From a virus: 33,989 nucleotides of DNA. Positions 1-33,989 of this stretch are shown here, one piece after another. The first letter of the stretch is position 1. Each line of letters opens with the position of its first letter. The position numbers and the translations under genes were made by a program. Location of the stretch: positions 1-33,989 of the IMG/VR virus record IMGVR_UViG_3300031772_000154; one strand, given 5' to 3'. Under the pieces are notes generated by a model that was not told the origin of the DNA, did no database searches, and worked only from the letters and a program-made list of their open reading frames with translations.

Positions 1-25
1 CCCTCGCCTTCGCCTTGTCGTTCAT
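1..25 (-). CDS. 5' end of an unidentified gene running off the left edge
   Basis: An ATG at 25-23 overlaps the TGA stop (27-25) of the upstream gene by a TGATG arrangement of the kind seen throughout this operon. Only eight codons (MNDKAKAR) lie in the window, so no function can be given. It continues the minus-strand recombination operon. Confidence 0.5.
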
Positions 26-267
26 CACTCGACCTGGGTTTCTTGCTTGAAGCGTTCGCCTTTTTGAAGCCAACACACGATCTCTCTTCTGCATTGAGGG
101 CAGAGTTCGAACGCGCGTTGCCGGACATCGTTCCCGATCCCCTGGTCTCGATACGGGATCATGGCAACGCCCCAACCTTCGGGGAGTAGTGCATCGGCTT
201 CCGCCCCCATCGGGTCTACCCATCCGCAACGATCGCAACGCACATCCGCGCTTACGTGCTTACTCAT
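25..267 (-). CDS. Small zinc-ribbon protein, 80 aa
   Basis: The protein begins MSKHVSADVRCDRCGW. It carries two CxxC pairs (CDRC near residue 10 and CPQC near residue 60), so a structural zinc ribbon is likely. I do not recognise the family. The ATG at 267 overlaps the TGA of the preceding gene (269-267), so I prefer it to an upstream in-frame start that would lie deep inside that gene. It is the last complete gene of the leftward recombination operon. Similar small CxxC proteins recur near the terminase, so phage-specific zinc ribbons are a theme of this genome. A DNA- or protein-binding role is inference. Confidence 0.6.
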   Translation of the reverse strand: MSKHVSADVRCDRCGWVDPMGAEADALLPEGWGVAMIPYRDQGIGNDVRQRAFELCPQCRREIVCWLQKGERFKQETQVE

Positions 268-587
268 CACTCGACCTCGAGAGCCGCGGTCGCGCGGCGG
301 ATCAATTCTTTCAGTTCGTCGCGCGTCCAAATGACACACGCAACCGTGGTTCCGTTGTCGCGAAGGCGCGAGACCTCGAACCCTCGACCGACCGCCTCGA
401 CGATGACCGTCGGCATGGGCGCGGGAGGATCGACGAGGCGGAGGCGCGTCGCGTCTTCGTGATAGTCGTCGAGTTCGTCGAGGTCGAACGTCGTCGGGAC
501 CTCGACGAACGGAACGGGAGGCGGCGTCGAATCAGGGATCGCGAACCCGATCTGATTCGGGTCGGGAGTCTTCTTTATCGACGCCAC
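267..587 (-). CDS. Conserved-looking hypothetical protein, 106 aa
   Basis: I do not recognise this acidic protein. The N-terminus is proline-rich (PDSTPPPVPFVEVP), an acidic patch follows (FDLDELDDYHED), and an alpha/beta C-terminal half ends in a charged helix (WTRDELKELIRRATAALE). Its codon style matches its neighbours and it sits between the SSB-like gene and the zinc-ribbon gene, so it is probably translated with the recombination module. The start is uncertain. The annotated GTG at 587 overlaps a near-perfect Shine-Dalgarno AGGAGG, too close to serve it, whereas an in-frame ATA lies 8 bases after that AGGAGG. Confidence 0.6.
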   Translation of the reverse strand: MASIKKTPDPNQIGFAIPDSTPPPVPFVEVPTTFDLDELDDYHEDATRLRLVDPPAPMPTVIVEAVGRGFEVSRLRDNGTTVACVIWTRDELKELIRRATAALEVE

Positions 588-598
588 CTCCTACGCCC

Positions 599-1147
599 TC
601 AGAACGCCTTTGCGGGCGGAGGCGATCCAGCGATCGGCGCGTCGGGTCGCGGGCCGGCGTTCGCGCCGTGAGGGAACGAGTCGTTCGCCTTCCCGACGGG
701 CGTCTTCGCGCGCTGAGCGAGGACGAGCCCGCGCATGCGCGCGCCGAACGACTTCGCCGCTTCCGTGTTCATCGCGTTCTCGACGTTCAGGTATCCGCCC
801 GGGCGGTTGACCCACTGAACCTTCGCGGCGTGACGGATCTCGCCGTCCTTTTCGTACTCCTCGATCTCGACGACGATGTCGACATCGTTCGCGTCGAGAC
901 CGTGAAGAGCGCCGTCCTCGAACTCGCTCGGATCCTCGCCCTGCCAACCCATGAGGATCAACGACTGGATCGTTCGCTCGTTCGTGTTCTCCGTGAAGTA
1001 GCCCGTCCAGCGGACGAGCGCGCCCGCGTGCTCTCCGCCGATCACTTTGAAGTAGAGTTCGAGGTAGGGCGTCCCCTTGTTCGCGCTCGTCCCGAGAACG
1101 CACGCGCCCGACGCCTTCGCGCGGTAAGTACCTTGCTTGATGCTCAT
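599..1147 (-). CDS. DUF669-like phage single-strand DNA-binding protein, 182 aa
   Basis: The predicted role is coating single-stranded DNA during phage replication and recombination. The N-terminal ~130 residues read like an OB-fold phage SSB of the DUF669 group: a start such as MSIKQGTYRAKASGACVLG, then GTPYLELYFKVIGGEHAGALV and later RWTGYFTENTNERTIQSLILMGW. An acidic stretch, VDIVVEIEEYEKDGEIRHAAKVQWVN, follows. The last ~45 residues are low-complexity, rich in P, G and A (PHGANAGPRPDAPIAGSPPPAKAF), comparable to the disordered tails through which SSBs bind partners. The ATG at 1147 has AGGAG about 10 bases upstream and sits 2 bases after the previous stop. Pairing with a Sak4-like ATPase and a Cas4/RecB-like nuclease supports the call. 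Family assignment is from reading only. Confidence 0.6.
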   Translation of the reverse strand: MSIKQGTYRAKASGACVLGTSANKGTPYLELYFKVIGGEHAGALVRWTGYFTENTNERTIQSLILMGWQGEDPSEFEDGALHGLDANDVDIVVEIEEYEKDGEIRHAAKVQWVNRPGGYLNVENAMNTEAAKSFGARMRGLVLAQRAKTPVGKANDSFPHGANAGPRPDAPIAGSPPPAKAF

Positions 1148-1149
1148 GT

Positions 1150-1386
1150 TCAACCGATCTCCTCGACGGCGTTGTCGCCCTTGGTTTTCATCATCAAACG
1201 ATCGCCGCGCTTGGCGATCGTCAGTTCCACGTCCTGCCATCGGAACGGACCCGTCCCGATCTGATCGGCGACGGCGACGTCGAGAGCGGACGACGCCACG
1301 ATGACCTTCGCCTGCTGCTTCTCGTACGCCTCGAAGAGTGCCCTCTTCTGATCCGCGGTCAGTTCGTCGCTTGCCGTGTCGCTCAT
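1150..1386 (-). CDS. Hypothetical protein, 78 aa
   Basis: The protein starts MSDTASDELTADQKRALFEAYEKQQ. It has a charged N-terminal helix and then what looks like a short beta-rich half (RWQDVELTIAKRGDRLMMKTKGDNAVEEIG). I do not recognise a family. It lies between the Sak4-like ATPase and the SSB-like gene, with 2 bases to the latter and 34 to the former, so it belongs to the same leftward transcript. A role as a small recombination accessory protein is only inferred from position. Confidence 0.55.
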   Translation of the reverse strand: MSDTASDELTADQKRALFEAYEKQQAKVIVASSALDVAVADQIGTGPFRWQDVELTIAKRGDRLMMKTKGDNAVEEIG

Positions 1387-1420
1387 GTCTTGCCTGCTTT
1401 CTTTTCGTGAGAGAGCGTCG

Positions 1421-2332
1421 TCACTTCTCGGCCTTCGTCGCGAGGTATTGATCGACCGTTGCAATCGCTTCGCTGAGTGAAGCGAAAGTTCTTCCGCGTT
1501 CCGTGAGGAACGCGCCGCACGCCGCCTCGACCTCGACGTTCCCGAGGTCGGCAAGCTTGCTCGTGATCCGCAATTCGAGTTCGTCGATCGTCGGCGGGCG
1601 ACCCGCTTTCACGAGACGCGCGAACGTACTCCAATCGAGAGGCACGCGTTCGGGCAAAGTGAACCGCGTTTTCGCGTCGTAGCCCGCCGCGGGTTGCGTG
1701 CGAAGAACACGCTTCCCCGTCGAGATCCCTTTCGCGCGGTCGCCCTTCTCTTTGCCTTCGATGATCGCGACGTCGAGTTCGGCGAACCCGACGACGTCGA
1801 CCCACTCGCGGATCAGTCCCGCCGCCTTCGCGTTCAGCTTGATCGCCCATGCGTCGTAGTCTTCGCCCGTCGGGTTCTTAACCGACTTCCGTTCAGCGTG
1901 CGCGATCAGGAGGACGTTCTTCCCGTTCGTCCGCGCTCGCGTGAGTTCGTTCAGCAAGACGCGCCACTCGTTCAGCGCGGCGACGTAGCCCTTCCCGTAG
2001 CCGAACGACTCGATCGACTTTTGCTTGCGACCCTTCTCGTCGCCTTGCGCGCAAACGTACGTCCAGCAAAGTTGCTCCGCCCAATCGAGCGAGTCGATCA
2101 CGATCGACCCGCAACGCGGTTCGGTCGCGAGCGCCTGAACCGACTCGATCAGATCTTCCCAATGCGTCGGCGTCGGGACCGCGAGAGCGTCGATGTTGTC
2201 GAGACCGCTCTCGACGGCGACGAAGATCGCGCCAGGCGCGCCCGCGCAAAACGTCGACTTCCCGACGCCGTCCTTTCCGAACACGACGACGCGAATCGGC
2301 GCCTCTCGAAGCGTGCTCTTGATCTCGATCAT
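1421..2332 (-). CDS. Sak4-like RecA-fold ATPase (phage recombinase), 303 aa
   Basis: A P-loop NTPase with a short RecA-type core. The Walker A is GKDGVGKST at residues ~19-27. The Walker B is SIVIDSLDW near residue 80, followed by a conserved polar block (NVLLIAHAERKSV) and a C-terminal region with TLPERVPLDWSTF. This is the layout of Sak4 proteins, RecA-related phage single-strand annealing or exchange proteins (AAA_24 family), usually encoded beside an SSB as here. The ATG at 2332 overlaps the TGA of the 67-aa upstream gene (ATGA), which fixes the start. A longer upstream reading frame is a shadow of that gene. A DnaB-type loader or other RecA paralogue is a less likely alternative. Confidence 0.75.
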   Translation of the reverse strand: MIEIKSTLREAPIRVVVFGKDGVGKSTFCAGAPGAIFVAVESGLDNIDALAVPTPTHWEDLIESVQALATEPRCGSIVIDSLDWAEQLCWTYVCAQGDEKGRKQKSIESFGYGKGYVAALNEWRVLLNELTRARTNGKNVLLIAHAERKSVKNPTGEDYDAWAIKLNAKAAGLIREWVDVVGFAELDVAIIEGKEKGDRAKGISTGKRVLRTQPAAGYDAKTRFTLPERVPLDWSTFARLVKAGRPPTIDELELRITSKLADLGNVEVEAACGAFLTERGRTFASLSEAIATVDQYLATKAEK

Positions 2333-2532
2333 CCGTCGACATCCTTCGCGCTCGCAACGAAGTCGAGTTCGACCTCCTTCGCGCTCGCGACGTACGCGAG
2401 AACGCCGGACCATGTCTCGGGTTCCAGAACGATCCGGTTCGTCTCCTCGATCCCGTTCTCCGTCGTGAGGACGATCCCTTGTGAAGTGATCTCCGCGAAG
2501 CATCCGTCGCCCATGTACCTTTTCCTGATCAC
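2329..2532 (-). CDS. Hypothetical protein with a short internal repeat, 67 aa
   Basis: This small protein contains a C-terminal duplication, VASAKEVELD then VASAKDVDG. No family is recognised. The GTG start at 2532 overlaps the nuclease stop (GTGA) and has a strong AAGGAGA about 7 bases upstream. A second in-frame ATG at 2514 would shorten it by six residues. It couples the nuclease gene to the Sak4-like gene, both by 4-base overlaps. The codon style switches here: this gene is like those to its left and unlike the nuclease. Confidence 0.6.
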   Translation of the reverse strand: MIRKRYMGDGCFAEITSQGIVLTTENGIEETNRIVLEPETWSGVLAYVASAKEVELDFVASAKDVDG

Positions 2533-3605
2533 TTGCTGATCTCCTTTCGCTGATTCGTCTCGAACCGAGAGTCATCATCGATCGAAGCAATGCCAGAGCA
2601 CACGTCGTGGTACTCGCATAGGCGATTGAAGCGCAGGCACGAGGAGGGTGAACGCGGCCACGCGTCACGATCGTCGCAGTCCAAGATCATCCGCGCCGTG
2701 TCCGCCGTGTCCTTCGCGTGCGCTTCGTTGTCTCGGTCAAGCCGCACGACGGTCATGCGCTGGAAGTACCAGTTAGGACGGCCAGCGATGTCTGTTATGA
2801 GTCGTTCGCTGTACTGAGCGGGGTCCTCGTCACGCTCCCTCATGTTCGCGTAGAGCCTCGGGATTGGATCAGGCCTGGTCGGCTTGGTGTACTTACGAGA
2901 CTCTTCAGGGGTCGCCTTCAATGGCTGCATCTCGGGCTTACGGATCACGTCATAAAGAACGTCGCGCGGGTTGTGTCCGATTGTCTTGGCGGCATCGAGG
3001 TACGTGGACACTTGCGTGTCTAGGGTCGCCACGTGCCGCCAGTAATCGGACCCAGGCGAGATGTCTTGAGATGAGGTCTTGTGCTCGACCAGGTGAGTTG
3101 AACCATTGCGTGACGCGATGGCATCGATGGCCCCGCCCAAGTCGCACGTGTGTTTCATGTTCCACACCTCCCCGAAGCGGTCTTGGTCTCGGGTGAGAAG
3201 GGGGATCTTGAACTGCGTTTCCACGGCGATAGTCTCGTAACCCTCGCCACCCCATCGCGCGGTGTACCCGGCCAGCAACGCCTCAGCCTTGACCATGCTG
3301 AAAACATCAAGGCCACCGTCCACTGTTTCGGCGGAGGCACTCCCCACAGCGGCAAGCGCTGTAGCCAGTCGTCTATCCGGGTACACGGCGCCACCGCACG
3401 CCCACCACGCGTTCAGTCCGATGTGAAAGAACGTGCCGAACCGCAAAGCCTCCGTCTTGCGGCGCGGCCTTCGACGTAGCACGTAACTGAACTGATACTC
3501 ACGCGGGCAACGCCGAAACGTTGTCAGTGAAGAGTTGCTCAGCAGGGGCAGCCCAACCTTGCGCGTTCCGGTCGCTGGCTCCGTCGCGTTCATGGAGAGA
3601 GGCAT
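2529..3605 (-). CDS. Cas4/RecB-like PD-(D/E)XK exonuclease with Fe-S cysteines, 358 aa
   Basis: A nuclease expected to resect DNA ends for the recombination module. The N-terminal LSNSSLTTFRRCPREYQFSY has the SxxxxFxxCPxxY signature of RecB/Cas4 nucleases, with the first cluster cysteine. GTFFHIGLNAWW supplies the motif I histidine. GAIDAIA supplies the metal-binding Asp and LVEHKTSS the ExK motif. QVSTYL is the usual downstream Q motif. Three further cysteines in CLRFNRLCEYHDVC near the C-terminus complete a likely 4Fe-4S site. I chose ATG 3605 because translation from the upstream TTG would run through the divergent control region. No clear Shine-Dalgarno is visible. The gene has the even codon style of the tail and lysis block, not that of the Sak4-like neighbour. 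Confidence 0.8.
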   Translation of the reverse strand: MPLSMNATEPATGTRKVGLPLLSNSSLTTFRRCPREYQFSYVLRRRPRRKTEALRFGTFFHIGLNAWWACGGAVYPDRRLATALAAVGSASAETVDGGLDVFSMVKAEALLAGYTARWGGEGYETIAVETQFKIPLLTRDQDRFGEVWNMKHTCDLGGAIDAIASRNGSTHLVEHKTSSQDISPGSDYWRHVATLDTQVSTYLDAAKTIGHNPRDVLYDVIRKPEMQPLKATPEESRKYTKPTRPDPIPRLYANMRERDEDPAQYSERLITDIAGRPNWYFQRMTVVRLDRDNEAHAKDTADTARMILDCDDRDAWPRSPSSCLRFNRLCEYHDVCSGIASIDDDSRFETNQRKEISK

Positions 3606-3704
3606 ACGATCGTATCGTAGTGATGGCAACACAAAACGACTAGCCAACTAATCGGCTATGGAAACGGTCGACAGGCGCGCGAAGCAATGGTACTCATCAG
3701 GACC
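3606..3704. promoter_or_regulatory. Divergent control region between the nuclease and the HTH repressor
   Basis: This ~100-bp region separates the leftward nuclease gene from the rightward HTH gene. It holds two symmetric elements. One is the perfect 12-bp palindrome ATACGATCGTAT (3604-3615), which overlaps the nuclease start codon. The other is TAGCC-N8-GGCTA (3641-3658). Both suit binding by a dimeric lambda-type repressor, the obvious candidate being the neighbouring HTH protein. No strong -10/-35 pair stands out by eye. Confidence 0.5.
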
Positions 3705-3935
3705 ATGAAGACACTTGCGGCACGGTTGCGATGGGCGCGAGAGAAGCGCGGACTGTCCTGCGCGGAACTTGACGAAGTGGCAGACCTAACGCTTGGTCAC
3801 ACCGCAAGCGTGGAGTCGAAACGCATCGAGGTGCCAAGCACGGCCACGGCGAGCAAGCTAGCTCGCGCCCTTGATGTCGAGGTTGGCTGGCTGATCGAAG
3901 GCGGTAAGGCCCCCCAGATAGCCAAGGCTGGCTAG
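3705..3935 (+). CDS. Xre/Cro-family HTH repressor, 76 aa
   Basis: A single helix-turn-helix DNA-binding domain. The start is MKTLAARLRWAREKRGLS, then AELDEVADLTLGHTASVESKRIEVPSTATASKLARALDVEVGWLIEGG. This is the standard Xre layout of five helices, with the recognition helix near GHTASVES and the closing LARALDVEVGWLIEG. I chose ATG 3705, preceded by AGGA, over the ATG at 3687 because the domain begins at MKTLAARLR. It is the only plus-strand gene in the left part of the window. It probably represses the divergent nuclease/recombination operon and itself, the usual job of such a gene in a temperate phage. No integrase is seen in the window. Confidence 0.8.
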   Translation: MKTLAARLRWAREKRGLSCAELDEVADLTLGHTASVESKRIEVPSTATASKLARALDVEVGWLIEGGKAPQIAKAG

Positions 3936-3950
3936 ACGTTCGTGACCCAC
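3931..3950. repeat. 20-bp direct repeat, copy 1
   Basis: GCTAGACGTTCGTGACCCAC occurs here and, identically, at 4143-4162. This copy contains the TAG stop of the HTH gene. Confidence 0.85.
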
Positions 3951-4143
3951 TAGGAGTTTCTTCACCCGCTCATACCCGCAAGGGTCACCCTGAGAAGACG
4001 GCAACACCGATGCGGGATAGGGGTTGTCGCCGAGTGCGTCGGCCACCAGGTCTCAACGTCAGAGCCACAACGCGCGGACGTGACAGGGCGGAGAGACGTC
4101 CACTATGCGCTTCCGGGACATCGATCAGTGGCCGAGCGTGGCG
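3936..4143. other. Convergent intergenic region between the HTH gene and the endolysin gene
   Basis: About 200 bp bounded by the two copies of a 20-bp direct repeat. It holds short inverted repeats: ACCC-GCAA-GGGT near 3984-3995, GCCGA-N5-TCGGC near 4029-4043, and GGACGT/ACGTCC at 4076-4081 and 4096-4101. None is followed by a T-tract on either strand, so I cannot call an intrinsic terminator. Transcription from both sides must end here, possibly Rho-dependently. No gene is seen. Confidence 0.5.
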
Positions 4144-4162
4144 CTAGACGTTCGTGACCCAC
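4143..4162. repeat. 20-bp direct repeat, copy 2
   Basis: Identical to 3931-3950. This copy encodes the last residues of the endolysin (WVTNV and stop). Copy 1, read on the same strand, would encode the same WVTNV-stop preceded by a stop codon. Confidence 0.85.
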
Positions 4163-4767
4163 GAGGGAACACGCGCAAGGTAGTCTTGCCCGATGATGTT
4201 GGCGTCTACCAAGACCCCGCCCCACGTGACGCTGGGAAACATCTGGGTCATGCACCACCCGCAGTTCCACGGCTCGGCCAACGCGTTGTTCCGATCCACG
4301 ATGCGGCCCTGTCCACGCCAGTAACGCTTGACGCGAAGGGCCCACAGCTCTCTGCTTGTGAGCGGTTGAGGCGAGCCCACGTAGAGGCATGGCATCCACC
4401 CGCCCTCCGCGATGGCATCCGCCCACGTGTTGATCTTGTTGACAAGCGCAAGAGGGTCCGACCTGAACGCTTTCATTCCCTCAAGGTCCAGCCACACGGA
4501 CGTGCCGGCTGGAATGCCGAGCGTCTTCAGCTGTCCAATTTCATCGCTTGGCCCGTCCTCATACTCCCCCGCTAGGGTCACGGGCATGAACGCGAGGCCA
4601 CTTGCGAGAACGATGGCGAGTCGTGCGGGGTTGATCACGCCGAGGTACGCAACGAGAAATTCTACACCGGAAGCTTTCAGTGCCGCGGCTTGGGATGTGG
4701 TGCCGGCCTGAGCAAACGGGAGGGAGTCGACTCCGCGCGCTCCCACCGTAGCGGTCACGGCTCTCAT
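4144..4767 (-). CDS. DUF1906 (Rv2525c-like) glycoside-hydrolase-type endolysin, 207 aa
   Basis: A TIM-barrel protein of the DUF1906 group related to GH25 muramidases, found in many phage lysis cassettes. It is expected to cut peptidoglycan glycan strands. Signature stretches are GARGVDSLPF at the N-terminus, VEFLVAYLGVINPARLAIVLASGLAFMPVTLAGEYEDG, SVWLDLEGM carrying the acidic residues expected at the catalytic strand, and LYVGSPQPLTSRELWAL. It has no signal peptide, so access to the wall would need a holin. The ATG at 4767 overlaps the stop of the peptidase gene (ATGA), so I discard the longer upstream frame. The terminal 20 bp are repeated beyond the gene. A non-catalytic wall-binding role is an alternative. 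Confidence 0.7.
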   Translation of the reverse strand: MRAVTATVGARGVDSLPFAQAGTTSQAAALKASGVEFLVAYLGVINPARLAIVLASGLAFMPVTLAGEYEDGPSDEIGQLKTLGIPAGTSVWLDLEGMKAFRSDPLALVNKINTWADAIAEGGWMPCLYVGSPQPLTSRELWALRVKRYWRGQGRIVDRNNALAEPWNCGWCMTQMFPSVTWGGVLVDANIIGQDYLARVPSWVTNV

Positions 4768-5447
4768 ACGTGCGGCACCGTGTAGTCGCCGTCTTCCGCA
4801 AGCAACTGTTTCAGCGTCTCGAAACTCATCGTCCAGTAACCGGAGTCTCCCCACGACGTGCCCCATGAGTTCACTCCGCGGATAAGCTGGGCGTCTACAT
4901 CGATCTCGGTGACCTGCATCTCGTGACCTCCCCGCGACTGACCGGAGATCTTGAGCTCGGCCCGTTGTCCAACGGGCTCGTCAAAACCCTCGTACCAGTT
5001 CACACCAAGCATCCCGGGACCTTTCGCGAGTGAAGCAAGCGCGGCGTGCACGGTAAAGGCGTGCTTGTAACCGGAGAGCCAGTGACGTTTATGTGCAGCC
5101 TTGGCCGCGGCAAGGCCGCTCGATCCCGTGTCATCCGGCGGGAAATGACCTGGGATCTTGTCGAGCCGCGTTGCCTGCTTGTAGAGGTCCAGGCAGTCGA
5201 CTTGCCCAAGCACGCGTGAGGCAGAGTAGAAAGGCTCGGTCATAAGCACGCCAACCATTGCCTCGCACGTGCATGAACCTACGTCTCCTTGGTCGAACGG
5301 TGCCACGAAACGATGCCACCTTGCAGATACGAGCGGGGCGACTTGTCGAACAACCCCGAAGTTCTTGGACTCCGGGTCATGCTCAACATGTCGGCCCAAT
5401 CTTCGGAGCCCGTTGCCGCTCGTTTCCGCAAGGTGTTTGATCTTCAT
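4764..5447 (-). CDS. Papain-like (C1 family) cysteine peptidase, 227 aa
   Basis: The C1 catalytic set is present: Gln and Cys in FDQGDVGSCTCEAM near residue ~55, His in GGHEMQVTEID near residue ~175, and Asn in GVNSWGTSWGDSGYW near residue ~195. The length is close to a mature papain domain and there is no long pro-region or signal peptide. Start ATG 5447 overlaps the lipoprotein stop (ATGA). The longer frame upstream overlaps that gene extensively and is rejected. Its place between a lipoprotein and an endolysin suggests that it cuts host envelope proteins or peptide cross-links at lysis, or matures a virion protein. Papain-fold enzymes are uncommon in phage lysis cassettes. Confidence 0.8.
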   Translation of the reverse strand: MKIKHLAETSGNGLRRLGRHVEHDPESKNFGVVRQVAPLVSARWHRFVAPFDQGDVGSCTCEAMVGVLMTEPFYSASRVLGQVDCLDLYKQATRLDKIPGHFPPDDTGSSGLAAAKAAHKRHWLSGYKHAFTVHAALASLAKGPGMLGVNWYEGFDEPVGQRAELKISGQSRGGHEMQVTEIDVDAQLIRGVNSWGTSWGDSGYWTMSFETLKQLLAEDGDYTVPHV

Positions 5448-5764
5448 CGCTTCGCTTTCAACGCACGGATGGCCGCTGCTGTCTCTGCGTTTGTTGCGCA
5501 CGTGGTGGTCTGAGGAATAACTTTACACGGCGCGGCCATCCTTGCGCCCGCGTCAGAACCCGCGTCCGCACGGACGGAGGCCACGAACGCTGCAAGCGAG
5601 GCGAGCTCTGGAGCCGTGGCACAGATCGAGTCGACCAGAGCCGAGTCAGTCACGGCCTCCACGATCGTGCACGCGGCCTTCGTTCCATCACCGGCTTGCT
5701 TGGGAGTGACGCCACAAGCAGAGACCCCGAGTAGCGTAGCGAATGTCACGTGGTAGAACTTCAC
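5444..5764 (-). CDS. Small lipoprotein of the lysis cassette (candidate outer-membrane spanin subunit), 106 aa
   Basis: The N-terminus VKFYHVTFATLLGVSACGVTP is a lipoprotein signal with lipobox VSAC at residues ~14-17. The rest is alanine-rich and predicted helical, with four further cysteines (TKAACT, DSICAT, APCKV, TTCAT). The GTG start at 5764 overlaps the TGA of the 69-aa gene (GTGA). The stop overlaps the peptidase ATG. A lipoprotein next to a coiled-coil membrane protein and endolysin genes fits a two-component spanin that fuses inner and outer membranes, though typical o-spanins are proline-rich and this one is not. The longer frame through this locus (to 6274) is a shadow upstream of 5764. 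Confidence 0.65.
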   Translation of the reverse strand: MKFYHVTFATLLGVSACGVTPKQAGDGTKAACTIVEAVTDSALVDSICATAPELASLAAFVASVRADAGSDAGARMAAPCKVIPQTTTCATNAETAAAIRALKAKR

Positions 5765-5970
5765 CGCTCGCCCTTGGGTGACGACTCGGGTACGGGAACA
5801 CGTCGCTCCCTCACTGTCTCGGGGACTTCCTCGATTGAAAGCTGTGAAGGGTCCGAGCCCTTGCAAATGTCCGCAAGCTCCGCGCCGCTCACCATCTTGG
5901 GTGGTTGGCCGGGCCACGTGTACTTGTAGTTTTTGGCTGGGTCGATCGTGAGGGGCATGGTCATTGTCAT
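5761..5970 (-). CDS. Hypothetical protein, 69 aa
   Basis: The protein starts MTMTMPLTIDPAKNYKYTWPGQPPKMVSGAELADICKG and ends in a charged, proline-containing tail. It has no membrane segment or signal. No family is recognised. It overlaps both neighbours (TGATG upstream, GTGA downstream), which makes it a genuine member of the lysis operon. A lysis-regulator or virion-component role cannot be told apart. Confidence 0.6.
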   Translation of the reverse strand: MTMTMPLTIDPAKNYKYTWPGQPPKMVSGAELADICKGSDPSQLSIEEVPETVRERRVPVPESSPKGER

Positions 5971-6566
5971 CAGGGTGCTCCGAACTTTTTTGCATAGTAC
6001 GCCAGCATGGCGAGGATGAAACCGCCGAACGCGTAGGCCACCTTTTCTGCCATCTTTGATCGAAGCGCGAGGCCAACTGATGAGGCGATGCCATCGAGCA
6101 CCTTGCCGCGTTGATCTGCAGCTTGCGCGATCGCAGCGATAGCAGCAGCGGATTGCTCCGCGAGAGCGTGGGTCTCTTGGATCTTCTGGTCTTGCTCCTG
6201 ATTGCGAATGATTTCGCTAGCTTGCGCGGCCTGCAAAGAGAGATCCATATCGCTCGGCCGCTTCGCGTGATCACTCAACCTAGCAACCCGCGCCTGAGAC
6301 TCGTTGCGCCAGTCATCCAACCGGATGCGCCAAGACTGAAGCCCACGTACATCTTGCTTCAAGGAGTGGAACTCGCCGGAGAGGAGCGTAAAGTCTGCCT
6401 TCACGGACGTAAACCCCGCATCCTGCTTGGCCTCAACGCGTTCAATCGTGCCCACGACCTTGTTTAGCAGGCCTCCAAAGATCTCCCCCTGCGACAGCTG
6501 CTTCGTGGGGACATAGTCCGGACCTACCGGTCTCGACTCAGGCAACGTTTCGTCATCCTTTGGCAT
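5970..6566 (-). CDS. Coiled-coil protein with C-terminal membrane anchor (spanin- or holin-like), 198 aa
   Basis: The sequence is a long, heptad-rich charged helix (about residues 30-160, for example NKVVGTIERVEAKQDAGFTSVKADFTLLSGEF and SEIIRNQEQDQKIQETHALAEQSAAAIAAIAQ). A single hydrophobic segment near the C-terminus, VAYAFGGFILAMLAYYAKK, closes it. The position between the fibres and the lysis enzymes suits either a C-tail-anchored holin-type protein or an inner-membrane spanin of inverted orientation. The anchor is at the C-terminus, whereas classical i-spanins are anchored at the N-terminus, so neither call is secure. Many phages carry similar proteins next to the endolysin. Confidence 0.6.
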   Translation of the reverse strand: MPKDDETLPESRPVGPDYVPTKQLSQGEIFGGLLNKVVGTIERVEAKQDAGFTSVKADFTLLSGEFHSLKQDVRGLQSWRIRLDDWRNESQARVARLSDHAKRPSDMDLSLQAAQASEIIRNQEQDQKIQETHALAEQSAAAIAAIAQAADQRGKVLDGIASSVGLALRSKMAEKVAYAFGGFILAMLAYYAKKFGAP

Positions 6567-6572
6567 CGCACA

Positions 6573-7790
6573 TCATAGTGCCACATTGGCGCCCAGACGG
6601 TACACCCCTGTATCATCAAAGCCGACCCACGCCCCGAACGCATCCGGGATGTCCACGGTAGTGAAGCCGCCGGTAACAACCGACACGCGAACGTCAAAGC
6701 CTCCCCCGTTTGAGTTGCGCACAAACTTTGTGTAGGACTCGGCAGCCGTTGCCACGTCCGGAAACTGAAGCTTCCGGATTGCGGTATTTGCAACCACAGA
6801 GGAAACGTTAAGCGTCCACACCTCTTTATTGACTACTTGATGGTCGAGATCCTGCATGTTTTCAGAAGCGGATCCGTGAACACCGTACGGGCCATCTATG
6901 CCCACAATCGGCACATTGGAGCGAACGTTTGTATCATCGACCTTAAACCGGACAGTTTCGCCCGCGTAAAAATTGTGGGCACCTGAAGCCCGACACAAGT
7001 GGTTTAGGTCCGTAAACCCGTTGTCGTCCGTTCTAGTGACATCGCCGCCTATCCATAGGTTGTCAGTGTCCAACTGGATTACCGTGAGGTCAAACGTGTC
7101 GGCCCCGTTTCTGTTGTTTACAACGAAAGATTCTGAGAGCCGAACGTCCCCGGCCTGGGCAAGGGGGGTGCCGTTGTCTATTGAAATCTCAGGAGTAGTG
7201 ATCCCGTTTAGCGTTGCCGTAACTCCGGCCACCGCCTGGAATACGCCCGCCCCATCCGTTGTGATAATTTCGTCCGCGTTTGCTCCTGGTGCCGCAGAGG
7301 CGGCCGCATACTCTAGCGCGGTCGCACCCGCATTGACGCGGACCACTTGCAGAGCCGTTCCTATCGTCGCGAAATCCATTTGATTTCCGTTAGTGAGATC
7401 GACTTTGATCGCGGTCGCGTCTTGAACGCCAGCGGTGTTATGCGTGAACCCCGTTCCTGTAGCGGTGTTAGCATACTCTAGCGACGTCGCTAGAGCGTTG
7501 ACGCGCAGCACCTGAAGCGCAGTGCCTAGCGCCGTATCGTCTATGTGATTCACGTCAAGAAGGTCCACCTTAACCGCGGCCGCATCTTGAGCGCCAGTGG
7601 TGTTATGCGTGAACCCTGTTCCGGTTGGAGACGGGGCCGCAGCGGTAGAAGTGACGTCCGTGGCGCCCGTAATCGGGTTGTCCACGACAGTAAAGCCAGA
7701 GACAAAATTGATCTTGCTGCGCTGGAAAACTTCCACGCCAGCGTTGAGAACGGTGCGAACGCCGAAAATGAGTGAATCGAGGTAGCTCAT
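6573..7790 (-). CDS. Tail fibre protein with internal ~55-residue repeats, 405 aa
   Basis: A receptor-binding fibre candidate. The N-terminal ~45 residues (SYLDSLIFGVRTVLNAGVEVFQRSKINFVSGFTVVDNP) probably attach to the baseplate or the preceding fibre. Two clear repeats follow, each running GTGFTHNT-G-QDA-A-KVDL through GTALQV-RVNA-AT-LEYA. A longer beta-rich region then contains GVHGSASENMQDLDHQVVNKEVWTLNVSS. The ATG at 7790 overlaps the stop of the glycine-rich fibre (ATGA). Repeats of this kind build trimeric beta shafts in phage fibres and commonly change in number. The function is inferred from position and composition; I recognise no exact family. Confidence 0.65.
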   Translation of the reverse strand: MSYLDSLIFGVRTVLNAGVEVFQRSKINFVSGFTVVDNPITGATDVTSTAAAPSPTGTGFTHNTTGAQDAAAVKVDLLDVNHIDDTALGTALQVLRVNALATSLEYANTATGTGFTHNTAGVQDATAIKVDLTNGNQMDFATIGTALQVVRVNAGATALEYAAASAAPGANADEIITTDGAGVFQAVAGVTATLNGITTPEISIDNGTPLAQAGDVRLSESFVVNNRNGADTFDLTVIQLDTDNLWIGGDVTRTDDNGFTDLNHLCRASGAHNFYAGETVRFKVDDTNVRSNVPIVGIDGPYGVHGSASENMQDLDHQVVNKEVWTLNVSSVVANTAIRKLQFPDVATAAESYTKFVRNSNGGGFDVRVSVVTGGFTTVDIPDAFGAWVGFDDTGVYRLGANVAL

Positions 7791-9010
7791 AGCACCGCTC
7801 CTTGAAGTCCGAAGTAGATGACCTGCAGAGCGCCAGGGCCACCCGCGCCGCCCGTACCACCGGCTTGACCTGTTGCCGTGCCGGTTCCGTCCCCACCTCC
7901 GCCACCTCCGCCGCCCGCACCAAGCGTTCCGGCAGTCCCGGCCACGCCAACGGCACCGCTTCCTATGCCGGCACTGCCACCACCGACACCGGCCGCGTTA
8001 GCTTCCCACTCGGAAGCACCGCCACCCCCGCCACGTCCACCAAAGAAGATAGTCGAGTCAATCGCTCCGCCAAAAGCGACAGCTGTAGATCCTCCGTACT
8101 GTTCTATCGCTGACGTTGCGGCAACGCTGCCCGGGAAATTGTCGCCCATGCCGCCCTCACCCGACGCGGGGATGGCGATCGTCTCAGCCGTGTGAGGGGC
8201 GGCCTTTGCCGCCGCGTTACGAACAGCAGCGCCGCCCTGGACACGACGGCTCGCCGCGTTCGCACCGAATCCGCGCTGTCCACCCATCGCGCCAAGGAAC
8301 GCGAAGAATCCTCCGAAGGTTGTATCTCCCCCGTCTGTACCGTCAGTCCCGTTGTTCGTTGTGTTCTGGGCTCCGCCTGCCCCGCCCGCGCCGCCCGCGC
8401 CGATAATCACACCGTACGTGGTTCCGGGGGTGACGGGGATCCAGTGCTCATTGACGCGAGCACCGCCCCCTCCGCCCCCTCCGCACCCCGAGATGACGGC
8501 CGCGGTGGAACCTCCCCCACCACCTCCGCCTGCTCCTCCCCCCATACCTCGAATGAGGGCCTTGGTTACACCGGCAGGACAAGTCCACGTTGCCGTTGCG
8601 AGGAACTCATCGACACGGGGGGACCCTCTTCGCGTGGCAAGAAACTGGGTTCGGTCGGTAAGGAGATCGACCGCAACGTTCAGGCTTGCAACGCTTCGGA
8701 GCTCGCCATCGGACGGACGCGTGATTGCTGGCGTCAGTGATTGATTAACGACCGTTCCGCCAGAGGCGTACGCTCCGTTACCTGCAGACCCGACGAGCTG
8801 GAACGTAGAGCCGCTTGCTGAGGCGATGCGCCACGAACCGTTTGCAGCCGTGTTGCCGAGGACCCCCGAGACGAAGACATAGTCACCGCTTGAGTACCCG
8901 TGCGCCACGGTGGTCGTGATGACGATCGGAGTCGCGTTGGTTGCGTTTGAGATTGTTCGTGCGGCCGCGTCCGAAACGTTGTCAGGGTTGCCCGTGTAGA
9001 GAGTCGTCAT
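7787..9010 (-). CDS. Glycine-rich tail tip/fibre adhesin, 407 aa
   Basis: Residues ~20-95 form a beta-rich N-terminal domain (TPIVITTTVAHGYSSGDYVFVSG...GSTFQLVG), a common baseplate-proximal module. From WTCPAGVTKALIRGMGGGAGG to the end the protein is a chain of glycine tracts separated by polar loops, closing with GGAGGPGALQVIYFG. Such sequences (GTTYGVIIGAGGAGG) occur in phage adhesins. In Salmonella phage S16 gp38, glycine-rich tracts pack as a polyglycine-II sandwich that displays receptor-binding loops. The seven or more tracts here suggest the same fold. It follows the I-like baseplate gene, the usual place for fibres. Confidence 0.75.
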   Translation of the reverse strand: MTTLYTGNPDNVSDAAARTISNATNATPIVITTTVAHGYSSGDYVFVSGVLGNTAANGSWRIASASGSTFQLVGSAGNGAYASGGTVVNQSLTPAITRPSDGELRSVASLNVAVDLLTDRTQFLATRRGSPRVDEFLATATWTCPAGVTKALIRGMGGGAGGGGGGGSTAAVISGCGGGGGGGARVNEHWIPVTPGTTYGVIIGAGGAGGAGGAQNTTNNGTDGTDGGDTTFGGFFAFLGAMGGQRGFGANAASRRVQGGAAVRNAAAKAAPHTAETIAIPASGEGGMGDNFPGSVAATSAIEQYGGSTAVAFGGAIDSTIFFGGRGGGGGASEWEANAAGVGGGSAGIGSGAVGVAGTAGTLGAGGGGGGGGDGTGTATGQAGGTGGAGGPGALQVIYFGLQGAVL

Positions 9011-9013
9011 CGC

Positions 9014-9760
9014 TTAGGCTCCGTCCCAAAAGATTGCGTTGTACCCCACTCGCCACTCTGGTGTATCACTCGTTCCGCTCGGATTCGGAGGCGATGTGTC
9101 GAGCACTTCAAAGAGCGTGGCTGAAAACGTGATGATGATATTCAGGCACGCAACATGCGCGGGCTTCCACTTCGACACGATGCTTTGAAGCTGAGCAACC
9201 TGATCAACCGTTGCGTCACTCCCCCACGTACCGCCGTCTCCCCACGTACCAGGGTCACCCCATAGATCTGGTACCCACGGGGCGGCGCTCGAATCAATGA
9301 TCACCCAGCCGCGGAACCATCGACCCACGAAAGCATCCCAGTTCCAGTTGGTCCCGACGTTCGTTTTTGTGACCAGACCGTTTAACAGGTTGATCTCGTG
9401 CCACACGGCCGACTCACTTACGAGCCGAAGTGGTGTCGATGTGCTCGGCGAGAACCACGCGAGAAGCTGGCGAAGAAGCTCGCCCCCGTTGCCCTTCCTT
9501 CGATGAGACTCGATCGCGCCCTGCAGTCTCATCGCATAGTGGTCATCGGTCTCGCTTGGCCCACGGTCCAGTTGCATGTCGCGGCCGATGAGGAAAAGCG
9601 CGTCAGGCGTTCCGATGCCAGGCATCGAAGCCTTCACCCCGTCGATCATCCAGTCGCCGAGGGCATCAATGATGACCCCTTCCGAATACTGGATCCCTGC
9701 CCCCACCTCGCCGAGAAGGAAGGGCGGAGAGATCTCCAAGATCGAATCTCGGAACGGCAT
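9014..9760 (-). CDS. Baseplate protein I-like (tail fibre attachment), 248 aa
   Basis: A component linking J to the fibres. It follows the J gene, the position of P2 gpI. Recognisable elements are the N-terminal region, the segment SETDDHYAMRLQGAIESHRRKGNGGELLRQLLAWF typical of these wedge proteins, and the tryptophan/glycine-rich stretch LWGDPGTWGDGGTWGSDA followed by SIVSKWKPAHVACLNIIITF near the C-terminus. The KPAHV motif is common in this family. The start ATG at 9760 overlaps the J stop (TAATG). Confidence 0.75.
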   Translation of the reverse strand: MPFRDSILEISPPFLLGEVGAGIQYSEGVIIDALGDWMIDGVKASMPGIGTPDALFLIGRDMQLDRGPSETDDHYAMRLQGAIESHRRKGNGGELLRQLLAWFSPSTSTPLRLVSESAVWHEINLLNGLVTKTNVGTNWNWDAFVGRWFRGWVIIDSSAAPWVPDLWGDPGTWGDGGTWGSDATVDQVAQLQSIVSKWKPAHVACLNIIITFSATLFEVLDTSPPNPSGTSDTPEWRVGYNAIFWDGA

Positions 9761-10905
9761 TACGAAAGCACCGTGATGGTGGGAGTGATAGCACCAAGCA
9801 CTGCCACCTTGTTCGGAGTGACCGCAACGTCAGCCGCGGGAATTGACACCACAACGCGAAGGATGCCAGGCGTAGCCTGTCCAATCACTTGCTCTAGAGC
9901 CGAGACGTACACCGCTCCCGTGTCAGGTGGAATGACGTACCCTCCGATCGAGAGGGCTGCAAACCACGCCGTGAGCGCGTTTCCGATCGCAGTCTGAATC
10001 TGAGCAACCGTGAGTTGAGATCCGCTCACCCACGCCTGGTAGGTAATCGGGACAGTCACCGGCGTGGCAGCAATTGCCGTAGCCGTAACAGCCCAAGGCT
10101 CAACATTGTTATCGATGGCTGCTTGAACGATCACAACGTCGGGCGCGCTTGGCGCCCCTGCAGCCGTAGCAAGGTACACACTCACGAACCCCGTGACCTC
10201 GTCTGCAACCGTTCGCGTCCGCGTGATAGGCGTAGACGTGGCAGAGAACGCGGGAGTGGTTGCGATATAGTTGTACGCATCCTTCGCCCCGTTCGGAGAG
10301 AGTGCACCCAGCTTCGCTCTCGCACGTGTCACAAGGGCGAGCGTGGTCTCCTTGTCCGTCCCCACAAGTGTCAGAGGGTTCGCACACCCCACGCCAACGA
10401 GCGTGGACACCACCACCGTGACAGAACCTGGCGCTGCGTTGCTTGCGATACCCGGCTCGTCTGCGGCCACTGTCACGCCCGCGAGACCCACCGTCGCAAG
10501 GATGGTGATGTTTGCCGTGTTCCGGTACGTCTTACCAGTCACCGCGTGCGCCACGATCAACTCACCAGGGGCAAGGGTGTAGTTTGTGAGGCTCGCGTTT
10601 GACATGTCCACCGCGCCTGTGGCTGAGGTGGCCGGTACGCGTTGAACGTCAAAGCGAGACTGGGCCCAGATGTCCGCCCACTCATCCGAGGGAAGGAGGT
10701 CCCCGAAGCCACCCTTTGCGATCTCTACGGCGATGAGAGACAGGTCCGCAAGCTTCTGCGCTACCGTGGTGAGCATGGTCAAGATCGGCTGGCCGTTCTG
10801 CCATGACGTTGTAGGAAGCCCAAGGGCCGCCGCAACAGTCAGGAGCTCGGTCAACATCTCATCGCGTTCAACCGGCGTAATGATGTCGCTCAACGTGACG
10901 GTCAT
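9760..10905 (-). CDS. Baseplate J-like protein, 381 aa
   Basis: Homologue of P2 gpJ and Mu gp47, the baseplate wedge protein joining gp25 to the peripheral baseplate. The N-terminal PTTSWQNGQPILTMLTTVAQKLADLSLIAVEIAKGGFGDLLPSDEWADIWAQSRFDVQRVPATSATG matches the family, followed by the typical beta domain GTVYLAPGELIVAHAV-like segment (here TLAPGELIVAHAVTGKTYRN) and ALVTRARAKLGALSPNGAKDAYNYIA. The C-terminal half has VTVPITYQAWVSG and ALTAWFAALSIGG. The length is typical. ATGA overlap with the gp25-like gene. Confidence 0.85.
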   Translation of the reverse strand: MTVTLSDIITPVERDEMLTELLTVAAALGLPTTSWQNGQPILTMLTTVAQKLADLSLIAVEIAKGGFGDLLPSDEWADIWAQSRFDVQRVPATSATGAVDMSNASLTNYTLAPGELIVAHAVTGKTYRNTANITILATVGLAGVTVAADEPGIASNAAPGSVTVVVSTLVGVGCANPLTLVGTDKETTLALVTRARAKLGALSPNGAKDAYNYIATTPAFSATSTPITRTRTVADEVTGFVSVYLATAAGAPSAPDVVIVQAAIDNNVEPWAVTATAIAATPVTVPITYQAWVSGSQLTVAQIQTAIGNALTAWFAALSIGGYVIPPDTGAVYVSALEQVIGQATPGILRVVVSIPAADVAVTPNKVAVLGAITPTITVLS

Positions 10906-11288
10906 GGGTCCACCCTTATGATCTCAACCTTCACGGCTGACACCGCCAACACCAACGTAAATGACTCCGTACTCAGTTCCAGGTTGACCGACAGCGTTAG
11001 CACACCGGAGCGATCGAGTGTGGCCGTAGCGTCGGCGGCTGAAACGCGCTCATCCTTCAAACACTCCGCGACCACTCCAGACTGAAGCCCCGCGATGTCT
11101 CGCGGGCTCATGTCCTCGTTGATGAACTGCGTGAGGTCAAAGCCATAGTTCGGATCCGCGATAAGGCGCCCGCGTGGCGTGGAGAGTCGCCTAGCGATGG
11201 CCTCGCCAACGACCACGAAGCCCGAGACGGTGCGGCCATCGGAAGCGATGTCACTCACACACGAGACGTCGCTACCGTAGTCGGTCAT
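10902..11288 (-). CDS. Baseplate wedge protein, gp25/gpW-like, 128 aa
   Basis: Family of T4 gp25 and P2 gpW, sheath-initiator subunits at the baseplate hub. Visible markers are VVGEAIARRLSTPRGRLIADPNYGFDLTQFINED, matching the conserved helix and the turn before the loop, and the C-terminal beta strands SGVLTLSVNLELSTESFTLVLAVSAVKVEII. The start overlaps the stop of the 63-aa gene and the end overlaps J. The gene order gp25 then J is that of other contractile systems. Confidence 0.8.
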   Translation of the reverse strand: MTDYGSDVSCVSDIASDGRTVSGFVVVGEAIARRLSTPRGRLIADPNYGFDLTQFINEDMSPRDIAGLQSGVVAECLKDERVSAADATATLDRSGVLTLSVNLELSTESFTLVLAVSAVKVEIIRVDP

Positions 11289-11476
11289 TGGAGCACCGCA
11301 GAAGGTGGGGAGATCGTAAGTGAGATCTCAGCATGTTCAACAATCTTCGCGAAGATGGCCCGGAACATGGGGCGCATCGAAGCCTTGATCGCTATGCCTC
11401 CGTCAGCTGGTGGTGGGACCATGCTCGCAACCCATAGATCGAGAGCCTCGTCGGCGGCCGCGTTATTGAGAGCCAC
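11285..11476 (-). CDS. Small baseplate-region protein, 63 aa
   Basis: A short protein rich in alanine and hydrophobics (MALNNAAADEALDLWVASMVPPPADGGIAIKASMRPMFRAIFAKIVEHAEISLTI). No family is recognised. The GTG at 11476 has GGGAG about 6 bases upstream, lies 14 bases inside the end of the hub gene, and the stop overlaps the gp25-like start, so translation within the cluster is credible. A role in baseplate assembly is inferred from place only. Confidence 0.5.
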   Translation of the reverse strand: MALNNAAADEALDLWVASMVPPPADGGIAIKASMRPMFRAIFAKIVEHAEISLTISPPSAVLQ

Positions 11477-12755
11477 TGGGAACTCCTATGCTTGGAAACT
11501 GACCAGACACGTCCAGCGTTTTCGTTTGGAGGGCAGCGATCGAAGCGGCCCACCCTGCAAAGATGGCGGAAGACGGAACCACGCCCGTTGCGAAACCGGC
11601 CTGGAGTGCCGCAGCCGTGGCAGTCTGAGGGATGAGACCGGGCGGAGCTGGAGCAGCTTGCGCCGCGAGAGCCCCCGTGATGGCCAGCCCTAGCAACGGT
11701 TGAAGCACCACGGCCAAGAGAGGGCCACCACCCGCCGCAGCCATGAGCGTCACGAGCGTGTTGTAGATGAGAAGCGCGCACGCCTCCGTTGTCATCAGGT
11801 GCTCAGTCGTGCCGCCAAGCGAGACGCACTCCGGTCGCGATGGGTCACAATTGACGAACTGTATCCGGCACTTAGTGCCAGCAAGTGTAGGTGTTACATC
11901 ACCCATTCCGACCAGTGGAACGTTTGTCAACGACGGCATCCGCGAATCGGTGGGAGTGCAGTCGATTGTCTTAGCGATGCCGGGCATCCCAAGAGATGGC
12001 GCGACCGTGTACTCCCACACGCCGGCGTAGAGCAGTGACGAGAGTTCCGACTTGATGAGGGACTTGAGAGCCGTTCGGAGTCGCTCTTTGTTGTCAGCGT
12101 CCGCGCTCATGATGTGGAGTCGGACCTTCCCGTCATTGTCTGCATCGATGGTGACCGACGAGATCGTTTGCGGGGTCGTGACAGTATTCGATGAGAACGT
12201 GCGTCCGGGCACCCACGCCGCGATGTTCTCCGTTGCGACCTCGACAACCCCCATCGATCCAGAGCGCGTGATAAGATTGAACGGAGTGACGATGGGGGAC
12301 GATGCCCGCGCCCTTGTTTGCGTGATGCCCTCACCGTCCACGTACCATCGACCTCCCAGAAGCGAGTGTAAAAGGGCTTCGCCCTGCCCTTCGTCCCGGG
12401 CGAACAGGAGGCCCACGTTTCGATCGGAGTCGAGGGTTATGGTTTCCCCCGTCTCGCTTGCCGCATCCTTCAGGACTGAGGAGAGCTTGACCCCGACAAC
12501 GTGCGAGTAACCCTTAGCGGGGAGGACCTTGCTCCAACCGTTCGCGCCTCCAACGATGCGCGCCTTTCGGTCACCGTTGAACGCAGCTTGACGGACGACT
12601 GTACCGGTCAATGTCAGGTCTCCCGCAACAAGCTTGCACGGCGAGACAATCTCCGCGTCGACGGGAAGTGTCACGTCGGCCGACCACGTCCCGTAGTAAG
12701 GGATCGTGATGTGAGCGATCGCAACGCGCGCGTCGTTGAGAGTGACGGTGCTCAC
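11463..12755 (-). CDS. Baseplate hub/spike-region protein, 430 aa
   Basis: This large baseplate protein lies between the tube-adaptor-like gene and gp25. The N-terminal half has hub-like beta content (STVTLNDARVAIAHITIPYYGTWSADVTLP, SPCKLVAGDLTLTGTVVRQ, LPAKGYSHVVGVKLSSVLKDAASETGE). A block resembling the late control D fold follows: LLHSLLGGRWYVDGEGITQTRAR. The C-terminal third is unusual: an AAAGGGPLLAVVLQPLLGLAITGALAAQAAPAPPG segment, hydrophobic enough to be membrane-active, lies within an alanine-rich tail. The GTG start at 12755 overlaps the previous stop (GTGA). Hub function is inferred from order and layout. The hydrophobic segment could be a membrane-piercing element. Confidence 0.6.
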   Translation of the reverse strand: MSTVTLNDARVAIAHITIPYYGTWSADVTLPVDAEIVSPCKLVAGDLTLTGTVVRQAAFNGDRKARIVGGANGWSKVLPAKGYSHVVGVKLSSVLKDAASETGETITLDSDRNVGLLFARDEGQGEALLHSLLGGRWYVDGEGITQTRARASSPIVTPFNLITRSGSMGVVEVATENIAAWVPGRTFSSNTVTTPQTISSVTIDADNDGKVRLHIMSADADNKERLRTALKSLIKSELSSLLYAGVWEYTVAPSLGMPGIAKTIDCTPTDSRMPSLTNVPLVGMGDVTPTLAGTKCRIQFVNCDPSRPECVSLGGTTEHLMTTEACALLIYNTLVTLMAAAGGGPLLAVVLQPLLGLAITGALAAQAAPAPPGLIPQTATAAALQAGFATGVVPSSAIFAGWAASIAALQTKTLDVSGQFPSIGVPSGSQ

Positions 12756-13312
12756 GGGAAGGCTTCCTTAGTGAGTTTGGCGATCTCTCTTTGCTGCGCG
12801 TCCGCGATCGGATCGTCGCTCTTGCCAGACGCGCCAGACTTCTTCGGATCCGACTTGCTTCCGGAAGGTGTGCCGGTGGCGCTCTTCTTCGGTGGCGGGA
12901 GGTACTCGAGAAGCTTGACCGTGATCGAGTAGAGCCCCTTGCCATCATGCTCTACCGCACCAATGCTCTCCGTCACGACAGAGTGTATATCGATCTCAGC
13001 GAGTGACGGGTGATAGATGTCTACCGCGTTGAGACTCTTCTTTGTTGGGTCGTACTTGAACTGCGCGCGATAGATCGCGTTCCACGCCTCGAAGTGAAAC
13101 GACGTCCAGAGAAGGAACTTGATCGAGCCCTTCGCGGGTGGGAGTTGCGAAAGCGTGGCCGTGCCGCCCTTCGTCCCTTTCCCTTTCTTTACGTCCCACT
13201 CCGTGGGCCGCTCAAACCCTGACACTTCGCAGATGCCGGGACACTCGATGCCGCCGATGCGGACCACGTCATAGTCCTGGGGAGTCGTGAACGGGTTGAC
13301 AAGCGAGGGCAC
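12752..13312 (-). CDS. Tail/baseplate adaptor protein downstream of the tape measure, 186 aa
   Basis: A mostly beta N-terminal domain (VVRIGGIECPGICEVSGFERPTEWDVKKGKGTKGGT, then SIKFLLWTSFHFEAWNAI and LYSITVKLLEYLPPPKKS) is followed by a disordered serine/lysine-rich linker and a short C-terminal helix. It sits where contractile phages encode the tube-to-baseplate adaptor (T4 gp53/gp48-type or LysM-type gp). No LysM motif is visible. The GTG at 13312 is supported by AAGGAG 6 bases upstream. Confidence 0.55.
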   Translation of the reverse strand: MPSLVNPFTTPQDYDVVRIGGIECPGICEVSGFERPTEWDVKKGKGTKGGTATLSQLPPAKGSIKFLLWTSFHFEAWNAIYRAQFKYDPTKKSLNAVDIYHPSLAEIDIHSVVTESIGAVEHDGKGLYSITVKLLEYLPPPKKSATGTPSGSKSDPKKSGASGKSDDPIADAQQREIAKLTKEAFP

Positions 13313-13338
13313 TGGTCACTCCTTCCAGGCTAGGCCGC

Positions 13339-15210
13339 TCATACGCCCGCCTGTAGTGCCATCTGCTGGAACACGGTCGAGACCATTTCTTGCGTGATGG
13401 CAAACGCGCTCTTTCCTGCTCCATCAATCTGAACGTTCACCGTGATGTTTGCGCCACCCTTACCACCACCGGGCGCGCCCGCACTGCCGCCCGATGCTGT
13501 CCCCTTCACTGCCGCATCCGCAACGCCAGAGGCCGCACCATGGACGTCGGAGGCGCCGGCATCAAGGCCCTCCGCCACGCCATCCGTCATGTATCCGCCC
13601 ATCTGCATCATTACCTTTGAGGGTGACTTGATGCCAAGGGCCCCGGTGAACGCGCCAAGAGCTCCGTCTGCAAGACCCTTCACCGCTCCGATGACTTGAG
13701 ATGCGCCGGCTGTGATGCCCGAGACGAGACCGGCCACGAAGTCGCTGGCAGCCGTTGCGGCACCGGACACCCACTCCGCGAGGGCCGTACCCGCATCACT
13801 TCCAAACTGAAGGACGGCGCCGAGTGCAGCGCCGAACGCGGCACTCATGACGACCAGTGCGGCACCAAGGAAGGCGAGCAAGCCGATGGCCACGATAACA
13901 ACGCCCACGATCGCCTTTAGGGCAAAGACCAGAGAGTCAACAACGGCCACGCCGGCCGCACTCGTTGCAAAGTCTCGGATGGTCTGAACGATGGGCTTCA
14001 GGGCGATGTATGCCTTCAGGCTATAGATGACCATGTCAAGCAGGAAATGCTTCACGACGGGGACAAGTGACGTGGCAACAGCGAAAACCTTCGTGAGCAC
14101 CTCCCGAATGCCAGCCGTTGCCGCTTTGGCAGAGGGCGCGTCTTTCTGGAAGATGCTGAAAAGGTCCGCCACTTCCTTCATGAACGGAGCAACGATGTCA
14201 CCGAGGTCCTCAAACATGTCCCCGATATTTTCCTCGAACATCTTCTTGATGTTTGCGCTCGAATTGGCGAGCCTCTCGAGGGAACCGATCCCCTTCTTTG
14301 TGATGGCCGTTTGCATGGCGTCGCCGAACTTGTTCGCGTCGATACCGCCCTTCGCCATCTGAGCACTGAACTCCTCAGTGCTTAGGCCCATCTCCTTCGA
14401 CATGTCCTGAACGTTGAGACCGGCCGCGACCAGTGCCTTCTGGAGCCCCTTCGCCGGCAAGAGGATCTTACCCGCCGAGGTCTGCGCGGCTGCATCGACC
14501 TTCTGAAAGAGAGCGGTGAAGCCTTGACCGGCACCCTTGGTGACGGCTTCCGCGCTTGCGGCCGCAGTCGTGAGGCTCTCGAGGGCCTCCTTTCCGTTGA
14601 TGCCCATCTTGAGAAAGCCCGTAGCAAACTCGCCGAGTTGATCTTTGCTCACACCGAGCTTTACCTTGAGGCCGTCGAGCATCTCATCGATCTCAGCACC
14701 GGCGACAACCCCGCCGCCAAGCGCGTCCCATGTGGCGAGGGACGCGGCCTTGGCTTCGCTCGATGCGATGGCAAACTCCGCCATGCTCTTGACGAGGCCC
14801 GCGGTGATGCCCACGAATCCGCCGGCGATCTGAATAACAACCGACACGGCTTGACCGAGTCCCGGCACAACCAAGTCTAGAAGCTTCGCCATCCCCGCAA
14901 TCGAGTCTGTCACCCCCTGGATGGCGCCCTTCACGTCACCTGCAGCGAGCGATGAGAAGGCCGCTTTCATGCCTCCGATGGCCGCGGAGATGGTCTCTTT
15001 ACCCACCGCGATCGCGTTCGCTGCGTTGAACGTCTTGCTTGCGAGGTCAGTCATAGCCGCCCCCGCTGGCTTGACCGCGTTGCCCGTCTTCACAAGCGTG
15101 GCGTTCGCGGAGTCGAGACCCTTGCCAAGACCAGAGACTGCGGCCGCCGCGGCCTTAGCGGGAACACTGACCTTGTCCTCAAGCTCGATCGTCTCTTTGA
15201 ACACGGCCAT
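13339..15210 (-). CDS. Tape measure protein, 623 aa
   Basis: Sets tail length and travels through the tube. The start MAVFKETIELEDKVSVPAKAAAAAVSGLGKGLDSA is typical, followed by long alanine-rich helices, several hydrophobic stretches in the middle (about residues 430-500, for example AIVGVVIVAIGLLAFLGAALVVMSAAFGAALGAVL), and the conserved closing region GALGIKSPSKVMMQMGGYMTDGVAEGL. ATG 15210 has GAGGTG 6 bases upstream, so I reject the longer upstream frame, which runs through the 56-aa chaperone ORF. At roughly 1.5 angstrom per residue the tail would be near 90-95 nm. Confidence 0.85.
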   Translation of the reverse strand: MAVFKETIELEDKVSVPAKAAAAAVSGLGKGLDSANATLVKTGNAVKPAGAAMTDLASKTFNAANAIAVGKETISAAIGGMKAAFSSLAAGDVKGAIQGVTDSIAGMAKLLDLVVPGLGQAVSVVIQIAGGFVGITAGLVKSMAEFAIASSEAKAASLATWDALGGGVVAGAEIDEMLDGLKVKLGVSKDQLGEFATGFLKMGINGKEALESLTTAAASAEAVTKGAGQGFTALFQKVDAAAQTSAGKILLPAKGLQKALVAAGLNVQDMSKEMGLSTEEFSAQMAKGGIDANKFGDAMQTAITKKGIGSLERLANSSANIKKMFEENIGDMFEDLGDIVAPFMKEVADLFSIFQKDAPSAKAATAGIREVLTKVFAVATSLVPVVKHFLLDMVIYSLKAYIALKPIVQTIRDFATSAAGVAVVDSLVFALKAIVGVVIVAIGLLAFLGAALVVMSAAFGAALGAVLQFGSDAGTALAEWVSGAATAASDFVAGLVSGITAGASQVIGAVKGLADGALGAFTGALGIKSPSKVMMQMGGYMTDGVAEGLDAGASDVHGAASGVADAAVKGTASGGSAGAPGGGKGGANITVNVQIDGAGKSAFAITQEMVSTVFQQMALQAGV

Positions 15211-15214
15211 GGCG

Positions 15215-15385
15215 TCACCTCTCGAACTTGGACTGCAACACCGCGCGCCACATGATGACCGTCTCGGCAAGGATGCGGCCGGCCGCGACTGCGCTTGGAC
15301 CATCCTCACCGCGCATCATTGAGGTGATGCCAGCGGCAAGGAACCCTTCGTGACGCACCTGGTCCGCGCGCGCCACCTCAATCAT
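15215..15385 (-). CDS. Second tail-assembly chaperone ORF (candidate -1 frameshift extension), 56 aa
   Basis: A 56-codon frame, MIEVARADQVRHEGFLAAGITSMMRGEDGPSAVAAGRILAETVIMWRAVLQSKFER, lies between the chaperone and the tape measure, exactly where T-type extensions (lambda G/GT, P2 E/E') sit. It is in the -1 frame relative to the chaperone. Its ATG overlaps the chaperone TGA, directly after a GAAAAAT run (15391-15385 on the minus strand). It may be made as a fusion by -1 slippage on the A run, or separately by ATGA coupling. Its stop lies 4 bases before the tape measure ATG. It is too short for automatic ORF lists. Confidence 0.65.
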   Translation of the reverse strand: MIEVARADQVRHEGFLAAGITSMMRGEDGPSAVAAGRILAETVIMWRAVLQSKFER

Positions 15386-15723
15386 TTTTCGTTGTCGGCC
15401 ATCGACAACCCAACAAACTCCTTGAAGTCGTCGGAGTCGGTGAGACCATCAGGGAAGAACGACCAGCGATCGAACTGCCGTTTCCAATCGTCTCCCGTGG
15501 GGTACACGCAAAGCGCCGTGATGAGCTTCACGTTCGCGAGTGGCTTCTTTGCCGGGTCGCTCACCATGGCCTTGTAGGCTTGCGTCTCTTGGAACGTGGG
15601 CCGTCTTATAACGGCCAGCCACGGGGACTTGGGCTTGCCTCGAAATGCAAACACGTCGTCGTGCTGGGCGTCCAGCTTAGCTAGGTCTTCGTCTGAGATC
15701 TCGAGCGGTACATACTTCGACAT
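15382..15723 (-). CDS. Tail assembly chaperone, 113 aa
   Basis: Position between tube and tape measure defines it as the chaperone that coats the tape measure before tube polymerisation. The acidic helical sequence (PLEISDEDLAKLDAQHDDVFAFRGKPKSPWLAVIRRPTFQETQAYKAMVSD...WSFFPDGLTDSDDFKEFVG) fits this group. It starts at ATG 15723 with a perfect AGGAGG 7 bases upstream, and that AGGAGG is locked in a 7-bp hairpin (15731-15749). The 3' end is a candidate frameshift site. Confidence 0.75.
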   Translation of the reverse strand: MSKYVPLEISDEDLAKLDAQHDDVFAFRGKPKSPWLAVIRRPTFQETQAYKAMVSDPAKKPLANVKLITALCVYPTGDDWKRQFDRWSFFPDGLTDSDDFKEFVGLSMADNEK

Positions 15724-15730
15724 GGGCGGT

Positions 15731-15749
15731 CCTCCTAGAAATTAGGAGG
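15731..15749 (-). promoter_or_regulatory. Hairpin that sequesters the chaperone Shine-Dalgarno
   Basis: On the mRNA strand CCTCCTA pairs perfectly with TAGGAGG around an ATTTC loop. The right arm contains the only Shine-Dalgarno of the chaperone gene, 7 bases before its ATG. This is seen directly; a role in limiting or timing chaperone translation is inference. Confidence 0.65.
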
Positions 15750-15781
15750 GCGGTTCACGGGCCATCGCTCGCGCCGCCCAA

Positions 15782-15801
15782 GGTGGGGACGTCTCCCCGC
15801 C
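15782..15801 (-). promoter_or_regulatory. GC-rich hairpin just after the tube gene
   Basis: GGCGGGGA-GACG-TCCCCACC forms an 8-bp stem with one G-U pair and a 4-base loop, starting about 10 bases after the tube stop codon. No T-tract follows, so it is not a clear intrinsic terminator. It could stabilise the upstream mRNA end or attenuate transcription, which would suit a high tube-to-chaperone ratio. Confidence 0.45.
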
Positions 15802-15810
15802 AAACTTTGA

Positions 15811-16290
15811 TCAGGCCTCTGGAGAGATCATTGGGATCTCGAGGTCCTCAACTCCGGCCATCAAGATCTTGAGCGGCGCGAGGTCAAGCTTGCGCATGAG
15901 AGGGTCTGGCCCCTGAGAGTTTGAAGCATCATCGTCATCGATGGTGCATCCCAAGATCTCGTCCGTTACCGTCTCGAAGCCGCTCTCACCGTAGGTAACG
16001 AGCGTGGTGAAGATCTTGTCACCGTACCCGGGACCAATCTCCGCGACGAGCAAACGATACTCCGCAAGCGGCATCTCGACGCTCGCCTTGTACTCGTTCT
16101 CTCCACGGGTCTTTGCGATCGGATCCGGATGGTTCCCTCGAACCATCCCACGCGATCGGGTCCGACCATAGTTGATGCTCTTGCAAAACATCTGGACGGT
16201 CTTGCCGCCATCAAGTTGGTACTTGAGGGTGATGCTTGCGAAACCGTGGCGGAATCCGCGGATCAAAGGATAGATGAGCTGGTCAGCCAA
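15811..16290 (-). CDS. Tail tube protein, 159 aa
   Basis: The inner tube subunit of the contractile tail. It is encoded directly after the sheath, has the usual length, and shows a beta-rich pattern (RHGFASITLKYQLDGGKTVQMFCKSINYGRTRSRGMVRGNHPDPIAKTRGENEYKASVEMPLAEYRLLV...TVTDEILGCTIDDDDASN). The GNHPDPIAKTRGENEYKAS segment resembles the conserved loop and strand of many phage tube proteins. The initiation codon appears to be TTG at 16290, with GAGG about 11 bases upstream inside the 33-aa ORF. No better in-frame ATG is available before the conserved region. Confidence 0.8.
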   Translation of the reverse strand: MADQLIYPLIRGFRHGFASITLKYQLDGGKTVQMFCKSINYGRTRSRGMVRGNHPDPIAKTRGENEYKASVEMPLAEYRLLVAEIGPGYGDKIFTTLVTYGESGFETVTDEILGCTIDDDDASNSQGPDPLMRKLDLAPLKILMAGVEDLEIPMISPEA

Positions 16291-16291
16291 T

Positions 16292-16393
16292 TTACGCGAG
16301 CCTCATTGCGTAGTGACGATTGACCATCGACAGAGGGCCACGCTTACCCTTGACGAAGTTGCATGATCCACATGCGGGAGTCAGCGGAGCCAT
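16292..16393 (-). CDS. Small CxxC peptide between sheath and tube, 33 aa
   Basis: MAPLTPACGSCNFVKGKRGPLSMVNRHYAMRLA fills the gap between sheath and tube, starting about 1 base after the sheath stop (TGATATGG context) and ending 1 base before the TTG of the tube. The CGSC motif and basic character suggest a zinc knuckle or just a coupling peptide. Its translation would carry ribosomes to the weak TTG start of the tube. Too short for automatic calls; no family is recognised. Confidence 0.4.
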   Translation of the reverse strand: MAPLTPACGSCNFVKGKRGPLSMVNRHYAMRLA

Positions 16394-16394
16394 A

Positions 16395-17873
16395 TCAGCC
16401 TCCCGTCACATTTCCGAACCCAACGGTTCCGTCGATTTCGAGGATGTATCCACGACTGAAAAGCGTGGCCGCAAACTTCACAATGCTTGTGGTCCGAACG
16501 TTGTTCGTGCGATCGATCGCGTACGAGAAGTTTGAGATCATGTTCTTGGCCACCATCTGATCACGAAGAACACCGCGCGCCACCGACTCAATACCTTGCG
16601 CAGCGATCTCGTTGATCGTGCCGTTGTCATTGAGCTGAATGTCCTGGTTGATGTTCTCTTCTCCGGTCTGTTGAAGAAGCGAGCACCCAATGTCCATCAC
16701 GTTGCCCAGTGGCAGCAACGTGAACACGGAACCAGTCGGGCTCATCAGGTTAGGGTTCACGACAAAGAACCCAGGCTTGCCCTTCCGATTGCGGAAAGAA
16801 CAGAACTTGGCCGCGTCCAATGACGGAGAAAGAAGCTCGTCGTGGTAAAGGAAGCCGTCACCCGGGTCATTCGTGGGATCCACCACGATCTGAGCAAGCG
16901 CCCCGTCGCTTACGCGACCCGCATGGTTCTGCGGCCGAAGCGTCACCTGACGTGCAGCAAGAGCCCACGCACCAGGACGACGGTAAAGGGGCAGTCCAGC
17001 CGCCGCGATCGGGTACTGACCGGGGATGTTGTAGTGACCGGCTGATGCGAGGATGCGCTTGGCCGACACCGCAGAGAAGTCCAGCGCGATGGCCGCGGAC
17101 CATGCCGCCTCCGTCTCGCCAGCCCCCGCCCACACCACCGGGAGCGCCGCATCCCGCGCCGAGATGATCGCGCGCGTAAAGGTCTTCGTGACCACCATCG
17201 TGTCAAGATAGCCCTGGATTGCGGAAGCATCGGCGCCCGACCTAACGCCCGTGATGTGCATCGAGCCCCAGCCCGTGATCGAGTAGGGCGACGCTTCGAG
17301 TGCAACCAGGCAGGCCTGGATACTGGCGTTGGAGGCCAGCGGCTCCGTGCAAGAGAACGTCGCAGTGCCCGCAAGGAGAAGCGTGCCGGCCGCAAAGTTG
17401 AGCGTGAGCCCCGTCCCGACGATGGCGTAAAGCACCGCGGTACCAAGCGCGATCTCGGGACCATACGTCCGGCCTGCATCTACCGAGAGCTTGAGCCGAA
17501 TGCCGGTCACTCCGATGGTGCCTCCCGCCGTGACAACCATTTTGACGAGGTAGGCGTCAAACGGGTTACCCGTTACCGTCACAACCGAGGTGCCAAGCGC
17601 CGTCGCTGTAACCGCAGACGCGGCGCCCGGCGTGGTGGTGGCGGCCTTCATAAAGAGGACCGTGCCGCCCGCTGCGATGGCGAGTGCTGCAGCCTCAACG
17701 CCAGGACCGGAGCCCACCGTGTTGGTTAGGGTGTTCGCGTTCCGTGTAGGAACGACCTGTGCAGCCACGCCACCGGAGCAAGCTCCAATGACAACCTGCA
17801 CGCTTGATGCGGGCACGACAACTACGCCGGCCCCACCATCGAGAATTGTCAGTTCAACATCGCCCGTTGTCAT
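16395..17873 (-). CDS. Tail sheath protein (DUF2586-like), 492 aa
   Basis: The contractile sheath subunit. Length and position before the tube fit. The N-terminus VELTILDGGAGVVVVPASSVQVVIGACSGGVAAQVVPTRN is like sheath domain I starts. The C-terminal domain contains LSPSLDAAKFCSFRNRKGKPGFFVVNPNLMSPTGSVFTLLPLGNVMDIGC and a final strand SRGYILEIDGTVGFGNVTGG, with the domain order of DUF2586-type sheaths, which are Mu gpL/T4 gp18 relatives. It is the first gene of the evenly coded block; the gene upstream has the skewed codon style. Confidence 0.75.
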   Translation of the reverse strand: MTTGDVELTILDGGAGVVVVPASSVQVVIGACSGGVAAQVVPTRNANTLTNTVGSGPGVEAAALAIAAGGTVLFMKAATTTPGAASAVTATALGTSVVTVTGNPFDAYLVKMVVTAGGTIGVTGIRLKLSVDAGRTYGPEIALGTAVLYAIVGTGLTLNFAAGTLLLAGTATFSCTEPLASNASIQACLVALEASPYSITGWGSMHITGVRSGADASAIQGYLDTMVVTKTFTRAIISARDAALPVVWAGAGETEAAWSAAIALDFSAVSAKRILASAGHYNIPGQYPIAAAGLPLYRRPGAWALAARQVTLRPQNHAGRVSDGALAQIVVDPTNDPGDGFLYHDELLSPSLDAAKFCSFRNRKGKPGFFVVNPNLMSPTGSVFTLLPLGNVMDIGCSLLQQTGEENINQDIQLNDNGTINEIAAQGIESVARGVLRDQMVAKNMISNFSYAIDRTNNVRTTSIVKFAATLFSRGYILEIDGTVGFGNVTGG

Positions 17874-17883
17874 GGTCTAGCCC

Positions 17884-18540
17884 TCAGTCGCATCCTGGTT
17901 CCGTTGCGCCTGCACCCGTCCCGATGATGAGGCGGTCTGTACCCTCCGCGACAACTCCCGGCAGCGCGTAACCTTCCTCGACGACCGCGGAGATCTCCGC
18001 GGCGGTCCGGTTCGGAAGGGCGTAGGGAACGAGATCGCTCATTACGGGCGTGAAGAACGTTACACCGAAAACGAACTCGCGTCCGTCTCGATTCACGTTC
18101 GACGATTCAGTGAACTTGCCCGACTCTTCGATCGCGAAGGCGCCAGGCATGAGCGCCTGAAGTGACGAGCGAACTTGATGGTAGAGGGCGCGCGTCACGT
18201 CGTAATCGTCGACGGGATCCGACGTGCCCGCGGCGCCCCAGCATCGAACATCGAACTCGATATCTTCGGCGGCGATGGTTCGGAGCGCGCCTTGATTGCG
18301 ACGTTCGAGCGTCGAGAGCGAGGCGGACGCTGACGCGTAATCGGAGGCGGAGAACTTCGATCCTTTCGGCTCGAAGATGATCCGCGGCGGCGACGTGTTC
18401 TCGAAGTTCGCAGCGGTCCCGACGAGGATCTTCCCCGCGTTGCCCGACGCGTCGGGCGTCAACGGCGGATAGCTCGCGGCGGCGAGTTTCGCGACGACGT
18501 CTTCGGAGATCGCCGCGATGATGGTAGCGAGCGCGCCCAC
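17884..18540 (-). CDS. Tail terminator-like/neck protein, 218 aa
   Basis: It lies between the gpG-type morphogenesis protein and the sheath, the usual slot of the tail terminator. It starts with a helix (ALATIIAAISEDVVAKLAAASYPPL) and a strand (RIIFEPKGSKFSASDY), then EDIEFDVRCWGAAGTSDPVDDYDVTRALYHQVRSSLQAL, the pattern of terminator proteins (beta sheet flanked by a helix). The C-terminus is long and glycine/alanine-rich. The GTG at 18540 overlaps the upstream stop by one base (TAGTG). It is the last gene with the skewed TCG/GCG-rich codon style before the mosaic junction. Confidence 0.6.
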   Translation of the reverse strand: MGALATIIAAISEDVVAKLAAASYPPLTPDASGNAGKILVGTAANFENTSPPRIIFEPKGSKFSASDYASASASLSTLERRNQGALRTIAAEDIEFDVRCWGAAGTSDPVDDYDVTRALYHQVRSSLQALMPGAFAIEESGKFTESSNVNRDGREFVFGVTFFTPVMSDLVPYALPNRTAAEISAVVEEGYALPGVVAEGTDRLIIGTGAGATEPGCD

Positions 18541-18953
18541 TACTTCAGCGCCTTCCCGAACTCGTCATCGAGGGCAGACTGAATCGCCTTCGACCATGCG
18601 GGCGGAAGCGCGGAACCGTCGGGCATGATCTTACGCGCGACCATATTCTTCGTTCCGCTTTGATGAAACGATCCGTAATCGAGCGAAGTGATCTCGACGC
18701 CCGCGCCGCCCCTCGGTTTCGCGACGGTCGCGGCGGAGAGGGCGTCGGTCCGTCGAAGGATGCGCGCGTCGCCGCGCTTGCGGCGAACCGTTTGCGGAAG
18801 CAAAGGCTTCCACGGGTTGCCGTACGCGTTCGACCCGCTATCGAACTCTTCGCGCAACGCGTCCGTGATCTCGTCGGCGACCGCGGCGGCGATGCGTGAA
18901 GGGATCTTCGCAAGCTGAGCGAGGCGATCCGCAAGATCGCGCGCGCCCGCCAT
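18540..18953 (-). CDS. Virion morphogenesis protein, Mu gpG-like, 137 aa
   Basis: The length and motif pattern match the phage virion morphogenesis (gpG/HK97 gp10-like) family: an N-terminal helix (ARDLADRLAQLAKIPSRIAAAVADEITDALREEFDSG), then GNPWKPLLPQTVRRKRGDARILRRTDAL and the hallmark YGSFHQSGTKNMVARKIMPDG near the C-terminus. It acts at head-tail joining. ATG 18953 overlaps the preceding TGA (TGATG). A TTG one codon upstream is less likely. Confidence 0.8.
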   Translation of the reverse strand: MAGARDLADRLAQLAKIPSRIAAAVADEITDALREEFDSGSNAYGNPWKPLLPQTVRRKRGDARILRRTDALSAATVAKPRGGAGVEITSLDYGSFHQSGTKNMVARKIMPDGSALPPAWSKAIQSALDDEFGKALK

Positions 18954-19372
18954 CAAGAGTCACTGCCCGGATACCAACCTTGAAGCGCCTTCGACACGAC
19001 GAGGGGCGCGTCGTAACTCGGATCGCCGCCTCCCGATTCGATCACGTTCGGATGCGCGCGTTGTCGTTCAACGTCGTTGAACCACGCGAGCGCCATCTGT
19101 CCGCGCGCCGCGATGTTCACGTCGGCGGCGGCGCTCGGGTTGTACCCGCGGATCATGAGAATGTCCCATGCCGCGAGCATGCACACGTTCTGAACGAGCG
19201 ACGCGGGGAACGGCGCGACGAGAGGCAAGCGATAGCGCGCGCGAAACTTGTCGTCGGCGAAGTCGTTGCGCGCGTCGAGAACGCGTTGCTGAGTGCCGAC
19301 CGATACCGATCCCATAGCGACGAGCGGAAGGCCCAACGCGTAGAGATCGGTAAGGGTCGCGTATGCACTCAT
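18953..19372 (-). CDS. DUF1320 (Mu gp36-like) head completion protein, 139 aa
   Basis: Typical start MSAYATLTDLYALGLPLVAM and the helical core VLDARNDFADDKFRARYRLPLVAPFPASLVQNVCMLAAWDILMIRGYNP followed by AALAWF-like DVERQRAHPNV. These are hallmarks of DUF1320, a connector-like protein that attaches below the portal. It follows the major capsid gene, as in Mu-type heads. Confidence 0.85.
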   Translation of the reverse strand: MSAYATLTDLYALGLPLVAMGSVSVGTQQRVLDARNDFADDKFRARYRLPLVAPFPASLVQNVCMLAAWDILMIRGYNPSAAADVNIAARGQMALAWFNDVERQRAHPNVIESGGGDPSYDAPLVVSKALQGWYPGSDS

Positions 19373-19385
19373 GACGGTTCAGCGA

Positions 19386-20312
19386 TCAGGGCTTCGAGCG
19401 AAGCGCCTTGAACCACAACGTCACGTCGTACGCCGAACGGGAGTCGACGCCGAAGATGTAGTTCTTGTTCCAGAACACGTTCGGATCGGTCGGGTTGTTC
19501 AGGTAGACGAAGTTCGCCGCCTGGCGTTCCTGAACGACGAAGGGCTTGATCAGTCCCGAGTCGTCGAGGAGGTACCACGCGGTCGGCTCGCTTTCGAGTT
19601 CGTCGATCACGAGGACCTTCGCCGAACCCTTCAACGTGTTCGTCTGACCGCCAACCTGAGTCTGACCGCCGAAGAGCGCGGGAGCGATCATGTCGCCCGC
19701 CGTAATGTTGACCGCCGCCTCTTCGAGCGAGGGCGGAACGACGAGAAGGGAACCGCGCGAACCGAGCGGCTGTCCGTCGCGACCGTTCCACGAACGCATC
19801 TTCGCGCGCGCCGCCGAGAAGTTCGAAGGCGTGAGAGCGAGCGAGAGGAGGTTCGATTGCGCCGCGCTCGCGGCGTTGTCGATGTCCGTGAGGTGAGAGA
19901 CGCTGAAGAAGTTCACGTTGTCGAACCCGACGGTCGTGATGCCCGCCTGGATCAGCGTCGCAAGCTGCTGATCGTGAAGCTTGCGCGCCTGCCATCCCAT
20001 GTTCTTCGCGATATTGGAATATAGACCGAGCTTGTCGTCGAGGAACTTGTTCCTCGGGATCGACTCGGTCAGTTCCCAGTCGAGGTTCGTCACGGAACGC
20101 GAACGCGTCGGCGCGTTCTGAACCGTGCGAGGTCCGACCCACTGGCGCATCTTCGGAATGCGATCCATCCAACCGTAGGTTTCGAGTTCCGTGTCGCTCG
20201 GGACGAACATCGCGACCGACGGCGCCCACGGTTCGGGCATTGCGTAGCCCTGATCGTAGGACGTGTGGAGTCCCGTGAAGAAGATCTGAAGAGCGGAGGG
20301 AGTGAGATCCAT
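19386..20312 (-). CDS. Major capsid protein, Mu gpT-like, 308 aa
   Basis: A HK97-fold shell protein of the Mu gpT group. Its markers are the N-terminal ALQIFFTGLHTSYDQGYAMPEPWAPSVAMFVPSDTELETYGWMDRIPKMRQWVG (the gpT signature with TYGW and the P-x-x-R-x-W block), IPRNKFLDDKLGLYSNIAKNMGWQARKLHDQQLATLI, and the C-terminal LIKPFVVQERQAANFVYLNN...DPNVFWNKNYIFGVDSRSAYDVTLWFKALRS. The length is typical of gpT. It starts at ATG 20312, 15 bases after the decoration gene. Codon use is strongly skewed, as expected of a highly expressed gene in this block. Confidence 0.9.
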   Translation of the reverse strand: MDLTPSALQIFFTGLHTSYDQGYAMPEPWAPSVAMFVPSDTELETYGWMDRIPKMRQWVGPRTVQNAPTRSRSVTNLDWELTESIPRNKFLDDKLGLYSNIAKNMGWQARKLHDQQLATLIQAGITTVGFDNVNFFSVSHLTDIDNAASAAQSNLLSLALTPSNFSAARAKMRSWNGRDGQPLGSRGSLLVVPPSLEEAAVNITAGDMIAPALFGGQTQVGGQTNTLKGSAKVLVIDELESEPTAWYLLDDSGLIKPFVVQERQAANFVYLNNPTDPNVFWNKNYIFGVDSRSAYDVTLWFKALRSKP

Positions 20313-20327
20313 TGTTCAGGTCTTTCT

Positions 20328-21413
20328 TCAGCGGTTCGTGATCGTGATGTGGAGCGTCGAGATATCGGCGACGTTGATCGTGCCGGCGGCGACGCAAGCA
20401 ATGATCGGGAGCGACGCCGTGCCGAGCGCGCCCGCCGTCGGGTTGCCGTTGCACGCGTAGCCGTTAACGGTGAGCGTACACGTGTTTGCGGTGGAGCGAG
20501 TGATCGCGACGCCGGTCTTCGTGGCGGAGAGGATCGGGACGCTCGCGAGAGTGAGTGTTCCCGCGACGAGCGCCTGAGTGATCGTGACCGACTCGGGCAT
20601 GAACGCTGGAGAGTTCGTACCCATGGTTCCAGCCGCACTGTTGAACCACTGAGTGTGAGCGAAGACGTCGCCCTCGCCGATCGCGATCTCGAACTCGTCC
20701 TTTAGGAAGACGTAGCCGAGGGGCATGGGCGCAAGGCGCGTGAGGGGCGCGGTTCCCGCGATCGTTCCCACGAGGTAGAGACCGTTCTCCGCGGGCGCCG
20801 TCTGCGCGACGAGAAGCACGATGTCGCCGGCAACAGCAAGCACGTTGTCGTTCAGTGCGGTGTTTGCCGCGACGACGTACGCGCCGAGAGCCGCGACGTT
20901 GCCGTTGATCACGTTGCGTGCGCGAACTTGCTTCACCGTGTTCGTCGGTCCGACGACGTCGTCGGGAAGATCCCAGAGTGAAGGCTCGCCGAGACCGACC
21001 TTCGCCTGAGTCCCGTCGAGACCGTAGAACTTGCCCGCGGCAGGACGAAGACCCGCGCCGTCGGTCAGGTTTACCGTGTTATCGTCGGAGGCATAGACGA
21101 TCCGCCCGACGTGCGCGGCGGTCAGGGCGTCGGCGCCCGATCCATTCTGGTACGAGAACACGCCAGGCATGACGTCGATCGTGAGTGCTCCAGCGGCTCC
21201 GGTGTTTGCCACCGTCTTTTCTGCGCGACCCCAGATCTTGATCACGGTCGAAGCGGACGCGGGAACGGCGTTGCCCGCTGCGTCGGTTCCGACCATCGCG
21301 CCCGCGAAGATCGTCGTCGCGGCGGCGACGGGGAAGTTCAGCGCGCAGAGGGCGGAAGGCGTGATCGGTCCGGCGATCTGGCGCGTGTCACGGAATGCGG
21401 CAAGGGCAGTCAT
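20328..21413 (-). CDS. Head decoration-like protein fused to a beta-rich C-terminal region, 361 aa
   Basis: The N-terminal ~130 residues have the layout of decoration proteins next to Mu-type capsids: FPVAAATTIFAGAMVGTDAAGNAVPASAS and VIKIWGRAEKTVANTGAAG, then LTIDVMPGVFSYQNGSGADALTAAHVGRIVYASDDNTVNLTDG. The rest (about 230 residues) is an extra beta-rich part including VLLVAQTAPAENGLYLVG and PESVTITQALVAGTLTLAS, with two cysteines near the end. Ordinary proteins of this type are far shorter, so the C-terminus may be a surface-displayed addition. It lies between the protease/scaffold and the capsid. Confidence 0.65.
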   Translation of the reverse strand: MTALAAFRDTRQIAGPITPSALCALNFPVAAATTIFAGAMVGTDAAGNAVPASASTVIKIWGRAEKTVANTGAAGALTIDVMPGVFSYQNGSGADALTAAHVGRIVYASDDNTVNLTDGAGLRPAAGKFYGLDGTQAKVGLGEPSLWDLPDDVVGPTNTVKQVRARNVINGNVAALGAYVVAANTALNDNVLAVAGDIVLLVAQTAPAENGLYLVGTIAGTAPLTRLAPMPLGYVFLKDEFEIAIGEGDVFAHTQWFNSAAGTMGTNSPAFMPESVTITQALVAGTLTLASVPILSATKTGVAITRSTANTCTLTVNGYACNGNPTAGALGTASLPIIACVAAGTINVADISTLHITITNR

Positions 21414-21416
21414 TGT

Positions 21417-22199
21417 TCAGCTAGCTCCGTTCAGGTTCGACGCCGACTTCTTCTGATTCATCTTCGCGAGCAACGCGGGAAAGTCTTTCTCCGCGTGACC
21501 TTGCTTCCGCCAGATCTTCGCCATCTCCGCCGTAACGGATCCCGGCATAGCGGACGCGTCGACCTTCGCCTCGACGTGCTCGTCGTCGGTCGTGTGGACC
21601 ATCTTCGGCGCGGCGTCGAGGTACGCCTTCAGCGATGCGGGAGTCTGACCGCGCGCCCATGCCTTCTGAGAGGGCGCGATCTTGCCCGCGCGAATGCCCG
21701 TCGCGACGAGCGCGGCGACCTTCGTACGTTCCGACTCGGCGCGAAGGGCGGCGACCTCGGCGGCGAGACCGCGCGACTTCTTCGACGACTGCCACGTCGC
21801 GTGAAGCGCGCCCATGACCTCGTCGATCGAGGTCTTGCCCGTGATGCGACGAGCGAGAGCGAGAAGACCCGCGCGAGTGTGCGCGCCGACGGAAGCCTTC
21901 GCCGCGTCCTCGCAGTCTTCCTCGTCGTCGCCCTCGTCTTCGCCCTCGTCGTCGTCGCCCTTATCGGGAAACGCCGCTTCCTCTTCCTCTTTGCCGTCGT
22001 CGACCTCCTCTTCGTGAGTGTCGGTCGTGACGGTCTTCGTCTTCGTGACCTTCGCGAGAACTTCCTCGGCGGCGAGAACGCGCGCGGCGGCGAGGGCGCG
22101 TTCGCCGTCGGTCTTTGATGCGGTCATCGCCGCATTCGCGGCGGCGAGTGCCTTGTCGGCTTCGCTCTTTGCTTTCGCGGCGGCGATCTTTCCAGCCAT
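21417..22199 (-). CDS. Possible nested scaffold protein from an internal start, 260 aa
   Basis: In the protease reading frame an internal ATG at 22199 (MAGKIAAAKAKSEADKALAA) is preceded by AAGGA about 10 bases upstream. The product would be the alanine-rich, acidic, coiled-coil C-terminal part only. Lambda (C/Nu3) and Mu (I/Z) make their scaffolds this way. It is inference from composition and the ribosome-binding site. Confidence 0.45.
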   Translation of the reverse strand: MAGKIAAAKAKSEADKALAAANAAMTASKTDGERALAAARVLAAEEVLAKVTKTKTVTTDTHEEEVDDGKEEEEAAFPDKGDDDEGEDEGDDEEDCEDAAKASVGAHTRAGLLALARRITGKTSIDEVMGALHATWQSSKKSRGLAAEVAALRAESERTKVAALVATGIRAGKIAPSQKAWARGQTPASLKAYLDAAPKMVHTTDDEHVEAKVDASAMPGSVTAEMAKIWRKQGHAEKDFPALLAKMNQKKSASNLNGAS

Positions 22200-23072
22200 G
22201 ATCTCGGGTTCCTTATCTGCCGACCGTTCGGGAGGGCTGTTAGATGAGCTAAACTCATTCGTTGCAAACGTCAAGCAATCCGAAAACGACATAACTCCGT
22301 CGGCGAGTCCAGCGTCGACGGCGTCTTGACCCGTGAACGTTCCCGCCTCGAATCCCTTTACGGTTTCAACGGAAAGACCTCGACCCGCGGACACGAGTTC
22401 GAAGAACGACGCCGCGAGTTTTTCGACGACTCGGCGCGTCCGCTTGATCGCGCCGTCGGAAAGGGGAACGGCGGGATGACCGTCGGTCTTCTTCGTTCCG
22501 CTCGCGATGACCTCGACGCGAACGCCTTGCTTCTCGTTCATCGCGGTCACGTCGCACATTGCCGTGATCACGCCGATCGATCCGACGCCGCCCGATTCGG
22601 GAAGATAGACCTCGTCGCATACCATCGCGAGAGCGTACGCCGCCGAGTAACACGCCTCGTCGACGTACCCGATCACGGTCTTTCCGCTCTCCGACTTCAT
22701 GCGTTGCATGAGGGCGACGGTCTCGTTCAGACCCGCGCATTCGCCGCCTGGCGAATCGAACTTCAGGATGACCGCGCGAACGCCGCCGTCGTCGAGGCAC
22801 GACTTGAAGTCACTCGCGAGGTCTTCGTACGTTTGCCAGTAGGACCACCATGAGTCGCCGCCCTTGTGTTCGAGCGGTCCGTCGACGCAAAGGATCGCAA
22901 CGCCGTCGACGACCTTCGCGTTCCGAACCTCGTCGGCGGGCATGACGTCATAGCTCACGCCGATCGCCTCGGGATGGATCGCGAGAGGCGTCGCACGCTT
23001 CGACGAGCCATCGGCGAAGATCGCGGTCGCGGGTCGAACCTTGCTCATGCTTCGCACGCTAGCTCGATTCAC
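21417..23072 (-). CDS. S49 (SppA-like) head maturation protease with C-terminal scaffold, 551 aa
   Basis: The N-terminal ~270 residues are a serine protease of family S49. They include GVAILCVDGPLEHKGG, AVILKFDSPGGECAGLNETV, the nucleophile in DEACYSAAYALAMVCDEVYLP, GSIGVITA, and the candidate general-base Lys in RRVVEKLAASFFELVS, then AGTFTGQDAVDAGLADGV. The second half is a scaffold-like region: a KAKSEADKALAAANAAM helix, a long acidic run (EEEEAAFPDKGDDDEGEDEGDDEEDCED), then a Mu gpI-like tail (ALARRITGKTSIDEVMGAL). GTG 23072 overlaps the previous stop (GTGA); ATG 23048 is an alternative. Confidence 0.85.
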   Translation of the reverse strand: MNRASVRSMSKVRPATAIFADGSSKRATPLAIHPEAIGVSYDVMPADEVRNAKVVDGVAILCVDGPLEHKGGDSWWSYWQTYEDLASDFKSCLDDGGVRAVILKFDSPGGECAGLNETVALMQRMKSESGKTVIGYVDEACYSAAYALAMVCDEVYLPESGGVGSIGVITAMCDVTAMNEKQGVRVEVIASGTKKTDGHPAVPLSDGAIKRTRRVVEKLAASFFELVSAGRGLSVETVKGFEAGTFTGQDAVDAGLADGVMSFSDCLTFATNEFSSSNSPPERSADKEPEIMAGKIAAAKAKSEADKALAAANAAMTASKTDGERALAAARVLAAEEVLAKVTKTKTVTTDTHEEEVDDGKEEEEAAFPDKGDDDEGEDEGDDEEDCEDAAKASVGAHTRAGLLALARRITGKTSIDEVMGALHATWQSSKKSRGLAAEVAALRAESERTKVAALVATGIRAGKIAPSQKAWARGQTPASLKAYLDAAPKMVHTTDDEHVEAKVDASAMPGSVTAEMAKIWRKQGHAEKDFPALLAKMNQKKSASNLNGAS

Positions 23073-23881
23073 GCCGCTCGTCGATTGCGTAGGCTCGCGG
23101 CGTATTCGCGCGCCGAGTTTCGCGCGCCCTCGCGATGTTCCGTTCGCCAGGGCGCGCGTCGATCATGAGCGAGCATCACGAACGATCCGACCTCGGCGAC
23201 CGCGGTCGCGCCGCCCGTCGCGCTACCCTCGATCGGAGTCACGCGATAGGTCGGGAGGTCGCCCGACGCGAAGGCGGGAACGGGAGTCGTAACGTGTTCG
23301 AGGACGAGAGGTGAGAGCGCCGCGACCTTGCGCGTCTTACGCCTCTTCTTCGGCGCGACCGACTCGACGATCGGCGGCGGAGTCTCGATAATGATCTCGT
23401 CTTCGATCTCGACGATCTCGATCCGCTTGCGCCGCCTCTTCGTCGGTCCGGTTCCGCCGAACGCGACGCCTTGCGTGAAGAGGACGGGAACCCTTCCGCT
23501 CCCGCCTTGCGCCGAACCGTAAACCGTCGTGACTGCGATCGTCCCGATCGGTCCCGTCGCATTGCCAGGAACCGAACCGCCACCATGCGACGCGGACCCC
23601 TCGACGGGCGAGAGCGTGACCGTCCCGACGCCTCCCGCCGCGCTCGCCTTGCCCGTGGCGATGCCCGCCGCGGTCGTGAGCGTGACCGTCGGGACCGCGC
23701 CCGTCGCCGCGCCTCGACCCGTTGCAGCGCCCGCAACCGTCGAGAGCGTGACCGTTCCGATCGGTCCCGTCGCGTTGCCGGGAACGCCTCCCGCGTCGGG
23801 ACCTTCCGGGTACAACCGATCGTCGACCGCGCCGTCGGGCGGGACGAATGCGGGACGAAGATAGACGTCGTTGCCTGCCAC
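23069..23881 (-). CDS. Low-complexity glycine/threonine repeat virion protein, 270 aa
   Basis: No family is recognised. Residues ~30-135 are a chain of imperfect 20-25-residue repeats of the form GNATGPIGTVTLSTVAGAATG, seen at least four times (GNATGPIGTVTL, AVPTVTLTTAAGIATG, GVGTVTLSPVEGSA, GNATGPIGTIAVTTVYGSA). A basic patch (TKRRRKRIEIVEIEDEIIIETPPP, then KKRRKTRKV) and another G-rich repeat (YRVTPIEGSATGGATAVAEVGSFV) follow. The sequence is beta-prone and repeat-built, like capsid fibres or spikes. GTG 23881 follows TGATCC after the preceding stop, the same junction as at 24247 and 25509. Confidence 0.6.
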   Translation of the reverse strand: MAGNDVYLRPAFVPPDGAVDDRLYPEGPDAGGVPGNATGPIGTVTLSTVAGAATGRGAATGAVPTVTLTTAAGIATGKASAAGGVGTVTLSPVEGSASHGGGSVPGNATGPIGTIAVTTVYGSAQGGSGRVPVLFTQGVAFGGTGPTKRRRKRIEIVEIEDEIIIETPPPIVESVAPKKRRKTRKVAALSPLVLEHVTTPVPAFASGDLPTYRVTPIEGSATGGATAVAEVGSFVMLAHDRRAPWRTEHREGARNSAREYAASLRNRRAA

Positions 23882-23884
23882 GGA

Positions 23885-24241
23885 TCAGACTCCGAAAAGG
23901 GTTCGCTTTGTCGTTCCGAAAACGGGCGTCCCGTCCTTGTATGAAACGACGAAGTAAGGCGTCGTCGTGTCGCCGACCATGAACGTGAACGCGCCCGTCG
24001 TTGCGTCGCTCGTCGTCGAACCCGCACGCGCCCTATCACCTCCCGCGAAGAAGAGATCGACCTCGCACGCCCCGAGCACGGCGCCCGTCGCGTCGCGTGT
24101 GATGCCCGAGATCGTGTAGAGCGCCGACGCCATAACGGGTCGCATGAATTGAAGCGCGGGAGGTCCGACGGGCGGACCATGACTCAAGCGTTGCCCGTTG
24201 CCGTACGCGCGTCGAGGCGGACCGAGCATCGGCGGAGGCAC
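23885..24241 (-). CDS. Ig-like/carboxypeptidase-regulatory-like virion protein, 118 aa
   Basis: The second part, ALYTISGITRDATGAVLGACEVDLFFAGGDRARAGSTTSDATTGAFTFMVGDTTTPYFVVSYKDGTPVFGTTKRTL, is the pattern of carboxypeptidase-regulatory-like beta-sandwich domains, common as capsid-surface or tail appendages. The first ~38 residues are proline/glycine-rich. GTG 24241 follows the upstream stop by TGATCC. Surface binding is inferred. Confidence 0.6.
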   Translation of the reverse strand: MPPPMLGPPRRAYGNGQRLSHGPPVGPPALQFMRPVMASALYTISGITRDATGAVLGACEVDLFFAGGDRARAGSTTSDATTGAFTFMVGDTTTPYFVVSYKDGTPVFGTTKRTLFGV

Positions 24242-24244
24242 GGA

Positions 24245-24505
24245 TCAACCTCCCGTCATTGACTTGTCAGTGACCGCCGAGAGGACCGCGACCGCGCCAC
24301 GTAGCTGAAGAGCGTCGCCGATGCCCGCATGAAAGTGGAGGAAGAGTTGACCGCTCTTCTTCACGCCGACGAGAGAGACGTTCAAGAGTTCGCCCGCCTC
24401 CGCCATGCGGAGCGCTTCCTTCAGCGCGGCGATCCCTTTCACGTCGCGAGCGCCGATGATCGGAACGTTCGCGTTCGCGTTGTAGAGGTGGGGAGGGTTC
24501 GCCAT
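24245..24505 (-). CDS. Small structural-region protein, 86 aa
   Basis: The protein starts MANPPHLYNANANVPIIGARDVKGIAALKEALRMAEAGELLNVSLVGVKKSGQLFLHFHAG and ends with VAVLSAVTDKSMTGG. It looks like a compact alpha/beta protein. The sequence is not recognised. ATG 24505 lies 2 bases after the preceding stop. It lies among virion genes between the portal and the protease and shares their codon style. Confidence 0.55.
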   Translation of the reverse strand: MANPPHLYNANANVPIIGARDVKGIAALKEALRMAEAGELLNVSLVGVKKSGQLFLHFHAGIGDALQLRGAVAVLSAVTDKSMTGG

Positions 24506-24507
24506 GA

Positions 24508-25074
24508 TCAATTCATCTCTTCGATTGCGAATTGATGGATCTGGATCGCGTTCGCGTTGTTCAGCGAGAACGTTCCGAAGATGTCGATCGCGTTCAGGAT
24601 CGTCGAGTCGAACCCCGTCGAGACAACAGGAGTCACGTTCGGGACGATCAACGCGTTGTGAGATCCCGCGTCGACGATACCGATTGCCGGGATCACGCAT
24701 TGCGAAACGATCAGTCCAGCGCTCTTGACGGTCGCCGTCGTTCCCGATCCGATCGCCGCGCACGTCATGACCACTTCGAGCCAGAACGGGAGCGTCGTAT
24801 GTGCGACCGCCGATAGCTGCATTGCTCCCGAGTTCCACACTTGAACCGCGGCGAACGTGATGTCGAGGGTCAACGTTCCGGGCGTCGTGACGATGTTCGA
24901 GATCGAACCGTTCACGAGGAACTTGATCCTCTTGCCCGCGCGACTGAAGAACTGAGTCGGAACCGTTTGCTTCGCCGCCGTCGGCATGATCGTTGTACGA
25001 GTCAACGACGCCGTGAGGTTCGGTCCAACCGCGATCGAGGGTTCTCCGATCAAGTTCTGAAATCCAAGGCCCAT
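24508..25074 (-). CDS. Virion structural protein, beta-sandwich type, 188 aa
   Basis: A beta-rich protein of a type found in many phage head clusters: GTLTLDITFAAVQVWNSGAMQLSAVAHTTLPFWLEVVMTCAAIGSG and GFDSTILNAIDIFGTFSLNNANAIQIHQFAIEEMN resemble conserved stretches of unnamed virion proteins. FLVNGSISNIVTTPGTLTL is another typical strand pair. I can place it as structural but name no function. It lies between the 139-aa and 86-aa genes, all collinear and tightly packed. Confidence 0.6.
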   Translation of the reverse strand: MGLGFQNLIGEPSIAVGPNLTASLTRTTIMPTAAKQTVPTQFFSRAGKRIKFLVNGSISNIVTTPGTLTLDITFAAVQVWNSGAMQLSAVAHTTLPFWLEVVMTCAAIGSGTTATVKSAGLIVSQCVIPAIGIVDAGSHNALIVPNVTPVVSTGFDSTILNAIDIFGTFSLNNANAIQIHQFAIEEMN

Positions 25075-25083
25075 GATCGATCC

Positions 25084-25503
25084 TCAGTTCTGGTAGGTGA
25101 GCGGCGTCGAGAACGTCGCCGTGAAAGTGTCCGCCGTGCTCGTGATGTCCGCGCCGAAGTCGACATAGGCGACGAGTTCGTCGTTCGCCGCGACGCCGCC
25201 GCGCGACTTGTAGATGACCGCCGCGCGCGCCGTGATCGTTGACGCCGCCCATGCGGCGGCGGCGAACGCGCAAGTGACCTTGTCGTTGACCGTGTCCTTG
25301 GTGACCGTGCAAGCGGAGGCGGTACCGCCCGCGACGTAGCCCGTCCCGACGACCTCGTTCGTGACGTCGCTCCGTCGCGTATGTGTGTCCTTGTTCGGAA
25401 CGTACGCCGAGGTGACAAGCATCACCTTGAACGTGTCCGTGTCGAAGTCGATCAGCGCGCGCGCGGCGTCGTCGACGCAAGAGTTGAAGATCAGGGAAGC
25501 CAT
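25084..25503 (-). CDS. Conserved phage structural protein (unnamed family), 139 aa
   Basis: The pattern is typical of a family found in many tailed phages: LIDFDTDTFKVMLVTSAYVPNKDTHTRRSDVTNEVVGTGYVAGG, then WAASTITARAAVIYKSRGG...ELVAYVDFGADITSTADTFTATF. It is beta-rich and near other virion genes. Its role (capsid or tail accessory) has not been established as far as I know. ATG 25503 follows TGATCC after the portal stop. Confidence 0.7.
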   Translation of the reverse strand: MASLIFNSCVDDAARALIDFDTDTFKVMLVTSAYVPNKDTHTRRSDVTNEVVGTGYVAGGTASACTVTKDTVNDKVTCAFAAAAWAASTITARAAVIYKSRGGVAANDELVAYVDFGADITSTADTFTATFSTPLTYQN

Positions 25504-25506
25504 GGA

Positions 25507-27186
25507 TCAGATCTCTTTCTTGCTCGGGACGGGAACGTCATGAAGAGCGGCGAGGGCGGCGAGGTCGAAGGTCAACCCGCGCGCGTCGTAGTCTTTCAGG
25601 TCGGCAAGGAACGCCGCGTTCCGTTCCGCGAACGGACGCGAGGGAACGACGAGCGCGGCGGCGCTCGCCTCCTCGCTTCCGCCTTCGCCCGGTTCAGGCG
25701 GCGGCGGAGGTCCCGCTAGTTTCTCTCCGCCCTCGATCGCCGGAAGACCGAGCGAGTCGCGAACTTCGTTGATGGTCACGACGCCGCCCGCGATGTGGTA
25801 CGCGAAGATCTGTCCGCGCTCGGTCGCGACATCGACCTCGCCGATCGGGATCTTGAACTTGCGAGCGTACGCCGCGACGTCGACGGGAACGCCCGCCGCC
25901 TTCAACGCGACGAGAGCGGTCGACGCGTCGAGGGCGGTCTTCGCCTCCGCCGCGCGATCCTCGATCGGCTGAACGTCCCATGAAGAGTAGGGCGCGCGAT
26001 CGGGATCGCCGTAATTGAACATCGCGAACGGTCGCGCGACTTGTTCATAGAAGTCTTGCGAGAAGGTCGCGTCGTCGAACTCAAGAGTGACTTGCTCGGT
26101 CCCGCCGTGCTGGCGCGCGGCGGCGAACGATCCCTCGACGACCTCGGTCGTAAGGTTCTGACTTTTGATCGTGAGGATGATCGCGCGGTCCGCGTCCTCG
26201 ATCGTCTCGCGGAAGGTCGCGCTCGCTCGGTCGCGCGCTTCGAGCAATTCGAGATCATATCCGGTCTCGTCGACGTTCTGAGGAAGACCGACGACCGCCT
26301 CTTGACCGAGCGTCGACATGCTCTGAATGAAGAGTTCTTTTTGCCGCGCGTCGCCCGCCGCGGGAACGTAAGCCTTGATGATCGGCAACCCGTGACGTTC
26401 GTTGTATCGAGCACGATCGCGCCACGCCAATTGCTTGATGATCCACTTATCGGCGACCGCTCGGATCGCGCCGTGGATCCATCCTCGATACATTCCGAAC
26501 GGCGCGTGAACGAACCACTTACCCGATCCGGGTTCGGCGACGACGGGACCTTCGCTCGTGTTCACGACGAACTTCCGAATGTCCCATCGATAGTAGACGA
26601 ATTGAGGATGCCAGGGTTTCAACGTCACGCGCCAGGGCGTGACCGACGTATCCCATAGGAGTTCGCTCACGCTGAACCCCATCATGATCGCCCAGCGCTT
26701 CGCCTCGGTCATGACCGATTGATGCGCCCATCGCCCGTTGATCTCTTCAGGCTTCGCCGCCGTGAACCCTTGCCATTGCGCGCGCCATGCGTTCGCGCAT
26801 TCTCCGTCGGCGTCCGCCTTCGCCTGAACGTGTTTGACTTGCTGGCTGAAGAGCGCGCCCGTTCGCGAACCGAGCGTCGCTTGAACGCGGTCGTCGCCGA
26901 ACGCGTCGTCGACGAGCAACGCCGAGTGGGCGAACATGCCGACCTTGTGACTCGCGAGCGCTTGCCTGATCCCGCTGATCGTCCAGTCGCCCGTGATCGC
27001 CGTGATCGGAATGTCGCGATACACGACCGCGGGATCGTCGGGTCGCGTGAGCGGATCGACGGGAGGCGCGAACGCGTCCGCGTACAGTCGACCTTGCGCG
27101 TCGAGGATGCGGCGATCTGAGGTCGTCGCGAGCGACGACGAGGGAGCGATACGGGTCATATTCCGCCCGCGAAGACTCCCGTTCAT
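25507..27186 (-). CDS. Portal protein, DUF935 (Mu gp29-like), 559 aa
   Basis: Dodecameric DNA gate of the head. Characteristic blocks are AAKPEEINGRWAHQSVMTEAKRWAIMMGFSVSELLWDT, WHPQFVYYRWDIRKFVVNT, SGKWFVHAPFGMYRGWIHGAIRAVADKWIIKQLAWRDRARYNERHGLPIIKAYVPAA, and SFAAARQHGGTEQVTLEFDD. The length is a little above gp29. The start is uncertain: ATG 27186 (MNGSLRG) or ATG 27159 (MTRIAPS). I chose the former because it lies just after a promoter-like TATATA and the end of the upstream gene. The upstream frame (to 27399) is a shadow. Confidence 0.85.
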   Translation of the reverse strand: MNGSLRGRNMTRIAPSSSLATTSDRRILDAQGRLYADAFAPPVDPLTRPDDPAVVYRDIPITAITGDWTISGIRQALASHKVGMFAHSALLVDDAFGDDRVQATLGSRTGALFSQQVKHVQAKADADGECANAWRAQWQGFTAAKPEEINGRWAHQSVMTEAKRWAIMMGFSVSELLWDTSVTPWRVTLKPWHPQFVYYRWDIRKFVVNTSEGPVVAEPGSGKWFVHAPFGMYRGWIHGAIRAVADKWIIKQLAWRDRARYNERHGLPIIKAYVPAAGDARQKELFIQSMSTLGQEAVVGLPQNVDETGYDLELLEARDRASATFRETIEDADRAIILTIKSQNLTTEVVEGSFAAARQHGGTEQVTLEFDDATFSQDFYEQVARPFAMFNYGDPDRAPYSSWDVQPIEDRAAEAKTALDASTALVALKAAGVPVDVAAYARKFKIPIGEVDVATERGQIFAYHIAGGVVTINEVRDSLGLPAIEGGEKLAGPPPPPEPGEGGSEEASAAALVVPSRPFAERNAAFLADLKDYDARGLTFDLAALAALHDVPVPSKKEI

Positions 27187-27199
27187 GCTCTTGTCTGCC

Positions 27200-27236
27200 A
27201 CGCTTCTATATACGCCGCGACTCGACCTCGGCGCAA
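27200..27236 (-). promoter_or_regulatory. Candidate promoter upstream of the portal gene
   Basis: The gap between the 61-aa gene and the portal holds TTGCGC (27236-27231), an 18-bp spacer, and TATATA (27212-27207), the most AT-rich hexamer for kilobases. A transcript would start about 14 bases before the portal ATG. It may give extra portal/capsid transcription. Only sequence similarity to sigma-70 boxes supports this. Confidence 0.4.
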
Positions 27237-27239
27237 CGT

Positions 27240-27425
27240 TCAGCTTGCGGGCGTCGTTGGAGCGCTCGCGAGGATCTTCAAGAGCGACGCCCGCGAGAGG
27301 GGCGCGTACCACGCGGGAGGCATGCAGTCGTTTCGAAGTTCGATCCGCGGTCGCATGGTCACGGAAGGCAACCCTTCCGCGCCCGCCGCGAGAATGCACG
27401 AATCGAGAAGGCGCCGCCCTCTCAT
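27240..27425 (-). CDS. Hypothetical protein, 61 aa
   Basis: MRGRRLLDSCILAAGAEGLPSVTMRPRIELRNDCMPPAWYAPLSRASLLKILASAPTTPAS. No family recognised. ATG 27425 overlaps the TGA of the previous gene (ATGA), and the codon style fits the block. It is the last gene before the gap upstream of the portal. Confidence 0.55.
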   Translation of the reverse strand: MRGRRLLDSCILAAGAEGLPSVTMRPRIELRNDCMPPAWYAPLSRASLLKILASAPTTPAS

Positions 27426-27661
27426 GTGATCCCGACGAGAAGGGTCGCGGTCGTGCCCGTCGCCATGATCCGCGTGAACCCGACGTTCAACGTCGTTCCC
27501 GCGGGAACCGCCGTGAAGAGGACGGAGTTCCCGTCGAGACCGATCAGCGTGACGTTCCCGACGCCGCCGACGTACAACGCGCGGAACGTGCCCGGGTTGC
27601 CTGAGTCGTTCGGCGCGACGACGACGCCGCCTTGACCTTGCTGAATCGTTGTCCCGATCAT
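27422..27661 (-). CDS. Small beta-rich virion protein, 79 aa
   Basis: A compact protein with the pattern RALYVGGVGNVTLIGLDGNSVLFTAVPAGTTLNVGFTRIMATGTTATLLVGI. The same pattern (RALYVG, GNVT, TFTxVPAGTxL, TGTTAxxLVxL) occurs in many small proteins next to phage capsid genes, generally annotated as structural or hypothetical. ATG 27661 overlaps the preceding stop. It may be a head-surface or spike protein. Confidence 0.65.
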   Translation of the reverse strand: MIGTTIQQGQGGVVVAPNDSGNPGTFRALYVGGVGNVTLIGLDGNSVLFTAVPAGTTLNVGFTRIMATGTTATLLVGIT

Positions 27662-28002
27662 CGCGCGCCCCCACTGTTCACAACGTTCGGTCCCATCGGA
27701 GGCGAACACTTCTCGCAACGGTTCGCGTTTCCGAGGAAGTCGCCGCAACCGCCGCAACGCGAGAACGATCCCTTCCAACCTGCGGGCGGTTGACTCGGGT
27801 CGGCGACGACGAGGTCGGCGCGGTTCGACGTGTACGGGAGAACGCCCGTGTCATGCATCACGACGCCCGCGGGAAGCGTGCTCGGAGACGCGACGATCTC
27901 GGGTTCCGTCGCGACGTCGTCGGGCGAGACATCGACGAGCATCGGAGGAAGGATCGTCGGGTCGGTCGCGGGAGATGTCTTCGGCTCGTTCTTCGCCATC
28001 AC
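27658..28002 (-). CDS. Zinc-ribbon protein with disordered N-terminus, 114 aa
   Basis: Residues 1-~70 are proline/valine-rich and low in structure. The C-terminus carries two CxxC pairs, SRCGGCGDFLGNANRCEKCSPP, a classic zinc ribbon. GTG 28002 or ATG 27999 are both possible. No family is recognised. It shares the theme of small zinc ribbons near 30.1-30.4 kb and at 25-267. The stop overlaps the next start. Confidence 0.55.
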   Translation of the reverse strand: MMAKNEPKTSPATDPTILPPMLVDVSPDDVATEPEIVASPSTLPAGVVMHDTGVLPYTSNRADLVVADPSQPPAGWKGSFSRCGGCGDFLGNANRCEKCSPPMGPNVVNSGGAR

Positions 28003-28010
28003 GTTGCACG

Positions 28011-28457
28011 CTACCTCGACACGAGCGAGCGCGCTAGCGCCATTCGATCGCGCGAGATCCGCCTCGCCTCTTCCGACTCAAACCGAGGACCGCGCGCATA
28101 GAACGCAACCGGGTTCGCGCGGTCGACACGGACCGACGTCTTCAGCATGCGGTGGCCCGTGCGAACGCACGCGACCGCGTCGTCGTTCAGTGAAGGATCG
28201 CCGCCGTGGATCTGCATGGCGCAAACGGATCGACCTCCGTCGCCGAGGATGCTTGCGGTCAACGACGATTCACGGAACGCGACCGCGACGAGCAACGACG
28301 CCGTCCGTTCGAGGTCGGCGTCGTTCGCGAAAAGAGGACCCTCTTCGACGACGACGATCGTGATCGCGGTCGCTAGCGCCCCGTGTCGCGCGATCGGTTG
28401 CTCCGACGGCGAGAGTCGAAGCATCATCGCGAGGACGACCCAATAGAGGTGAACCAT
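28011..28457 (-). CDS. Lytic transglycosylase-like (SLT) protein, 148 aa
   Basis: Peptidoglycan-cleaving domain, probably used to pierce the wall at entry or to support assembly. The catalytic Glu is in LLVAVAFRESSLTASILGDGGRSVCAMQIHGG, the standard SLT pattern (A-x-x-x-E-S-x-L and the later S-x-G-x-x-Q-I). DDAVACVRTGHRML and NPVAFYARG follow. The N-terminal MVHLYWVVLAMMLRLS resembles a signal or anchor segment. It is encoded directly after the terminase and separate from the lysis cassette, which has its own enzymes. Confidence 0.75.
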   Translation of the reverse strand: MVHLYWVVLAMMLRLSPSEQPIARHGALATAITIVVVEEGPLFANDADLERTASLLVAVAFRESSLTASILGDGGRSVCAMQIHGGDPSLNDDAVACVRTGHRMLKTSVRVDRANPVAFYARGPRFESEEARRISRDRMALARSLVSR

Positions 28458-28477
28458 CGGCGGACCCTACCACGGGA

Positions 28478-29863
28478 TCACATGCAAGCCGAACCGAACG
28501 TGAACCCGCCGCCCGCCCATCCGACGGGTTCATGCATCGCGACGAGATCGTATGCGGCGACGAGAGCGTCGGCATCGTCGTCGCGACCCTTCTCGGCGCC
28601 CGTGAAGTATTCGATCACGCGCGCGAACTTCGCGGTCCACTTCTGATCCTTGCGAACGAGAATGCGTCCCGCCTTCCACGCGATCGAAGCGCGCTTCGCT
28701 CGTGTCCACTTGTTATGCCTGGCGGGCATGCGAACGATCGGAACGCCGTTATTGAAGAGCAAGTTCAGAACGCCCTTCTCGGGACCTGCGAAGTACATCA
28801 CGAGTCGCGCGCCCGGATAGTCGTTCATCGCGTCGCGAAGCATGGTCTCGCAATCCGTCGTTTGCTCGCGGCGCACGTCGTGAACGTAGTAGAGATCGCC
28901 GCATTGAAAGAGCGCGACGACGATCGACCAATCGTTCGCCGTGTGCTCGTCGTAAGCGAGGTCGACGCCGAGGGCGACGCATACCGCGCCCGCGGGAAGG
29001 TCGACGTAGTATCGAGGCTTGCCAAAGATGGCGCCCGACGGCGGAACGGGTTTGCCCTGATACTGAGTCTCCCACGCATACGCGCCGACGAACTCTTTCG
29101 ACGACGGTAGCCTCTTCGTGTCCAGCCATGCGAGAGGCTTCACTTCAGGCCACAACGCGAACTCGACGCCGTCGACCTCGCGAACGGCGGGAAGGTTCAG
29201 TTCGTCGTAGCCTCGACCGAGGAGGTACCCGATCGGATCTTCATGATGCCATCGCGTTCCGATCGCGATGACCGACCCGCCGACCCATAGGCGCTGAAGG
29301 GCGCGGTCAATGTCGCGATGGATCGCCGCGCGTTTCTCCGCCGTGTCGAGGTCGACCTCGTTCTCGACGAAGTCGTCGAAAACGATATGGTGCATCTGAT
29401 AACCGGCGATGCCCGAACCTGGACTGAACGCGAGACAACCTCCGCCGCCCGCGGTCCGCCAGTCGTCTTTGCGCGCGTGATCCTTCTTCAGTGATCCGCC
29501 CGCGTGAACGAAGATGTTCATGATCTCTTCGGTCCGGTTGGACGAGAAGAGTTTCGCATAGGACCCGTAGCCGAAGAGCAAGTGAGGGAAGCGGAACAAG
29601 AGCCACGCGATCGTGTACGCGATCAGCGTGGTCTTGCCGTGTTGCGGCGGCATGCTAACGCATATGTGAAGCGCGCGCTTGATCACTTCCTCGGTCGTGA
29701 GGTAAGAGATCGTCGACCCGAGCGACGCGCAAAGGTCGAAGTATTCGCCGAGGTGATACGGCGGATCGATCGTCCCTCCGCTCGCGTATTCGATGAACTC
29801 GGGAAGAGTCATCGCCGCGCAATCGGCTAGCGGAAGTTGCTCGGGTCGTTTGTCGCGCGCCAT
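28478..29863 (-). CDS. Terminase large subunit, 461 aa
   Basis: DNA-packaging motor. The ATPase part has the P-loop variant SMPPQHGKTT (residues ~73-82) and Walker B with catalytic acidic residue in MHHIVFDDFVENEVDL. SVIAIGTRWHHEDP is the coupling motif (GTRW). The nuclease part begins with ALGVDLAYDEHTANDWSIVV and ends with DDDADALVAAYDLV, holding the acidic metal ligands. This is the type that pairs with DUF935 portals. No small subunit is recognised near by; one of the small genes upstream may play that role. Confidence 0.9.
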   Translation of the reverse strand: MARDKRPEQLPLADCAAMTLPEFIEYASGGTIDPPYHLGEYFDLCASLGSTISYLTTEEVIKRALHICVSMPPQHGKTTLIAYTIAWLLFRFPHLLFGYGSYAKLFSSNRTEEIMNIFVHAGGSLKKDHARKDDWRTAGGGGCLAFSPGSGIAGYQMHHIVFDDFVENEVDLDTAEKRAAIHRDIDRALQRLWVGGSVIAIGTRWHHEDPIGYLLGRGYDELNLPAVREVDGVEFALWPEVKPLAWLDTKRLPSSKEFVGAYAWETQYQGKPVPPSGAIFGKPRYYVDLPAGAVCVALGVDLAYDEHTANDWSIVVALFQCGDLYYVHDVRREQTTDCETMLRDAMNDYPGARLVMYFAGPEKGVLNLLFNNGVPIVRMPARHNKWTRAKRASIAWKAGRILVRKDQKWTAKFARVIEYFTGAEKGRDDDADALVAAYDLVAMHEPVGWAGGGFTFGSACM

Positions 29864-29879
29864 AGCGCCAGCGTATCAC

Positions 29880-29909
29880 TTACGCGATCGAGCCTAGGTA
29901 TTCCTTCAT
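29880..29909 (-). CDS. Possible 9-aa leader peptide before the terminase gene
   Basis: MKEYLGSIA starts at an ATG that overlaps the preceding TGA (ATGA) and has a strong AAGGGAAG 3-4 bases upstream. It ends 16 bases before the terminase start, which has no clear Shine-Dalgarno. It may deliver ribosomes to the terminase. No direct proof. Confidence 0.3.
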   Translation of the reverse strand: MKEYLGSIA

Positions 29910-30100
29910 GGCTTCCCTTCTACTCCGATCGTTGATCCGCATGGGCAGTTTCGGAGTTCGATCCGCGACTCGGGATCGAGCATCGTCCCGACGAACCTCA
30001 AGAGCAACCATTCGTGTTCGGTGAACGAGAGACCACACGCGCACGCCTTCACGATCGCGCGTTCGGTCTTCCCGCCGTCGAGGGAGATCTTCAGGATCAC
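29906..30100 (-). CDS. Small CxC protein, 64 aa
   Basis: MILKISLDGGKTERAIVKACACGLSFTEHEWLLLRFVGTMLDPESRIELRNCPCGSTIGVEGKP. Two CxC/CxCG knuckles (CACG, CPCG) flank a helix and could bind one zinc. The family is not recognised. GTG 30100 overlaps the stop of the upstream zinc-ribbon gene (GTGA). It belongs to the leftward cluster leading into the terminase. A role as terminase small subunit or regulator is possible but not shown. Confidence 0.55.
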   Translation of the reverse strand: MILKISLDGGKTERAIVKACACGLSFTEHEWLLLRFVGTMLDPESRIELRNCPCGSTIGVEGKP

Positions 30101-30375
30101 GGTTCGGCGCTCTCCGATTCAAAGTCGACGCCTTGCGCCTCGACGAGAGGGATCAGCCACTCGACAAAACACTTCGGGCAAAGGTCGAGGCGATACTTCG
30201 TTCGCGTGTCGCATTCCGGGTAAGCCACCCCGCCCGTCCTGCATTCGATCGTTGTGTCGCCCTCGGGATCGTTCAGCCACACGCCGCGCGGCGCGTGTGC
30301 CTTGCAACGGTCGCAAACGTAAACGGTCTCGCGCCAGGGCAGCGGTTGGACGAGTTCGCCCTCGGCGCGCGTCAC
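30097..30375 (-). CDS. Zinc-ribbon protein, 92 aa
   Basis: Two CxxC pairs, CDRCKAHAP (residues ~21-24) and LCPKCF (residues ~66-69), with a further CRTGG and CDTR between them. This looks like a treble-clef or zinc-ribbon fold. The N-terminal TRAEGELVQPLPWRETVYV leads into the first strand. GTG 30375 overlaps the end of a 16-aa frame (GTGA). No family recognised. It probably starts the terminase transcript, after the lipoprotein gene. Confidence 0.55.
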   Translation of the reverse strand: MTRAEGELVQPLPWRETVYVCDRCKAHAPRGVWLNDPEGDTTIECRTGGVAYPECDTRTKYRLDLCPKCFVEWLIPLVEAQGVDFESESAEP

Positions 30376-30422
30376 TTGCGCGCCTTCATGATCAGCGCCT
30401 CGACGACCGTGCGAGTCATCAT
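30372..30422 (-). CDS. Possible 16-aa coupling peptide
   Basis: MMTRTVVEALIMKARK begins at an ATG that overlaps the lipoprotein stop and ends by overlap with the GTG of the zinc-ribbon gene. Both junctions are of the type used across this genome. It would bridge the two genes translationally. Too short to assess otherwise. Confidence 0.25.
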   Translation of the reverse strand: MMTRTVVEALIMKARK

Positions 30423-30952
30423 CTCATGATGCACTTGCCCGCGAGCGCACGTGCCCCGTACACCTTGGCCGTCTCGGGGCCGTAGACGTTGCATGCAGGG
30501 CTTCCCTTACACGTCCCCTGCCAAGCCCCCTGGTAACAAACGAAGGGTGTGAAGTCCGCGTTCTGACCGTACCAGTCGTTCGCGTTGGGGCACCCGACCT
30601 CGCCAGAGGCGATGACGTGGAGCGGGTCCGTGTTTGCGTTCAGAACGCAGTAAGCCTTCGCCGGTGGCGGAGGGGGCGGAGGCGGTGGCGGAGGTGGCGG
30701 AGGCGGTGGCGGAGGGGGCGGAGGCGGTGGCGGAGGGGGCGGAGGCGGTGGCACAATGGTCGCATCAGTCTCTCCGTCAACCGCGCCACCGTCCTGCGCC
30801 ACTGCTGCTTCTCCCGTGACCTCGGACATGTCTGGAGTCTGTCCAGCGTCTACCTCTGACGTCACATCCTGAACAGACGTGGGGCCAGTGGTCTCGGGTG
30901 CGGACGAGCACGCAACGGACCCAACGAGCGCGAAGGCAAAGAGTGCTCTCAT
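30419..30952 (-). CDS. Poly-proline cysteine-rich lipoprotein, 177 aa
   Basis: The signal MRALFAFALVGSVACSS has a lipoprotein-type cysteine at ~15 (weak lipobox SVAC). An acidic D/A/G-rich linker follows (TSVQDVTSEVDAGQTPD...DGGAVDGETDATIV), then 30 consecutive prolines, then a C-terminal domain with six cysteines (YCVLNA, VGCPNA, FVCYQG, GTCKG, PACNV, GKCIM), probably disulphide-linked in the periplasm or outside. Thirty prolines as a PPII rod would span about 9 nm. The linker style is like Myxococcota lipoproteins. It is coupled by ATGA to a membrane peptide and a regulator. Roles could be superinfection exclusion, spanin or surface remodelling; none is shown. The codon style is closer to the 2.5-17.9 kb block. 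Confidence 0.7.
   Translation of the reverse strand: MRALFAFALVGSVACSSAPETTGPTSVQDVTSEVDAGQTPDMSEVTGEAAVAQDGGAVDGETDATIVPPPPPPPPPPPPPPPPPPPPPPPPPPPPPPAKAYCVLNANTDPLHVIASGEVGCPNANDWYGQNADFTPFVCYQGAWQGTCKGSPACNVYGPETAKVYGARALAGKCIMR
30663..30752 (-). repeat. 21-bp tandem repeat encoding poly-proline
   Basis: About 4.3 copies of a 21-bp unit (seven proline codons: CCN in mixed use), nearly identical between copies with one third-position change in copy 2. It encodes the 30-proline stretch. In-frame length change by slippage is likely. Confidence 0.85.
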
Positions 30953-31077
30953 CGGTGCCCCGCCAGGTAACCTAGGGCGGCCATCACTGCGCCGTAGGCA
31001 AGGAAGAGCGCGGGTTGCGCGTAGGCACGCGCGAGCATCATCACGAGGTCACGCTTGCGAAAGTATGCCCATCCCAT
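30949..31077 (-). CDS. Small membrane protein, 42 aa
   Basis: MGWAYFRKRDLVMMLARAYAQPALFLAYGAVMAALGYLAGHR. A basic N-terminal part (RKRD) and one hydrophobic helix from about residue 17 to 39. The start lies directly after the TAA of the ribbon-helix-helix gene (TAAATG) and the stop overlaps the lipoprotein ATG (ATGA). This makes a three-gene operon. It is too short for standard ORF lists. A partner or chaperone of the lipoprotein is the simplest guess; a holin or toxin is possible. Confidence 0.6.
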   Translation of the reverse strand: MGWAYFRKRDLVMMLARAYAQPALFLAYGAVMAALGYLAGHR

Positions 31078-31275
31078 TTACTGGCTCTCCTTCGCCGCCG
31101 CCCGCGCTCGAGCCTTGCGGATCAACCATGCTTCGATGACCGCCGACATCGTCGATCCTTTCGCGAGCGCGTTCAGTTCCTTCCGCGCATCATCCGAGAG
31201 AGTGACCTCGACCCCCTTCCGCTTCCGCTTCTCTCGAGGCGTCGAATACCATTCCGAGTCTGCATTGTTTCCCAT
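31078..31275 (-). CDS. Ribbon-helix-helix transcription regulator, 65 aa
   Basis: The basic N-terminus NNADSEWYSTPREKRKRKG is followed by the RHH core: strand GVEVTLS (residues ~20-27), helix A DDARKELNALAKG, and helix B STMSAVIEAWLIRKARARAAAK, ending at residue 65. CopG/Arc-type dimers bind palindromic operators by their paired strands. The gene starts at ATG 31275, preceded by TAGGAT at 31287-31282 and by the near-palindrome AGTGTCCGGGCAGT (31303-31290), which suggests autoregulation. The same motif precedes the plus-strand genes across the region, so this is the best candidate for its reader. Confidence 0.75.
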   Translation of the reverse strand: MGNNADSEWYSTPREKRKRKGVEVTLSDDARKELNALAKGSTMSAVIEAWLIRKARARAAAKESQ

Positions 31276-31280
31276 GCTCC

Positions 31281-31303
31281 GATCCTATCACTGCCCGGAC
31301 ACT
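31281..31303 (-). promoter_or_regulatory. Promoter/operator of the RHH operon
   Basis: On the minus strand, AGTGTCCGGGCAGT (one base from the consensus ACTGTCCGGGCAGT) is followed after 2 bases by TAGGAT (31287-31282). The ATG comes 6 bases later, so a leaderless or nearly leaderless transcript is expected. The box positions are seen; function is inferred. Confidence 0.6.
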
Positions 31304-31344
31304 TGGTCGAGGCGAAACCTCAAGAAAGAAAAGATCGGTCCGCC

Positions 31345-31373
31345 TGAATAACTGTCCGTGCAGTCCGTCTTAC
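31345..31373 (+). promoter_or_regulatory. Near-palindrome promoter with no gene behind it
   Basis: TGAATA, then ACTGTCCGTGCAGT (31351-31364, one mismatch to consensus), 3 bases, then TCTTAC (31368-31373). This is the same architecture as at 31466-31494 and 31807-31835, but 4 bases later ACG replaces ATG. Confidence 0.6.
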
Positions 31374-31377
31374 CTTT

Positions 31378-31455
31378 ACGGACCGGAACTGGGGAACGGC
31401 GACCGTGCGCGATGATCTCTCGTGACGCGTCGCATCACTGGCACGGAAAAAAAAC
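31378..31455 (+). other. Possible untranslated RNA or decayed leader
   Basis: The predicted transcript from the 31345-31373 promoter covers this stretch. The only frame from the ACG at 31378 has 15 codons before TGA. It may be a small RNA or the remnant of a gene that lost its start codon. No gene is seen. Confidence 0.25.
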
Positions 31456-31494
31456 GCCCGGACAGTGAAGAACTGTCCGGGCAGTCCGTCTAAC
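31447..31494 (+). promoter_or_regulatory. Two-site promoter of the 96-aa early gene
   Basis: In order: an A8 tract (31447-31454), distal half-like site AACGCCCGGACAGT (31453-31466), TGAAGA (31466-31471), core site ACTGTCCGGGCAGT (31472-31485), 3 bases, TCTAAC (31489-31494), then 4 bases to the ATG. The two sites are 19 bp centre to centre. TGAAGA and TCTAAC are 17 bp apart. The 11-bp stem GCCCGGACAGT/ACTGTCCGGGC is perfect. Confidence 0.7.
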
Positions 31495-31498
31495 AGAC

Positions 31499-31789
31499 AT
31501 GCCCGCCAAGAAGACCGCCGATTACAAGACCGCCGACGCTCTCAAGCGTACGACCGACGTTGCTACCTACTCCTTCACGGGAGACCGCGAGACCGCCCGA
31601 TCCGCGGCGTGGGCCTTCATGCGCGCGTGTGAGACCTCGGGTCTCTCCGCGGGCTACCCCTCACTCTCCGCCCCCTACACGGTTCAGGTAGGGATCGCTA
31701 CCTGCTTCGACCGAGAGACCGCGGACACTCTCTCGAGCGGAGCGGAGGTCGTCGACTACGCGTTCGCGGGTTCCCCGTGCGAGTTCTAA
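31499..31789 (+). CDS. Early-region protein, 96 aa, unknown function
   Basis: MPAKKTADYKTADALKRTTDVATYSFTGDRETARSAAWAFMRACETSGLSAGYPSLSAPYTVQVGIATCFDRETADTLSSGAEVVDYAFAGSPCEF. A lysine-rich N-terminus leads into a small alpha/beta domain (a beta strand, a helix GDRETARSAAWAFMRACETSG, then two strands and a helix), with three cysteines. No family is recognised. The ATG follows the promoter element after 4 bases and no Shine-Dalgarno is present, so it is probably read from a leaderless mRNA. The TAA overlaps an A tract of the next promoter. Confidence 0.65.
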   Translation: MPAKKTADYKTADALKRTTDVATYSFTGDRETARSAAWAFMRACETSGLSAGYPSLSAPYTVQVGIATCFDRETADTLSSGAEVVDYAFAGSPCEF

Positions 31790-31835
31790 AAAAAACGTCC
31801 GGGCAGTGAATCACTGTCCGGGCAGTACGTCTTAC
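31788..31835 (+). promoter_or_regulatory. Two-site promoter of the 66-aa early gene
   Basis: An A8 tract begins in the stop codon of the previous gene (31788-31795), then AACGTCCGGGCAGT (31794-31807), TGAATC (31807-31812), core ACTGTCCGGGCAGT (31813-31826), 3 bases, TCTTAC (31830-31835), 4 bases, ATG at 31840. The spacings are identical to those at 31447-31494. CAGTGAATCACTG between the sites is itself a perfect palindrome around one central base. Confidence 0.7.
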
Positions 31836-31839
31836 TACC

Positions 31840-32040
31840 ATGACCAAGAACAACACCGCCTCCCTCTCCGCTCTCGAGTCGTTCACTCTCGAGTCGATCG
31901 GTCCGAACGGATCTCACTTTCAGACACTCTCGCAAGGCGCTCTCCGCTCTCTCGAGTCAAAGGGCTTGGTCGTCGTCGGTCGCGACCTCATCGCGCGGAC
32001 CGCCGCGAATCACGCGCTCGTCTTCGGGGTTGCATCATGA
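31840..32040 (+). CDS. Small winged-helix-like protein, 66 aa
   Basis: MTKNNTASLSALESFTLESIGPNGSHFQTLSQGALRSLESKGLVVVGRDLIARTAANHALVFGVAS. The stretch FQTLSQGALRSLESKGLVVVGRDLIARTA looks like a recognition helix and wing of a MarR/winged-helix type: a helix, then G-L-V-V and a beta hairpin. It may regulate phage or host genes. Initiation looks leaderless (no Shine-Dalgarno, 4 bases after TCTTAC). The TGA overlaps the ATG of the next gene. Confidence 0.65.
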   Translation: MTKNNTASLSALESFTLESIGPNGSHFQTLSQGALRSLESKGLVVVGRDLIARTAANHALVFGVAS

Positions 32041-32264
32041 CCCGCGGGTTTGTTTGGCTCTCGCGCGGCTACGCGCTGATCGTGTGTCACTCTCTCGCGA
32101 ACGCGTGCCATCTCGGGAACGATGGCGACCGCGTCTTTCAGTTTTGCTCGGAGTGTGAAGCGTGCATCGCTGGCAAGCGTTGCAACCGCATGTCGGGCAA
32201 GCCTTCACACTTGATCGTCATATCGCGCAACGGCAAGAAGCGCGCGGTCCGTCTCCGTCACTGA
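32037..32264 (+). CDS. Small cysteine-rich protein, 75 aa
   Basis: MTRGFVWLSRGYALIVCHSLANACHLGNDGDRVFQFCSECEACIAGKRCNRMSGKPSHLIVISRNGKKRAVRLRH. Six cysteines, including CSECEAC in the middle and basic C-terminus, suggest a zinc-binding fold that may touch nucleic acid. No family is recognised. The ATG overlaps the stop of the 66-aa gene (ATGA), so it is co-translated with it and has no promoter motif of its own. Confidence 0.6.
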   Translation: MTRGFVWLSRGYALIVCHSLANACHLGNDGDRVFQFCSECEACIAGKRCNRMSGKPSHLIVISRNGKKRAVRLRH

Positions 32265-32335
32265 CCGCCGCCGACCGGGCTCTAGCCTACACTCTCCGAC
32301 CGAACTTCGAGCAATCGACCGCCCGCCCCTCGACG

Positions 32336-32357
32336 ACTGTCCGGGCAGTGCTACTTT
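32336..32357 (+). promoter_or_regulatory. Operator/promoter of the helicase gene
   Basis: An exact ACTGTCCGGGCAGT (32336-32349) followed after 2 bases by TACTTT (32352-32357). There is no TGAANN box or A tract upstream. Unlike the small genes, the helicase ATG lies ~50 bases away behind its own GGAGA. The 140-bp gap 32265-32410 holds nothing else that I can identify. Confidence 0.6.
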
Positions 32358-32410
32358 GAAACTTGTCAACGCGGCGCGACAAGAGGCGCCGCAACGGAGA
32401 ACGGACCATC

Positions 32411-33865
32411 ATGAACACTCCCTCAGTTTTTCAGGCGGCGGTTTACGCGAACATCGCGAGCGGCACGGGGAACACGATCGTCGACGCGGTCGCGGGTTCG
32501 GGCAAGACGACAACGATCATGGGCGCGCTCGCGAGCGTCCCGTCGGGTTGCACGATCGCGCTCTTCGCCTTCAACAAGTCGATCGCGACCGAACTCGGCG
32601 CGCGCGCGCCGCGCGGCGTCGAGGTGAAGACGCTTCACGCGCACGGGTTCAGCGCAGTCCGTCGTGCGTTCCCTGGCGTGAAGGTCGACAACGACAAGTC
32701 GATCGCGTTGTGCGTCGCCCTCTTCGGCGCGTCCGACAATCTTCACCCTGTTCGCTCGCGTTACTCGGCGGTCGCCGACCTCGTCTCGAAGGCGAAGGAT
32801 ACGCTCGTCGCGCGCGGCGACCTCTTCGCCCTCGACGATCTGATCGACGTGTTCGGGATCGACTGCCCGGACTCCGACGACGACCGCGCGCTCTTCGTTG
32901 ACGCCGCTATGGCGGTTCTCGTTCGCTCGTCGGAAGTGACCGACGTCGTCGACTTTTCTGATATGTGTTGGCTTCCCGTCGTTCTGAACCTTCGCGTGTG
33001 GTCCTACGATCGCGTGTTCGTCGACGAGACTCAGGATCTCTCGCCGACTCAGATCGAACTCTTGCTTCTTTGCGTGAAGCGCAACGGGCGGATCTGTGCG
33101 GTCGGCGACGAGCGCCAGGCGATCTACGGGTTCCGCGGCGCCGACGTGAACACGATCCCGAACCTGATCAAGCGACTCGACGCGACCGTTCTTCCGCTCT
33201 CGATTACGTACCGTTGCGCCCGCTCGATCGCCGCGCTCGCGGCGACCGAGGTTCCTCACTTCACGGCGTCGGACAACGCCGCCGAGGGTTACGTCGGTCC
33301 GTCGAACACGGACGCGATGATCGAGGCGGCGGTCGCGGGCGACATGGTTATCAGCCGCGCGAACGCGCCCCTCATGACCCTTTGCCTAAAGTTCCTCGCG
33401 AGCGGTCGCCGCGCCTCGATCAAAGGTCGCGACGTCGGCGCGGGTATCGCTCGCCTCGTGAAGAAGTCGCGCGCCCGTTCGGTTCCCGCCTTCCTCGAAT
33501 GGTCGAAGGCATGGCACAAGAAAGAGACCGCGCGCCTCGTGAAGAGCGAGCGCCCGACCGACGCCGCCGACGACATGCTCGAATGCCTCTTCGCCCTGGC
33601 GGAAGGCGCGAAGGGCGTTCCCGAGATCCTCACGCGTTGCGACTCGCTCTTCTCCGACGAGGGCGGTCCCGAGACGAAGATCACGCTCGGGACGACTCAC
33701 AAGTTGAAGGGTCTCGAAGCGGATCGCGTGTGGATGCTCGAAGGTACCTACCGCCGAAACAAGGGCGGCGAGGAAGCGAATTGCTGGTACGTCGCCGTTA
33801 CCCGAGCGAAGTCAAGCCTTTACCTCGTCGCAAAGGAAGCCTGGAAAAAAACGCCCGGGCAGTGA
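32411..33865 (+). CDS. SF1 (UvrD-like) DNA helicase, 484 aa
   Basis: ATP-driven helicase, likely for phage DNA replication or repair. Motifs in order: I IVDAVAGSGKTTTIM (residues ~22-36), II VFVDETQDLSPTQIELL (~200), III CAVGDERQAIYGFRGAD, IV LSITYRCARSIAALA, V LGTTHKLKGLEADRVWML and VI NCWYVAVTRAKSSLYLV near the C-terminus. This is a short SF1A enzyme without large inserts or a nuclease domain. I chose ATG 32411, which has GGAGA 10 bases upstream, over the TTG at 32363. The last codons (KKTPGQ) are encoded by an A tract and a copy of the promoter motif (33850-33863). An extra partial match to the motif in the coding sequence (32862) is probably chance. Confidence 0.9.
   Translation: MNTPSVFQAAVYANIASGTGNTIVDAVAGSGKTTTIMGALASVPSGCTIALFAFNKSIATELGARAPRGVEVKTLHAHGFSAVRRAFPGVKVDNDKSIALCVALFGASDNLHPVRSRYSAVADLVSKAKDTLVARGDLFALDDLIDVFGIDCPDSDDDRALFVDAAMAVLVRSSEVTDVVDFSDMCWLPVVLNLRVWSYDRVFVDETQDLSPTQIELLLLCVKRNGRICAVGDERQAIYGFRGADVNTIPNLIKRLDATVLPLSITYRCARSIAALAATEVPHFTASDNAAEGYVGPSNTDAMIEAAVAGDMVISRANAPLMTLCLKFLASGRRASIKGRDVGAGIARLVKKSRARSVPAFLEWSKAWHKKETARLVKSERPTDAADDMLECLFALAEGAKGVPEILTRCDSLFSDEGGPETKITLGTTHKLKGLEADRVWMLEGTYRRNKGGEEANCWYVAVTRAKSSLYLVAKEAWKKTPGQ
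33845..33863 (+). promoter_or_regulatory. Distal-type operator copy at the helicase end
   Basis: An A7 tract followed by AACGCCCGGGCAGT, matching the distal sites at 31447 and 31788. It overlaps the helicase stop. The expected core site 19 bp downstream is absent, so it may serve a gene beyond the window or be a relic. Confidence 0.4.
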
Positions 33866-33989
33866 CCCGCCGCGCCGCGCCGAATAGCCCGCCGACCTCG
33901 ACGTCGCGCGAGCATCGCCGTTTCACCCGCCGACCGCGCCGCCGCCCTCGCCGCGCCCCGCGAGCGCCGCCTCGAGAGCCGCGACGACC
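33866..33989. other. GC-rich right edge with no gene seen
   Basis: These 124 bases are a very GC-rich run of CCGCCG-like units with no credible start or motif. It may be the upstream part of a gene beyond the window. Confidence 0.4.

What the first reader, a model, noticed from the sequence alone, without database searches (positions are those of the whole stretch)
4144..6566. Lysis cassette with a papain-like peptidase and a DUF1906 enzyme
A C1-family peptidase with the complete Q-C-H-N set lies between a lipoprotein and a DUF1906 endolysin, all by 4-base overlaps. C1 peptidases are rare in phage lysis modules. It may cut outer-membrane-anchored or wall-linked proteins of the host, or process the lipoprotein.
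Basis: partly seen in the sequence, partly recalled or inferred. Interest (0 to 1): 0.6.

Follow-up and report, generated by a model that had tools for sequence, protein, structure and literature searches.

The report
Papain-like protease in phage lysis cassette
A phage that probably infects slime bacteria (Myxococcota) carries a papain-type protease between an outer-membrane-type lipoprotein and a cell-wall-cutting enzyme, and relatives of this protease recur in the lysis genes of many other phages, so some phages may digest proteins as well as cell wall to break out.

Summary
On the minus strand a lipoprotein (5444-5764), a C1 peptidase (4764-5447; Q53-C59-H175-N193) and a GH25/Rv2525c-like ("DUF1906") enzyme (4144-4767) overlap by four bases each. 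The peptidase is the xylellain type of papain-family enzyme: PHROG 16701 E 5e-51; AlphaFold pLDDT 94.5; xylellain Z 22.6. Its conserved first ~36 residues align with zymogen propeptides, so it is probably made latent.

The claim that such peptidases are rare in lysis modules is not supported. A two-motif scan found 423 viral loci. In 24 of 95 non-redundant loci the next gene is a wall hydrolase (control mean 2.5, maximum 7), and at least 12 gains or losses of the lysis setting are needed on the tree. Close relatives keep lipoprotein-C1 while the hydrolase is swapped (GH25, DUF1906, unrecognised). A tail-gene region in a Myxococcota-phylum genome shares nine proteins with the window, including this hydrolase, but has no C1. 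In two DUF1906 relatives another putative protease family fills the slot.

Best reading: a latent protease released with the endolysin at holin opening, digesting envelope or matrix proteins. Substrate and activity are untested. Known enzyme type, little-described recurrent setting: a new variant of a known kind.

The parts
5970..6566 (-). 198-aa protein, coiled-coil-like with a hydrophobic C-terminal segment; holin-accessory (XhlA-like) candidate
   Evidence: ORF; homologous to the gene in the same place in L179 (31% over 118 aa, E 2e-9), which is itself homologous to L016 and L019. No significant Pfam, PHROG or NCBIfam match. XhlA likeness is recalled, not tested.
5761..5970 (-). 69-aa protein of unknown role
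   Evidence: ORF; no family match
5444..5764 (-). small lipoprotein (lipobox VSAC, then conserved Cys), possible outer-membrane lysis lipoprotein
   Evidence: same family directly upstream of C1 in L016, L018, L019, L021, L171
4764..5447 (-). xylellain-type C1A (papain family) peptidase; residues 1 to about 36 form a putative short propeptide; Q53 C59 H175 N193
4144..4767 (-). GH25/Rv2525c-like (former DUF1906) putative muramidase, endolysin candidate; D94-x-E96
   Evidence: 48% identical to the gene in a tail-gene region of a Myxococcota-phylum genome

Best explanation
The cassette is the lysis module of a contractile-tailed phage, probably of Myxococcota. The C1 peptidase is a xylellain-type papain-family protease made in the cytoplasm without a signal peptide and held latent by its own conserved N-terminal ~36 residues. 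When the membrane is opened by the phage's holin, it escapes together with the DUF1906/GH25-like muramidase. The muramidase cuts the glycan. The protease, once activated, digests proteins that hold the envelope or surrounding matrix together (peptidoglycan-bound or outer-membrane proteins, or extracellular matrix), so that cells come apart and virions get free. The small lipoprotein is a separate outer-membrane component of the same module. Shown here: gene order, overlaps, conserved catalytic residues, predicted fold, recurrence in lysis cassettes, swapping of the hydrolase. Inferred: latency, route of export, substrates, the lipoprotein's role, host.
For: Family and fold: PHROG 16701 E 4.7e-51; model pLDDT 94.5, pTM 0.92; xylellain 3ois_A Z 22.6, rmsd 2.4, 206 aligned. 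Latency: most proenzyme rows (procathepsins B, K, L, H, S, pro-papain, procaricain) align from model residue 8-10 with about 200 residues, most mature plant papains only from 36-38 with 172-178; G18, R19, D24 are 62 of 62 in A7. Lysis setting: PG hydrolase as the next gene in 24 of 95 loci vs control mean 2.5, max 7 in 1000 draws; within 3 genes in 43 of 95 vs mean 24.2, max 32 of 200; 16 label changes on the tree, at least 12 forced by well supported branches. Gordonia order: C39 or other lysin A protease - amidase or GH19 - 122-127 aa - C1 - holin. Close kin: lipoprotein-C1 kept, hydrolase swapped. Host: a region with tail genes in G094 (drawn from the phylum of a Myxococcales MAG) shares nine proteins with the window.
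Against: No activity or substrate data. 50 of 95 loci show no recognised PG hydrolase on the same strand within 4 genes, and 7 of 13 isolated phages have the gene elsewhere. The related G094 cassette and four DUF1906 contigs (L172, L173, L176, L177) have no C1 match, so it is dispensable. No clear holin was found in the window's own cassette. Some mature enzymes (Der p 1, T. brucei cathepsin B) also align from model residue 23-27, which softens the propeptide reading; coordinates could not be inspected.
Confidence: 0.5

Rival explanations
1. The C1 enzyme is itself a peptidoglycan endopeptidase, a second endolysin that cuts stem peptides or cross-bridges while the muramidase cuts glycan.
For: It sits among lysin A pieces in Gordonia phages, and GMA2's record calls it 'putative lysin'. 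Papain-like folds include wall enzymes such as CHAP and NlpC/P60 (PMC10318531, passages).
Against: Nearest folds are C1A protein endopeptidases, not CHAP or NlpC; no wall-binding domain seen; Gordonia cassettes already carry a C39-annotated protease domain as well.
Confidence: 0.15
2. The enzyme is carried in the virion or acts inside the infected cell (takeover, anti-defence), and its place next to lysis genes is only the end of the late operon.
For: In mycobacteriophages, Streptomyces phages and XacN1 it lies among DNA, tRNA or metabolic genes. In the window and in many Streptomyces-type contigs tail genes lie just upstream.
Against: Strong excess of a PG hydrolase as the very next gene and repeated gain or loss of that setting; conserved coupling to the lipoprotein in close kin.
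Confidence: 0.15
3. The lipoprotein and the peptidase are a pair: the lipoprotein is the enzyme's inhibitor, anchor or substrate.
For: Of 7 records with the lipoprotein family, 6 (window plus 5 of 5) have C1 directly downstream.
Against: The seventh (L179) has a putative metallo-enzyme there instead. Other C1 loci have unrelated upstream genes. A different small lipoprotein occurs in the G094 cassette without C1.
Confidence: 0.12
4. It is a passenger gene moved between cells and phages, with no role in lysis.
For: Non-phage bacterial relatives appear to exist (L102, L103, L108-L112), and literature reports horizontal gain of xylellain-type peptidases by tailed phages (PMC10380794, passages).
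Against: Position bias, 4-base coupling and catalytic conservation.
Confidence: 0.08

Closest known systems
Xylellain-type C1A peptidases (3ois, Xylella fastidiosa); PHROG 16701 'peptidase'
   Same: Fold (Z 22.6), Q-C-H-N set, N-terminal extension covered by the alignment
   Different: Phage-encoded, 227 aa, placed in a lysis module next to a lipoprotein
'Cysteine protease' of Gordonia phages GMA2, Sixama, BlueNGold, Morgana, Lilbeanie and Arthrobacter phage Mufasa8
   Same: Homologous (36-43% identity), in or beside the lysis genes
   Different: Different upstream partner, no lipoprotein; hosts are Actinobacteria; C39 plus amidase or GH19 endolysins (M23-like in Mufasa8, my reading)
Rv2525c / GH25 muramidases (4pmq, 1jfx, phiSM101 endolysin 4krt)
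   Same: Fold of the DUF1906-like enzyme (Z 14.9, 13.1, 14.7) and a conserved D-x-E
   Different: Below Pfam's cut-off for PF08924; the model is only moderately confident (pLDDT 77)
Two-component spanins (Rz/Rz1)
   Same: Small lipoprotein in the lysis cassette of a presumably Gram-negative phage
   Different: The membrane partner has its hydrophobic segment at the C-terminus, not the N-terminus; the lipoprotein is Cys-containing

Membership tests
C1A papain-family peptidase (xylellain type) | Gln, Cys, His, Asn catalytic set in order | tested here: met
   Q53 C59 H175 N193; 62, 62, 62 and 59 of 62 rows; independent phage set
C1A papain-family peptidase (xylellain type) | Papain fold | tested here: met
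   xylellain Z 22.6, rmsd 2.4, 206 aligned; 3ois also first by Foldseek
Pfam PF00112 (Peptidase_C1) as a model | Gathering score | tested here: not met
   16.7 vs 20.7 bits. The diverged relative L100 5394-6161 does pass, 25.6 bits. The filing as C1A rests on fold and residues, not on this model.
PHROG 16701 (phage peptidase) | Full-length profile match | tested here: met
   E 4.7e-51, residues 16-227 on profile 3-230 of 234
C1A papain-family peptidase (xylellain type) | Proteolytic activity | not testable with these tools
   needs purified protein
Pfam PF08924 (Rv2525c-like, former DUF1906) as a model | Gathering score | tested here: not met
   13.6 vs 27.2 bits; all 4 of 4 relatives match at E<=1, best E 3.7e-5
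Rv2525c / GH25 fold group | TIM-barrel fold of GH25 and Rv2525c | tested here: met
   1sfs Z 16.3, 4pmq Z 14.9, 4krt Z 14.7, 1jfx Z 13.1, model pLDDT 77
GH25 muramidase | D-x-E catalytic motif (motif recalled) | tested here: met
   D94-L-E96 invariant in 4 of 4
GH25 muramidase | Muramidase activity | not testable with these tools
   needs purified protein
Two-component spanin | i-spanin with N-terminal membrane segment and periplasmic coiled coil (recalled) | tested here: not met
   The 198-aa candidate is hydrophobic at its C-terminus
Two-component spanin | o-spanin lipoprotein with lipobox | tested here: met
   VSAC in the window, MSAC in L016, LVAC in L019; L018 has a poor lipobox, ETAC
Holin-endolysin lysis cassette | Holin gene present in the cassette | tested here: inconclusive
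   None recognised in the window; relatives L078 and L179 have a 2-TM protein and L038 a PHROG holin in that place

The most novel reading that the evidence does not exclude
Lysis cassettes of these (Myxococcota-type) phages contain a protease slot: beside the lipoprotein and muramidase sits a protease whose clan is exchangeable - C1A in the window, L018, L175 and the L096 record; a SHExxE putative metallo-enzyme family in L178 and L179; a matrixin-like lipoprotein in L097 (L020 has both a matrixin-like lipoprotein and C1). Phage lysis would then include a dedicated proteolytic step against the envelope or matrix, besides holin, endolysin and spanin.
Probability: 0.3. Interest if true: 0.75.

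Novelty: new variant of a known kind. Interest (0 to 1): 0.5.

Why it matters
Phage lysis is usually described as three steps: membrane, wall, outer membrane. A recurrent protease coupled to the wall hydrolase and a lipoprotein, and replaceable by an unrelated putative protease, would point to protein digestion as a lysis step in phages of soil bacteria with protein-rich envelopes or matrices. It is directly testable with one catalytic mutant, and it would give a function to a PHROG family now labelled only 'peptidase'.

Tried and rejected
Rarity of C1 in lysis modules: rejected. Exact two-enzyme pairing C1-DUF1906 as the conserved unit: rejected, since the hydrolase is swapped and DUF1906 occurs without C1.

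BetterKatz as a literature precedent: its gp29 'cysteine protease-like' endolysin (PMC4982276, passage) is not among the 54 records that match this family (all rows listed), so it is not counted. Whether BetterKatz is held in that collection was not checked.

Searches that gave nothing: single-protein C1 scan of viral contigs (7 stretches, none confirmed); DUF1906 protein against phages and its profile against PDB sequences; L179 enzyme against phages; L175 against PDB sequences; NCBIfam for the cassette (only weak, unrelated rows). The statement that the lysis association is little described rests on searches (listings), and on passages of PMC4982276, PMC9671378, PMC9862828, PMC10318531 and PMC10380794; it covers open-access papers only.

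Limits of my counts. Wall-hydrolase seeds for one search were picked after looking at C1 neighbours, which favours the observed count; of 8 such neighbours given to PHROGs, 7 matched a family named endolysin (L023 weakly, E 0.0016) and the L016 protein matched none. Gene calls in contigs come from a home-made caller. The label 'GH24' used in scripts for L016 is only my reading: Pfam and PHROGs gave no match. Loci were fetched by motif, so motif conservation is biased. Six of 162 loci without a C1 gene call, and 15 of 110 cluster representatives with fewer than three genes on a side, were left out of the counts.
Full report
Check of the observation. The five minus-strand genes 6566->4144 are as described. 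The lipoprotein begins at a GTG at 5764 and has a lipobox (VSAC). The peptidase (227 aa from the ATG at 5447) has Q53, C59, H175 and N193. The last gene (207 aa from 4767) matches PF08924 only weakly (E 0.071, below its cut-off). The lipoprotein, peptidase and DUF1906-like genes each overlap by four bases with the gene before them. Upstream lie tail genes (baseplate, Gly-rich tail protein).

What the peptidase is. PHROG 16701 'peptidase' matches over nearly the whole length (E 4.7e-51). tblastn finds 54 phage records at E<=1e-3: Mycobacterium 18, Gordonia 15, Streptomyces 15, Arthrobacter 2, Stenotrophomonas 2, one GX15bay and one XacN1. The AlphaFold model from a 62-row alignment is confident (pLDDT 94.5, pTM 0.92). 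Xylellain is first in both comparisons (Foldseek E 2.1e-10 and 2.7e-10 for its two best chains; Z 22.6, rmsd 2.4, 206 aligned). Most proenzymes align from model residue 8-10 with about 200 residues, beginning inside their propeptides, while most mature papains align only from 36-38 with 172-178 residues; mature Der p 1 and T. brucei cathepsin B start at 23-27. I infer a short N-terminal propeptide lying in the cleft. That xylellain's N-terminus blocks its active site is recalled; I saw only the title of that paper in a reference list. There is no signal peptide (my reading of the sequence).

What the neighbour is. The DUF1906-like model (4 rows, pLDDT 77) is nearest 1sfs (Z 16.3), Rv2525c (Z 14.9) and the GH25 endolysin of phiSM101 (Z 14.7). 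D94-x-E96 is invariant in 4 of 4. So it is a GH25/Rv2525c-like putative muramidase.

Setting of the family. I looked at 13 isolated phages. In 6 (Mufasa8, GMA2, Sixama, Morgana, Lilbeanie, BlueNGold) C1 is in or beside the lysis genes; in 7 (GX15bay, Shaeky, XacN1, Circinus, Saguaro, DrLupo, Sycamore) it is not. A viral-contig scan with two motifs confirmed 423 relatives, of which 80 were kept; a second scan confirmed 130 and kept 80; a genome scan gave 18. Of 162 loci, 156 have a C1 gene call, forming 110 clusters at 85% identity; 95 representatives have at least three genes on each side. A recognised wall hydrolase lies on the same strand within three genes in 43 of 95 (control mean 24.2, maximum 32 of 200 draws) and is the very next gene in 24 of 95 (control mean 2.5, maximum 7 of 1000). 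On a tree of the 95, 45 'lysis' and 50 'other' labels (within four genes) need 16 changes, at least 12 forced by starred branches, against 31.8 when shuffled: the setting is clustered, yet gained or lost many times. The seeds for hydrolases came partly from C1 neighbours, which favours the observed count.

Close relatives. In L016, L018, L019 and L021 the order is coiled-coil protein with C-terminal hydrophobic segment - lipoprotein - C1, the last two overlapping by four bases. The hydrolase that follows differs: DUF1906-like in the window and L018, GH25 in L017, L019 and L020 (Pfam E 9.9e-33, 6.2e-33, 4.1e-22), and an unrecognised 264-aa protein in L016. L078 has coiled coil - 2-TM - lipoprotein - C1 - GH25; in L038 a PHROG holin is fused to a lipoprotein-like tail just before C1.

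Is the lipoprotein tied to C1? A scan with the lipoprotein alignment, not selected on C1, gave 5 loci, 5 of 5 with C1 directly downstream; four of these five records were already known from the C1 scan. L179, found through DUF1906, has the same lipoprotein family (E 1.3e-13) followed by a 240-aa protein with SHEVLE, then DUF1906. L178 has a homologue of that enzyme (27% identity, E 2e-11). The family has no match in PHROGs or NCBIfam and no significant one in Pfam at the limits used; 'metalloprotease' is my inference from the motif.

DUF1906-bearing records. Besides the window, one search gives 10. C1 near: L174 (= L018 record), L175 (diverged, HMM E 3.7e-7), and the L096 record, where a diverged C1 that passes Pfam PF00112 lies several kilobases upstream. 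SHExxE: L178, L179. Matrixin-like lipoprotein on the other strand: L097 (Pfam E 1.8e-7). No protease seen near: L172, L173, L176, L177; no C1 anywhere in those four records, though L176 is a 6.6-kb fragment.

Host. Of 377 genomes drawn from the phylum of a Myxococcales MAG, 3 match the DUF1906-like profile at E<=1e-5; two of the three are weaker matches without a phage-like setting. The third, G094, has a region (L166) with tape-measure, baseplate and other tail genes of which nine proteins match the window's in the same order (26-48% identity, E down to 2e-56). Its cassette is a 65-aa TM protein - 66-aa lipoprotein - 56 aa - DUF1906-like, with no C1; no C1 match was found in that genome. The small lipoprotein and 56-aa gene are homologous to those just before C1 in L020 (53% and 64%), as if C1 had been inserted there or lost here.

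How it most likely works. A late-expressed, latent protease escapes with the muramidase at holin opening, is activated, and digests envelope or matrix proteins. Lysis-module membership is well supported; latency moderately; substrate and timing are inference. The alternatives are a peptidoglycan endopeptidase, a virion or intracellular enzyme, a lipoprotein partner, or a passenger.

Compared with what is known. PMC10380794 (passages) already reports that short xylellain-type peptidases were acquired by Myoviridae and Siphoviridae, and GenBank records name the gene 'cysteine protease', 'peptidase' or 'putative lysin' beside holins. What I did not find described in the searches listed under Tried and rejected is the recurrent coupling to the hydrolase and, in this lineage, to a lipoprotein, with possible substitution by other proteases. 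Hence 'new variant of a known kind', interest 0.5.

Noticed in passing
L179 5142-5864; L178 4699-5460: Unnamed SHExxE protein family (27% identity, E 2e-11) in the place of the C1 peptidase; no significant Pfam, PHROG or NCBIfam match at the limits used
   Followed up: partly
L038 5288-5968; L100 4226-4786; L172 5074-5484; L173 4918-5532; L175 4270-4872: Holin-like N-terminal part apparently fused to a lipobox-bearing, lipoprotein-like tail in one reading frame (PHROG holin match for L038 E 1.5e-6 and L100 E 0.0019; the other three read from sequence only)
   Followed up: partly
L097 7212-7874 and L020 3502-4083: Lipoprotein-like matrixin proteins (M10) near lysis genes; L020 has one four genes upstream of C1 and is below Pfam's cut-off
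   Followed up: partly
28011-28457: 148-aa protein beside the terminase gene that reads like a lytic transglycosylase (my reading; no Pfam or PHROG match), 84% identical in L015
   Followed up: partly
30419-30952: Lipoprotein-like protein with a long poly-proline run upstream of the terminase gene; no Pfam match
   Followed up: partly
L059, L102, L103, L012: The catalytic Asn is replaced by Gln in some C1 relatives
   Followed up: no
L003, L004, L005, L006: Separate Gordonia lysis proteins (C39, amidase or GH19) share a C-terminal motif like NLLGLTDxELAEFAxNMRQLGP, perhaps a common wall-targeting tail
   Followed up: no
L015: Closest relative found for the window's head module (terminase 74%, capsid 77%); a 15-kb fragment that does not reach the lysis genes
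   Followed up: partly

Follow-up and report, generated by a model that had tools for sequence, protein, structure and literature searches.

A near-palindromic 14-bp motif occurs far above chance in the window, the whole stretch of 33,989 nucleotides analyzed here (a virus record of 34 kb from a tailed phage), and is confined to the regulatory region at its right end. Copies lie at the promoter of a gene for a 65-amino-acid (aa) protein, probably of the ribbon-helix-helix (RHH) type, and at the divergent plus-strand starts; we hold with moderate confidence that the RHH protein reads the motif as an autoregulatory repressor. When the 14-base consensus ACTGYCCGGRCAGT was scored over the whole window, three sites matched exactly, five with no more than one mismatch, and eight with no more than two, compared with 0.00, 0.01, and 0.38 sites expected from 100 dinucleotide-preserving shuffles. 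The copies with at most one mismatch start at positions 31290, 31351, 31472, 31813, and 32336, and the two-mismatch copies start at 31453, 31794, and 33850. All eight fall within 31290 to 33863, in the last 2.7 kb, and the first 31 kb contains no site with two or fewer mismatches. The perfect palindrome form of the motif did not occur among the aligned sites. A LexA reading was dropped because the half-sites are spaced as CTG-N6-CAG, which does not match the E. coli-type SOS box, CTGT-N8-ACAG.

The 65-aa protein is encoded on the minus strand (31078 to 31275, from an ATG), facing plus-strand genes for proteins of 96 aa (31499 to 31789), 66 aa (31840 to 32040), and 75 aa (32037 to 32264), followed by a UvrD-type DNA helicase (32411 to 33865). 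None of these three small proteins has an assigned function, and the start codons of the first two each lie 13 nt past an operator copy. The 75-aa protein is a homolog of a 63-aa gene product of a related phage, L008 (47% identity, E = 1e-18). For the helicase, the ATG at 32411, which stands behind a GGAG, is a likelier start than the TTG at 32363. The candidate autoregulatory operator, at 31290 to 31303 (AGTGTCCGGGCAGT in the gene direction, ACTGCCCGGACACT on the plus strand), ends 14 nt before the RHH ATG. An earlier, sequence-only reading had placed a near-palindrome at the promoter of the 65-aa gene and had described that gene as divergent from the motif-bearing genes, and both points were borne out. 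Its description of the RHH protein as the only regulator is correct for the right end but not for the window, in which an XRE-type helix-turn-helix protein is encoded at 3687 to 3935 (PF13560, E = 1.7e-7). Elsewhere in the window, a lipoprotein-like open reading frame (ORF) at 30419 to 30952 has a run of about 30 prolines, whose codons read as GGT/GGC-type repeats on the other strand.

The 65-aa ORF is a real gene under protein-level selection, because its differences from the L008 relative fall 9, 4, and 33 at codon positions 1, 2, and 3, respectively. Several weak matches agree on its probable assignment as an RHH protein, namely, to the phrog_3431 Arc-like repressor (E = 0.024), to BrnA antitoxin (E = 0.04 and 0.013), and to CopB/RepA (E = 0.048 and 0.041), all of them sub-threshold. 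The best plasmid match, with an E value of 0.7, was an annotated CopG protein from the Cereibacter sphaeroides plasmid p.D (AXQ96330.1), which is 56% identical over 34 residues covering the strand, helix A, and the start of helix B. AXQ96330.1 itself matches Pfam RHH_1 (E = 2.7e-6) and thus provides a bridge from the 65-aa protein to that family. The assignment made in the sequence-only reading gains from these concordant matches and from the predicted helices, but the protein reached no curated HMM cut-off and had no Pfam RHH match, its best Pfam match being a sub-threshold one to RecJ_C. Alignment with hhalign against the Arc and Mnt profiles returned nothing and was uninformative. The likely RHH fold would comprise a strand at about residues 20 to 26 (KGVEVTL), in which V22, V24, and L26 alternate as in a strand-like segment, helix A at 28 to 38, and helix B at 43 to 63. 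Structure prediction, which had been proposed as a check of the fold, returned both helices but formed no strand in the AlphaFold monomer model, and Foldseek found no RHH match; the monomers were of moderate confidence (pLDDT 67 to 69), too uncertain for a fold search. The protein has a conserved basic N-terminal arm, SEWYSTPREKRKRK, which hardly varies between the two phages (SEWYSTPR[ED]KRKRK). AmrZ, an RHH protein with an N-terminal extension, employs that extension on DNA (PMC3325190).

The promoter-type sites, ten in the two phages when read in the gene direction, all have the 14-bp core in common, with a -10-like position shortly after the operator in each. The six cassettes that carry a gene have 13 nt between core and ATG, and the two RHH operons have 14 nt. 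In the RHH and helicase promoters, the core is flanked by TCGACC or TCGACG on one side and by TAGGAT, TAGGGA, or TACTTT on the other, with 16 to 17 bp between them, an arrangement suggestive of weak sigma-70 geometry with the motif filling the spacer. The proposed RHH promoter (31276 to 31310, minus strand) would have a -35 hexamer, TCGACC, at 31305 to 31310 and a -10 hexamer, TAGGAT, at 31282 to 31287, separated by a spacer of 17 bp, and its L008 equivalent reads TCGACC-N16-TAGGGA. The proposed helicase promoter would have a -35 TCGACG at 32330 to 32335 and a -10 TACTTT at 32352 to 32357, with a 16-bp spacer that contains the operator copy ACTGTCCGGGCAGT at 32336 to 32349. These hexamers did not pass a strict consensus promoter scan. 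Because the proposed -10 lies about six bases before the ATG, the RHH message may be leaderless.

Most motif copies are found inside a cassette of about 50 bp that consists of an A-run, a second half-site, the operator, CGTCTWAC, and an ATG. Cassette 1 (31447 to 31498, plus strand) has an A8 run, a left site at 31453 to 31466, the operator at 31472 to 31485, and CGTCTAAC, followed by an ATG, and it can form an 11-bp hairpin. Cassette 2 (31788 to 31839, plus strand) likewise has A8, a left site at 31794 to 31807, the operator at 31813 to 31826, and CGTCTTAC, followed by an ATG. No Shine-Dalgarno sequence was found at the cassette gene starts. Cassette 0 (31324 to 31373, plus strand) keeps the usual layout, with an A-rich run, a degenerate left site, the operator at 31351 to 31364 (ACTGTCCGTGCAGT), and CGTCTTAC, and has no ATG after it; over 51 nt it matches a cassette of L008 with 82% identity. 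The left half of a cassette (A7 plus CGCCCGGGCAGTGA) lies at 33845 to 33865 on the plus strand, and the last codons and the stop of the helicase gene are made of it. Between cassettes 0 and 1, a noncoding stretch of 82 nt on the plus strand (31366 to 31447) is identical to L008 2213 to 2294 at 69 of its 82 bases, and the whole match over 31363 to 31502 reaches 84%, above the long coding matches (68 to 81%). Two candidates for this stretch were rejected: a tiny ACG-started ORF, in which substitutions showed no three-base periodicity, and an RNA structure, for which the fold z score was about +0.5.

When 2.9 million viral contigs were scanned, the protein and the cassette, each used as the query, led to one and the same other contig, IMGVR_UViG_3300012045_000006 (L008, identical to L004 and L007), and no contig with the motif or the RHH protein alone was found among them. 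The DNA element was scanned in two forms, and all true matches went to L008. Loci L005 and L006 were set aside as tape-measure genes matched antisense, and L009, L010, and L014 were set aside as unrelated chance matches. The large terminase subunits (TerL) of the two phages are 75% identical, and the RHH proteins are 82% identical; TerL searches yielded no contig besides L008, and, at the significance limits applied, searches of named phages and of GTDB genomes gave no relative of the RHH protein. As judged from these sequences, conservation of the RHH-motif association is that of one lineage with two related phages. The L008 contig has four exact motif copies, each at the start of a different small gene. 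A further copy, degenerate on one side (GCCG), lies at its RHH-operon promoter, 14 nt before the first ATG. There, the operon opens with an 81-aa gene that overlaps the RHH gene at a GTGA. The motif stands upstream of the whole operon, so that it keeps to the promoter rather than to the gene start as such. The combination of autoregulation with a divergent set, as envisaged earlier, is visible as an arrangement of sites and conserved in one related phage, with the motif at both RHH-operon promoters and at divergent starts. The homolog of the 75-aa gene directly follows a cassette in L008 (1052 to 1297), whereas an unrelated 66-aa gene lies between them in the window (31788 to 32264), so that cassettes and genes reassort. 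In addition, a two-mismatch copy (ACTGCCCGGACATG) at L008 4082 to 4095 overlaps the TerL start codon and has no counterpart in the window, and one end of the L008 contig (300 to 600) carries repeats of GGGACATGGTTTAGTACGGAG that may be host or mobile-element sequence.

Adjacency, conservation, and geometry lead us to infer that the motif is read by the RHH protein. The motif could instead be a transcription operator read by another protein, with the RHH gene among those regulated; candidates are the XRE protein at 3687 to 3935, an off-contig regulator, and a host factor. An inverted repeat of about 14 bp is a usual size for Cro/CI-type dimers and would also suit the XRE repressor, which is encoded in the same contig. 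Moreover, neither contig is likely to be complete, and a further regulator could be encoded in the missing parts. We nevertheless regard this reading as rather unlikely, since the XRE gene has no motif copy close by, even sites with up to three mismatches coming no nearer than 794 and 8126, and the XRE neighborhood has a different palindrome, ATACGATCGTAT, at 3604 to 3615. The motif also accompanies the RHH gene in L008, a comparison that is incomplete in that L008 is without the XRE region. The ATACGATCGTAT element is a perfect 12-bp palindrome present in a single copy between the XRE gene and a divergent PD-(D/E)XK nuclease operon, and it is a possible XRE operator.

Two other readings start from the cassettes themselves. 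In six cassettes of the two phages, the operator is preceded by the A-rich run and, 19 bp upstream, by a truncated left site. What is kept of this left site is the 11 bases able to pair with its right-hand partner, and the two form an 11-bp hairpin. The gene-sense strand of all six folds with an energy of -22 to -28 kcal/mol, four of the six present a terminator-like stem and T-run on the opposite strand, and runs of A7 or T7 and longer occur in the window only in cassettes or in the half-cassette at 33845. The paired sites might then be RNA hairpins instead of, or besides, operators, acting as antisense terminators (stem plus T8, minus strand) or as 5' or 3' mRNA structures that set stability or translation. 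However, any two near-palindrome copies can pair, the antisense stems of the remaining paired cassettes have C.A mismatches, and no hairpin of this kind is formed by the single sites at 31290, 31351, and 32336, which leaves the 14-bp site as the one feature that all copies share. We judge this reading distinctly improbable; any hairpin function is probably something extra in the paired cassettes and leaves the single sites unexplained. Searches of Rfam gave sub-threshold matches only, for which the cassette hairpin is responsible. Seven cassettes keep the block TGAAnnACTGTCCGGGCAGTnCGTCTWAC unchanged and their -10s (TCTWAC) are poor sigma-70 matches, as might be expected of an element for an alternative sigma factor or a phage RNA polymerase (TGAAnn-N17-TCTWAC, with an ECF-like CGTC at -10). 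The RHH and helicase sites, however, have only the 14-bp core in common, are without CGTCTWAC, and are found in both orientations relative to the gene, and no sigma factor or polymerase was noticed among the window's genes, making this reading very improbable indeed.

Under repression by the RHH protein, the reading that we favor, RHH dimers, probably as a dimer of dimers, would bind the 14-bp near-palindrome (ACTGTCCGGGCAGT at the helicase promoter). In the RHH (Arc/MetJ/CopG) superfamily, the dimer places a two-stranded sheet into the major groove of a palindromic or pseudopalindromic operator. The operator here would fill the -35/-10 spacer both at the promoter of the RHH gene and at the early promoters that diverge from it, and because the site fills that spacer, bound protein would exclude polymerase. 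At infection, the early genes, encoding the small proteins and the UvrD-type helicase, would be switched on together with the repressor, which would then limit both the early genes and itself in a negative-feedback loop. More tentatively, the cassette of about 50 bp might be a portable control module, made up of an A-run that perhaps ends antisense transcripts, paired operators, and a leaderless start. By spreading before unrelated small genes, such a module could place newly gained early genes under one RHH repressor, and it would be an independently evolved counterpart, with its reader identified, of the ESAS elements considered below.

The proposed circuit fits a well-known type, that of the autoregulatory repressor. 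Arc of the Salmonella phage P22 (immI region) is, like the window protein, a small single-domain phage RHH autorepressor, and its operator lies in the -35/-10 spacer of its own promoter, Pant, the placement proposed here. Arc has no detectable profile similarity to the 65-aa protein, the operator sequences differ, and Arc shares its promoter with ant, whereas here the controlled genes are divergent and have several operator copies. The RHH autorepressor MobC of the IncU plasmid RA3 recognizes an imperfect palindrome located between -35 and -10, and its binding becomes weaker when the palindrome is made perfect (PMC4175270). Operator placement is the same as that proposed here and the palindrome is likewise imperfect, but MobC is a 176-aa conjugation accessory protein with one operator and no repeated cassettes. 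The nearest named relative, the CopG-type AXQ96330.1, is without the long basic N-terminal arm and has an unrelated gene neighborhood. For the window protein, which is too diverged for curated models, the analysis provides a plausible operator.

In layout, the cassettes resemble the ESAS of cluster K mycobacteriophages, intergenic repeats of about 46 to 50 bp in which an imperfect inverted repeat is combined with a SigA-like promoter and which lie directly upstream of the start codons of a subset of nonstructural genes (PMC3203893, PMC11373665). The sequences are unrelated. The SAS of cluster K resembles a ribosome-binding site, whereas the window cassettes have none; the 13-bp SAS GGGATAGGAGCCC was not found before the cassette starts, where CGTCTTACTACC or CGTCTAACAGAC stands instead. 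Mycobacteriophages have been recognized since 2011 to carry start-associated repeats that contain inverted repeats, and the two ESAS papers cited here identify no reader and describe no neighboring RHH protein in that role (PMC3203893, PMC11373665). Here, similar but unrelated elements come with an adjacent, co-conserved candidate reader, and the question of what reads such cassettes becomes directly testable.
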